64,000 nt of DNA from Thozetella sp. PMI_491 (lineage: Eukaryota > Ascomycota > Sordariomycetes > Chaetosphaeriales > Chaetosphaeriaceae), in the NCBI GenBank assembly GCA_021432635.1, contig MU270043.1, positions 310,001-374,000 on the forward strand, in the 5' to 3' direction. Position numbers and translations under genes: made by a program. Positions 1 to 64,000 of the stretch are shown one piece after another; the stretch's first letter is position 1, and each line of letters begins with the position of its first letter. The notes under the pieces are model-generated. The model ran no database searches and was not told where the DNA came from. It worked only from the letters and a program-made list of their open reading frames with translations.

Positions 1-2
1 GC

Positions 3-1282
3 AGAGAGGACGACGACAACCGTGTCGACAACGTCATCTGCCGCACTCCGGCCCGTAACGCACAGAATCTCGAGCTCGTAAAGAGCGAGATTCTGGAAAT
101 GGTCGACCGCGTGGTAAGGGTCTCTGACGTAGCATTCTGAGCAGCCCAGTCTAATGTAATCCACCTTGTAGGACTCCGAGTTTACCTCGCAGATTGTCAA
201 TGTCGACCGTTTGTACCACCGTCAGCTTCTTACTCGTCTCCCCGAGATTGAAGAGCTGGAGAAGAAATGGAACTGCAAAATTCTGTTTCCCAGCACAGAG
301 CAGGCTAGCGACGAGGTCACCGTCACGGGCCCACAGTGGCAGGTGCCCATGTGCGTCGACGAGTTCTTGGTAAGACATTCTGCTCACCGCCACATGCTTT
401 GATAGGGTAGAACACTTACATGGGCAATTATAGGGCATGGTCCCCGACAAACATGAACTGGTCCTGGCTCGTTCGGAGCCCCTGGCCGAGTTCCTCCAGG
501 CTGCCGAGTTTGTTCAGAACACTGTTCCAAAGCTGAAGAGCCAGCACGAAGTCGAGGCGACCGTTCAGGAGAACCCCGAGGAACTGACCGAGGATGGCGC
601 TCCCACCGTCTCTCTGCTCTTCACGTTCACCCGCAACAACGCTGGCGGTCTTCGCGATGCCCTTGACTTCCTGCAAGGCCAGTTCGCTACGGCTGGACTG
701 GACCCAACCATTGTCAAAGGCTCGATCCCTCGGCCCAAGTCGGATACGTTTGAGGAGTCACTACAGTACTTTGACTCCAAGCTGCTCCAGCACGCACCGG
801 CCTCCGTCTCGACCGACTCGCCCACGCGGCCCTCGTTTGGAGATGAGGTTGCGCGCGAGAGAAACACGATCTTCGACCGGCTCCGTAAGCCGGGCAGCAT
901 GACTTCAATTTCTTCTTTTCTGGATCGCCGCAAGAACAGCTCGCACTCGGCTAATGCATCGTTCTTCAAAGGCTCCAGTAATGTGTCCAAGTCGTCCCTG
1001 ATTTCGATCGAATCCACCCGGAGTTTCAACGCCGATCGAAACCCATGGAACGACAGCGGGATCAACCTCCCCGAAGAGGAAAACCCGTGGGCCCCTAGCC
1101 GTCTCTTTGTCGGAAACGGCAATGGCAATGGCCACCATGACAAGCTGGCGGTGCCGCAACCCGGTGACGCGACGCCGCGCCACCACAACGCCCGACAGTC
1201 CGCGGACAGCGGACGTCCGTCCACGTCTCATTCTACCAATTCAGGATACCCCGGTCCCCTCCCTGGACCATCATATCGTTAG
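3..1282 (+). CDS. KH-domain RNA-binding protein, C-terminal part
   Basis: Three exons are visible: up to 113, 172-369 and 434-1282 (TAG at 1280-1282). Introns are GTAAGG..TTGTAG and GTAAGA..TTATAG. Both junctions are phase 0 and give a continuous reading frame; the 5' end lies outside the window. The first roughly 200 residues alternate alpha/beta segments and look like degenerate KH folds, with a helix such as LPEIEELEKKW followed by a strand such as CKILFPS. The last half is low-complexity and rich in Ser, Asn and Pro, with a short conserved-looking patch FDRLRKPGSM. Multi-KH proteins of the vigilin/Scp160 or Bicaudal-C type bind mRNA on ribosomes, but classic GXXG loops are not obvious in the visible part, so the assignment to KH rests on overall resemblance. 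Confidence 0.6.
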
Positions 1283-2594
1283 ATTCCTCGTTATTGTTTC
1301 CAAGAGTTCTAGAACCATGGATGACGTTTTCTTCGACGCGAGGAAAAGATAAATACCCTACGGCTGGATATACCCTGGCGTACAAATACCCTGGAGTGTT
1401 GTTATGCATTTGGTCGGTTTCGCTGCATTTCCCTCTTTCTTTCCTTACTGCCCTCCTGGACTCTTACCGCCCCTGCACGCGTCTCGGGTTCTCGTCGCAT
1501 CTTGGGTCTTTCCGCGCCTCATGGCTGGCCTGGAGCGCCACAGGGCGCATGTGCGTGCATTACGACATCACTCCGTTATACCCAACCAGCTCGATCAAAA
1601 GCTACGATTTCACGCGACCACAGGAAGCGACAATCCAGATCTGCTCGAGCGCCTGATTTGTCTGGAAGGAGAAGCTATGTTCTCTAAGTTTGTTGTTTTT
1701 GAGTTCTTTATGCAAGGAGAAAAGCGGCCTTATACCCAAGCGACCGATGCGAGGGGGATCATTTTTCGCCCACCAAAAAAAACCCCAAAAAACCCCAAAA
1801 AAGACCTCCCCCACCGAAAGATCAAAAGCAGCTATTTTTGCGTTGTTTGTTGTCCTTTCCGCGTTGCGTCTGCGTTTTCAAATTTTGTTCTTATTTTATT
1901 TTTGGCCTTTAGGAGTGGGGAAGGGGAGAGGAGGGGGGGATAGGCTCAGATCAGTCTCCGTTCTTCCCAGTATCGTCCAGCCAGGAGATTGCGGGCTGGA
2001 GATGACTTGGCCTTCGACCTGGGCCAGGGGGCTCGGAGTGGTTTTGGGAGTGTGGATTGCTGCTCGGATATCACGCCAGACTTGGAGCGAAGCTCGACTG
2101 GTGTAGACATCTTCTGCAACTTGGGATTGATGGCTAGGACTTGGAACCTACGGCAGCATGGATGGCGATGGGGGTGGATGGTTGGACCAGGGTTTGTGGG
2201 TATGAGAGATGGTCGTATACGATGTACGGATAAGTCAAGGTGCTCGACGCAATACAAGTGATACCCCTGGGTTGCGCAACTGCTAGGCCCCGTTTATTTG
2301 GACTCCTCTCTGTGACTTCCCCGTGATTCAAAAGTGTGCATGATTTGATTTTGATTTGATCAAGAAGTACGGTGTCAGCCTAGCTCATGTGCTCCCGACC
2401 ATCAGAGGTGCTGTCCACCGATTCATAGGAACTGGGTCAAGCACAACATATCATATGAAGGCAAGGTAGCTTCCATTCCGATCCTAACAGGGTATTTCAC
2501 GTCCTTTTTACTCCAACGCCGCCCCGGATAGTATTCATACCCCCCACCTCCCTTTACCCTCCAGGCCAGAAGCCACATAGTCCCCATCATGGAA
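1283..2594. other. Convergent intergenic stretch
   Basis: This lies between the stop of the KH gene and the 3' end of the GCP2 gene, so it should hold two 3' UTRs. It contains an A/C tract at 1774-1802 (runs of A6-A8 alternating with C4) and a T-rich then G-rich stretch at 1880-1940. Open frames here have no coding-like composition. I see no RNA gene. Confidence 0.5.
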
Positions 2595-5534
2595 TCACGC
2601 CGCCGAGGCGTCTTCCTCCTGCCTCAACCCAGCATACTCTGTCCCCTGGTTCGCGGTGCTGAGGCGCGCGCAGAGGCTCAGTAGGACAACCGTTTCCGTC
2701 GCTGCGTAGTGGTTGAGGGCGTCCAGCAGGATCTGCAGGTGCCTACTAAAGTTGTTTTCCCACTTGCGGATCACATCAAACAGCTCAGCGATGCGGGCTG
2801 ACTCGTCCTTGTCGTCCCGGGAGCTGGAGGTCGAGTCTCCGTGCTGGCCCTTCTGAGCGCCTTTGATGGCCTGGTAGTGCCGCCACTGCTCGTCCGTCAT
2901 GGTTGATGGCTTGACAGTCCCGCTCAGGTCCGGGTCAGCCTTCTCAAGCTCGCGTGAGAGCCAGTTCGTGTAGGTAGCGAAGATTGTGCACGTCTGCATG
3001 AGCTTGGAGTGGATCTAGAAAATAGTATAGTAAGCAAGCCGGCCGAAGAAGGCGCTACGAGGAACTTGGTATGAACGTACCCTGAGGAGCTTGCTATTGG
3101 TTAGCATGCACTCCTTCAAGCAAGTGTCGAGGAAATCCACATGGTCCTTCATCAACTCGTCCACCGTGCGAGAGGGCCCCTTGACGTCGGAAGCGGGCCC
3201 GTCTTTCTCGTCTTCTTGCTGCTTCAGCTTGGCCATCAGGGCTTGCCAGTTCGGCTCGATGACCTCGGCAGTGCAAAAGTAGAGGAGCTGCTGGACAAAG
3301 ACCAACATACGTGCTCGGAGGGTCCAGACGCGACGCTTCCATATCTCGAGCCGGGACGATGCCGAGCTACGGTGCACCCAGATGACGCCGCGCGTGTGCG
3401 TCTGCCAGGTGGTCGAGAGCTGGGACTCCAGGTAATGGAGCGACAGCAGGTACCGGAACAGAGCCTGGTACCGCCACACCGTCTTGCGGCTGACGACGAG
3501 CGATACGGGGAAGGGTACCGCATAGTCGAGCTGGAGCGACGTGAAGCCGATGGCATTCTTGTCGCTCTCGACGGGGTTGTTCGCAGTGACAGGCTGTAGT
3601 GTCTCGCCCTGGTCGATGCCTGTAATGTTGACGACACGCTGGAGGGATTTGAGGAGAGTGATCTCGTTCATCTCAACTTTAACGTCTTCCTTGAATGGGT
3701 CGAGCGAGACGATGGTTCCGGGCTGGCGCAGTACCAGGTCGAGCAGTGACTGAAGCTTTCCAGTATTAACGGACTTGACAGGCTTCCGCAGCTCGGACGA
3801 GCCGAGCTCGAGGAAATACGAGAAGTAATCTGAGGGGTCCAGGAAGAAGTAGTGCTTCAGAGACCGTAGCCGCGCTGGCAGCGCGTGGGAGGTGAGCAGC
3901 AGCTGCATTAAAGACTCGTTGGCATGCGCGTAGGCATTGTTGACATTGTCCAGGAAGCGGTTGTCGTCAAAAGACACGGGCACGTCCTTGACTTCCTTGC
4001 TTACATCGACGCCTCCGCACTCCCGGACGACGTTCAGATACTTGCCCGCAAGCAGAACCTTTTCTTTCAGCGTTTCCAGCTGGGGCGGGATGTCATGGTC
4101 CCTGATCGTATATCGCCTCTCCCAGTACTCGTCCGTGTAGTCCTCCTCCAACCTCTCCCGACGGATGCTCTTTTGCTCTTTGATCAGAAACTCCGAGTGC
4201 GGGTCGTTGATGCCGCCATGGTGCAACCATTCATTCAGCATAACCATGTACGGTCGACTAGCATCCCTGAGCAGGGTCGTGAGCAACGCCCTGGCAGCTG
4301 GGTCGCCGGACATGAGCTCAAGCCGCTTGGTGACCAAGCCAATCACAACCCCTCCCTTGGAGATCTTCTTGCCTGTCATATTGCCGGGCATCAGGTTGTT
4401 ATTCTCTCGCAGTTGTTCCAATATGTGGTCGTAATCGTCGCCGCTGTCGCTCGATTCGTCTGTCTCATCGTCCAGCAGAGCGTTCTTCTTCAGAAGTTCG
4501 CGCGCGACGGCGTAGAGCTGAAGCATCATCTGGCTGGTGGGCAGAACGTGGATGTTGAGGACGTGTAGCGTGAACGAGTCGTTGCTCAGGAACTGGGTCT
4601 CGAGCTGGGCGATCATGACGAGGTACTCCTGGAGAAAGTTCCTGATGGAGGCACACAGCGCGTGGTTGACGGAGCCGAATTCCTCCCTACTCTGGACGTC
4701 GACAAAGGCTTGTAGCGCCGAATAGTGTGTCGCCATCCGCAGCATAGACTGGGTGAGGTCATACAGGCTCGGATCGAGACCAGGGAGTATCCTCCATTCG
4801 GGGCCGGATAGCCTATCTCGCTCCTCGCGTGGGTTGTACCCCTTGGCGAACCGTATGTATTGGCCTTCAAATCCCATGAATACGAACAAGAGATCTTCAA
4901 GGATTACCGCTTCCTGCGCTGCGAGGGACAGTTCATGCAATGGTTTGGGCTGCAAGGCGGCCGGCGCGGTTGAGGCCAACGGCGGAACGGATATCCTCGA
5001 CGCCAACGGCGCGGATGTGTGCGGTAGAAGGGTCGCCTCGGGTTCCCACGGGGCTGTCGATGGTCTTGTCAGCATGCATGGTCTTCCCGGGCTCATGGCC
5101 CAACTCGTGCGGTCGTTTGTCTGCAGTAAAGTACCTTGGGGAGGAGCCTCGGGCCTGGGCTCCCTGGGCCGCGGATCCGCCGCCGCCCTCTGCTTCGCTC
5201 CATCAGCTGCCCTCGGTTTCTCGCTCGGAGCGCTTCTCCTCTCGGGGCTCCTGGTACGCGTCACCAACGTCTCCTTGGTCGTCACCTGCACCCTCTCGGT
5301 CCTCCGCTCTTCCACGGCCCTGCTCGCGGGCCTGAAGTTTCCCGAGGCCGACCGCTTGTGCGATGTACCGGACGTGCCCGACTGAGGAGACGGCGCATGC
5401 CTCCTGGCGTCTGTCTTCTCCCTGAAGCTGTCCTGACCTGTCATGCGGGGTCGCGACGTTCCCTTGTCGGCAGTTGTAGCGCCATTGGTGGACCTCTTTT
5501 CCGCGTAGGTCGATGTTCTGATACCTGAAGACAT
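2595..5534 (-). CDS. Gamma-tubulin complex component 2 (GCP2/Spc97/Alp4)
   Basis: Two exons, 5534-3081 and 3014-2595, with a 66-nt intron (GTACGT..TTCTAG); the splice joins LLR to IHSKLMQTC in phase 0 and gives 957 residues. Residues 1-190 are Ser/Arg/Pro-rich and probably disordered. The grip1 region begins near ILEDLLFVFMGFEG, and the typical GCP2 segment SLDPFKEDVKVEMN follows further on, with the C-terminal helical domain in the last third. GCP2 pairs with GCP3 and gamma-tubulin to nucleate microtubules at the spindle pole body. Length and domain order fit fungal GCP2 rather than GCP3, because GCP2-type residues flank the first grip motif. The ATG at 5534 is the first in-frame ATG of the long exon. 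Confidence 0.9.
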
Positions 5535-6073
5535 AGTTGCTGTCTACATTTGCGAGGCTCGGGCTGCGCAGATGGGCTCATTGGTGGGCGGGACTCGGCC
5601 CCGTCGATCGGGATGGAGGAGCGGATATTTTTTTCTGTTTAAAAAAAAATTGATGGACGGCAGCACCGTCAAGTAAACGGAGGAGGGGAATAGTAAGTGG
5701 GAAATGGATGGGCCAAGTCGCGGGGTCCATTATTTACGACGCGTTCCCCATAGAGGCTCTACCGGCCGGCTCCAGCTGCCTGCCTGCCCTGTGCGTCGTG
5801 CGTCGTCGTGCGTCCATCCTTTAACCCTAACCCTTATAAACAAAGCTCTGCCTCTAGCTCCGGCGAGGCTACGGAGCTGGCTGGCTGACGACGGTCCAAT
5901 GCTTGCCTAGAGCTCCCGGACGGCCTTACCTCGACTCTCTTCCTCAGCATCCCACTCCAAATAACCCTCGATCCGCGCCGCCCCCCCGAACACTTTGCAT
6001 CTTCGGAGCAAACAGCAAATACTACAGCGTATTATTCATTTAATCGAGGCTACTTCCTCACAACACCGCCAAG
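5535..6073. other. Divergent promoter region (GCP2 / proteasome alpha-5)
   Basis: This 539-base region separates two head-to-head genes and must hold both promoters. It contains an A-run (5641-5649), a short direct repeat CGTCGTGCGTCGTCGTGCGT near 5795-5814, and a telomere-like motif at 5823-5833. No proteasome PACE element (GGTGGCAAA) was seen. Confidence 0.6.
5823..5833. promoter_or_regulatory. Telobox-like AACCCTAACCC motif
   Basis: Almost two units of the fungal telomere repeat (CCCTAA) sit 241 bases upstream of the proteasome alpha-5 ATG. Such teloboxes occur in promoters of housekeeping and ribosome-related genes in several eukaryotes and can bind Myb-type telomere-binding factors. Regulatory function here is inference from position. 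Confidence 0.4.
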
Positions 6074-7104
6074 ATGTTTATGGCAAGGTCTGAATACGGT
6101 CAGTAGCCCCAGGGCCAACCCCAGCTCCCTCCCCTCCCTGTTCTACCGAGCTTGACAGCTAACGATGACGAAATAGATCGGGGTATCAAGTAGGTGATTC
6201 TGTGCCAACGCGTCTCTCTGCTTGCTACGAGCTCTCTCCTCTGCTCACGACACAATGATCCCTTCTGCCGCCGCCGGACATCGCTGCAGGCACGACCCAA
6301 CCTCCTCCGACCCGTTGCTAACCAGAAGCTCTCAGCACCTTCTCCCCGGAAGGCCGTCTCTTCCAGGTCGAGTACTCCCTCGAAGCCATCAAGCTCGGCA
6401 GCACAGCCATCGGCGTCGCCACTTCGGAGGGCGTCATCCTAGGCGTGGAGAAGCGCGTGACGTCTACGCTCCTCGAGACCTCGTCCGTCGAGAAGATTGT
6501 CGAAATCGACCGGCACATCGGGTGCGCCATGTCGGGGCTGCAGGCTGACGCCAGGTCCATGGTCGAGCACGCCCGCGTCGAGTGTCAGAGCCACTCGTTC
6601 AACTTCAACGAGAAGCTCCGCGTCGAGAGCTGCACCCAGGCCATCTGCGACCTCGCCCTCCGCTTCGGTGAGAGCGCTGACGGCGAGGAGAGCATCATGA
6701 GCCGCCCCTTCGGCGTTGCTCTTCTGATCGCCGGCTACGATGAGGACGGCCCGTCGCTGTACCATGCCGAGCCGACCGGCACATTTTACCGGTACGACGC
6801 CAAGGCCATCGGCAGCGGTAGCGAGGGAGCGCAGGCGGAGCTGCAGAATGAATACCACAAGGTGCGCGGAGACCCATGGTGCAAATATTGAGGGAGAAGA
6901 AGCGAGAACCGGGCTAACACGATGACACAGTCCTTGACCCTCACGGACGCCGAGACGCTGGTGCTCAAGACGCTAAAGCAGGTCATGGAGGAGAAGCTGG
7001 ACGCGAAGAACGTGCTCCTGGCGAGCGTCACGAAGGAGAAGGGATTCAGAATATACACCGACGAGGAGATGGCCTCGGTGGTCGAGCGGCTTCCGGCAAA
7101 CTAA
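6074..7104 (+). CDS. PUP2: 20S proteasome subunit alpha-5
   Basis: Four exons: 6074-6098, 6177-6189 (13 nt), 6336-6861 and 6931-7104, giving 245 residues. The two tiny first exons are required to build the conserved N-terminus [20 protein letters not shown], which matches alpha-type subunits ([19 protein letters not shown]). The alpha signature continues with [15 protein letters not shown] and later [16 protein letters not shown]. Alpha-5 is a structural subunit of the outer ring of the 20S core particle and helps form the gated entry pore. Length matches the family (about 240-260). Each splice site is GT-AG and each junction keeps the frame. The E after [23 protein letters not shown] marks alpha-5 rather than other alpha subunits, by resemblance to yeast Pup2. 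Confidence 0.95.
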
Positions 7105-7633
7105 GGTGTTTTCGGGAACCAATCTTGCTGGTATTGTCTACCATGGGTCGGGCGAGGACGGAGGACCGGGACCGGGACTCAAAACTAGAGCGCCGTTGGC
7201 GATGGTGCAACGGCAAAGGGAACATTCTACGCAGGCGTGCAGAGGTTTATCTCGTACCTAGAGCTCTCAAGCCGAGGCTTCTTCTCTTGCTGATTACGAA
7301 TATGTACCATTACTTGTAGAACAGTACCGGGTCGACCGAGAACTTCGCACCTTGACTGGAGGCCGTACGGACAACAAGGCGCTCCGCTTTCCCTCCCATA
7401 TCTGTGACCGGTTTGAACAAAACGCCCTTCCCCTTTTTGTGTCGTCTGTGTACCCACCATCGCACGACGCCCTGGTAGCCAGCGCAGCCCGCGCTCGTAC
7501 GCCTACACGCTTACTCATAGCTGGCCGGGCCATTATCCAAAAGCCTCCCACTCTGCATCATACACCCTAGTAAGAGGAACACGGCCATGGACGACAAGGC
7601 ACCCCACGCCAAACCCCTATTCCCGCTTGTTAG
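7105..7633. other. Convergent intergenic stretch
   Basis: This holds the 3' ends of proteasome alpha-5 (+) and the Zn2Cys6 gene (-). No gene or structured element was recognised. Confidence 0.5.
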
Positions 7634-10600
7634 TCAATTGTCATCCTGCAGCACCAAATTCTCCAGGTCCTGCTCCACGCCGAGGAGACCGAGAGCGTAG
7701 TGTGCGCGTTCTGTCTTAGCCAGCACCACGCGGTTGTTGTCGCCATCCACCTCCTGTATCCGCCGGTCGATACGGCGTGGGTTCGCCCACACCGAGGGTG
7801 GGTACTGCTTCTCCAGCTCGGGCGGCCGCTGATATGGAGGGCCACGGCCCATGGCTGCCGCCTTGGTCCAGGCGGACTCGCACCCATTGGCGATCTGCCG
7901 TGCCGACTGCCAGCCCGTCAGCCGCGCGATGTGGTGGAGGCGCTTGATGGTCCAATGCCGCTGCGGCATGGTTTGGAACTGGGAAGCAGCATGTCAGCAG
8001 AGAGCAAAGGAGAAGGGTTCATGGAAGGGCCCGCTCACCTGGATAGCACAAACGAAGAGGCATAGCGAGCTCTCGATAAGTGCTGCTCCCTGGAGCGTGC
8101 TCACGGCCGGAACACCCTCCAGGTCCTCATGCACACCCGCCGCGATGCGCCCGATCTCTAGGGCCCATGGCATCGTCTGCTTCGCAGCCATGCCAGCCGC
8201 TACCATGGCGATAGGAGGCATGGAGGGGTGTGCACGGTAAAGCGCGATCAAGCCCATGTAGTAGTTCATCCAAATGCCAGCGATGCTATAGGTCCGATAT
8301 GTCTGGCTGGGCCCAAACGGCGTCTGCTCTGGAAGGGACAAGTCGGGCCCGAGGGGTTCGAAGTCCGCCCCTAAGTGCGCGCGAAAGATCTCAAACGCAT
8401 GCCGGATGCTCTCCCACTCTTGCAACGCCGCCACCGTGCTCGCCTCGATGTCAAGGTCCTCCATCACATCGCTGAGCGGCGGCGAGTGTTCGCGCGGCGG
8501 GCTGAAACCCGTCGGGACGGCAACATTGGCATTGGCGGGCACTAAGCCCGGGAACATCGGGGGGGACTGGCCCGGTCCGCCCGGTCCTTTCGGCGCGTTT
8601 GGATCCGCTTTTTTGGCCTTGCGCTTGCGGGAGAGGTCCCGGGAGGCAAAATTAGCCATGCGGCCGAGGAGGAGCATGAGATGATCAAAGGTGCCGTAGC
8701 TAGAAGGTGGCGGTGAGCTTGGAGCCACGAGGGGGGGGGACAGTCCGGTCGTAAGGCTAACTTACATGGCGTCTAACCTAGCAAATGGTGCTCGAGGCGC
8801 GCATTGTGTCCAGAGTTCATAATCCATGCTAGGATGGAATTGTTAGCATCGACATCGCAGGGTTCGATTGCATAGAGTGCAGCATACAAGAGTTTTGCGC
8901 CACCCAAGACGCTTTGGTACACATCCATCTTACAGTACCACCAGAATAGGTCGCTTAGGTGCTCATATGTCTCGATGTCACGCTCCGTATAGCGCCTATG
9001 CGAAGACCGGCTCCCGTAAACCTGCCCAAAGTCGTCGTAATTGACACTGTGTCCCGTCAACTGACTCAGGAGGGCCGTATTGACCATATCGATGTCGGGC
9101 ATGTCCGGTTGTGAATATGAGAAGCCGTCGTGCTGCATCTGCTGGAGCCGGGATTCTTGCACCTGTCGCCGGTGCCTCCGCTTCAAAGCGAGGATGTCTC
9201 TGGTCATCTGCCTTAGGGGAATCTCTTTCAAGATGGCTCTCGCTCCCCACATGTGCTTGCACCATTTGTCGTGGTCCGAGTTCCAGACTTCGTAGAAGCC
9301 AAGGAGAAGGGTGGCTGCCAGTGTCGCAGGTTGTGTCCGCCTGGTCGTACTCTGGTAGTTCTTTGCGAGCCTTCTCAGGCTTAGATGGTAGTGTTTCATG
9401 GACGCCGTGGGCGGCATGTTGTGGAGCTTAGCCATCTGCAAGCTCCCCAGGGCCAGAATGGCTTGGAGCAGCCCCGGGTGGTTGAACGCGATGATGGGGA
9501 AAGTATCTATACCACGGTCAGCGCTTGGGGAACGAGATATGGCGTGTGGGTGGGATTACAGGTCCAAATATGTTGGTTCGTCTTCGGGACCGGCTGGCCT
9601 TGAAATAGGGGGGCGGAATCGAAAGGGTGTCTCTCATATAGAGACATGCTCGGCGCAGTCACGTTGACAAAGTACCAGAAAATAGACGCAGTTTGTGCGT
9701 CATTCAAAGGCGAATTCGACGATGACGGCGAATACGTCTCGAGCATGTTCTCATCCACGGATCCGGTGTGAGTCCGCACATGCGTGGAATATACGTCCAC
9801 GGGTTCAGGCATCCGTCGAGCAACTTGTATTCCGAGGTCGTTCGACTTGAGGTGTTCGGCGACAATCATATCGTTTAGTATCTCTTCATCTTCAGACTCG
9901 GCCATGGAGGCTTCGTCATCCGAGTGCCAGTATATCAACCCGTCCGAGGCGGCGCTCGCGGACGCTGCCGGCTCTTCCTCGACTGGCGTCGGTAGGGAAC
10001 CATGTCTCGAGCCCTGTGACTGCCAGCGCTCCGAGAGGGGGGATAGCTGCTCATATCCGGCGCTGCCATTGCGGGTCTGGGTGGGCGATATAATGTTGTA
10101 GAAATCTTGCTGAGGGAACTGCGGGTGGAATCCTCCTACGCCAGAGTCAGGAGACAGCATAAAAGGCGACTGGCCCATCTGGTGCTGGGGACTGAAGGCA
10201 GTAGGGCTCTGGCTCGATGCAGCAGACCCCGGCTGTCCCGAATACGGCTGGAACGGCAGGCCCCCCGTAAAGTCCACGGATGGCGGCTTCGGTGCAATGG
10301 CGGGCAGTGGCCCAGGATGAATCTGCACTTTCGGGGCCTGAGGCGGAGGAGGGATAGGGACCTGGACCAATTCCGGTGCCTGAGCTGTGAACACGGGATG
10401 GTGCCCGAAGAGGGCTGCATGCTGGAACGAATTCAAGGGCTCCTTGAAGGTAAGTCGCTGGGTATAACCCTCACATGGCCGCTTAGACTTGATGCAGTTG
10501 TTACAAGTCGGCTTTCCTTCGTCGCACTTAATCCTTCGCTTCCGACAGGCTATACAAAGAGAGTTAGGAAGATCAGTCACTCGCCTCGAAAGCTTAGGAG

Positions 10601-10802
10601 AATACAGGAAGGGGGTGGGAGCGCGTCGTCGCGACCTACTCAGACAGCCAGTCTTAGTCCGCTTCCGTGCGGCGGCCTTCTTCGGCGCAGGGTTATCTTG
10701 ATCGCCGCCTCCGCCAGGGCCAGTCCCCTCTGGGGAGGGCGAGCCGGGGAGACTCGACTTGGATGGCGAGCTGCCTCCTGGAGACAACTGGACCGGATCC
10801 AT
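7634..10802 (-). CDS. Zn(II)2Cys6 transcription factor (Fungal_trans_2 type)
   Basis: Five exons: 10802-10640, 10549-9560, 9506-8766, 8699-8039 and 7978-7634. Intron 1 splits the zinc cluster: exon 1 ends GCCTG-type codons for TGCL and exon 2 opens with the next Cys, giving TGCLTCRKRRIKCDEGKPTC and then NNCIKSKRPC, a complete six-cysteine binuclear cluster. Behind it come a Pro/Gln-rich linker, an acidic patch (SEDEEILND) and a helical domain beginning FWYFVNVTAPSMSLYERHPF that resembles Fungal_trans_2. The N-terminal cluster should bind CGG-type half sites. The exon 3 to exon 4 junction is a problem: the frame hits TAG at 8775-8773, just before the best donor GTAAGT (8765), and exon 4 needs one extra base to stay in frame. 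This could be an assembly indel, a real frameshift, or an unrecognised splice. Target genes cannot be named. Confidence 0.8.
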
Positions 10803-11532
10803 GGTAACAAGGCAGTGAGTCTAGACAGGCGGTGGGTGGAAATGCTTCGTCAAGAGACCTAGGCGGAGGCGGTTCCATCAAAGCAATGCCGTGTAGATGC
10901 TGCGGGGCCCCCATACATGACCGGTCTCCGGCTCGAGCAGATTAGCGGACCGCGCTTCCCATCGACGGAGAAGGCGCCTCGAAGACAGATACGTCCAGGG
11001 CAGAGCCGCCCACGAGTTCCTACGCGGCTAAGACAGTGGGCGCCGAGGATTTTGTGAGACAGAGCAGAGAGAGACAGCAAGGTTCGGCCTTCGCGAGAAG
11101 ACAGGGCTCAGAGGCTTGGTTAAGCCAGACTAGGGGATGCAGGTATACGGGGGGCGCCTGGTATATAAGCGAAGGGAGCTGGTAAACAGGACTGAAACAG
11201 GGCCGTGTGACGCGAGCGCGAGAGAGTTGATGGCGCTGTGCACAGCTAAGAGGGTGTAAGCTTTGGTTGTTGGTGGGTGCTGGTGGTACACGCACACTAG
11301 GTGCACGTTGCGGAGCTCGCGGCCTCGTCGGTGTAGGTGTGGCGCCCACCTAGCAAGACCTCCTCCGGACAGGCACAGGACCTTGGGCCAATGAACGAAC
11401 CGACCGGGCAGGATCGGACCAAAAGCTGGTGCAGCGCCTCCTTGGAGGGGGGAGACGATGAGCAACACCCTTGTGCAAAATGCAAAGCGTTTAAACGGCG
11501 CGCGCGCGCTTGCCCTTCGGTCTATAGTTGCA

Positions 11533-11577
11533 GGTGGTAGTGGTGGTAGTGGTGCTGTGGTGGTGGTGGTGGCGGCG
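11533..11577. repeat. GGT/GTG trinucleotide microsatellite
   Basis: About 45 bases of imperfect GGT repeats with TAG and GCT interruptions, located upstream of the Zn2Cys6 gene. Confidence 0.8.
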
Positions 11578-13318
11578 CCTATGAGGGGTCGCCGAGGCGA
11601 GCCGTGGATCGACACAGCGCAGCATGCAACTACAGCACGCAGGGCTGGAGCTGTGAGCTTAATCGAGATCGCCGGATCGCGGCACTCGCTTCCGTTCTGG
11701 TGGCGCTGGGATTGATATAATAACGTTTGACAAGCGGCTGCGTTTGTTTGGCCGTAGAGCTAGGTGGGCCGAGTTCCTTAGGTCGTTCTGTCGTCGCTGG
11801 AGTTGGAAAAAGGTGACCGGCGACCAGAGAGGCTGGAGGCTGAGAGTCTAGTCCAAGTCCGGGTTCGGGATTGGTGCTGAAAAGAAGCCCCAAGGCCGAC
11901 CGACACGGGATGGTCTAGAAAGACAATCACAGAGTGGTTGCTCACGCTATTACTGACAAGCCTCGAGGAGAAAGAAATAAGCAAAAAAGGGAGAAGAGTA
12001 AAAGGGGGGGGAGGGGGGCATCCAATCCTAGTAGACGGTGTTGGGATAGCAAAAGACGCAAAGACGACGTGACGGCACGAGGAGGCGTTAGCAATGTCTG
12101 GGGGGGCGGCAAGACATCGCGTGGAACCAACTGCCAGAGGTCGAGCCCGGGAAAGTTGGTGGGTGGTGGGTGGTGGATGGTGCCGAGGCCAGAACCACAA
12201 GGTGTCGATCGAATGCACGATATGAAGCCAGAGTACGGCTATGCGCTTGGGTATTGTAGGTAATTACACCGCTAGGCCGGCGTCGAGTGCCGAAAACGGG
12301 TGCGGAGGGGCACCGCAAAGAGCCCAGCCATCACAAATTGACGTTGGCTACCCCAGCGCCAGCGTGCAAGAGGCGCGCTAAGAGGGCCAGCAGAAGCAAG
12401 GGAGCCACAATGCATTCAGAACGAAGCGTGGCTCTTAGCTCCTTCCTTAGCCCCCTTTTTTCATCACTCTTTTCATCACTTTTTCGTCACGCTCTTCAAC
12501 CTCTCACTTTCGGGCACGTCCCGCCAATTCTCGCCTGCCGTGAGAGCGTAACAAAAAAGCCCCCCAATATGTAGCACCCTAGCAATGTCCAGGGTTCAGC
12601 TCGATGCGTGCGCCTTTCACAATCCATGCTCCTGCCCTTAGCACCTAAGCTTCTAGGGAAGTGACGGCACCCCCAGCACAACATGGGGGACAACTTCGAC
12701 CTTTATCATGTGCTGCTCCCTCCTTCAATTACCGGACCGAGATTGGTGCCAAGATGCATGTTTCGTGGGGTGGGAAGCTACACTCCCCCCCTGCTGCCCC
12801 TGCGCCTAAGGAGGTAGGTAGGTGGGGGAGGGAGGGGCAGAGGGCGAGAAACTCCAACCACAGCACCGAGCCGCGAAAATGCCCGCAAAACTGAATCGCC
12901 GGAGCGACCATCACTGTCCTACCCAACCCGCGGCTGTGTGACGCAAACTACGCATCCTGTAGGTCTCTCGAGTCTGAAGCTGCGAGACTTTTCGCAAATG
13001 AGTGGCGATGATTTGGAATGGTTGGAATGATTCCGTCCCTCAGCACCCCTTGGCTTGCCTGGCCTATGCTATGTACAGCCGGACCAGCCAGGATCGCCCT
13101 CCTTGGGCTTGAGGAGCAAGGATAGCGAGAGATCTAGCACTCCCGTAGATCTCTAAGCTAGCTGTGGGGCTGGACCTGGAAAGGGGGTGTGGTTGAAGAT
13201 GGGTATGGGCGTCCTTGCTTTTTCCAGGCCTGGCTGCTTTCTGGTCCAGGTTACACGTTCAAAGTGCTCGTACACTGGACGCACCTTGCCATGCCCGCAG
13301 AATCAGAGGCGGTGCCGC

Positions 13319-13329
13319 TATATAAAAAG
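13319..13329 (+). promoter_or_regulatory. TATA-like box in gene-poor region
   Basis: TATATAAAAAG is followed 3 bases later by an ATG opening a 14-codon ORF rich in Lys, Arg and Cys. It could mark an unannotated transcript or be chance in an AT-rich spot. Confidence 0.2.
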
Positions 13330-14907
13330 ACCATGGCGAAGAAACGCTTGCGCATATGCTGCAAGCGCCCTTCCTAGGGAACGATAGACCATTGCAGGCG
13401 CCGGTGAGTCCAAGGGATCTTCCATGCCCAGCTTCCTTGGCGTCACCGATGAGCGTGGGCGAGGTAACCAACCGTCTACATAGCAGGATGAAGGGCTAGC
13501 CTCACCGGACAGAACTGAGAGAGCGGCGCACTGTATGTGTGGAGCTTGCGTTCTAGCACAAGACTTAGGGGTGGTGCCTCGGCTCTCCAGCTGTCCCCAC
13601 GCTCCCAAATCGTACAAGATGTACTGTTATGCGCCCCCATCGCCGAGCGGGTATCGGTGACAGCGAATAGCAGGAGGTCAGCCAGTGGCATTGTTCTCTA
13701 GCCTCGTCGTGGACGGGTGGCTGCGAGATCTCCAGCCAATGCTGAGACAATCGATGGGTCTGGCAACCTAGGGGAGGGGGACACGACGCTACTGTGGCGA
13801 GCGAACTCAGCGAGGTCTACCCACGGGTCCGAGACATCCATATCTAGAAGGTGCTTGAGAGATTTCTATCGTCTGCTGCAGAAGGTTCTAGGCGCCAGTC
13901 TGTCGGCATGCAGCAGGGCCGCCGCCAAGGTGGTACAATGCCTTCTGCCTATCGTTAGATGGCGGAAGCGATGCCCGCGCCATAGCCCCTCGACCGAGAG
14001 GGCCGCAGAAAGATGGTTGGAGGGGTGCCTACGTCCGCCTTCGGGATGGTCTTGATTAGGGCCGAGAGCACAGGCCTGTGGTCTTATGTGCGACGTCAGA
14101 AGCAGGCGAACAACAGCATGGGCATTCTCCTTTGGTGGAGGACTTGCGGACGTTGTGTTGCACCGGGCCTCCTTCCCCTTCCTCCTCTACTACCTACCAG
14201 GCATCATCTTGGGGCCACAATGAGCCCAGGGGGGGGGCCGCAGGTGCCTGTAGCCGGGGCCGCGGAAGGTGAAAGACAGACCGAGGGATGTGGTTCAGAA
14301 ACATGCTATGCATGGCAACGCGGATCGGCACCCAACCGTAGCACGCTAGGTGAGTCCTGTCTCATGGATAGGGAGGCATGGCGCCGTCGTGGTGCTGTGG
14401 TTATCTGCCGAAAGAAACCCAGCAGCGGCCACGGCAGGTACGGTTGTCTGTTTAGGATAGATAGCTAGCTTACCTACTACCTGAGGTAGAGATGCCTTGT
14501 CCCGTCGGCATCGGTAATTGAGAAGTTCCCAGGAGGATATCTACATAACGGGAGGCTGACGACTCCGCGGGGTCCTTCATCTGGGGTTCGCGGAAGGAGT
14601 AACCAACGTGGTAACTATAGAAAGCGAGGTGGGATACGGGGAAACCGCCGGCAGCTGGTGCCCCGTCACTCAATGAGCGCCGGGCCGGGAGGAGCATCGT
14701 TCCGGCTTGTGGTGACTTTGGCCCCACAAACCCCGCGCCCCACTCCGTCTCCACTTGAGCAGTTGAGCACGGTGAGCACCTACAGTGTACCCCACTAAAA
14801 TTTTCAACCCGTTCTGCTCATAGTTCAGCACCGACTTTTGTTTTTCAGAAAGCTTCTGTGAGCCGAGACGCACAAAACGCTCGAGCCGAGCACCCACACC
14901 ACTCACA

Positions 14908-16515
14908 ATGTTTTCTGTCAAGGGCTGGAATGTGTCAGCCGACAAGCTGAAGACCGAAACCGCAAGCCCATCGGCGTCCAAGAAGCGGAAGAGGACCGGC
15001 ACCGAGAGCAAGAAAATCTCGGCCTCACATATCGGCGGCCTGTGGGAGAAGGTCATCGAGCACAAGGAACCTCAGGAGCGCAATGGCTCCGCTCGTGCGG
15101 CTAAGGCGGACAGAAAACGCCAGAAGCTAACCGATGGCTCTCCAAAACCACTGACAAAGGTTCAGGACGGCAAGCCTAAGGAGGGCAAGAAGGAGAAGAA
15201 GGCCAAGGACAAGAAGTCCAAGGACAAGAAGCCGCAAAGCGACAGGGACGAGAAGGACGACGGTGCAGTTGAAAAAGATGACGAATGGGGTGGTATCGAG
15301 GACCAGCCTGCCACCGAGGCTCGAGACGAGACTCCGAAGGAGAAGAAGCGCAAGGACAAACGGGCTAAGGACGAGCCCAACAGCTCCCGCAGGGAGACAG
15401 CCTCGCCTCAAGCAAAGAAGGAAAAGAACACCAAAGGTCCTGCGGAGACGGCCAAGCCCGCGCCTCCCAACCCCGCCGTCAAGCTCACCCCCCTCCAAGC
15501 CTCGATGCGCGAGAAGCTCGTCTCGGCCCGCTTCCGCCACCTCAACGAGACGCTTTACACGCGCCCCTCGGCCGAGGCGTTCAAACTGTTCCAAGAATCG
15601 CCCGAGATGTTCGGCGAGTACCATGAGGGCTTCCGGCGCCAAGTCGAAGTGTGGCCCGAGAACCCTGTCCTCGGCTACATCGCCGACATCCAGGCGCGCG
15701 CCAAGCAGCGGTTCCCGCCCAAGGACCGCACCGCTCCCGGCGCTGTCATGCCCCTACCTCGCACCCAAGGCACCGCCATCATCGCTGACCTCGGGTGCGG
15801 CGACGCGGCACTGGCGGCGGCGCTGCAGAAGGTTCAGCGGAAGCTACACCTAGACATCAAGAGCTTCGACCTGCAGACGGGTGGGTCGCCACTCATCACG
15901 CGGGCCGACATTGCCAACCTGCCGCTCAGGGATGGGAGTGTCGACATTGTCGTGTTCTGTCTCGCGCTCATGGGCACTAATTGGATCGACTTCATCGAGG
16001 AGGCCTACCGCGTGCTGCACTGGAAAGGCGAGCTATGGGTGGCCGAGATCAAGAGCCGGTTCGTGCAGCCAGGGAAGCGGAAGGTGGTGGAGCACAGCGT
16101 GGGCAATCGCAGAAAGTTGGCTGGCCCGGGCAAGGCCGGGAAGAAGAGCGAGAGCGGTGCGGCCGAGGATGCGTCGAACGCAGACGAACTGGCCGTGGAG
16201 GTCGACGGTGCCGACGACCGCAGACAGGAGACAGATGTGTCAGCCTTTGTCCAAGTCCTCCAGAGGCGGGGGTTTGTGCTACGCGGGGAGCCCGACGAGG
16301 CGGTAGACCTGAGCAACAAGATGTTCGTCAAGATGTGCTTCATCAAGGGCGCCCCGGCGACCAGGGGGAAATGTGTCGACCAGTCTAGGATGGCCACTGC
16401 CGCCGCAGCCCAGGGCAAGGCGAAGAAGAAGTTCATCACAGAAGGCGATGAGGACGAGATCACCCCGGCCGAGGAGGCAAAGTTCCTAAAGCCATGCGTG
16501 TACAAGATTCGATGA
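14908..16515 (+). CDS. RRP8: 25S rRNA (adenine-N1) methyltransferase Rrp8
   Basis: A single exon encodes 535 residues. The N-terminal 190 residues are Lys-rich with repeats such as KEKKAKDKKSKDKKPQ, typical of nucleolar proteins and likely nuclear localisation signals. The catalytic domain begins at LTPLQASMREKL and has SAM motif I as IADLGCGDAALA, followed by LPLRDGSVDIVVFCLALMGTNW and WVAEIKSRF, all hallmarks of Rrp8. Rrp8 installs m1A in helix 25.1 of 25S rRNA and aids cleavage at site A2 in yeast. A charged insertion with GPGKAGKKSESG interrupts the C-terminal part of the domain before VSAFVQVLQRRGF; fungal Rrp8 proteins often vary there. The ATG at 14908 opens MFSVKGWNVSADKL. Confidence 0.95.
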   Translation: MFSVKGWNVSADKLKTETASPSASKKRKRTGTESKKISASHIGGLWEKVIEHKEPQERNGSARAAKADRKRQKLTDGSPKPLTKVQDGKPKEGKKEKKAKDKKSKDKKPQSDRDEKDDGAVEKDDEWGGIEDQPATEARDETPKEKKRKDKRAKDEPNSSRRETASPQAKKEKNTKGPAETAKPAPPNPAVKLTPLQASMREKLVSARFRHLNETLYTRPSAEAFKLFQESPEMFGEYHEGFRRQVEVWPENPVLGYIADIQARAKQRFPPKDRTAPGAVMPLPRTQGTAIIADLGCGDAALAAALQKVQRKLHLDIKSFDLQTGGSPLITRADIANLPLRDGSVDIVVFCLALMGTNWIDFIEEAYRVLHWKGELWVAEIKSRFVQPGKRKVVEHSVGNRRKLAGPGKAGKKSESGAAEDASNADELAVEVDGADDRRQETDVSAFVQVLQRRGFVLRGEPDEAVDLSNKMFVKMCFIKGAPATRGKCVDQSRMATAAAAQGKAKKKFITEGDEDEITPAEEAKFLKPCVYKIR

Positions 16516-16975
16516 GACACCTACGGATGGCATCTTGTATCTCTCTTAGCACTGCAGCAGGAGTCGACGACTTATCATTGACACACATAGCTATTGCGAA
16601 TTACAGCCAAATGAGGCAATGGCGAGACCAGCAACGCCGTGCAAAGGCTACTCCACAGATGGTTCCAGTGCTAGATGAGTGTGTAATGTGAATAATGCGT
16701 CCTTGGGAGTTGCCTTTCCGGTCTCTGTCTTGTCCCTCCTGTCCTATGACGCCCCTCTAGCCCGAATTCTGGATTCCCCATCCTCGTGCTGCCTTTCCCC
16801 GATTGCTAATGCGCGATCCTTGGCTAGATAAGGACGCTGCCCTGTGCTATGCGATTTGAGATCATTATGAGCCGGCCAGCTGACGCCCTTGGTGTCCCAT
16901 CCTTCGAATATCCTTTTTTTTTTCCTGATTTGTGTATCCCACAAAACTGTGGCGACGAAACATCCGTGGCGTTCT
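16516..16975. other. Convergent intergenic stretch
   Basis: This 460-base region carries the 3' ends of Rrp8 (+) and Ddi1 (-). A T-run lies near 16914-16923. Nothing else was recognised. Confidence 0.5.
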
Positions 16976-18331
16976 TCAGTCCTCAAATATGAGACCAGCC
17001 GCCCACTCGACGTTGCCACCGGTGGCCTCCAATGCCTGGATCGCCTTCTGCTCAGACGCCCCAAGCGCCTTAAGCTGGTCAATGTGCTCCCTTGGAAAAG
17101 TTGGGCGCGCGGGTGCTGGTGCAGGATTCGACGCCGCAGGCCTGCTGCCAGACGCCTCGGCAGTTCCGGGGGCGGATACAGCGCCTGAACGCTGGCCAAT
17201 GGTAGTACCGGCGGGGCCAGGCACTTTGGGCTCCTCCTCCAGGGCCTCCTCGGTCTCCTTGGGGATGTCCGCCTCGCCGAGGAACGCCACTTCAACGCCC
17301 TGGATGATGAGCTTGTCCTTGGTCAGGTCAACACACGCCTGATGTCTCTTGAGCATGTCTAGGCCGAGTAGGAGCTCGACAGACTTGCCCTCCATGACGG
17401 TGAAGCTGCAAGGGAGGAACAGGGTGCCGATCTTGATCTGAGCTGTGTGCACGCGGCCAATGATGGTGGCGGTGCCGACGCCCCGAGCCACGCCGGCGAA
17501 CCGCGTGTCGATCAGGCGCATGATGCCGCAGGCGTTGGCGCAGGCCGGGCTCATGATGGTGGCCTGGGCGCCCGTGTCCACCAAGGCCTTGACCTTGTGG
17601 CCGTTGACTTCAACGTCGACGTAGAGCAGGTGCACGCGGCCGAAGACTGCGAGGCGGTTAGTGCTGAGCTTCCTGGCAGAGTGTCTCGAAATGCACGGGG
17701 AAGTTGCCTACCTTCCGGGTTATGTTCCATGGCATTTTGCAGATTCTCCATCACCCGCTCTTGCCTTATAATCTCGGCAATCTTGGCCTGTGCCTCGGGG
17801 TCGAAAGGGTCCGCATTCAACAGCTGTATCTGTCGCTGGCGCTCAGCCCGCGCTCTCCGATCGTTCTCCAGGCTCTGGGCGTAGACTTGGGCGAACCGCT
17901 GGGGGTCCTCCAGCGCCGAGGCAAGCTCGGGCTGCTGGCGCGAGACCTCTGCCCGGAGGCGGGGGTCACCCAGCAGCTGTAGCCGTATGACCTCGGCGTC
18001 CTGTTCCGCGGCTCTCGGCCCCTCCGCTCGTTGTTGCTGGGCTTGCCGGTTGGGAACGGTGGGGGCGGGCACGCCGGTGGAACCCCGCATGTCGCGGACA
18101 TGCAGGGCGAGCAGCTCGCCGTCACCTATCTCCAGTTCGGCCATGGTCTTGGAGTTGTCGGTGATGAGCCGGCCATTGAGGTACAGGTGCTGCGATGCAG
18201 GCTCGATGCGGGTTTCGGCCTGGATAGAGCTCCGAAGGGTCTCGATGGTCATGTCCGAGTAGATTTCGAGCGAGACGAGGTCTTGGTCCTCGCCCCCCTG
18301 CTCGGGGTTCGTGATGCTAAGGGTGACGCGC
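16976..18331 (-). CDS. DDI1: DNA damage-inducible protein 1 (Ddi1), 5' exon missing
   Basis: Two exons are visible: 18331-17712 and 17646-16976, with a 65-nt intron (GTAGGC..CTCGCAG) that joins NPE to VFGRVHLLYVDVEVNG. The order is ubiquitin-like domain (RVTLSITNPEQ to about LALHVRD), a linker with a helical domain (DPRLRAEVSRQQPELA), a retropepsin-like domain with active-site motif LVDTGAQATIMS, and a C-terminal UBA domain (LKALGASEQKAIQALEATGG). Ddi1 is a ubiquitin-dependent shuttle and aspartic protease acting on proteasome-bound substrates. The first visible exon starts after an acceptor TTTGCAG (18334-18332 on the minus strand) in phase 2, so the ATG and a few bases lie further upstream, inside or beyond the N gap. 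No suitable ATG is seen right of the gap. Confidence 0.92.
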
Positions 18332-18400
18332 CTGCAAACGAGAAGGGGCGTGGGGTCAGTGCATCACATCTTGGAAAGTCGAGACGAGCAAGCAAGCGAG

Positions 18401-18402
<2 letters not shown>

Positions 18403-18444
<42 letters not shown>

Positions 18445-19181
18445 CGCTCANNNNNNNNNNNNNNNNNNNNNNNNNNNNNNNNNNNNNNNNNNNNNNNNNN
18501 NNNNNNNNNNNNNNNNNNNNNNNNNNNNNNNNNNNNNNNNNNNNNNNNNNNNNNNNNNNNNNNNNNNNNNNNNNNNNNNNNNNNNNNNNNNNNNNNNNNN
18601 NNNNNNNNNNNNNNNNNNNNNNNNNNNNNNNNNNNNNNNNNNNNNNNNNNNNNNNNNNNNNNNNNNNNNNNNNNNNNNNNNNNNNNNNNNNNNNNNNNNN
18701 NNNNNNNNNNNNNNNNNNNNNNNNNNNNNNNNNNNNNNNNNNNNNNNNNNNNNNNNNNNNNNNNNNNNNNNNNNNNNNNNNNNNNNNNNNNNNNNNNNNN
18801 NNNNNNNNNNNNNNNNNNNNNNNNNNNNNNNNNNNNNNNNNNNNNNNNNNNNNNNNNNNNNNNNNNNNNNNNNNNNNNNNNNNNNNNNNNNNNNNNNNNN
18901 NNNNNNNNNNNNNNNNNNNNNNNNNNNNNNNNNNNNNNNNNNNNNNNNNNNNNNNNNNNNNNNNNNNNNNNNNNNNNNNNNNNNNNNNNNNNNNNNNNNN
19001 NNNNNNNNNNNNNNNNNNNNNNNNNNNNNNNNNNNNNNNNNNNNNNNNNNNNNNNNNNNNNNNNNNNNNNNNNNNNNNNNNNNNNNNNNNNNNNNNNNNN
19101 NNNNNNNNNNNNNNNNNNNNNNNNNNNNNNNNNNNNNNNNNNNNNNNNNNNNNNNNNNNNGGGGGGGGGGGGGGGGGGGGG
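18403..19181. other. Assembly gap flanked by G homopolymers
   Basis: A run of 42 G (18403-18444) is followed by CGCTCA, then 710 N (18451-19160), then 21 G (19161-19181). The gap removes the start of the Ddi1 gene and its promoter. The flanking G-runs may be true homopolymer or sequencing/assembly artefact. Confidence 0.95.
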
Positions 19182-20128
19182 TCGGCCAGCGTAGAAGGCG
19201 GTGGAACAGGATCGAGGCGGCAAATGTAAGCCTGAATGGCGACTCCCGCTTGCCTCTCTTAGGGCGATATTGAAACCGAACCAGGCCTATGATCTACCGG
19301 ATACCCTTAATTCAACCAAGTTTTTCTACAACTGACAGGAGCCCGATAGACAGAGAAGTAATACAATCTAGGACGCCAAGGCACGCGTCCCCGCTCGCAG
19401 GGGAGAAGGAGAAAGAAGCAGCAAGGCCAGGGTCCAGCCAAGGCAGCAAGACTGACGTAGACCGCAACAGCCACGGCCGCCCGCCTCCGGCCTGCCTGGC
19501 AGAGAGTCGCCCGTCCCTCCAGGCGGCAGCCCGCAAAGAGTTGATGACCGGCATATGCATGACCACCTTGCGCTGCACCCAAGTCGCATGTAGCCAGTGA
19601 CTTCCGGAAGCGTCTTTCGCTGGTTCGCATGGCAGTTCGTTGGTCATACGGGGAGTAGGCTACCAGTGGCCGCGCACCTACCACCGACGGAGCAGCGCCG
19701 TAGATTGGGGGGAGTGGTTCTACATGATCCATGTTCCAAGGGTCTATCTAACCCGCGTATAGGCGTACTTTCGCTTATGCTCTCGCATAGGAGGGAAACT
19801 AACACCGGTCGGAGCTATTCCCTCCACCTCCACTGGCCGAGGCGCTTTGCCCATCTTATCCTGCCACACCTGCTGTATGCCCTTGTTTGGAAACCTCCAT
19901 ACACAAGCTCGCAGATCGTAGGATATACTCAGCCCAGACCCCGTGGCACGACTGGACCCGTGTCCCTCCCCGGTCCATCGTGATCATGGCTTGGACCAGC
20001 AAATATCTCCTCGGACACTCCCATTCATTCATTAGCTGCGGCACTGCAGAAACCGTGCCGGGAACGGGGTCGATTCGGTATTATCTCGAGCTTCGGTACC
20101 GTATATCGTGCCTAGGAGGGGATGACCC
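19182..20128. other. Intergenic stretch between Ddi1 and JmjC gene
   Basis: Likely the distal Ddi1 promoter and the 3' UTR of the JmjC gene. No recognisable gene, repeat or RNA. Confidence 0.45.
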
Positions 20129-21802
20129 CTAGTTCCACCAGAAGCTTACACTGAAGCTCACGCTTAGGCCCCTAACGTAGTGCCACCACCCGATGGGTAT
20201 GTAAAGGGTGTCGCCCGGCTCCAATATGCAGTCTCGGTACGGGATGGACTTGAAATTCTCCTCCCACTCCGGTCTCGCCTCCCTCTCCACTCCCTTGTCG
20301 TCCTCACTGCCTCCCTCCCCTGCCGTCTGCCCGTCTCGGTTCCCGTCCGCCTTGTCCCACCCTTCAAGGACACCTACATCTATCTCGCTCGTATTCCCCA
20401 TCTCTACCCCACCTTCCTTGCCCCTCGTTCGCATACGCGTGGTCTCCCAAGGGCCATATAAACGCACATACTTTCGCCCGACCACCTGAACAAGAAGGTT
20501 ATGGTAGGGATCCGTGTGCAATGGGGTGATGGTGCCGCCAGGGCCAAACCAGGCATTCAACTGTGGCTCATCTACCTCCGGCAGGTCTTGCGATGAATCT
20601 ATGGGGTGTTTGGGCGGCGAAGTGTAACACAGGTCTGGAATCTGGATATCTGATCGAAGCTGCGGAAGCTGGTTGAAGAGCTGGTGCTGTGCAAGATATA
20701 CCGTCTCGACGTCTTTGGGCAAGCTGGCGCTTGTATTCGAGGTGTCTAGTCGAGAACCATCGGTCGAAAGCGAGACAACAGGGTCAACGTAGTTCCGAAG
20801 AAGCTCCCCAAAGCTGAGAATCTTCTGTCCCCATCCCTCATCAACGTAGCTCCGACCAACCTCGACCGGCACCAGGCGTCTCCCGCCAAAGGTACGCGAA
20901 AGTAAATATGCCGGTTTACTCCACGGCCGATTCGTCCGGGCAGGCCAGGTTTCTGTCAGGCCGGATATGATCAGAGGCTCAGGGCCACGCCCCGCGTCTT
21001 TTGGCTGATCGAGATGCTGCTGGAAGGCCTCCAAGGATATGCCATCCTGTCGCACAATAGGGCTCCGGATCGGTGGCGTAAACTCCTCTGCCGCGGAAAA
21101 TAGAGGCGAGGCGTCCCACAACTCCACGGGGGTATCAGCCACGCGTCTCCTCTTTGATGGCCGCTCTTCATCTTGCGGAGACCGCTCTCTGCTGTTTTCT
21201 TCGGAATCCGCCTTCAGCCCACTTTCCAGCAGGAGCACGGCTCTGTCGACCCAGTCCCGGCCCCTTGCCCGACCAGCAGCACCAGCGAGGATGAGCGACA
21301 TATCCAGGGTCTTGACCATCGCGTCCAGAGCTGCATCTTCGGTCTCATCCAACCTAGCCAGAAACTGAACAGCAAATTTAAGGATGCTCGCGTCGGTATA
21401 TAGCTGACGCCAGCACTCGGGTAGGTCCTTGAAGAGGTAGGCATAGAACTTGGAGTATGAGATAGAGAGTATGTCGTCTAGCCTCTTGGTCAACAAGGCC
21501 TTCTTCCTCTTCCCCGGCATGGACCGCCCTTCTTCGCTCGGGCTCGGTGGCGAATTAGAGTACAGAGCCGACACGTTCGCAGCTTGCCTGCCCAAGAGCT
21601 GCACCAAGGCGTCCCCGCAGCCTGCAAGGCCGCCTTTGGGCACAGGCTGATCTGTCACTCCACATGCGAGCAGAGCGGCATATCTCTTGCTGTCGGAGAC
21701 GATGGTCTCGCATTCCGCACCAATTGCTGCGGCGGCCGAGAGACAATGCTGCCGGAGCTGCTCGAGAGACGCGGCTTCCGGAGGTACTTCGGCGGTCGCC
21801 AT
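20129..21802 (-). CDS. JmjC-domain hydroxylase, JMJD5/KDM8-like
   Basis: A single exon of 557 residues. The open frame extends further upstream, but the first ATG is at 21802 ([11 protein letters not shown]). The N-terminal half is helical with [20 protein letters not shown]. The C-terminal cupin begins near [13 protein letters not shown] and has [19 protein letters not shown], giving the iron-binding H-x-D (HTD), then [12 protein letters not shown], and finishes with [18 protein letters not shown] and FWWN, where the second His ligand lies in WWHYV. This C-terminal arrangement closely resembles animal JMJD5/KDM8, which acts as an arginine C3-hydroxylase or peptidase depending on report. It should be an Fe(II)/2-oxoglutarate oxygenase in nucleus or cytosol. 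An insert with [11 protein letters not shown] lies between the conserved blocks. Substrate is unknown. Confidence 0.88.
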
Positions 21803-23523
21803 GCCTTCTCCCAAATTGGCCCGAATTTTTCTCGAATGAAGTGCGGTGGGCAATGGGTTGAAAAGCTTCCGTTCGCTTTCCCGAGGGGTTGGAGTTATAG
21901 AAGTTGGGCAGCCCCACTTTTCACATCAGCCTGTACGACCCCTACCCGAAGCACTGCGATAGTGTACGTCCGTGTCTTACTTGACGGCTTAAACCTTCCA
22001 CATAGTCGGCCGAGCTGGCGCCAGCGCCCAGGATGGCCCTGGCGCCACGGCTGCGTAAATTAGGATTGACCTTTGTTTTTCTAGCATCAACATCGTCATC
22101 CTTGCAGCACGAGTCATAGTGGCCAATCACGGTGCGGGGTTTTGTTTACTTCGCAGCTCAGGGGAATGTCCGGCTCGTCGTAAGCGGGAACGGGGCGTTC
22201 GTGTCGAGAGACCTATGAAAACCTTGACCTAGTCATTTATTCCTCTGTTGCAGTCATCGGATTCCCGTAGCGGCTCCGGTGGAGCAACCAGCGGCCTCGG
22301 TCTTGCACTACTTGGGCTTCACGACACTTCAACAGCGTGTAGAAGCTTTTCAAGATTTCCACAAATGCAGGAATATACTGCACGGAATTTACCTCAGGCT
22401 ATAATTCTCGCAGTTTGGCCGCAGCGCTGCTGACATATTTCTGTTATGCATCCTACACCCTTTATAAACTAGCTTCCACTAGCAAGTCTCAGTCGGTATG
22501 CCGCGCTACATTTTATTGTCGCACATCTAGAATACATGAAACGAATTCGTCGAGCCGTAGTATAATATAGAAGGCCAGGTTGGAACGTTCCAAAGACAAA
22601 GCGCTTCTAATAGACGCCGGCGTTTGTGCACACCCCTCATTGATGCATTTTTGAGCTTCACTTCTCAAGACCGCCCGAGGGCATTTCTAGAAATTTGACT
22701 TCTTAGATATCATGGAGTGAGTAGCGCCTCTAAAGCTGCTCATGTCTGCAAACAGCACCGATTGAATACCTCACAACTGGGTCACTTTCTAGCGACTATG
22801 TCGTTGTCCAAGCCAGTGAGTGTCCTTTGAGAGAGCGGCTGCGGTGCTTCCCACAATCCTAAGGCTCTTGACGAGCTTGAATAACTTTACAGGAGTGGCA
22901 TCCATAGGCATGATGGGTGGGGCAAGAAGAACTGCACATTAGCATCGCACCTCAGGCGATGATGTGGAAAGACCCTGGCTAGGGTCGATCACCTGGTGCT
23001 AGAAATCCGGTCAACAGCTCACACCACGCAATGCTGCAGACAACCTGCCGAAGCCACCAGTTTGACCAAAGGGTCTCGACTTTCACCGCTCGGGACAGGT
23101 AGACGGTCAGCCATTTGGACACAAGTGTCCAGGGGCGATTTTGTCATGCGGCGCAGCTTGCTGTCTGGTTGGGCGAGGCGGATGCGCGAGCTGCACTTTC
23201 AAGGCACCGGAACTGGATCGTTGCATGCGATATAGTCTCGAAAGGACAGCTGGATCGCCTTCATTGGTTTGGTAGTCGCCGGAGCCTGTTGGGCATCACT
23301 GCTATCCAGGGATGCGTATCCGTGGTTGTGGTACTAAGGCGAGTTTCAAGGCTCTGCCTTTCGTCAGGGGCTGAAGACGCGACGGGTGGCTTCTTCTTTC
23401 CACACCGCCCTCTTTCTTCTCGCACCCAATTCCCGACCTTCCTATTGTTCGCTCGCTGCTCCCTCCGATTGGAACAGGGCCAGGTGTTCTCCACATGTCC
23501 CCGCCCTTGCTTGGAGCCATTGA
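21803..23523. other. Intergenic stretch with a possible spliced mini-gene
   Basis: Upstream of the JmjC gene and downstream of the LaeA-like gene. The part 22200-22700 is more AT-rich than its surroundings. Seen: a perfect 14-bp palindrome at 22580-22593, an inverted repeat TGGACAC-AA-GTGTCCA at 23115-23130, and a chain of good splice sites at 22712-22942 that would give a 25-codon peptide. No long coding region was recognised. Confidence 0.4.
22580..22593. promoter_or_regulatory. Perfect 14-bp palindrome, heat-shock-element-like
   Basis: TTGGAACGTTCCAA is its own reverse complement and contains GGAACGTTCC, the GAAnnTTC arrangement bound by heat shock factor. It is about 0.8 kb upstream of the JmjC ATG. 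Function is speculative. Confidence 0.25.
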
Positions 23524-24701
23524 TCATTCTGGCTTCTGGGCCCAGACAAAGTGGAATACCATGTAAGCATGGATTCGCCTGTTCGCCATGGCCACATGGC
23601 ACTGGTGTATCAGGTCCTCTACCTCGTGTCTGTCGATCTCGGCCTCGGTGAAGGGCTTGCTCGCCATGGCCGAAAAGAAGTCAATGAGGACGGGTCGCCA
23701 GTAGCGCCCTATCGCGTTCAGACTGGGATTCTTCGGCCACTCGCCTATCGGCAACTTAAACAGTTTCCGTTGGACGTTGACAAAGCCCTTGCTAGTGAGC
23801 AGCTCGGTGAAGTTTTCTACATGGGTGAGATCAAAACCGTACTTTTCGATAAAAATCCGCTTCACCATGTCGATAAGGCGGACGAGGGGGTAATTAGGAG
23901 GTATTGTGTTGTCATCAGAGCATATCTTGTAGCAAAGATCTTGGAGCTCGATGAAGCCGCCAGGTCGGAGATGTCTTTCGATAACGATATTAGCGCGCGA
24001 GAAACCCATAGAGTGAAGGAGATGGCATCATACCTGTAGATGTTGTCTACCAATTTCGGTACGTCTGTTAAGAAGTTGAGGATGAATCGGAGGTGCATGA
24101 AATCGACATCATCCCCGTGGATCCAGCTGGCTTCGTCTTCGATGTCGTCGACGACGAACCTGAGATTCGGGGGGACCCAGGCAGGCTGGATTGGCGAGAG
24201 GTCAACGCCGATAACTTGTGCACTGGGATAATGTTCCGCGACTAAATAGCATTAGAGGAGCGTAATATGGTACGAGGCAATCGATATTACCTTCTATGGC
24301 CCAGTCACCAAAGCCGGTTCCCAGGTCCACGATCTTCTGGGGATTCTCGCCAATGGGGGCTACATGAAGCCTGCCTCCAATCAACTCCTTAATGGTGACA
24401 TGCTTCAGGGCTTCTCTGTCGTTTTCCACTTCGTCATTGGGCAAGGGATACCGTCCTTGCTGGTACGTGTGGTATCGTCTAAGGGGGGGAGGGAAAGCGT
24501 TAACCTCTCTTGTCCAAGGCCGGAAAATTGTGGCCGTAGCCATCATAAAACTCACCTCCCATACTCGTATACATGTTCCTGGATGGAGCTGGTCAGGGAC
24601 CGAAACATAGACTCGCTGATGCTAGGTTCATAATCCGAGGTCGTCTCGGCTATCTCCGAGGCAGTCTCAGACAGAGGCTCGATCACACCATCCTCCTCCA
24701 T
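23524..24701 (-). CDS. LaeA-like SAM-dependent methyltransferase
   Basis: Four exons: 24701-24556, 24478-24291, 24241-24034 and 23974-23524, encoding 330 residues. All introns are GT-AG, 49-77 nt, and junctions restore EYGRRYHTYQQGRYPLPND, GFGDWAIEVAEHYPSAQVIG and DNIYRHLRPGGFIELQDL. The methyltransferase fold shows SAM motif I as KIVDLGTGFGDWAIE, the acidic loop IGVDLSPIQPAWVPPN, and the typical RHLRPGGFIELQD. An acidic Ser/Glu N-terminus precedes it. LaeA-family proteins are nuclear regulators of secondary metabolism and development, but the family is large and most members have unknown substrates. No biosynthetic cluster surrounds this gene. An in-frame ATG at 24869 would add 56 residues; the 24701 start was preferred because MEEDGVIEPL opens the conserved-looking part. 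Confidence 0.82.
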
Positions 24702-27451
24702 CGGGACTGAAAAGGGAGGTTTGACGGGAATGGGGTGGCGGTAGAAGAAGGCAGAGGGGGGGGTAATGCTTGGACGCGGAAGCCACAGCGTAGGCCCGTC
24801 TTGGAACAGAGATAAACTGTCTTCGCGTCTAACCGGATGATAAAACTCCTCGGTTAGTCGGCGGGGCATGTGGCAGGCGAGGCTGGTACAAGGGAGCGGC
24901 GGTTTCGGAGCGAAGGAAAGAACCGAGAGAGAAGCGTTGAGCAGTAGATTGTCGTGCAGGAGAAGATGTGTGAGTACGGTTGAGGAGAGCCAAGCTAGCA
25001 GTGGGCATGGTGCATGGCTAGATGTATGGTGAGAGGTGGAATTAGGCACAGTGGTAGGAGGTTACCGGCCCGCGGTGAGGTCGACTGGAGCAAGGACGAA
25101 GGGGTCAGAGTTAGAGACCGGCCCGTAGGGTGCGGAATACCTGGAAAGGGGGAGGGAAGCGACCCAAACGGGCGAATCCTGGAGGCAGCGGCGCTGATTG
25201 GACACGAGTTGTGAGGGCCGCATGGGATGCGCTGGCCTTACTCTAGCACACTACCAAGGCGAGGCAGGGAAGACGACGGCTCGAGCGCGTAGAGAGGATG
25301 CTAGGTGGGTGCTATATCTTGTTCGTCTTGTTTCTTTCCTCTCGGCTCTGGCTGTGCGCCGTGCGGCCGAGTTGGGGGAATCGACTGGCTTCTCGGCATA
25401 CAAGAGAGAGCACCCTGTTCGCACCGACCCGAGAGTCTGGGTCAGCAGAGAAAGACGATAGACGAGGGGAGCCTGGAAGGGCAGGCATATCGGGATCCAT
25501 TTAACACGCCGCATGGGCGCCCGGCGTGGCTGCCATGGGGGGGAACCCCTCGGCTGGGTGTAGCCGTGGGGAGGGGCTATAGTGGATATTCCGCTGAGAC
25601 GGGCGGCCAATCAAGGCACCACGGCTTCGCTGGATGGCGACTCCCGTGCATAAGATGCGATTACTGCATGCCAATCCCCACGCTTGCTGAGATGGCAGGC
25701 GGCACAGAACGCTCGAGAACCAGCCGAGTGGGAAGGAAACGATCCGTGGCTGGGGTTCCGACCAGCCCTTTGCCAAACCACCGGGACCTCGTGTTGGACA
25801 AGCCCACCAACGCCGCGCTTGGTACCATTCTCTCGGTACGTGGGACCTTTGTTCTGCCTCATTCGGCCTGGAGTCCACGCCTGCTGGCCGCCTTTCGCAG
25901 CTGCTGTTCGCAAACCATTTGGGACCCCGACAGGCGGGAGCTCACGGCGAGAGCACTGACCTTGGCGAGCAGACCGCAGCAACACCAGACAGGGTGGACC
26001 CTGGCTCACGAGTCGTATCTACTACACATACCTTGTGCACCACATCTCGGCCGGGCGATGCTACGGCGGCAGTACAAACACGCCAGCCTCGACTGCCCCT
26101 TGAGCCGTCGGACAGTCGGACAAAACGAAACGGCACGGCAAGGGAAGAGAAGAGAAGAGTAGGCAGGGTACGAATGCGCTGTGGGACTTGGCTTCAATCC
26201 GCTTAGAGGAAAGGCGGGAAGGGGAGGGGGAATGGGGAGGGGGGAGAAGGCTGGCTCCCCCTCTTTCGCGATGCCACCTCACGGCACACAAGACGAACCA
26301 GAGCGTCAGGTCTGCCGGGATGCCGAAAACAAGTAAGTCGTATCCGCGGGTTGAGGTCATGCATGGAGTGAGGACGAAGGAGGAGCCTGGTGAGTCCTAG
26401 TAAAATGAGCCACCTATTCTACTGGTAGCGTGCCTTCCTTCGACCGAGCAAAATTTATGTTGGGAGGGTGCGGGGCACACTTGTAGATATCTGCCTGTAG
26501 ACAAACGCCGGTGGAACGATATTTCTGCACAGAGAGAGTGATACTCTCGGGGGTGCCTAGAACTTGCAGCAGCGGATCGGCTCTAACGATTTTAGTCGAT
26601 TCGGCGGGGGGCGAGGAGAAGAAAAGGGGGAAAGGCCCTGGGCAGACGGTTCACCACTCCAAAGAAATCCCCCCCCAAAAAACACCCACACCAAAAACCT
26701 ATAGCTGATACCGTTTATATCAAGTGGTGCTGATGGGTAAGGTAGGTTCGGCAAAGGCAGCTACCGGACATCATCTGGGGTCCGGCGGGGGGGGGTTCCG
26801 GGGGGACAGGTTCGGGGACAGAAGTAAGTCGAAATCGAAGTACATCCAGCCAAGTCCGTACCTCAAGTACCGTCCTCCCCAGTACCCGGTTCAGGTCCAG
26901 ATCTCTCGGACAAATAATCGCAGGAGGCCCGGAAGGGTTGGGGTTAACCAAAGCAGGGGCTGCATCGGCCCCCAAGTGAGCGCTGGCTCCACCCACTCGC
27001 TGTTCATTACATAAGATGGTACTGTACTGGCAAACAGTGTCCCAGACAGGAAGCTACACGGTCTAGCCTACCGCGTCTTGCAGCACGAAGCGCGTCTGCG
27101 TAAACACCTCTTTAAAGTACCTACCGACCACGACTGGGCAGCCCACTCCCCACCAACATCCAGTCTGGCCCAAAGAGAGCGACAACCAAGCCTACCTACG
27201 AGGCCGAATCCCTCGATCGACTCTGCATTCATACCCCTCTCCTTTTCTTGCTTGCCATTGCCAGCATAATTACCTCGGAGGGAGAGACCAATTTATCGAA
27301 TTCGCGTGTCGAGAAACCGCAGCGCATCCCCGTCGCCTCTGGCCCTCTCCAAGCCCAGGCTGTCGCTCGTTCTCACCCCGCGACTTGCACGCACAGGAGC
27401 CTCCATGAATCCTCGAATCCTGCCTCGAGACGCGTTTAGATTCCGATAGCT
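24702..27451. other. Divergent intergenic region (LaeA-like / CDC45)
   Basis: A 2.7 kb spacer between head-to-head genes. It contains C/A-rich tracts near 26668-26700 and purine-rich tracts near 26203-26250. Open frames present are not coding-like. The last 400 bases before 27452 are the likely CDC45 leader. Confidence 0.45.
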
Positions 27452-30117
27452 ATGTATCTACCGCGCTCTCTCATATCCAAGCTCTACCTGCACCTGCAGA
27501 GCACGCGCCATCCGCTCTCCCCGCCCGTTCTCATCCTGGTCGCCCTCGAGCCCGATGCACTATGCGCCTGCCGCATTCTCACGCGCTTGCTCAAGCATGA
27601 CTACATCCCGCACAAGATCCAGCCCGTTTCTGGGTATGCGGACCTCAAACGCCTCGGGGAGGAGCTAGTGGCCCCGATGATGGAATCCCAAGGCGGCTCT
27701 GGCGGCGTAGTCGTGTGCCTAGGGGTTGGCGGCATGGTTGACCTCGGCATGCTTCTGGGTCTGGAGCCAGACGGCGGAGAGACTACCTACGGAGGCGTGG
27801 AGGTCTGGGTGATCGACTCCCACCGGCCGTGGAATCTGGGCAATGTGTTCGGGGGCTTTCCGTTGGAGCCCGAGACCGAGGAAGCCACCACATTTGCGGC
27901 GCGCACTCCAGGGGGCGTTGCTGCTGGTCGAATTGAACGCGCATACAAGCCTGGGAGAGGCGGCATCGTCGTCTTGGACGATGGCGATATCGAAGATGAG
28001 CTTACGAAGGAAAAGGACGCGTATATGAAGCTGGTCGACATGCCCGAGGTAGACGACAACGACGAAGACCTAGGCGAGAGCGACGAGGAAAGCGAGGATG
28101 ACGAAGATCCTCAGGAAGCGGTGCGGGCTGGGCAAAAACGCAAGTCATGGTCGAACTCGGGCGATGAAGAGAGCGGAGAGGACGACCGGCCCCGACAGAG
28201 GCGCCGAAGCAACTCGGTAAGCCGCGAGAGCTGAGAGAATAGCCCCAGGAGCGGGTGAATGCTTGCTAATGTCCCTTTCCAGTCGACCCCAATCCCGACA
28301 AGTCGTTCCGATGATGCCGTGGCATCCTTCCGGGATGATCTACTTTCCTCTGACCCGATAGAGCCGCCCTCGGCAGCTCAGCCACCCAAAGGCCCATCTG
28401 CCGGTGCGCTGAGGCGCCGACTTGTCCGCCTTCGGCGGGAGAACGAACGCGTGCTTCACGATTACTACCGCCTGGGAACCTCGTACTCCGAGCCAATCTC
28501 TTCGATGATGTACGCTCTGGCGTCCGAGCTGGGCCGCGAAGACAATGACCTGCTGTGGCTCTCAATCGTCGGCGTCACGTCCATGGAGCTGTACGGGCGG
28601 TCATCGGCCGGCGTGGCGGTCCCCGTCCGTCGGTCGGAAGCCCGCCCTGCTTCTGGTTGGCTCGGCGTGCGTGGAGCTAGGATACGGCAGCTGCTCCGAG
28701 ACGAGGTTCGTCGTCTAAACCCCCCCGACATTGGTGTCGGCGGGGGGCGCGCTGCTCCGGAGAGCACCGGCATTATTCCCACCTCGGCGCGGGATCCGGA
28801 GGACACCAGTATCCGGCTCTCTCCCGAGCCTAAGTTCCTCCTCATCCGCCACTGGAGTCTCTACGACAGCATGCTGCACTCCCCCTACCTCTTTTCGCGG
28901 CTCAAGACTTGGAGCGAAACTGGTCTCAAGCGGCTCCACAAACTCCTTGCTAGAATGGGTGTCAGCCTAGTCCAGTGCAAGCAGAACTACACCCATATGG
29001 ACATGATGCTGAAGCGTGAGCTGCGCACAAAACTCTTAAAGTATGGCTCCATGTACAATTTGGACGAGTTAGTCCCGACTATCGATACGGATGGCAAGGA
29101 CCGAGGAGGTGCCAAAGACGGATGGGGTTTTGTTCGGAGCTGGGGATGGCGCGCGACGCTCAGCGCACAGGACGTCGGCGTTGTCATTGGTGCCTTGCTT
29201 GAAGTTGGCAAAAATACTACTGCTCCGGACACGGGGACTACGGCTGCCTCCCAGGAATACTTGGACCCCGACGACGATCAAGTTCAGCGCGAGGAGTGGC
29301 TACCCAGATTCTGGGAGGCCTACGACGCACTTGAAGAGTAAGTTGACCGCCCTACAAGGCATGCCCGGTTCGGTGCTAACAGCAGCATAGCATTGAGTGC
29401 CTGAAGGCAGGACTCCCCACTGCCCAGTTCCTTCACAAGGCGATCTTCAACACGGGCACGACCATCATGAAGAAGAAGCAGATCTCACACCTCCGTGCCT
29501 TCCGAATGTGTGTCGTCAAGGACTCGCCCGATGCGACGGTTTTCAACCACCCGGGGGCCTTGATCAAACTGGCGCTGTGGATCGGCGAAGCGCTATCGGA
29601 GAAAGAAAAGGACGAAACCGGCAAGTTAGCTCACGGCGGAAGGGGCACTCCTCTGGTGGTCGCCAGCCTCGACGAAAAGCGGGGTGTCTACATCGTCGTT
29701 GGGACTGGCGGAGGTGGTGGCCCTGATTCCAAATTTGTCGACCGAGAGGCGTCTCGCAGGAAGAAAGAGGCCAAGGAGGCAAAAGCTAAGCTCCGCGAGG
29801 AGCGGCGGCGCAACAGGGAGAAGATCCGAGCCGAAAAGCGCGCCGCCAAGGGCGATGACGAACAAGACGGAGACGAAGAGGAGACAGAAAGCGAAGCGTC
29901 CGACGCCTCCGATTCTGACTCAGACGATGAGGACTACGAGGAGGAGCAGAGGCGCGGCTACGGCCTGAACAAGTTCGGTAATGCCTTCCAGGACGTGGTC
30001 GCTGAGACATCGTCCCGCGTCCGGATCGACAGCTTCGAGCACTGCGTAGTGGAAGTGAGGAAGGAGGACCTGGGTGGCTTTTTGGAGAGCTTGAGTATGA
30101 AGGCGGTGGTTGGCTAA
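27452..30117 (+). CDS. CDC45: DNA replication initiation factor CDC45
   Basis: Three exons: 27452-28216, 28283-29337 and 29391-30117, encoding 848 residues. Introns GTAAGC..TTCCAG and GTAAGT..GCATAG keep the frame. The N-terminus MYLPRSLISKLYLHL and the block LVALEPDALCACRILTRLLK match Cdc45, as do VWVIDSHRPWNLGNVFGG and, further on, RHWSLYDSMLHSPYLFSRL. Cdc45 is part of the CMG helicase (Cdc45-MCM-GINS) that unwinds DNA at replication forks, and its fold is related to RecJ/DHH phosphoesterases without activity. Two acidic linkers (around EDLGESDEESEDDED and EQDGDEEETESE) are typical of fungal orthologues. Length fits the family. Confidence 0.95.
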
Positions 30118-31780
30118 TTAGGTATGTGTGCGAGATGCTTAACCTTCCCTGGAGGGCCAGGGATGGGGGTGTAGGAGATGGCATGCGCAAGGCACGGCGT
30201 TCGCATCCGGGATGGGCATTATTGTTACGAGGCTTCATGTTTTTCGTTTGTTGACGTTACCTTTTCTTCTCCTCATGTTGGCCACCAACTGCCTCGGCAG
30301 TGAAAAAGGGGAGATTTTTATGGATGCTGCTTGGTCTTGCTACGAAGAGAGGGATGAGTGGTGCGAGGAAGGCCAGTTGGCTTGGCCATAAATGTTCATA
30401 GCTCGGACCCTCCCGCCATAGTGTATTTGACGAACATAGCCTTGACTGATGGGAATCTTAGGGGGCCATACGTCCATATCCATGCGTCTATTTTCGGCTG
30501 ACATCCTTCCCCCGGTCCTCCATCGCGCCACGATGGGCCACCTGGATGAGGGGATAGGATCCTTACAGCCACGCGTCGTGTAGTGGTCACATCTTACGGG
30601 GCTTCTCATAGAGGCTTGCTAGACGATGCTCAGGCTCGGGCATTGGCTTGCAAGAGTGGGCAAGGCTCCAGGATACAGTGGATACGGTGGTACTCAGCAA
30701 ATGGATGAACAAAAAACCAGGGACACTCAAAGCATTGATTGGCTGATTCTCCGAACTTGTACAGAATATCGATCGACTATGGTGAAGCTTTCTGTATTTT
30801 ATATGTGATCCTTTCTGCGGTCCTCGCTTTTTTGGCCACCGCCTCGTCCGAGCTGATTTAACGGCGCTTAAGCACCCAGTAAATTAGGGGTTGCAGGGGT
30901 TACGTGCCGCTACCCGAGCCCCGAGCTACTAGGCCCAGTTAGGGACTGTGCCCAAGGAATCGGTAATAAGCCCTTGTTAGGCAGTCTGAATTCACACACC
31001 GCTGACAGCCTAGAGGCAAGCTACCTAAATATCCAATCCTGAAAAGGTTGCAAGCTTGGTTCCTCGGAGAGAGACAGCCCGACTCCCAATACTGAGGTAT
31101 CTTCTTTGCTGCTGAAGGCTGAGCGGTCTCTGGCCCTGATTTATGTTATTCACGTTCCGTAAAGGGGAACTTCGCTATGGTGGTACTTCCTCGCACGCAC
31201 ACCCTTTTCAGGTAACAATGCAGCAGCTACCCACCCAAGCAAGCCAAGATAAGTATAAGTCCGTCTTACCTAAGCGTAAGCGAGCTCTGTGGGATGAAAA
31301 AGGTGCTCACTCTGGGCACCTTCTGTGATAAGAGTCCAGGTAGGCCTCGCCTTTTTCCAAGCCCTGGCAGCACCTTATTCGCCGGCGGGCAGCAGGGGGC
31401 GCGCAAATTTCGCATTTGTGAGGCGATAGAGAAGGTAAGTTGAGTAGGGCTGAGGTACTAGATCAGTACTTAGGGGTACTTGTTACCCCTGTTTATCGGT
31501 TTTCAGCCCGTGGGACCCGGTGCAATGGCGGCCTAGTCGACCACTCTCTCCGTTAAAGCAGGCCAATCCTGGATGAGCAATTCCAGATCACTTTCCCGCC
31601 TGGGAAGGCCTGGGAAGCGCTCTCTTGCCTCGCGCCCAACGCTCGCGGGCAAGGCTGGCTGGCCTGCTTAGGTATAAAGGGTGGCTCTCCTGATCCACCC
31701 TTCATCACCATAGTGATAGTCCTCCTTCGTCCAGTAGCGACTCCCTTGCCAGATAGGACAACGACAGGCTTCTAGACACA
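30118..31780. other. Intergenic stretch ahead of the hemerythrin-like gene
   Basis: Holds the CDC45 3' UTR and the promoter of the downstream gene. A TATA-like box is at 31673-31680. No gene was recognised; open frames here are short and lack coding-like codon use. Confidence 0.45.
31673..31680 (+). promoter_or_regulatory. TATA box of hemerythrin-like gene
   Basis: TATAAAGG lies 108 bases before the ATG at 31781, a usual distance for a fungal core promoter followed by a short leader. Confidence 0.55.
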
Positions 31781-32765
31781 ATGGGAAGTACCGAGACCCC
31801 CGCCAAGCGGCCCTGGGCCGATGGGCCGTACGAACTTATCCCACGGGCCAAGCTCGGCTACCAGGTCAGTGGTTCCTTCCGGGAGGCTCTGTTCTCTTGA
31901 GGTTGCTGATAGACAGCCTGCCCCCTTCAACAGCGCGGCGAGAAGATCCAAGACATACACGACATGGCCGAGGAGATGGTCATTATCCACAACATGCTGC
32001 TTCGAGGCATCAACAGCGTCTACCTGCAATGCATCAATGTCGAGCGTACGCCGGCGGATGTGCCCCCCTTCACAAACTTTGCGCGGACGTGGAGCGCCAT
32101 CGTTCACCACCACCACGTTGCCGAGGAGAAGTGGGTCTTCCCTGAGATTGAAAGCATCACGGAGGTACCTGGGCTTATGGGTACGAATATCGAGCAACAC
32201 CACGCGTTCGAGAACGGTGTTGAGAGGTACTCAGCCTACCTAGACGCCGTCAAGGAGGGCAAAGAGGAGTACAGCGGTGCCAAGCTCCGGGAGTTGATCG
32301 ACGCCTTCATGCCGACATTGTGCCAACATCTGCACGAAGAGATCGACACGCTTCGGGGCCTAGACCAATACAAGGACAAGACGGATTGGAAGGCGTGGAG
32401 CAAGAAGGTCCAGTCGGTAGTGGTCAAGAACACTCAGACACCAGACGGCCTGGTATGTTGCCCCTGCCCACAGCTTTCCGCTTTGAGATCATCCCTCAGC
32501 GTATGCAAGGCGTACAGAGGAAGCTCCGTACTTCCATGCTTGGTGCTTCCCAATGCTGACGATGAACCAGACCATCGACTTCCCGTTCGCGATAGGGAGC
32601 CATGACAAGACATTTGACGGAGGCGCACTAAAGGCCTGGCCTCCCGTCCCCGGATTCATCCTGTTCGTCCTCAAATGGATACACTTTAGAAAGCACGCAG
32701 ACTGGTGGAAGTTTTCGCCGTGTGATAGTAACTCGAAGCCAAGGGAACTACCCTACGCCATGTAG
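31781..32765 (+). CDS. Hemerythrin-like (HHE cation-binding) protein
   Basis: Three exons: 31781-31864, 31934-32452 and 32571-32765, encoding 265 residues. All junctions are phase 0 with GT-AG introns. The HHE-type four-helix bundle carries the expected metal ligands: IIHNMLLRGIN in helix 1, IVHHHHVAEEKWVFPEI in helix 2, NIEQHHAFENGVERY in helix 3 and LCQHLHEEIDTLRGL in helix 4. Such domains bind a di-iron centre and may sense or buffer oxygen, nitric oxide or iron. The C-terminal segment after TIDFPFAIGSHD contains a hydrophobic patch WPPVPGFILFVLKW that may contact membrane or a partner. Fungal paralogues are common and uncharacterised, so a precise role cannot be given. Confidence 0.9.
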
Positions 32766-35084
32766 GCGAAGAGGCGAAGAGGCGAAGCGAGATAAGAAAA
32801 GGGGTTGTGTGCATGGTGAGGTGTTGAGGTGGATACCCGCTCCCTTTTTGAGCTGCTTATGGCGTCAGATGCCTACCTACGTACCTAATGTTCCACTTAA
32901 ACTGCTCTGCCTTAGCCTGCCAGGGCCAGAGAGTATAAACCAGCAAAATTTTATCACTAAGCATTGAGTATGGCCCAAGGCTGAGATGGAAACTGAAAGC
33001 TGCGGCGCAAAGTCCATGCTACTTCGTTGGTCGGGTCCCGAACCTTCGGGACCAACGTACGACGTCATAAGGCTGTGAGAGGGAGGCCTCTGCGACGCCA
33101 AGGAGTCTTGGACCAGATGTCCTCGAGGCCCTTCGACGAAGCTTCTATTCGGAATGATAGAACCTAATGAACGTGGTCTCGTTGTCAGCTCCGGCTCTGT
33201 GGCGCCAGCCCCCGGTCGATTCTCGTCCTACCAGTCATGCTCGACGAACCAAGAGGACGGACTGCATTGCAGCGGGAGAGGTAATGCAGAATCAGAGGCG
33301 AGCATGTTGGGTTTGGATGTTGGAAGCGAGAACGTCAAAGAGCTGGGCTAGGCTGCGAAAGGCAACCTAGCTACCTCCGGTATTAGGACTGTCAGGGTAC
33401 CATCAGAGTGCGAGCGTAGGGCGCTCAAGAGCGACAGCAAAGTCTTGGCGAGTTTGCACAGCCCCGAAAGGCAACCAAATATTGAGCGTCCGGCAGCCAT
33501 TCAGAGCCGAGGGGGCTTCTGCAGACCATATACTATGTCGGGAATGTGGGATCTAGCTGACCCCGCAGTCGCCGATTAGTGGGCGGCCCGTCCTGCCAAT
33601 CTGTAGTGGTCGAAACACGGTGGTCTCGAAAGCCGCAGCCGCCGGCGTGAGCATCCCCTTTCCGGTGCTGCATGCCGCTCTGCTCCTGCGCGGGTGGTGT
33701 GTTATCGCCAGGCTGCTGGGAAAGGGGAGAGAGGAGAGAAGTGCCCCACGTCCGATGGGGGACTCGGGGACTGTTTGAGAGAAAGAGGGGGGGCGGTTCG
33801 CCATATATCAGACGGCGCGCTTGCCCGCTTCTGCCTGCCTTCCTGCGTGAGCTTAGCACCGCGCTCGCACTGAAACCTCGTCTAAATTTCTGGTTTGCAG
33901 TCATTCTCTAAGCCTCCGGCGAAGGGCTGTGTCGCCGTCTCTCTGCTTCGGTCTCTAGTGGGTGGGTGTGGGTGTCTATGTCTGTCTGCTGGCGTTTCGA
34001 TCGGCTTTTATAACCACAGGTGCAACAGTCGCACAAAGCCGCGCCCCTCTTTTGCGTTTGGACAGGCCGTGGGCCGCGGCTGCCTTCAGATCGGATAAAC
34101 CGCGACCCCCCTGTCGGTGCCGTCGGTGCTGTTGGTGCTGTCGGTGCCCTGTGTCTCCTGCCCCTCTCTCCCCCTGGTGCATGCGAGCCCCTCCGACCGA
34201 AGAGCGCCAATTCCGCTGGCCAGCAGCAGCAGAGCCTTGTTTTCAGGGTCACGCGCCCCATCCCTCGAAGCGTGGATGAGCCGTCCTGCTAGCAGGCATA
34301 TCCATACTTTCTCGCTGGGTCGCACCTCGTCGCGTTGGGTTTGGGTACTGGGGGGGAGGGGGGGAGTACGTACATCTCTGGCTAGGGGAGAAGAGAAAAA
34401 AATAAAAATAACAGAAGCGGCCCTGGACAGCAGGAGAGGCGGCTGTCGTCGCGGTCGTCGGTGGGCCACGCATGCAGCAGACCTAACTGACGCAACGGTC
34501 CCCAGGGGCCAGGCGGCTGTATAAGAAAGCAAAAACCACCGAGCCCTCCGCCGGCTAGCTCCAACCAGCCAGCCCAGTGGCCCAGATTACCGCCGTGGCC
34601 GGTCGAGCCAGCTCATAGCATAGCACACCAACCACTCTGCATACTTATTTAGTATACCGTGCGGACTCAGGCCCTGCAACCACTGGTTCGCCGCTTTCGT
34701 CACCTGTCACCCGCCGCCCTCGGGCTCCGCTATCATCATCCCCAGACACCACGCCAATTGTCATCCTTACCAACCCGCGCGCGCCTTTGTCCTCACCCGT
34801 CAACCTGCGATTCCCACCACTGACGCACACCAGGCGCGAAGCGGCTTTATCGTTTGTCGATCCCGCGCTTCCGTGGCCTCTTTTTTAACCCCTCCCTACT
34901 CTACGCCAACATCCTGCGACGACGCTCCACCGCCAAAGTCCGCAACCCCACGATCCCACCCTTTTCGACGATAGGCGAAATTGACCCCCCGTCCTAAATA
35001 CAGAAACCCCTCGTTTCCTGAGCGCCACCGACGACGTCCACCTTCTCCCCTGAGGCCTCGCTGCTGTGCGCCCAGTCTTCTGCT
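32766..35084. other. Intergenic stretch upstream of NCS-1
   Basis: A 2.3 kb spacer probably holding the promoter and long leader of NCS-1. It contains a four-copy 9-mer tandem repeat at 34113-34148 and purine/pyrimidine-rich tracts near 34340-34420. Open frames lack coding-like codon use. Confidence 0.45.
34113..34148. repeat. Tandem 9-mer repeat (4 copies)
   Basis: Four adjacent units of the form GTYGGTGCY, in the order GTCGGTGCC, GTCGGTGCT, GTTGGTGCT, GTCGGTGCC, within the NCS-1 upstream region. Confidence 0.85.
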
Positions 35085-36040
35085 ATGGGTAAATCGTAAG
35101 TCCACCATTCTCTGTCATGCCGCCATCGCGGCCGACAAACCGCCGCTGTGAGGGGTGGCCGCCAGCCTCGCGTGATTCCGGCCGGCCCGACATGCGACGG
35201 TTCTCGCCCCTTGTTCCTCACGCCGCGCGGGCCCTCGCAGACCAGGCGCACCACACGACAGAGCCCGCCGCACTCGTTGTTTCTCGTTTTCCCCTCAGCC
35301 ACATGTTCGCTGACTCGAATCGCTACGCAGCCAGTCCAAGCTCTCCCAAGACCAGCTCGCCGAGCTGCAAAAGTCAACGCACTTCGACAAGAAGGAGCTG
35401 CAGCAATGGTATAAGGGTCAGTAGCGGTCATGACTCCTTCCCGCGGCCTGCTAGGGTGCGCTGGAAAGCAAACGAGCCTCCTAACACGCATCCGTCTGTA
35501 GGCTTCCTCAAGGACTGCCCCTCGGGCATGCTCACCAAGGAGGAGTTCCAAAAGATCTACCGGCAATTCTTTCCCTTCGGGGACCCGTCTTCCTTCGCCG
35601 ACTATGTGTTCAACGTGTTCGACAGCGACAAGTCCGGCACGATCGACTTCAAGGAGTTCATCTGCGCGCTGAGCGTCACCAGCCGCGGCAAGATGGAGGA
35701 CAAGCTCGACTGGGCCTTCCAGCTCTACGACATTGACGGAGACGGCAAGATCAGCTACGAAGAGATGTTGAAAATCGTCGAGGCGATCTACAAGATGGTG
35801 CGCCGCCTCGGCTACCCCCCTCCAACCCCGTGCCGAGCCGGTGAACTGACTGAGACATAGGTGGGCTCCATGGTCAAGCTCCCGGAAGACGAAGATACCC
35901 CAGAGAAACGTGTGCGCAAGATCTTTCGCATGATGGACAAGGACGAGAACGGCAGCTTGGACATGGAGGAGTTCAAGGAAGGTAGCAAACGGGACGAAAC
36001 CATCGTGTCGGCGCTTTCTCTTTACGACGGCCTGGTCTGA
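35085..36040 (+). CDS. NCS1: Neuronal calcium sensor 1 (frequenin)
   Basis: Four exons: 35085-35095 (11 nt), 35331-35416, 35502-35797 and 35861-36040, giving exactly 190 residues, the canonical NCS-1 length. The first exon encodes MGK plus two bases of Ser; splicing to exon 2 yields [13 protein letters not shown], with the N-myristoylation glycine. EF-hand loops are [24 protein letters not shown] and [12 protein letters not shown]; the first EF-hand region ([14 protein letters not shown]) is the usual non-binding Cys-Pro variant. In yeast the orthologue Frq1 activates phosphatidylinositol 4-kinase Pik1 at the Golgi; in filamentous fungi NCS-1 affects growth and calcium tolerance. The 235-nt first intron is long for this genome. 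Very secure by length and sequence. Confidence 0.97.
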
Positions 36041-38022
36041 GGGGACCGTGGACCTCCTGAGAGGACGTCCTCTCTTTACCGAGGAAGAGAAGGCCAGCGC
36101 CACCGAGACGGTGCTCTCGGTGGGGGACGGGTAAGAAGGAAGCGGATGGAGCAGAAATTTCGGCCCGCGCAGCATTTTCTTCGGTCGTGAAAAGGCGAAG
36201 TGGCCAAAACAACGCGGGGAGGTTTGTAAGGGAGAAGGGAGAAGGAGAAGAAGGGGGCTACGGGTAGCGAAGGGTTGGCGACAGCTCTGTTGCGCGCTGG
36301 TTGAGAGAGGACGCAAAGCCTGGCAAGGTGGGACTTTCTACACGACTCAACTTGCGAATGGGAAACCTGATGACAACATGTCTCGCCGGGGGGGAGGGGC
36401 CGCGCCATGTTGGCTAGCGACTACCCTCGTCCCGCCCTGGATTGTGTGTCTTTCCTGCAGGCTTGCTCACTACAGTGTGTTGGAGGCCTTTGTTATGTTG
36501 CATTTTTTTTGGCCTCAGAATTGAATACCAAACATCCAAGTTCGGACCTCGAGGCCTCCCCCTCCTCCAAGACGTTACCCAAGTCCCGTCGTTCTGGGCA
36601 AGCACACATTAGCGTCGTGTTTAGCGGTTCGCCCCAATTTTTGTCCTGCGCGCCGCCGGCTGCTGCACGGTGCCCGGGAGCAGGGCTCGCGCTTAGCCTT
36701 GTATGTAGCTGCTTGGCTGGACTCTCGAGTCAAGGGTTGCTTCGCCACAGCCACGGAAGCGCATGCGCACCTCTCCCCCATTACCCAGCCTCGTCACACC
36801 TCGCCCCGTTTCATCTGATGACCGCCCCTCTGGTTCAGGCCACACGCCTTCTAACTTAGCCCGCAGGATGGGGGCAGCAGGTGCCACGGCCGCGTTTCCC
36901 AGCGTCCGGCTCCCCTCCTTGTGTACAGGCTAGATGCTAGCGGTACACCGAGGAGGCCAGGGGCGGGCATTGCTGGACTGAACGTCAGGGCGAAGGGCGG
37001 CCAGTACACCAGCCCGCCGAGCCCTGCTAGGTGAGTAGGTACCTGCAGTGCCCTAGCCACCCAACTTGGATATAAGGCCGAGCGCGGCCGTGGTTGGGGC
37101 CGTGGGGACTAAGCTCCGCCGGTGTCGCGGAACGGCTTCCAGTCGGGCTCTGGCCGAGGTGGAGCCGTGCCCCTGACCGCGTAAACAGCAACGGCCGTCG
37201 AAATGCCGCATGCCACCGGGCCAAGAGCGCATACGTCTACCCCAGAGGCCGAGGCTGTTGTCGAACTGGGTCTCAGAAATCTGTCGTCGCCAGCGCCATC
37301 GGGAGATCTATACTAGGGTCCACGTAGCCTATACAAGAACCCCCCCACGCGTCGCTGTTGGGGGGCAGAAAGGTCCTACAGCATCATCGCCTCGGCAAGG
37401 CTACTAGGGTTGTACTATATCAGGCAGGTGCCCGAGGCAGCAAAACGTAGGTGGTGCAGGGAGCCGACTTGGCTGTAGTTGTAGGCCTTCATCTCAGGAG
37501 GTCTTTAGGAATTGGCCGCTAGTCATTGCTGTACACGCGTAGTACATGGCGACCTCTAGGACGTCACATATACCGTCATGCGTTTTCCCCACCGCAAAGT
37601 AATTACGTGCCATATACTGTAGGTCTAGGACTTTCATTCCTAGGCAGTTTCCATACCGCAACGGGATTAACAAGTGGTTTTGTACTCGCACACAGAGCAG
37701 TGATTCAAAGGTAGCTAGTAGTGTGTTAACTGATATAGCTATCTAGCTGCTTAAGGGTGTTTATCCAGCCCCTTATCCGCTCTGAAGTACCGGGTGACTC
37801 GCTCTCTGCTAAGTCCTAGCCGTCCAAATGACCAAAAAACGCCGTTCCATGCAAGTGGTATCTTCTAGGCACGCGCGTGTGCGCATATATCGCCCCATTT
37901 CACCCATTCCGTGTTTGTTTAAAAGAAGAGGACAGAAAGAAAAAAAATGAACGCCTTCTCAGTTCCGAAAAGAAGCCCATGGCTTCCATGCCACATTCCC
38001 TTCACTTCAATCCATCTCTCTC
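36041..38022. other. Convergent intergenic stretch
   Basis: Between NCS-1 (+) and the C2H2 gene (-), so the 3' ends of both. GC-rich in the first part, more mixed after 37400. No gene or RNA was recognised. Confidence 0.45.
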
Positions 38023-41000
38023 CTATTCGTCCTCCTCCGTGGGGATCCGCTTCCTCTTGCTCGGCCTGCGCGTCGTGCCGTCCTCGCCGTCGACAAAGTG
38101 CTTCTTCTCGATCTGGTGCTGGCGTAGGTTATCCGGTCGGTTCTTGTACGCGCTCGTGCAGCCCGGATAAGGACACTTGTAGATCCTGGGCGGTGCCGCA
38201 CTGTGCTGCAGCTTCTTGTGCTTTGCCATGCTGCCCTTGAACCATTGCGGGTCTCCCTTGGGCCTGTAGCCACAGATCTCGCAACAAGAGTTAGCCTCGC
38301 TCTTCCCGCCGGCGGCGGACAGCTGCGCCTGCTGTGCGTCCTGGTTGGGCGGCTGAGGCGGTGTCGAGATTGGAGTTGCAGGTTGGCAAGAGAGGAAGCC
38401 GCTAGGGGGGCTAGAGATCAGCGAGTCTGTAGTCTCCGCAGGCGTAGTCGAGATGGTAGGTATGGGCATCGGGGTACTCAGGTCGCAGAGGTGATCTGTG
38501 CTCAGCGGGCCATCATAAGGCAGTGCAGTGAGGGGCGAGAAAGGTCGGGCAGTAACATTGGTAAATCCGCTGGCGCTGATGTGGTTGAGGAATTGCTCCA
38601 GATCGCCGTCGTGCTCCTGAACCGGCGCTGCAGGTTGGCCGTCCGTATTGTCAAATTCAGGTATGATGCTCTCGATCAACGATATGCCAAGAGCGTAGTA
38701 ATCGGTCCGCCGCGAAGTCCCCTGACAGTGCTCCGCGTAGATCGGGTCACAGAGCTTCCTAACCGTCGGTACAAACTCGTCAAAGTACTTCTCGGCTGTC
38801 ATGTAGTCCTGAAGTTGGGTGTTAGCAGCCGCCGTTGACGTGTCGGCAGCCGCAGCAAAACTTACCTTGCCGGCTTGGAGCAGCTCGATCTCGGCCTTTC
38901 GAACAGTGGCTATCGTCCCGCTGCTGATTCGCTGATGTATGGTATTGAGCTTATAGCCGAGGTTGCCAGCGTCGGGGAAATCGCGAAGAAGCATTGCAAT
39001 GACGAAGCGCACGGTAACGGCGAAAGGCGAGTCTTGCGGAGCCATCGAGGTGCTAGTGAAGTCCAGTAGGTGTTTCGTGTAGAGGTCTGAGGTTTGGATT
39101 ATAGGCGAGGAGGGCGCCTGGCCGAGAAGCAGGGAGCATTCGAGGTCTAGGAGCGTGTTAAAGAAGGGCGGGAGCAGGAGTGGGATGGCCGGTAAGTGAT
39201 ACGTACCATCTAGGAAGTTTTGAGCTGCCAGGAACAACGTATCTTCGTGCAGCCCGGGGCGGCCGCCGACGTCCGGCTGTTTCCCTTTCAAACTTGATGA
39301 TCGACTCAGCGAGTGAGATTGGGCAAAGGAGAAGTAGGCGTTAATGTCGGCGTGCGTGATGTCCGAGGGCTGCCAGATACCACAGACGAGCTGAGTATAG
39401 AAGTCACGGGCTTTGGGTGCGAAAGAGAGCGAGTAGGAGAGTGACCGAAGGAACAAATCCTTCGACCTCGTCGACGTTCCTTGCTCATGTACCACCAGAG
39501 AAAACGCATATATGACGTGGATGAAGCAAAGTGCGTCCATTGGCGACGAAGGCTGCTCGCCGTCTAGTAGAGACCGTAGCGCACGGAGACCCGTCATTGC
39601 TATGGTCTTGGTAGACATCGACCGCAGCTGGTCGGCGAACGGGTTATTCCCAACGTGCTGGATCTTGAGCATCGACGAGACAATGTGCTCCTGTAGCGCG
39701 TCCCAAGCAGCCCCCACTAATGCCTTGGTCTCGGAGCAGCAGATATTCGACTCCTCGATATCCTCCGACTCGCCGAGGTCAAGCAGGTCGGAGTCGGCAG
39801 TTAGGACGATGTTCGTGGCATATGAGACGTCGCCTGTTAGCGGTTGATCCAGAGACATGAGGAGCGTGTCCGATGACAAGACGTCGGGAAGTTCCTGAGG
39901 GGCGGGGTCTGCTGGGAGCTCCGAGTAGAAATCGTGCAGGAAGTTGGGGCATGGGTCGCAGGCCGTGGTGTCAGCGAACGGGTTGTCCGTCAGCAGACGA
40001 GAGGGGCTGATGGCATCAACGGGGGAGGTGAGGTTGGTGTTGTGGCCCGACGCCATCGACCAGGCGCCGCTCCAGTTCGAGGCCGGGGAGATGAGGGAGC
40101 TGACGTTGCTAGTCGAGCTGACGTTGCTGTCGGTGCTCACATTGCTATCCGTGCTGGCGGTGGACCGAACTGAGGAGCTGGGGGCGAGGCCCTTGGTGCT
40201 CCGAGGGAAAGGCTGCACTGGCCTGGGCCGCGAGGTCGGGCGCAAGGGGCCGCGCGCCCCCTGGAGGCCGAATGTGTTGAGCTGGAGCGACGGCCGGCCG
40301 CTCGGGCTCCTGGCCGTGGCATCTTCTGGAGGGGTGATGGGCAGCGAGGCAGTGAGAAGCGGCGTCGGCTGCCATTGCATGGCGTGCTGCATCAGCGCAT
40401 CCGGCGCAAGAGCAGTAGAGTCGAGCTCGGGTACGAGCAAAGTCTGAGGGTCGATGGCAGGGCCGGATTCCTCGACTATGGGCACGGCAGTGGGGATGTG
40501 GACTGCCGTGATAGCGTTGACTTCGGTTGAGTCGATTTCGAGTATCTGGTTGTCTGGCGACAGCTCGGTGGCGTCGAACGGCAGGATCGAGTCGTACCGC
40601 GGCGGCGGCTCCATCCCTTCGTCCTCGTCGAGACTCTCATAGCCTTGTGCCTTCTTGGACTTGTGGCCCAGCGAGTGGAAGAAGTTCTTGGCTATCGACA
40701 ACATCTTCCTCCTCTTTGAAGGGTGACCCAGGCATCGCTTGCACTTGAGGTCGTCGAAGCGCTCGACCCTCATGTGGTCATAGCACCAGTACTCCCCGGA
40801 GGGGAGGAACTCACACGCGGCGAGGTGCCTGAGCATGGCCTCATGGTCTAGGAATCGCCGGTTGCAGTGGAGCAGCGGGCATTCTAGCCGCTTGTCCGCG
40901 GGCATGCGCGAGCTTGAGTTGCGCTTGACCGCGGTCCAGACGATGAACCTGTGGCGGGCACAGTCCTCTTGGGAGGTCTCACGGGTCCTGGAGGAACGGT

Positions 41001-41330
41001 CAGGCACGATGAGGACGAATAGGAGGATGAGGGCGATGCCGATGAAGACGAGGAGGAAGACAAGGACAGTAGATGGTGATGGTGGCGGTAGTGTGAAGGG
41101 CAGGCGGGCAGGCGGGTATGGGGTGAGGCATCAGATCAAGATTCAAGAGAGACGTCGACATACACGCAAGACAGGGGTGCGTTGGGGTCGCCATGTTGGC
41201 GAGACGAAGAAGCCTGTCTACCGGCGGCCAGACCACCAGTTCGAAAGGGCGAAGACGACCTAGTGGAAACCATGCTGGGCCGGGGCAGGTCCTCGAGGAG
41301 GGCAGTCATCATCTTCTTCTTGGACTCCAT
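38023..41330 (-). CDS. C2H2 zinc-finger protein with split finger regions
   Basis: The main body is 40987-38866 plus 38808-38023, joined over a 57-nt in-frame intron (GTAAGT..CTTCAG, branch-like GCTAAC) that joins LLQAGK to DYMTAEKY. The first in-frame ATG of the body is at 40905 (MPADKRLECPLLHC); an upstream exon 41330-41260 beginning MESKKKMMTALLEDLP could splice in frame to the acceptor at 40988, giving about 992 residues instead of 941 from 40905. The N-terminal part has Cys/His pairs (LECPLLHC..HEAMLRHLAAC, then a Cys-x2-Cys near DDLKCKRC). The C-terminus has CEICGYRPKG..KHKKLQH and YKCPYPGC..NLRQHQIEKKH, two C2H2-type fingers, then a basic tail. The middle is disordered and then helical. 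Probably a nuclear regulator; targets unknown. Start choice is uncertain. Confidence 0.75.
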
Positions 41331-42984
41331 CGCTTAGGCGGCAAAAGCTGTCTCTCAATTGCCAGCAAAGGTCTGGAAGGTAGGGAAAGGACGAACGATC
41401 GATGCAATCAGCCAACCACTAGTGATCCGCCACCCATTTTTGTTATATTTCGTCGTCGTCTTTGCGCGTCCGCTGTGTCGGGCGGTTGAAACGTCACCGA
41501 GGTCCTACACTGAACCAAAGTGTCCCCGACGTGACCGGGGGAGTAGAGGCGCTATGCAGTAGGACTTGGGCCCTGCGTAGGACTTCGGATCGTTTTTGCA
41601 GAGCTGCCGGGGGGGCGGCGAAACCGTCAGATTGGCTCCCTCTGACTACACAAAACAAGCTCGCGTCAGCCCGGGTCTGCTGCACGATTCGACTGCAGGA
41701 GCATCAGCGGGGACTGCTAAATTGTACGATCCTGCAGCAACGTAGCGACGAGCCGTGGCCTGGCAAGGCGCTGAGCCGATGGATTCTGCCTTTTGGGGGG
41801 GAGGACTCTGGCGGCGCGGGACCAATGGCGATCCGTGGGGATCCGTGGGGGCTGGGCACAAGGCAGATTCGCTCGCTAGTCTACGTCGTTTGCTCCCTCA
41901 GATAGAGTAGATACGAAGTAGACAGTGAGAGACGATAGAGGGACAAAGCGAGACCATAACGGGAGCTAACGAACGAGCTGCGCGGTTGGCGGAGGCTAGG
42001 ATGCCCTCAGATGGCGACCCGGTCGGGAGGCTGCTTGCCAAGAGAGACAGCTTCGACGCTCAGCTAGGTCGCCCACCAGGGGCTTTCAAGGCTGAAGAAG
42101 CTGGTTATGGGCAGCAGAACGCCTGGCAGGACAAGCTAGGGACGAAGCACGGGCAGCCTAGCCTGCCTCAAGCTTCCGTACCACACTCTGCGCAAGGCTA
42201 CCGCACAAGCGAGACACAACCCGAGCGGAGGACTCGGCAAATTGGGACCCCTCTGGACAGCAGACTGCCGAAGTCCTGGACGCGCTCCCGGGGCTCCATC
42301 ACGGAATACGGACACCGACAAGGCCGCTGCAGCTGCTCTTGAGGCTAAACCCCCAAGGCGACCGAAGAGAGCTGGCCCCGTCGAGTCGATTGGACGTGCC
42401 AATCCCGCCTCCGAGACAGCCTCGGGCGACACACGCAGACATACGCAGAGGTGACGTGTTGTGTGTCGATGCCAGCTGAAGAAGAGCGTCCGGCTGGCCG
42501 CTGTGAGACATCGGGGTTCAAGCCGCTCCCCCACCCCCGTGTCCTACAAGATACCCGACCGACGCGGCCAAGCGAGGGCTTCGGTGCGACTCGCGAGGCT
42601 TCGGTGACCCGGACAAGCAAGACGCCTGCCCGCGCGCCTCCAGCTGCAACTCTCCCCAGGCCAAGTTATCGCGCGTGGGAGATGTTCGTTGGCGTATATA
42701 CATGTAGTTTGCTCAGGGTTGGCAAGCCCGGCTTTTCCTTGGATCCGGCTCTCCTGCCAGCGGGCCAGACCGAACGGGATTGTTTGAATCCCGTCTTGAC
42801 CGGTCGCGCTCTTTGGTAGCTGGTGTGCCTAGCCATCACCTGAGCCTTCCGGATTTGTCGAGCCCGGTTCAGTTAGACTTCCACACTCGCCTCGTGATTG
42901 CCAGGCACACCTCCCACCGGGACCACACAATGGGGCCGCGCCATTTCGCCGCGATCTTGTCGATCGTGGTAGGGCTGAGCGGGA

Positions 42985-42997
42985 TAGGGTTAGGGTT
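42985..42997. promoter_or_regulatory. Interstitial telomere-like TTAGGG motif
   Basis: TAGGGTTAGGGTT gives two units of the fungal telomere repeat, in the opposite orientation to the copy at 5823. It is far from any recognised ATG, so it may be a scar of repair or a binding site. Confidence 0.4.
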
Positions 42998-44839
42998 GCG
43001 TTCCGGCTCGGACCTTGTAGGACTTTGGTCATCCCAGCCACCCCCTGCCCTCCGCCCAGTGAGACGAAGCGCATGGCCGGGTTTCTCAAGTGAAAAGAAC
43101 AGGCGAGCCCCCGCCGCCTCTTCACCAGCTCACGCTGGGCATGGCGATGAAGCGATGTGGCGACGGAGCGTTAAAGTGATGAAGCTTCGGTCTAGGTTTG
43201 ATGCTGTCACCTCGGGGCGAGGATGCCAGGCATCCGACGCGTAGAGGCATCGAATAGATAGATCTAGCCTGTATCCGTATATGTCCTCTCTGTTGTCTAA
43301 GCTGTACTCCGCACTCCTTCTCCGTCCTGAAGAATCCTCTCGCTAGGGCGTCCCGCCCGCAGTCAGCAGGGTGATGCTGATATCGAGATCCCACAAGATG
43401 CAATTGGAAACCGCAAACTGCATCACGACGGCCATCAATCAAATCCAGACTTTCGCAAGCGAGTCGTCCTAGTCCTGGGGATTTCCAGCAGGTTCCTTGG
43501 ACAAGCCGGCAATTCTGGCGTCAAATTCGGCTCCTCCGGTCTGGGCTGGGCTGGCGTGCCCGCCTCCGGCGCTTGGCAGCGATTAGCTCCCGCCAGAACC
43601 GCTGTTGCTCCCCGCTGCTGCTCTCCACTACCGAGCACCAGAATGCGACCCTTGCCAAGGTGAGAGACTACTTGATCAACAGGGAGCCCTGTTCTTGACG
43701 ACTTGACCGCCTAGGCATCCTACCTAGCTGCATTGGGCTGTCCCGTGGCATGCAATCCCTATCTTTTGGGGTCGCATCGCCGCCGCCGCCCCCCTTGTCG
43801 AGAGATAGGGCCGCGCTGTAGCTCTGCGGCGCTCTGCTTCAAACACAGCCCGTGTCCTGCCATGAAAAGCGCGGTCATGCTCAGCAGCGAGGAAGCAAGG
43901 CCGCGAGAAGAGGCATAAGCGGGGGATGAAGAGGAATCCCAGTAGACGGACCCCGCCGTTGAGTCAACAGACCAGGCGGCCCTTCTGGAGAGCATGATGA
44001 TTGTCGTACTCTGTCTGACCAAATAAGGACGGCTTTGCTTTGCGTGGCCCGTGAATGGCCCGTCTTGGAGAAAAATCTTACGTCTTCGTGTGGAGATGCC
44101 GACGCAGGAGCTGCATGTCATGTTTGAGGTTGAAGCTCTGGGGAGCCGAATGGAGGGGCTGAGGGGCAAAGCTCAACCAGGCTAAGGCGCTCCTCCTGCT
44201 GCGGGTGTGCGAGGTGGTACCCTGGGCAAGACCTGGGGGCACACCCTACATACTGTAGTACGGACTACGGAGCCTACTCTAGCGCCCCTCCCCCCCAGCA
44301 TCCATGGGCTCCATCCTCCACACAAACACGGCCCTCTCCACGGAGTACTTGGTAGCCCAATAGATCCTTCCTCCGGACTTGCTCCCGAGGAAGATCCTCT
44401 CTATTCATGCTGGTCGAGACGGCAAAGGTGGTCCCTGGGCGTGCAGCAGCGGCGAATGGGCTTGGCCACCCACGAGCATCTGTCGAGCCGCACAAGAACG
44501 GAGCACGAAGTGGCGGTTGAAAAGGGTCTATCTACTCCGTAGGAGGACTTGGGACCAGGAGGGAGGGGGAAGGGGGGAGGAGAGGGAGAGCCCCCCACTT
44601 GTTCTGTTCTGGATCGCGGCCGTCGCTGAACAGTGCAGCAACCATGTGAGCCACTCGGGGGCTGCTATCGCTCCCAAAGGCCAAGAAGGCTGTCATGAGC
44701 CAGCGCCAACCACTCGGGTCGAGCAAGCCCATTCGACGATCTTGTATCCCAGACAAGCCCCAAAAAATCGTTAGGGTCCACCCACACCTCTACGGCGCTC
44801 CGTCAACGCCTACTGGCGACACACGAGACCACCATGGCC

Positions 44840-44856
44840 ACGACGACGACGACGAC
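44840..44856. repeat. ACG trinucleotide microsatellite
   Basis: Between five and six uninterrupted ACG units. Confidence 0.7.
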
Positions 44857-45664
44857 ATGGAGCGGGTCGGCCGGGTTCTCTGTGGGGGGAAGGGAGAGGA
44901 GAGCATCCTCTCCCAATTCGTAGAGGCGCCGAGCCCTGGTGAAGCAGCCATCACGGTATCCCGTGGATCCCAGCAGCTCAGGAGCTCAAGGGTCCCCCCT
45001 GATCAACGCCATTGGTCTGGGGTGTGCCGCCATCTTATCGTCTTATCAAACAATCGAGCTGCGCAGGGTCGTGTCACTCGTGGGACGGCCGTAGATCGAC
45101 TCGCCTTTCGTTGGCTGGTCCGTGGCCAGGGAGGGTGGTGGTCTGTGGTGAAAAAGACGGAGAGGATCCAGTCGAGCAGAATAATAAGAAGGGGCTATTG
45201 CATGCCAAGTCGTCTCTTGTTTTGCCTCTCCCCAGCTCTCGAGCTTTCGAAGCTTTCAACCCCGTCCCCTTTGATCTGATCTGGTCTGGCACCACGGGCA
45301 CCTGGTCTTTGTCCGAGCTGTTTCTCTTCTTTATATCTCTTGTCTCACCCCTTCTTTTCGCTTCGTCGTCGTTATCGTCGTTGACGCCAGTCAGCTTCAT
45401 AAACGGACAGGCTCCGCCGTCGTCGGTGACCGGCCCTCATACACCCGTTTCTTTTTTTTCTTCTTCTTCTTCGCCAGCGATTCCCTCCGCTCCTCCCCTT
45501 CCAGCCTCCCGGTTTAGCTTGCAGAGTAGTGTTCGCTGCTTCCGACGCTCGGCGCGAACGCAGGAGCCCGCTCGATAGGCACGGGACCTATGAGCCGTCA
45601 GCTCGCTATCTCTGCCTTGCCCCCGACCGCAAGCCTATTTTAAAAGGACCAAAAGACCTCGGCC

Positions 45665-46151
45665 ATGTAAGTGCTGTGCAAACCTGGAGATAACCGCCCA
45701 CCTATCACCAGCCCCTGGACGATCCTCCTGGGACGTCATATGTGCCCCATATCACGTCGCCGCTGTTTTATCTCTCAGCCCAGGCGATAGTGGGAGGGTG
45801 GGCAATAATATCCCGGGAGCCTCCCACTGCAACATTGATATAGTTTATATCCACATAACTGGGACCGCAAGCTAAGGAAGCAGAGCAAGAGAAGGAAGAA
45901 AAAAAAAGTTTTCATTATTTACTTACATTTTGTTGCGGATACAGGCGCTCCAGCCCTCTTAAGTGCCAGCGTTCCATGCTGCTGCCACCCACCCTGCGAA
46001 ACCGATGCACCACCAATGAGATGGACGGCTCGTTCCACATGTCTACGACCACTACCGTCACCGAGCTCGACTTGAGCAACCCGTGCCAGCCGGGGTCCAT
46101 CGTGGACAGGATCAACGCGGTGCCTGGCTTGAAGACAAGCACTGGTGAGTG
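45665..46151 (+). CDS. Hypothetical coding segment with split start codon
   Basis: The ATG is split by an intron: AT at 45665-45666, donor GTAAGTG at 45667, acceptor ATACAG ending at 45944, then G CGC TCC. The second exon (45945 onward) reads MRSSPLKCQRSMLLPPTLRN and later VTELDLSNPCQPGSIVDRIN, with strong G/C third-position preference like the real genes around it. Read straight on it stops at TGA 46149-46151 (71 residues). A donor GTGAGT at 46145 with acceptor CTCCAG ending at 46196 would instead remove a 52-nt T-rich intron and lead, in the same frame, through to the GNAT gene; an acceptor at 46639-46640 also keeps the frame. A CT-rich leader precedes it. I do not recognise the protein. 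It may be the true 5' end of the next gene or a separate small protein or upstream ORF. Confidence 0.45.
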
Positions 46152-46453
46152 AGCTTTTTTTTTTATTTATTTTTTTATTTTTTTTCCCCCCTCCAGGTCG
46201 CGTGGGCTTTATTTCGGGCTCGATTTTTGTCTTGTCTCTCCCTTTTTACGCGCCCCTATCCGCACACCGAAAGGAGTTTTTCGAATCGTCGCAGCCTCAG
46301 TGCCGACTCGAGGCCCCTTTTCCACCCTCTTCCCGTACCAACTCTCAGGGTTTGGTAGCAGCAAAACTAGAAAGCCTTGCCCCGATTTTTCTACGCCTCG
46401 GCCCAGCACGACCCCCGACTTGTTTGTCGGTTTTTTTTTGCTCTTCCCATTCG

Positions 46454-46464
46454 TATATAAATAT
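46454..46464 (+). promoter_or_regulatory. TATA-like box ahead of GNAT gene
   Basis: TATATAAATAT lies about 203 bases before the ATG at 46667, in a T-rich stretch. It suggests that the GNAT gene may have its own promoter, which would compete with the idea that the upstream exons are joined to it. Confidence 0.4.
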
Positions 46465-46666
46465 CCTACTCTTGGTTATCTTGCCTATACCGATCCTACT
46501 CCCGGCAGAGCTATTGAGTGCCTTGCGGGGGATCGGCATCCACTGCACCAGCATAGAGCTTCGAGCAAGCTCATTCCCGGGGAAAAAAACCAATTCTAAT
46601 AATCGTTTTCGTCTACTAGCCTTTTTTACATTTCTTCGAGCGAACCTCGTACTCCCGCCATCCGCC

Positions 46667-47485
46667 ATGTCATCCAACGTCTCGACGCCAAACTTCGGGC
46701 CCCAGCAAACCAGTGCCCCCGCCAATCTTGGCGCTCCAGCACCCACGGCTCCCGCCGCAACCAACGACGATGACATCCCGCCTCTGTACATTGGCGTCTT
46801 GGATAACCACGATGAGAAGGTCGATGCGCTCAAGCTCGTTGCCGACAGTGTGGCTCAGCAGCGCCAGGTCGCATCCCTGACCCTCGTTTTTCACCCGGCT
46901 TGCCTGGCAGCCTTGGCCGTCGGACTCGGCACAGCGTACCAGTTCGCTTGGGTCAAGCGGAACCACGACTTAGGCCTGACACTGTCGATGCTCAGCGGCG
47001 TTATAATGACGTACCTCTTGGCAATCCGCTACGTGGCCTCCCCGTACATCCGCCTCGCAGAGGAAATGAAGTGGTCCTGGCTAGTGGGAGAGGACGGCGA
47101 GGAGGATACCGTTATCGGGACGCGCTTTGGCGACGAGGTCATTGGCGCCCTGGTGCTCCGTCTCGAGCCGAACCCTGGTCTTGCCGGCAAGAAGAAGAAC
47201 CGCAGCCTGAGCCTCAAGGGCGGGCGGGGCGTCATCCGGGGCTGGACGACGCGCCTCCGATACCGCGGGAAAGGAGTCGGCGCCGACATGCTCCAAGAGG
47301 CTATACGCGTTACGCGCGAGAAGTGCGGCAAAGACGCTGCCGTCGGATTCGCGCAGGAGCACGCCAACAGCACCATGGTCCTGCCCGAGTTCTTCAACCG
47401 GCCGTTCAGGAAGCAGGAGCAGCGCGCTGCCAAGGCGCTCGACAAGGCGCTCGGTGACTGGGAGGGCGCGAAGCGCAAGAGGTAG
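46667..47485 (+). CDS. Membrane-associated GNAT-family N-acetyltransferase
   Basis: A single exon from ATG 46667 encodes 272 residues; the frame is open much further upstream (to 46145), so the start is not certain. After a disordered N-terminus (MSSNVSTPNFGPQQ) come two hydrophobic segments, LVFHPACLAALAVGLGTAYQFAWV and LGLTLSMLSGVIMTYLLAI, forming a hairpin membrane anchor. The GNAT core follows with GALVLRLEP, then the acetyl-CoA binding loop in RYRGKGVGADMLQEAIR, and a distal block VLPEFFNRPFRKQEQRAAKAL. This layout recalls the NAT8-like ER acetyltransferases of animals. Substrate is unknown; peptide or small-molecule amines are possible. Basic tail WEGAKRKR ends the protein. Confidence 0.8.
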   Translation: MSSNVSTPNFGPQQTSAPANLGAPAPTAPAATNDDDIPPLYIGVLDNHDEKVDALKLVADSVAQQRQVASLTLVFHPACLAALAVGLGTAYQFAWVKRNHDLGLTLSMLSGVIMTYLLAIRYVASPYIRLAEEMKWSWLVGEDGEEDTVIGTRFGDEVIGALVLRLEPNPGLAGKKKNRSLSLKGGRGVIRGWTTRLRYRGKGVGADMLQEAIRVTREKCGKDAAVGFAQEHANSTMVLPEFFNRPFRKQEQRAAKALDKALGDWEGAKRKR

Positions 47486-48315
47486 TTTGGGAAATTGGAA
47501 TCTTTTTATGACGGGATTGGGACGGGTTGGCCTTGCGGTGGGTTTCTAGGGGCGCCATACAGCAAGTCACTCACGGGCGAATTGGGGGAACAGCTATAGC
47601 TGGTGGTGTGCTGGCTGGGATACTACACATATTTAATACTCTGATGATACCACATAGACTTTCGCTAATGCTATCCTCAGCGTGGGCCACGCTGAGCGCA
47701 TATTCCTGTCCTATGCCCCGGCCCTATTGATGATCGAAATGCCCTCGTTTTGTCTTGTTAGCAGAAAACTACTACAACTACACTGCTACCTCGTAAAACA
47801 CAAGGGGAAAGCAACTTATTCCCGTTTGGCGGAACTGCCACAGGTTCTTCGTTCCTGGCGTTGAGAAAGCTTTTTCGGCTCAGGCCCCCAGTGTGTTAGC
47901 CTATACCCCTGACCTAGAAGCGCTGTCAAGGAGGGGATGATGGTACATCGGATCCTGGATTAAGGCCGCTCTGGCCTCGTATGTATAAGACTGCGCCAGC
48001 CCAGTGAGACGGGTCTCACTCGCCTCAGCCACTGTTGGAGGCTATGGCAGAAAAATTGGTAACTGTAAATACAATGGTATCTTTGATATAGTCGCACCCC
48101 ACCGGACCGCTTCCTCATACCGGTTGGAGCACCCAAGCAAGATTGCCATTCTTCACGCCGGAAGACGCCCAAAGACTCCAAAACAACCTACTAGGAAAGC
48201 AGACAAGGAGCCACCATTACTGCCTCTGCTGCCGCCGCCACCCCGCTCTGACGCTTGATCAAATCGATTTACACGGGCGACTGCACGTCATGAAAGCACA
48301 ATAAAGCCATGCTTC
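47486..48315. other. Convergent intergenic stretch
   Basis: 3' ends of the GNAT gene (+) and the H4 variant gene (-). No further feature recognised. Confidence 0.45.
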
Positions 48316-49117
48316 CTAGCGGCGGATACGTGCGGCGGCGTTTTTACCTGGCCGTACGACATAAGTGTCCGGGTCGAAGCCATAGATCGGGTTGCCGAGA
48401 CGGCGCAGCGAGAAGATGACCTATGACTGGGTGAGTACTGCACATGGCCAACCTACAGCGCCCCGGATGGACGGGGGGTCTCACATCAGTCACCGTCACG
48501 GTTTTCGCGTTTCGGTACTCGACATAGGCAGCACAGTCGGCTAGAATCTGTTGCACAGCGCAAGCGTTAGGCCCATTGAGGCGATAGTTGAGCGGGGAGA
48601 GAGCAGACCGTCCTGAGGCGCTCCTTCAAAGCGCTTCGGATGTCATTGTATATCATGGCCGAGAGGCGCTTGACTCCACCTCGCCGCGCCAGACGCCTGG
48701 GCCGTAGTGTTAGCGACTAGCAAGCATGTGTGGTGCACTACCAGGTTATCCAAAATAGGTAGGTAGGTTGGACCTGTGTACAACGAAGCTACCTATCATG
48801 GACTGGACAGGGCAGGAGACGTGGCTTGCCGGATATCGCCCTTGGCTAGGAAAGCTCGAGTGTCAGCTGACGCGCCCCTCGCCCGGTATGTTTGCTGGCC
48901 GACTTACTGATCCCATAGATCGTATCCTTGATAATTTTCCTGCGTTGATGCCCTTAGCAGCCGCAAAGGTTGGGGGGCTTTCCCCGCGGTCCAGAGAAAC
49001 TCACCGATGCCGTTTGACTCCGAGACTGATGTGTGTTTTGCCTTTGCCTTTACCCTTGGTGGGAATCGGCGGGCGGTGCCGACTAGGGCCGCCGGGAGGC
49101 GTGAAGGGCGTTGGCAT
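48316..49117 (-). CDS. Histone H4 variant, six coding exons with a microexon
   Basis: Exons: 49117-49005, 48939-48908, 48845-48830 (16 nt), 48696-48609, 48547-48485 and 48420-48316, giving 138 residues. No open frame shows the gene as a whole; it was assembled from splice sites. The protein opens with a Pro-rich tail, MPTPFTPPGGPSRHRP, then GKGKGK and VKRHRK as in H4, then IIKDTIYGITKGDIRRLARR, GGVKRLSAMIYNDIRSALKE, and AKTVTVTDVIFSLRRLG, closely tracking the H4 histone fold. It ends with a non-H4 tail PDTYVVRPGKNAAARIRR. Canonical H4 is 103 residues; this one has a replaced N-tail and an extended C-terminus, so it is a variant rather than core H4. The intron after the microexon starts GCAAGC, a GC-AG type. 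Skipping the microexon would break the frame. Neurospora is known to have an H4 variant (hH4v); orthology here is inferred. Confidence 0.85.
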
Positions 49118-49837
49118 GGTGGACGTCACCGATTCGATCGCTACAATACAAACGAGACACCGCAGTAGAGGACAGAGAGGCTGGTGGTTCTCCAAGAGAT
49201 GAAGCTATCCGGCTTGCTTGCAGAAGCGAGGTCGAGGGCTATTTATTCAAAATGTTACCGGATGAGTAGGTAAATACCCAGGGCGTGGCTGTCTTCCGGT
49301 TGGCGTGTTCAGTCTCTAGGCCGGTAGGCGCCAGGTGCGAATCAGTGGCTGGGGAGCTCCCAGGGTGGGGAAGTGACGGCTGAGTGCCTGACCAAATGGG
49401 GGGCGGGTGGCGGTATGGCAGGGTACCCTACTGGCTTCAGCGAGGTGGGGGTAGGGTGAGAGAACTACAAGACACCTGCAGGGCCTTGGCTGCCAGCGGG
49501 CTTGAGCCATAACGGGGAGCCTGTCAGCAACTGGGCAGCCTCTGCTGGCGATCTGTGTGGACAAACAGCCGCGGCACGATTGCATCGAAACAACGAGCGG
49601 GCACACTCGGGTCTAGCCAGGGCACTATTATTGTGCTCCCCACGAGAAGCCGTGGAGTCTGTCATTGCAGGAGGTATCTAATCAAAAGGAGCATTGTGTA
49701 CTTTGTACGGTGTCCATCAGGGGATCACATGCTTTACAATAACGAGCGTCAACGCCGATCCTGGCAGGGCCTCTAATTAGGGTACCCAAAAGACGCTACA
49801 GTCTTTCCACAATAATCGTCGTCTATAGGAGTGGGAA
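49118..49837. other. Intergenic stretch: H4 variant promoter, Svf1 3' end
   Basis: 720 bases between two minus-strand genes. No TATA box or other obvious element was seen. Confidence 0.45.
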
Positions 49838-51165
49838 TTAATCGACGATGAATGTGGCCTCGCTGAAGAGCTCGCCCTCCTCGGTGATCTCTTCGTCTCC
49901 CACCTTCAACTTGAGCGAGAGCTTCTTGTTGGGGAGGAACTGTGCATTCGGTCAGCGGTTAGCCTGGTGACGACGCACCAAAAAGGGTTCGGACGGCGGC
50001 TTACCTGGTAAATGTACGGCCGAGTGCCTGCTACGTTGCCCAGGATCTTCTTCACGAAGCCCGGCAGCTCCTCCATAACGTCGATCTTGTCCAGCAGACC
50101 GCCGAATGAGCCCTCGATGCTAGCGGTGACCTCCTTGCCGTCCTTGGCCGCCCCGGTCCAGGTGAACTTGATGTCGGTGGGGATCTCCCAGCCGTTCTCC
50201 TCGTCGAGGCTGGTCTTGACGTGCTCGGCCGTGCTGAGAGCGTTGGCCATGATGATCTCGCCGTCGACGGCGATGCCGCCGACGTTGACCTTGGTGAAGC
50301 CGTACGACTCCGGGGTGGTGTACTCCATCAAAATAGCCGAGTGCTTCGGGCCCTGGAAGTTGCAAAAGTTCCACTTGGCCGCCGCGTGGTGCGGCTTCAT
50401 GCCCTGCAGGGCATAGACGTAGAAGCCCCTGCCCTTTAGGTCCACCGGCCCCTCCTTGGTCAAGAGGGTGCCTTCGGTCACGCACCTAGGCCAGAAGGCA
50501 TGGCGCATCTTGCCCCAGGGGTTCGCGAAGTCGTCTCCAAACAGCGTGTTGCCTGTCTCGCCGATGTGGAAGCCCGGCGCCGTCCGGGTGATCTTGAGGT
50601 TGACGATGGCGTCGTCGTCGCAGTCTGATTTGATGGTGTAGTAGGTGCCATCTTCGGAGAGTTCCAGGGCGACGTGGTCGTCGTAAAAAGCCGTCATGTC
50701 ATCGCTGAAGCTGTTGTTGTTGAGGGGATTCGTGGACCAGAGATGGGGCTTGGAGCTGTCGCGGTAGAAGAGCTTCGCGTTGAACTGGCATGTTTTCCGG
50801 ACACCACTGCCGACGAGTATTAGCTAGCCGCCGTAGAGAGAGATGGGGAAGGGGGGTTGCCGCACGCGACGTTGCTGAAGATGACTTGGGCAAACAGCAC
50901 GAAGCCGTTCTCTCCAAAAAAGTAGAAAGTCTGGGATTCAACATTGGTTCCCTCGAGCGCCTGCCATTTAAGGTGTTCCCTCTTTAGCTCAGTGTAAGGG
51001 ACCGTCTTGGCCTCCTCGGCAACAGACTTGACCGCCTCGGGGCCGTGGATGGGCTCCGGGGTGCCAGCGGCGTCAGCCAGCCTGCACACGACAGCGTTAG
51101 GTCTCATCAGACGATGAACTCGCGCACCAGAGATTCACTCACTTCTGCTTCGCCCACTTGAACAT
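49838..51165 (-). CDS. SVF1: Survival factor 1 (Svf1), ceramide-binding protein
   Basis: Four exons: 51165-51143 (23 nt), 51081-50866, 50806-50005 and 49939-49838, encoding 380 residues. The first exon encodes MFKWAKQK, a short amphipathic start that continues [20 protein letters not shown]. Later blocks include [55 protein letters not shown] and [20 protein letters not shown], which match the Svf1 lipocalin-like fold. Yeast Svf1 protects against oxidative and cold stress and is reported to carry ceramides from ER to Golgi; the amphipathic N-terminus binds membranes. All introns are GT-AG and in frame. The C-terminus [15 protein letters not shown] is intact and length fits fungal orthologues. 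Confidence 0.93.
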
Positions 51166-51818
51166 GCTGCTGAATTTGGGAGTGTAGGAAGAGGTGGTCC
51201 GGTGTTCAGGTGGTGGAATGTGGAGGGGAAAGTTGGGTCGAAAAGTACAACGGCGCCGTAGCGGGGGTATCTTCGTCGCAGGTGGGCAGTGGCAAAGCTA
51301 GGTATTTCTCCAACGCAACCAGTTCGACCAAAAAAAAATTCGGCTGACACCCGCCTCTTTTTGACTCTTAAAGGACGAAAGGCTAGCTCGGAAGACTCGG
51401 AGTCGATCGACAAGGCTATGTTAGTAAAGCGAAGTCAGAATATAAACACCATCTGGTCTCGACAGATAACGTGTACGCGCTGAAATAACTGTGCCTCATG
51501 CTGGACGTCATCCCCCCATTTGGCATTCATGCCAACCAGCAGATGCGGCAGGGGTCTTCCTGGGCGCTGAGATTGGTCGCATAAACGCCCTACAAAGGCA
51601 GCGGCTCAGGGCTAAATGGACTGTGGTGGACCCTGCATCTAAACTGTGGGCTGGCGATAGCTTTCCGATTTTTTTTTTCTGCAATCCCCCCTTCGCAATT
51701 CCTTCAGCAGAGCTGCTCGCAAAACCACCGCGCGATTCGACCTATCGCACGCAATCCGGGTCGAAACCGACGCCAGTCACACAGCTCGAAGAAAGGTGCA
51801 TGTAGCTCAGCCGCAGCC
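51166..51818. other. Divergent promoter region (Svf1 / uL11m)
   Basis: 653 bases between head-to-head genes; it includes a T-run at 51670-51678. No named element recognised. Confidence 0.5.
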
Positions 51819-52423
51819 ATGTCGAAGGCGCGCGTAGCAGGCGGTGTGGACACGGTCATCAAGCTCATCGTGGGCGCTGGGCAAGCGAGTCCCAGCCCGC
51901 CGGTCGGGCCTGCGCTGGGAAGCAAAGGTGTCAAGTCGATGGACTTCTGCAAGGTTGGTCCCGCCTCCCATGAACCCTTCCCCCTCCTTCCCCCCCCCCC
52001 CCCCCTTTCCGGCACCAACGCCCGCGAGGTGTTAGAAACTTGGCGAGCTCCCTGTGCTGATAATTACCTCCTATTCTCGTCGCGCAGGAGTTCAATGCCC
52101 GTACCGCACACATCAACCCCGGCACGCCCCTACCCGTTCGCGTCACGGTCAGGCCCGACCGGTCGTTCCACTTCGACGTACGCACCCCACAAACGTCATG
52201 GCTTCTCCTCAATGCGGCGAATGTGCCCACAGGCAAGAAGGGCAAGAGGAAGGGCGCCAGCAACCCCGGCACCGAGACCGTGGGGACCGTTAGTCTCAAG
52301 CACATCTACGAGATAGCGAAGATCAAGCAGAGCGAGATGCGTCTGTCTGGGTTGCCGCTAGAGGGCCTTTGCCGGAGCATCATCTACCAGTGCAAATCCA
52401 TCGGCATCAACGTGGTGGCTTAG
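51819..52423 (+). CDS. Mitochondrial large-subunit ribosomal protein uL11m
   Basis: Two exons, 51819-51953 and 52088-52423, encoding 156 residues. Exon 1 encodes a start that aligns with bacterial L11 from [20 protein letters not shown] to GVKSMDFCK; exon 2 continues [19 protein letters not shown] and ends [20 protein letters not shown], as in L11. The [14 protein letters not shown] block is the hallmark of the L11 N-terminal domain, which touches the GTPase-associated centre of the large subunit. The protein is short-tailed at the N-terminus, so import information may lie in the first residues. The intron holds a run of 16 C (51990-52005). Confidence 0.95.
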
Positions 52424-54281
52424 GAGAGTCGCGTCTTTCGAACTAGAAGCAACACCGGCGCTATGAGTCGCCTTTGGGAAGTCACAGGACCGAGGGAATC
52501 GGCCTCGTCGTCCAAGAACGTCTTCCGGTCCCGTTGTTTGTATCATCTCTGTACCACCAATGGCATGTGTAAAAACAAAACAGGAAACGAGGGTATGACA
52601 GGCTTAGCAGATAACACTGCGCTTTGTGTCTTGAATAGACTAGCGAACGAACTTTCTCCCACTCGACCCATCATCAATCCCAAGGTATGGCCGAGATTGA
52701 TAATAATTGGTTGCTGTCTTGTCTATATTTCCGATCCCGTAGTAGGTTGGCAGTCGCACAAGGCGGGCAGCATATCCGGAAGTGGAAAACGGTGGGATTG
52801 GCTTGAGACCGGAGCCGGAACTGCGGCACCCGGGATTTCGGGGCCCCGTTCTATCCCGCTCGCTCGGCCGAGTGCTGCATTGGTGGAAAGACGAGGCATC
52901 GGCAACAAGATCATTGTACTCCAAGGGAGGATCGAGGGGCAGCAGATTCGCCCCGCCGATAGCAAAGCGCAGCGTAGCACATGCCGACCTTGCCCAGAAA
53001 CAGGCTGTAAAAAGAATGTCGTGAGGCACATTCGCCACGTTCTATTTTCCCGGTGAACACGGCCGCGACGATGGTGGCGGATTTCAGTCTAGATACCTTA
53101 GACCCGCCAACTCAAGGGCATTCACATGCTGGTGCTCCAGAAGTCTGTTCCGGTTTTGGCTCTCAAATGCCCCTAGCGAGCTGCCGTCTCCACATGGACA
53201 CTGCGCGATCCGGGAACTGCAGAGACGAATCGGCAGGCTCTATACTACTACACGAGAGACCAGACGCCGGACACACGGCGTCGATTAGCCCGATGGAAGG
53301 GCATATTCGGAGCAGGGCGCTTACAGGGCCTCCTTCCAAGAATGGCACCTAGAAACGGATTTGGTCGTATGCTGTGGGTGTCGCCGATAAGTTCGCCGGT
53401 TATGTCACGAGCGAAAAGTGCGGGGTCTCGATAGGGCGAATCCAATAAGCGAAACATGCATGGTATAGGTACCTACTGAGTAGAGCAGACGGCCAGATCG
53501 TGCTGGCTTTGCTGGAAGAAGGACCTCCAGGACCTTGTGGGGATTTTTTTTCGCCTTGGCCGAGCCCACCCTTTCTCTAGTTTCGCCCTCTTACATGTGT
53601 GGGCTCGTTTGACTGGCAGCTTGCTTGGCTCTTGTACGGTGTGCGCCGGGAGAAATTGGCCGAGAAGAGTCATTGAAGCACGTTAGCGCGAGTACTGCGT
53701 GAAAGAAAATCTTCAATGCATGAAAAGGGCGCTTGGTCAGCGGCCCACCTCTCTTTGTCCGAGAAGGGTCCCCCTTCCCCAGTTCGACCTGCCGCCAATT
53801 GAGATACGTTACCAGGCTTCGTTTCGTCGAAAACGCTTAGAGTCATCCCTGCCCGGCCCGAAGGAACTGGAGGGAAGGGGGAAAGCAAAAAGAAAACTCT
53901 GTCTTGGGCTGTGAGTCGTAGAAAACTCCCGAATAGAGAGATTCTTCACGCATCGTCGCCCGAAACTAGCCGGCTACGGAGTAGACCGTGGCCTGGGTCC
54001 CGCAGCTCTCGAGTGGATAGCGGGAGGAAGGCGGGCCCGGCTGACCCACCCGAACGCGGCGAGGCAGGTCGAATTGTGAGCAAGGAGCAGAGAGAGGCAC
54101 GCCCCGGGGCGGCTTGTTAGTCGTGCCTTAGATCCACGAGAGCAAGGTGCACTTCGGTTTCCGACTCTTTCCCCCCTCCATTTTTTGCAAACCTCCCTCT
54201 GTCATCAATATCCTCGTCTCCCATCCCGGAACCCCATCGCCGCGCCGGAAGTTCAGGACTCGGGTCTTAAGGAGATTCGCC
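52424..54281. other. Intergenic stretch ahead of the kinase gene
   Basis: 1.86 kb containing the uL11m 3' UTR and the kinase promoter and leader. Open frames here are short and lack coding-like composition. Confidence 0.45.
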
Positions 54282-56926
54282 ATGGCGGACGTCGAGTCCT
54301 CCCCCTCAGGTCAGTCTGCGAATTGCCCCTCATCGCCGCCCCCCACGCATGCCTCGGCTTGCGCAACGTGGATTGGCGGTGGTTGCAGCTCATTCTTATC
54401 ACCACCCCGCTAACCTCCCGTCGCAACTTGCAGAGCTCGAACAGCACGAGAAGCCGCCTACTAATCCGACGCACGACCAAGCAGCCCAGCCTGCCGTCCG
54501 ATTCAAATCTACCATCGAGGAGATCTCTCCGCCTCCCAATCCCGTCGTCGCCGCCGAAACCACCAATGAGGCCAGCAATCCACCCCCGCGCGGCCTCGGG
54601 AACCCGGGCGAGGTCAGCCCGGAGGAACTGCGGGCACTGTCCAAGTCGCTCATGGCCGCGCCGCTGCAAGAGAGGCGAATGAATATTTTTGCCTACGAAC
54701 CTTTCTCTCTCCCGGCTTCTAGGGTACGTTTCCGGCATATCCGCCTCCCCTCCCCTCGAATTGCTACCTCATAGCCCTCCTCACGTGCTTGTCTCCATCG
54801 CCCAGGCCCGATGCACCTGTCTCAGATGCGCGCAGGCGGAGTCGTCGTGACAAGCGGCCGACGAAGCTGAAAGACCTGAAATTAGCGCCCGTGGTTGCCA
54901 CACGCTAACTAACACGCAATAGACGGCATCTCACGAAGACGAGTCCGGGGAGGCGAGTCGGCAAGGAACGAGAAGCTCTGGGGAGCCGGGCCGTCACTCG
55001 CCTCTCCTGAGCCCTCGGAGCGCCGATATGCACACTCCTCCCCTCTCGCCGGCAGCTACCGACTCGGCCGAGGGGGAAGCGAAGCGGGTAGGACGGCGCG
55101 GCGAGTCGGACAGGATAGGCCGCGGCCCTGACATCATCACACCCCAAGAATCCGGCCAGGACTCCCTCTCGCCGCACCGTCCCCTTGCCCGGCGCCCAAA
55201 CTCATCTGAAGATGTACCCCAACGGCCGGTGACCAGCGATGGCCGGCCGCATCTCGTGATCGGCGACCACCGGAAGGGCCTCTTCTCGGTCGGCCCCAGC
55301 TCGCCTAGCAGCTCCGTCCCTGTCTCTCGCGAAAGCAGTCCCTCGCGCCCCGCATCGCAATTCTACAGTCGTCAGCCCCTACCGAGCGGTGAAGTGAATG
55401 ACCCTTATGCCGCGGACAAGCGGAAGGCGCAGAAGGGTATCGATTCGCGCTTCATCTTTTCCCGCAAGAAAAAGAGCTCTCCGGGCTCCTCGACCGTGAG
55501 CCTGCCTAGAGGGGGTTCACTGGACGTGAAGCGCCACTCTGGGATCTTCGGTGGTAAAAAGGATGAGCTGCAGCAGGAGGAAACTGGGGGGCATAGCCGG
55601 CATGGTTCCATGTCCGACCTCAAGAGATTCTTCAAGCTCGGGGCCGGTTCCAAAGCAAAGCGGGCGGCATCTCCCGCACCTTCGACCCGCTCCGGCAACA
55701 AGACACCTCCCTCTTCACGGTCAACGACCCAGATTCCTTTTGGTGACGATCACGGCCTCACCTCGAAGTACGGGAAGCTCGGCAAGGTGCTTGGTGCCGG
55801 CGCGGGAGGCTCTGTCCGCCTCATGAAGCGTAGCGAGGACAGCGTGGTGTTTGCTGTCAAGGAGTTTCGCCCCCGCCACTCGTACGAGACGGAGCGAGAG
55901 TACGTCAAGAAACTGACGGCCGAATACTGCATGGGATCGTCGCTTCACCACGGGAACATTATCGAGACCCTCGACATCGTCCAGGAGAAAGGGAAATGGT
56001 ACGAAGTCATGGAGTATGCGCCTTACGACCTGTTCGCCATCGTCATGACAGGGAAGATGTCTAGGGAGGAGATCAGCTGCTGCTTCCTCCAGATCCTCAG
56101 TGGCGTGACGTATCTTCACAGCGTGGGCCTGGCACATCGAGATCTCAAGTTGGACAACGTCGTGGTCAGCGATCACGGCATAATGAAGATTATCGACTTT
56201 GGCAGTGCCCACGTGTTTAAGTATCCTTTCGAGAGTGGCATTGTGATGGCAACTGGTAAGTTCTCCTAGGCAAACCTGCTACCGGTGCAATGGCTAAGTT
56301 TTCGCACAGGTATCGTCGGTTCCGATCCCTACCTGGCGCCCGAGGTGTACGACGAGCGGAAGTATGATCCACAAGCTGTGGATATTTGGTCACTCGCAAT
56401 CATCTTCTGCTGCATGACACTTAGAAGGTTTCCGTGGAAGGTGCCGCGCATGACGGATAGCTCATTCAAGCTCTTCGCCGCCGAGCCCTCGCCGGGTCAC
56501 GATCCGAAGAAGCTGGTCCTGCCGGCCTCAAAATCCACCAACGACCTGACCGACACACCGGCCCGGGACTTTGACGTCCAGAGCATGAAGGCAAGCGCAA
56601 ACAAAGGTGGGAACGACGACGCCAAGTCTGAGCATAAAGGATCCAGCTCCAACGCCGGCTCGCATCTACAGCCAGGAGAGAGTGCGGGAGAGAAGCGTGA
56701 GGTCATTCGCGGGCCGTGGCGCATCCTCCGCCTACTTCCCCGCGAGAGCAGGCACGTGATAGGTCGCATGCTCGAGATCGATCCCAAGAAGCGCGGCAAG
56801 ATGGAAGATATCCTGGAAGACAAGTGGGTGGCGAATACCGTGATTTGTCGCCAGATCGAGCCGGGCAACGTGGTCAACGCTGATGACCACACCCATATCC
56901 TGGAACCCCCTGCGAGCGCTAAGTAG
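54282..56926 (+). CDS. Hal4/Sat4-like serine/threonine kinase
   Basis: Four exons: 54282-54309, 54434-54723, 54923-56255 and 56310-56926, encoding 755 residues. The N-terminal half is Ser/Pro/Arg-rich and disordered, with [20 protein letters not shown] leading into the kinase. Kinase motifs: glycine loop [10 protein letters not shown], catalytic Lys in [17 protein letters not shown] catalytic loop, DFGSAHVF in place of the usual DFG block (DFG intact), and [19 protein letters not shown]. The family includes yeast Hal4/Sat4, Hal5 and Npr1, which stabilise nutrient and potassium transporters at the plasma membrane. An insertion between subdomains IX and X (after [15 protein letters not shown]) carries a charged Ser-rich stretch before [20 protein letters not shown]. 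Exact orthologue is not resolved. Confidence 0.9.
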
Positions 56927-57659
56927 AAGCATTCAGGACTGCTTCGAAATTAATTCAGCCTTCGGGATCGCTTCTGAGTGTACTCAACGCCGATCCTGCG
57001 CGCTTGCGGCTTGCGAGGTTGCGATGAGCAAGGGAGCGGAGAGGCTGCCTCGACCCGGGCCGGCCAACCAACCCGAGCCTTGTAGGATATGGACTGTGGG
57101 GTCAGCTCGGTTATGATGTGGTGGGTAGGAGCCACGCACGTGTTTTAGAGGTCACGATGAGCATGGGAGGAGCCGGTGCATGTGTATAGACATTGGGATC
57201 ACGAAGGTGATGGCGGATATGGGTATTGTTCGGGTGGTATTACACGGCTGATGCCAACACATAGTGTCGAGAGGTTTCTGCGGTGGTATATTCCTATACT
57301 ACTTCTTAGAGTCATATATTTGCAGTGAACATAGGAATTATAATGGCGCAAGCGTCTTGTTTAAAATTCCGGCGTTCCGAACTGCATGGTCAGGAGGAAA
57401 AGGGGACAGACAGGGGTTTTGTTTTGTAGGCCCACCTGCTAGCCAATCAGCGTGGCCAATCGGAAAGTGCCGATCACCTCGGCCACGGCAAAGGTCCGGA
57501 GAAAAAAAATTGGCAGTTCTTCTAGATGACGATAGAAGCTTGACCATAAATCGCATTTCCTCTCCTGACCCTGAGAAGCAACAGCTTGCCCAATTTGTCA
57601 CACCACAGCTCCCGCGCAGCCACCTCGCATCCCCCGATCGCACACGAGAAATAGCAGCA
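56927..57659. other. Intergenic stretch: kinase 3' end and Hsp10 promoter
   Basis: 733 bases between two plus-strand genes. The Hsp10 leader runs up to 57659; no clean heat-shock element was seen, only an imperfect GAAnnTT at about 57535-57541. Confidence 0.45.
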
Positions 57660-58247
57660 ATGGTTAGTGAATAATCTCTACCGAGCTCCCGCCACTCGCA
57701 TGCGAAGCGCAGGAGCCGTCGGCGAAGCTGCCTCGGGAGCAAGGGAGCTCGTCCGCAGACGGCTCCCCCTCGAGAGGTTTCTGTCCATGACAAGTTAGCT
57801 GACCCAGGAGACGCTAGGCCACCTCCATCCGCTCCATCAAGTCCCTCGTCCCCCTCCTGGACCGTGTCCTGGTCCAGCGCATCAAGGCCGATACCAAGAC
57901 CGCCAGCGGCATCTTCCTCCCTGAGTCGAGCGTGAAGGAGCTCAACGAGGGCCGCGTCCTCGCCGTCGGCCCCGGTGGCCTCGACAAGGATGGCAAGCGC
58001 GTGGCCATGGGCGTCCAGAGTGGCGACCGCGTCCTGATTCCCCAGGTAAGGCAGCGAGACTTTGACTGTCGCTTTCCGCGGACCTCGGCTAACGTGTGGC
58101 TACACAGTACGGCGGCTCCCCCGTCAAGGTCGGCGAGGAGGAGTTCCACCTGTTCCGGGACAGCGAGTGAGTGCCCCTGTACCCAGCCTAAACTGCCGTT
58201 GCCGAGTCTAACTCCCTCATAGGATTCTGGCCAAGATCAACGAGTAA
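57660..58247 (+). CDS. HSP10: Mitochondrial chaperonin 10 (Hsp10)
   Basis: Four exons: 57660-57662 (the ATG alone), 57818-58045, 58108-58166 and 58223-58247, giving 104 residues, exactly the usual Hsp10 length. The first intron starts GTTAGT and ends GCTAG, so the start codon is spliced to GCC ACC TCC, producing MATSIRSIKSLVPLLDRVLV. The mobile loop is KADTKTASGIFLPES and the C-terminal block is YGGSPVKVGEEEFHLFRDSE. Hsp10 caps the Hsp60 ring in the mitochondrial matrix. No other ATG is usable upstream of exon 2 (the ATG at 57787 meets a stop after two codons), so the three-base coding exon is the best reading. Confidence 0.93.
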
Positions 58248-59686
58248 AAGATACCCAACACCCCGCCCCCTGCATCACTACATGTACAATATGGTTGTAT
58301 CAAATCCAAGGCACACACGAGGGATGGGATGACGGGCCTTTCGCATTTAGAGCGGTGTAATTGCGGCGCATTCTCTGGGTGCTCAAATGATGGTCCCGGA
58401 GGCTCCCTCGACCCCTGAGTAGTATCGGACGGAAGACGTAAACTTTTGTGGCAATACTACGTTATATCTCCTCTCTCAACCCCGCGGCCTGGCAGCGACC
58501 GGGACAGCTGTCTCTCCCTTCTCGTCTAAGCGAGAGGATCGGATTCTCCAATGACGTGCAGGCCAGGACCATTGTCAGCCCAAGGAGGCACTTAACATCT
58601 GACCCAGGAATGCTGCCCGGATCCTAAAATATGTCTTTACCCGGGGCGCGCGGCTAGGAGAATGCAGGTTGCTTAGCCGAGCGAGCATGCAAAGCATGGG
58701 GGAGAGCCCCAATTCGGGGGTGTGATATTCTAAAGTTTCAAAACACAACTGCCGCTGTCAAATTCACACGAGGTCGGAAGACGGTCTAGTTTTGCTGCCC
58801 TCTAGCTTCGCGCCTGGACTGGGAAGGATCGTGCAGCGCAATTAATTACTGACGCCAGGGTCCATGTGCTGGCAGGAGCTCTGTCTGGTGCTCCGGATGC
58901 TCTTGGGACTCGGACGACGCCAAGGAGGTTCGCGCCTAGTAGTGCTTGCGGCTAAAGTCACACCATGGTTGACCGGCCCACTGAGCGCCGTTAGGCTGGC
59001 CCAGCCGATTTACTCCAGGTCACCGCGGGAGATCTTAAGCGCTGCTGGTAGTAGCAACTCATCGAGGTCGCCCGCTTCCTGTCGAGGCTCGCGCCCCCCC
59101 TAAGGAATCACCAATCAGCCCGGCGGGCTTGGCCTAGATGTTGTTTCAGGCTCCTGCCATCTTATGACAGCCAAACTTACTAGCTGCCTCTTGTGTTTCT
59201 TCACCTCGCGTGTTCGTGCCTATGGACGCGATGATGCACGGTCGTGAAAAAGGGGCTCGCCTAGCCCGTCCCTGCATCGTGAGGTGTGCTTCCCCAAGCC
59301 ATGCTGCTATTCCTAGTGCTAGGCACACGGCGCAGCACGGGGCGGGGGACCTCGAGAGTCATCTGTCATGACGAGATGGTCTATAAAGGGAGCACGGTTT
59401 CCTTCTGTCCAAGCTCTTGCTGTACATTTGTCTTTCCGGCCTTGATTACTTCCCTTTTCGCTCCTTTCCTTCACGTCGTTCCCTGGCAGTCGCCTACAAA
59501 TTCAACTTACTCGCAGGAGAGCAGCCTAGGTCTGCTACCCAGTCTCTATCATTCCCCACGGAACAATTCTTTTCATCTTTCACTTTTCCGTGGATCGACG
59601 CACCTGGTTGCTGTGCTCTCTTTTGACCACCTTCGTTTTCTCATACCAAGCGATCGTCTACGCGATCCTACTTTTGCAGGTTCATC
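58248..59686. other. LPMO promoter region
   Basis: 1.4 kb between Hsp10 and the AA9 gene. It contains GGCTAA at 58950-58955 and its complement at 58673-58678, possible XYR1/XlnR sites, a GCGGGG at 59342-59347 that fits the CreA consensus, and a TATA box at 59383-59390. These short motifs occur often by chance. Confidence 0.4.
59383..59390 (+). promoter_or_regulatory. TATA box of the AA9 LPMO gene
   Basis: TATAAAGG lies 304 bases upstream of the ATG; a CT-rich stretch follows and may be the transcription start region. Confidence 0.5.
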
Positions 59687-61343
59687 ATGCACGCTCCCTT
59701 CATTCTCGGCCTGGCCGCTGGCTTCGCCTCTGTGGCGTCTGCCCATTCCGTCTTCACGACACTCTTTATCGATGACAAGAACCAGGGTGACGGGACCTGC
59801 GTTCGCATGCCCAAAGACCCGGATACCGCTACGAACCCCATCGCAAGCCTGAGCAGCACAGATATGGCATGCGGTAAGGAGTTATCTCGTTCCTGGGCGT
59901 CGTGCTCGCGACCCCTGTCATGGTAGACTGAGAGCCAGCTAACGAATCTGCGGGCTAGGCCGTGATGGACAGAAGGCCGTCGCCTTCACTTGCTCGGCGC
60001 AGGCGGGAGCGAAGCTCACCTTTGAGTGGCGTTCCACCCCGGACCTGTCCGTTCCTGGCTCCATTGACAAGTCCCACGCGGGCCCATGCGCTGTATACTT
60101 GAAGGCGGTTAGCAACATCATGACTGACGCTGCTGAAGGAGATGGGTGGTTTAAAATCGCAGAAGAGGGCTATGACAGCCAATCTAAGCAGTTCTGCACG
60201 GAGAAGCTGATCGCCAACAACGGACTACAGAGCATCAAGCTCCCAGATGGTCTGCCCACGGGGTACTATCTCGTGCGTACGGAGCTGCTGGCCCTGCAAA
60301 ACTCACCCGCAGACCCCCAGTTCTACGTGGGCTGCGCCCAACTGTTCGTCCAGGGCAGCACCTCCACTCCCCTGAGCATCCCTGCCGAGCAGAGGGTGTC
60401 CATTCCCGGCTACGTCGCCATGGGCGAGCCGTCCGTGAGCTTCAACATATATGCCAATCCTCTTGCTCTGCCCTACCACATCCCCGGGCCAAAGGTATTC
60501 GAGGTTCCGTCCGTCGGAGCCTTCGCAGCCGATGCTGCCGCTACCCAGCAGACCCAGGGCGTGATTCCTGCGTCAGCCCTCATTACGAATGCAAACTGGG
60601 CTGGTGTGGAGGTGCCTGATTACACCACCGAAGCCGGTTGCTGGGCCGCGTCCGACAACTGCTACCAGCAGCAGAAGGCATGCTACGACAGCGCCCCGCC
60701 CAGCGGCAGCAAAGGCTGCGAGGCGTGGGGAAACAAGTGCAAATCGATCCAGGACGCCTGCTCCGCTGGTAAATTCACCGGCCCCCCCAACAAAGGAATT
60801 GCTCTCAACGCGAACGTCAATGCTCCTGTTCCGGGCCCGATCCCTCCTGCGCCGGCTACGGAAGGGAGCGTGCCCCCGGCCGATCCCGTCTCCACTGCTG
60901 GCACTTCTACCACGCCCGCGGCGAGTGTATCCGTTAGCCAGGCTCCGGCGGCCTCAGATTCGGGAACTGGCCCCGGCACGGGTTCTGAGCAAGAGGAGAC
61001 GTCCGCCGAGTCCACCCCCACCACGCCAGCCAGCCCTGTCGCCTCGACGCCCACGAGTGCCGGGGAAGCGGTGACCACTTCGGCCACTGAAGTTACACCT
61101 GACGCCGATGGCTGCGGGGCCACCAGAAGCAAGCAGGATGACAAGGAGACGGAGGAGGAGGAGGAAGAGGAGGAGGAAAACGAAGCGTGTGATGAGACCG
61201 GGGAGGATGATAGCGAGTGCGAAAGCAACGAGGAGAAGCGATCCCTTGCCGCTCGGCAGGGAGCGACCGGCCGGGAGACGCCGATTGACCTCAGGTCGGC
61301 GGTAGCTGGGAAGCGTCACATGCGTTGGGGAAGCAGGGTCTAG
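59687..61343 (+). CDS. AA9 lytic polysaccharide monooxygenase with long acidic tail
   Basis: Two exons, 59687-59873 and 59959-61343, encoding 523 residues. A 19-residue signal peptide (MHAPFILGLAAGFASVASA) exposes His20 at the mature N-terminus (HSVFTTLFI), the first ligand of the copper histidine brace; the second is His102 in SHAGPCAVYL, and the axial Tyr185 lies in PQFYVGCAQ. These mark AA9, secreted copper enzymes that oxidatively cleave cellulose and related glucans. A cysteine-rich module of about 45 residues (290-330, CWAASDNC..KACYDS..CEAW) follows, then a Pro/Ser/Thr-rich linker with about ten Glu in a row near 461-470, then EEKRSLAARQ and GKRHMRWGSRV, which hold Kex2-like dibasic sites. 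No CBM1 is present. The tail is unusual for AA9; its processing is inferred. Substrate specificity cannot be read from the sequence. Confidence 0.92.
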
Positions 61344-61829
61344 AGGGACACTACATCTTGACCGCGATCTACCAATGAGGAATGTGCGCTTCTCCAGCCT
61401 ACACAATATGTTCATTCATGTATATATAGATATAAAAGCGACGCGTACAAAACGTGCGTTGCGGTGATGCGGGAAAATAGCATTACGGACTGGGATCCAT
61501 CACAAGTTCTTCCAGTGAGATGTGACAAGACAACACCGGCATGTAGGGTGAATCGAACCTTCACTCGCTCCTACAGCGGAATAAGTTAATTTCAGACAGT
61601 AGAGTACGGCGGTAAGGGTCAGACTAGCCCTCCTTTATATTTGATTAATCGACTCTCGAGCTGCCTCGTGTGATCTTTCTGTACCCAGCACCTCTCTATA
61701 GCATCTTATCATCTACCTAGAATACGCCATTATGTGATTCCCTTCCACCTGGGGCCAAGATTACAGCATCCGGTTACGCAGGATGACGTACGGAAACAAC
61801 ACGGCGAGGAATACCGAGACGATGCCGTT
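61344..61829. other. Convergent intergenic stretch
   Basis: 486 bases between the AA9 gene (+) and the Rad5-like gene (-). A TTCGA-containing segment near 61550 resembles a tRNA B box but does not fold as a tRNA. Confidence 0.5.
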
Positions 61830-64000
61830 CTAGGAGAGGAGTTTTAGAATGTCACCCATCCGGGTCTCCTTAGTCTTGCCCTTCTTGCTCCCGTCCTCCC
61901 GGAATGCTTTCGATACCAAGTCGCGCTTTTCGGCTTGGACGTCCAGGACACGTTCCTCGACGGTGCCTTCCATGACCAGACGCCAAACAGTTGTTGGTCG
62001 GGTCTGACCGAGACGGTGTACCCGATCAACTGCTTGATCTTCGATCGCTGGGGCCCACCCTGAGAAAATCGTTAGCAGGGCAGTGGTCCTTGGGGAGGCG
62101 TGAGAGGCTAAACATACAGCTGTCGGCCAGGATGACCGTGTCCGCCGAGACCAGGTTCAAGCCTACGCTACAAACAGCGAGGCTAGCAAGGAGAATTCGG
62201 GTATCAGGGTCGGTATCCAGGGCCTTGATAGCGGCATCACGTTGCGTGACAGTCATGCTGCCGTCGATGCGAGTGAATCCATAACTGCCCTCCTCGAGCT
62301 GGCGCTGGATGACCGTCAGGAACGATGTCCATTGTGAGAAAATGATGATCTTGGAGGCGTCGTTCTTCCTGAGTGTTGCCTGCACGATTTTTAGAAGTGC
62401 CTCAGTCTTCGAGCTCTTGGTGTCGGGATCCAATCTCTCGTCCTCCTCCGGGTTGCATTCTGGCGCAGGCTCGAGGAGGTGTTCTTTTGCAAGCTCTGCT
62501 CGGCACATCGGGCACTTGCCCTGCACCTCAATCACCCGAGCAATACATGGCCGACAAAATACGTGCTTGCAGGCTGTGATCACTGGCTGTTTCAAAGAAT
62601 CGATGCAAACCGCGCATTCCTCTTGGCTCTCGATATACAGCTGTAGCGCCTGCTGCAAGAGCGCGCGGTTCTTGGGGGTCAGAGCAACGAGGGCGTTTTC
62701 GTCCCCTAACAATTCGAGGAGATCGGCAATCCGTTCTCGGCAGAGGGTCCAATGATTGCATGTCTGGCGAAGGCGCAGAAGTCTCTCGAGCACGCTCTGG
62801 AAACGGCCCTTCTGACCCTTCTTGCTCTTCTTCTGGTACTCTTCGAGCGCGCCCTTAGCTTCCGATAGCAAAGCGTCGTATTTGGTCTGCTCATCCGGCC
62901 AGAAGGTGATGCGATGAATGTACTCGGTTTTAGGAGGCAAATTCAGGTCAATAAATTTCAGGCTCTTCTTTCGTCGAAGGCATAAATCGGCCATGAGGGA
63001 TTGCACAAGCATCTCGGCCGTGCGCTCTCCGGAGGCCAACGGCCTGGTGATCGCTGCTTGGAAAATCTCAGGTTGCTCAATGCCGCCAGTGATGCGCAAG
63101 AATTTCAAGACTGACAATAGATCACGGATGCTGTTGATAATCGGGGTGCCCGTCAGAACCCACCGCGATTTCGCCCTCAGGAGGCAAGCAGCTTCGGCCA
63201 TCTTTGTCTTGTGGTTTCGGATCGTATGCCCTTCATCTAACACGACGCGGCGCCAGTCTGTCTGGAAGAGCGGCCCACGACCGACCTCACTGCTCAGCGT
63301 TCCATAGCTCGTGATGACGACGCCATAGTTCTTCAAATCTGCTCCTCGAGTTGCGCCGTGGTAGACGAGGACCCTCGGCGCGTGCGCATCGAACACATGG
63401 CGTTGTATTTGCTGCTCCCAGTTGCTCATCACTGAAACCGGTGCGATGATTCTATACCATCTGGAGTCAGTCTTTGCCTTGAGCAGGGTCGGGACGGGGG
63501 GTGCGCTAGCTGTGGGGCTGAAAGGAGCAATATTGAGTCCGAAATACATACAGTGTGCAGCCAGGCCCACCCGTCATGATGAGGCTAATCATTTGTAGCG
63601 TCTTGCCTAAACCCATATCGTCGGCCAGGATGCCGCCGGAAAGGAGTTCAGGGGCTGCTTGCACAGTGAAGTTCGTGGCGATGTTGACGTAGCGGCCCCT
63701 CGCGTCTCTCTTCCAAAGCTGCACGGCATCTCCAGAGCCTGGCTTGGGAAACTGGGGGTTCTCCTTTGCCCGTAGCCACTCAAGACCCTGCAGCTGGTAC
63801 GGTAGGAGGGTAGCGCGGAGCATGGGTGGCTGGGCAGCAAGTGGCATAGCAGAGAGTTGTTCTTCGCTCATTGCCATGCTTTGCAAGAGGTCATCGCCTG
63901 AACGCATGGCCACTGCTTGGCTGGCTTGGGCTAGCTGTTCCACCGACAGCAGATCCGGATCGGAACCGCTACGTGTAAGGCCGGCGGAGCCCCTCCCGCT
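61830..64000 (-). CDS. Rad5/HLTF-like SNF2 ATPase with RING finger (5' partial)
   Basis: Exons, read on the minus strand: from beyond 64000 to 63552, then 63451-62118 and 62059-61830; introns GTATGT..TATAG and GTATGT..CTCAG restore [15 protein letters not shown] and [18 protein letters not shown]. Helicase motifs in order: [27 protein letters not shown] (Walker A), [11 protein letters not shown] (DEGH), [10 protein letters not shown], and in the second RecA lobe [11 protein letters not shown] and [17 protein letters not shown] finger sits between the lobes: [21 protein letters not shown]. This lay-out is that of Rad5/Rad16/HLTF, which act in DNA damage tolerance by ubiquitinating PCNA or by fork remodelling. 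The N-terminus, where a HIRAN domain would lie, is outside the window. The stop is TAG at 61832-61830. Confidence 0.93.

Follow-up and report, generated by a model that had tools for sequence, protein, structure and literature searches.

The minus strand of the window, i.e., the whole stretch of 64,000 nucleotides that was analysed here, very probably carries at positions 49117-48316 a genuine gene, rich in introns, that codes for a histone H4 variant. Joining of its six exons gives a spliced model of 417 nt that codes for 138 amino acids with no internal stop (Table 1). Gene anatomy, homology to H4 and constraint at the protein level are all observed at this locus. We think that it is almost certainly the orthologue of H4E, known as hheA in Aspergillus nidulans and as H4v in Neurospora crassa, and that it codes for a divergent H4 from a six-exon gene. 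Since its exon sizes, its intron phases and its Svf1 neighbour agree with those published for H4E (PMC10878826, of which part was available), the gene joins a known family of histone variants. Of the original prediction, the gene itself, its microexon, its GC-AG intron and its longer tails stand, whereas the proposed loss of tail lysines does not, and neither does any novelty of the gene, because the published H4E gene model already has the 16-nt exon and this exon pattern (PMC10878826).

All positions proposed for the gene (48316-49117) and for the junctions around its microexon (48908, 48845, 48830 and 48696) were reproduced exactly, with the 138-residue frame intact. The remark that no long open frame reveals the gene was fair: the longest stop-to-stop frame that overlaps it on the minus strand has 93 amino acids, and the spliced protein stays below the cut-off of every Pfam model. 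The overlapping frames 48759-49202 (+), 48344-48625 (-) and 48904-49125 (-) were rejected as coding, as none of them matches a Pfam model at E 1 or lower. Four of the five introns are GT-AG and the third one is GC-AG. A branch-like motif (CTNA[ACG]) is present in all five, with its A at 11-19 nt from the 3' end. Scanning of 951 nt for YAG acceptors with such a motif upstream gave six sites, including the five acceptors of the model, a result that is not fully independent since the motif was chosen after the H4E introns had been inspected. For donors, the pattern GYRNGH gave eight sites in the same 951 nt, including four of the five in the model; the fourth donor, GTCTGC, was missed. This donor and the exact C-terminus are the weak points of the model. 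An extra C-terminal intron starting from 48348 (CAG/GTAAAA) or 48358 was also considered, but for none of the ten combinations listed did the range searched contain a branch-like motif. Therefore, the stop at 48316 was retained, with some doubt.

Table 1. Exons and introns of the H4E gene and its Svf1 neighbour, in window positions. Published sizes are from the available part of PMC10878826.
Feature	Positions	Strand	Description
Exon 1	49005..49117	-	113 nt; ATG in CACCATGCC context; Pro-rich N-tail, KGKGKGK, basic patch VKRHR; ends in phase 2
Intron 1	48940..49004	-	65 nt; GTGAGT...ACGCAG; phase 2
Exon 2	48908..48939	-	32 nt; published range 29-32
Intron 2	48846..48907	-	62 nt; GTAAGT...TCCTAG; CTGAC branch-like motif; phase 1
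Exon 3 (microexon)	48830..48845	-	16 nt; codes for (T)KGDI(R); published size 16 nt
Intron 3	48697..48829	-	133 nt; GC-AG (GCAAGC...GCCCAG); CTAAC branch-like motif, branch A 13 nt from the 3' end; phase 2
Exon 4	48609..48696	-	88 nt; published size 88; RLARRGGVKRLSAMIYNDIRSALKERLRT
Intron 4	48548..48608	-	61 nt; weak donor GTCTGC; CTAAC branch-like motif; phase 0
Exon 5	48485..48547	-	63 nt; published size 63 outside Eurotiomycetes
Intron 5	48421..48484	-	64 nt; GTGAGA...TCATAG; phase 0
Exon 6	48316..48420	-	105 nt with stop; end of histone fold and 19-residue C-tail
Svf1 domains, two frames	49999..50942	-	PF17187, E 3.9e-54; PF08622, E 2.3e-45 and 5.5e-6

We infer that splicing of H4E must include the 16-nt exon, because a direct join of 48908 to 48696, which skips it, breaks the frame and gives stops, and retention of either intron 2 or intron 3 has the same consequence. 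The mismatch of phases without the microexon had been anticipated, as had the filling of a hole at the TKPAIR segment of canonical H4: the block at 48845-48830 gives TKGDIR at canonical length. A different splice path, for instance through a longer exon 3 or from a GT donor, would lead to a somewhat different protein. The paths listed comprise 22 single internal exons of compatible phase and 15 direct joins free of stops, and some of them have GT donors. Nevertheless, we regard this as very improbable. Among all the listed paths, only 48845-48830 yields T-K-x-x-I-R (T-K-G-D-I-R for the canonical T-K-P-A-I-R) at canonical length. The block at 48824-48809, which has a GT donor, is also 16 nt long and keeps the length of the protein, but it reads TTSPAL, in which K, I and R of TKxxIR are missing, and the remaining listed paths insert or delete residues around the segment. 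Moreover, a 16-nt exon 3 is published for H4E, and the structure of hheA in A. nidulans was confirmed by sequenced RT-PCR products (PMC10878826). Dinucleotide shuffling of the 211-nt gap, in which only 16-nt blocks between AG and GT or GC were counted, produced a block matching TKPAIR at at least four of its six residues in 27 of 20,000 shuffles. Taken alone this is moderate evidence for the microexon, and it becomes strong because the published H4E exon model agrees with it.

The intron after the microexon is of the GC-AG type, as the original prediction had it. In the available part of PMC7072748, a figure of 98.7%, taken here to mean the proportion of splice sites that are canonical, is given for fungi, and in its table fungal GC-AG introns far outnumber AT-AC introns. 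According to these figures, the GC donor is uncommon but ordinary. The G at the end of the exon and the AAG at positions +3 to +5 of intron 3 would match a strong donor. This GC donor on intron 3 may distinguish the window gene from the published H4E; the main text of PMC10878826 contains none of the terms 'GC-AG', 'donor', 'splice' or 'microexon'.

That the protein has the fold of H4 was confirmed by searching PDB chains with the 138-residue model (phmmer), which matched histone H4 with a best E of 1.1e-28 over query residues 22-119. Matches up to E 0.001 comprise 93 distinct sequences, the best 60 of which are all named histone H4. The top Pfam match of the protein is CENP-T_C, which could point to another histone-fold protein of the CENP-T, CENP-S or TAF6 type instead of an H4 variant. 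However, its 14.8 bits are far under the cut-off of 28.1, and CENP-T_C is also the top-scoring model for this genome's canonical H4, which passes the Pfam cut-offs of CENP-T_C and TAF only. Considering also the names of the PDB matches, the exon pattern of H4E, a RRLARRGGVKR stretch that is identical to canonical H4 and the presence of a separate strong CENP-T_C match on contig C69, we give practically no weight to such a protein. The match on C69 (L001, G000:C69:159886-160203) is to the CENP-T histone fold with 80.4 bits and has one TGA inside, perhaps intronic; it is likely the kinetochore CENP-T of this fungus.

When the fungus's own genome (72 Mb in 157 contigs, with the window on contig C29) was searched with the H4E protein, six matches were obtained, which correspond to four exons of H4E and to two canonical H4 genes. 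The latter, on contigs C21 and C151 (L006 and L007), code for identical proteins of 103 amino acids without tail extensions and have, as spliced here, two phase-0 introns each, between G13 and G14 and between K31 and P32. The exon-intron pattern of H4E is unlike theirs. In the core, H4E is identical to canonical H4 at 49 of 87 residues. The same comparison gives pN 0.30 and pS 0.72, against means of pN 0.74 and pS 0.69 for codon-shuffled controls (n = 300), and the two canonical H4 genes, used as a yardstick, differ by pN 0.004 and pS 0.30. As dS between H4E and canonical H4 is 2.3-2.5, synonymous sites are near saturation, so that constraint since the split is seen for the two branches taken together, and part of it sits on the canonical branch.

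Relatives of H4E were also looked for beyond this genome. None of the 42 candidate stretches in viral contigs was confirmed. For genome contigs two of 250 were confirmed, and both were dropped as nearer to canonical H4 (94% over 103 residues and 92% over 62 residues to the H4 of this genome). These two, which lie in records titled as bacterial MAGs (L017, 1896-2204, and L018, 1926-2111), read as canonical eukaryotic-type H4, presumably due to eukaryotic contamination.

H4E was described by Flipphi et al. (2024, PMC10878826) as a variant of H4 that occurs in Pezizomycotina, some Taphrinomycotina and Glomeromycota. According to the available part of this work, introns 1, 2 and 3 of the type gene are in phases 2, 1 and 2, and its exons 2, 3 and 4 measure 29-32, 16 and 88 nt; phase-0 introns follow, which brings the total to seven introns. 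The exon between the conserved phase-0 introns has 63 nt outside Eurotiomycetes, whereas the type model in a figure legend says 60. The window gene, with its series 2/32/1/16/2/88/0/63/0 of phases and exon sizes, has the published pattern through the 63-nt exon, in line with the suggestion that it is an H4 variant like hH4v of Neurospora. Of the seven introns in the type model, the 3'-most ones have no counterpart in the window gene, which has five. Intron number was not treated as defining H4E, since intron gain and loss among taxa are reported for it (PMC10878826). With hheA of A. nidulans (AN12228) the window gene shares the H4 core, the longer and divergent N- and C-tails, the 16-nt exon 3, the 88-nt exon 4, identical phases, svf1 as a neighbour and the presence of a single copy beside two canonical H4 genes. 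It differs by having five introns instead of seven, without the Eurotiomycete intron that splits the 63-nt exon. The lack of this intron and of an additional 3' phase-1 intron fits the pattern of a Sordariomycete or Leotiomycete. The H4v of N. crassa (Hays et al. 2002) is the N. crassa orthologue of H4E according to PMC10878826, and the names hH4v or H4v also appear in the available parts of PMC6703697 (twice), PMC9505985 and PMC11082259 (once each). The 'third' H4 gene, with seven introns, had been reported in aspergilli by de Vries et al. in 2017 (PMC5307856). The expectation that automated predictors would misjoin such a gene is consistent with the A. nidulans gene model having been 'incorrect in the databases' (PMC10878826).

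An orthologous gene might also be decaying, having lost its expression or function in this species. The weak fourth donor GTCTGC and the GC third donor would suit such a gene, as would the loss of H4E in some lineages, e.g., Penicillium, and the absence of a deletion phenotype in A. nidulans (PMC10878826). Against these points, the six-exon frame is intact, every intron has an AG acceptor with a branch-like motif, the start lies in CACCATGCC and the protein is constrained with respect to canonical H4, and we consider decay quite unlikely.

In Aspergilli, hheA sits between nudA and svf1, and this setting is kept in Eurotiomycetes and Dothideomycetes (PMC10878826). Svf1 is the nearest recognised gene upstream of the window H4E among the frames scanned, and it lies on the same strand. 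In contrast to A. nidulans, nudA was not found near the gene: the genome's sole PF12780 match is on contig C53 and not on C29, and thus only the svf1 side of the published setting is seen. We take PF12780 to be a dynein heavy-chain domain. The downstream neighbour among the frames scanned, at 46133-47485 (+), has a weak GNAT acetyltransferase match (PF00583, E 6.3e-6) and is not dynein. Mitochondrial ribosomal protein uL11 is encoded at 51585-52423 (+) in two overlapping frames, and therefore its gene probably has an intron; the frame at 52064-52423 has its best PDB match in chain 6ywe_g (E 4e-62), from what we take to be a Neurospora mitoribosome entry. Elsewhere in the window, at about 18500-19100, two 250-base steps have a GC content of 0.000 and the following step has 0.252; this is most likely a run of N, corresponding to an assembly gap or a masked stretch.

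The tails of H4E are longer than those of canonical H4, as had been claimed, with 38 residues instead of 20 ahead of the K20 equivalent and 19 instead of 2 past YGF, although the exact C-terminus is uncertain. On the other hand, the N-tail was said to lack most of the usual pattern of acetylated lysines, and the composition does not support this: 5 Lys and 4 Arg precede the K20 equivalent, compared to 4 Lys and 3 Arg in canonical H4, the KGKGKGK run is present and K16-R-H-R-K20 is intact (VKRHR). The spacing of the lysines is altered, and the new element of the tail is a stretch rich in Pro, about 20 residues long, ahead of KGKGKGK. Published H4E tails are described as strikingly poor in Lys and Arg, which this N-tail is not; the trait was not treated as defining H4E because it is reported for A. 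nidulans and many, but not all, species (PMC10878826). The K16 equivalent is kept here; in many H4Es its place is taken by Arg or by a non-polar residue (PMC10878826). In the core, the changes K77N and R78A lose charge with respect to canonical H4 and A76R gains one; R67A and R95N also lose charge and F61R and E63R gain it, whereas K79, T80, D68 and Y72 are unchanged. The charges of K77 and R78 are lost next to a DNA-contact loop.

The H4E protein, which the window locus presumably produces, would keep the H4 histone fold and most likely pair with H3 in a minority of nucleosomes. Its Pro-rich N-tail, longer C-tail and altered core charges suggest that the stability of these nucleosomes and the modification of their tails may be different. 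In A. nidulans, H4E interacts with H3 in BiFC experiments, is localised in the nucleus, has a low protein level, is better expressed under nitrogen starvation at 37 °C and cannot replace H4.1 (PMC10878826). By analogy, H4E of the window fungus would be a nuclear, H3-binding protein of low level that could not replace H4.1, and it may also be better expressed under nitrogen starvation at 37 °C. The available part of PMC10878826 states no function for H4E, and no later work on its function was recognised, from titles and the first lines of abstracts, among the papers listed by the literature searches.

The conserved 16-nt exon, here with a GC donor and a longer third intron, could itself act as a regulated gate, by which splicing would be productive only under certain conditions, e.g., nitrogen starvation. 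Under most conditions the microexon would be skipped or its introns retained, which would break the frame and leave no H4E. A precedent for a microexon in a gene of a filamentous ascomycete is Xlr2 of Trichoderma virens (PMC11121469, available in part); its inclusion depends on glucose. We think that such a gate is quite unlikely for H4E, but, if true, it would explain the persistence of a fragile gene structure throughout Pezizomycotina as well as the scarcity of H4E protein.

H4 is deemed to be the most conserved histone. The additions made here to the H4E family are small, namely the GC donor after the microexon and the linkage to svf1 without nudA, and the overall picture of the family is unchanged. 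The window gene, of a kind easily missed by gene finders, provides an H4E that has a GC-AG intron beside the microexon, that has retained K16 and the basic patch, and that is linked to svf1 in a genome placed outside Eurotiomycetes by its intron pattern. In our opinion, an H4 variant that persists throughout a fungal subphylum, with no role known for it, poses a real question, for which each well-described orthologue is of help.
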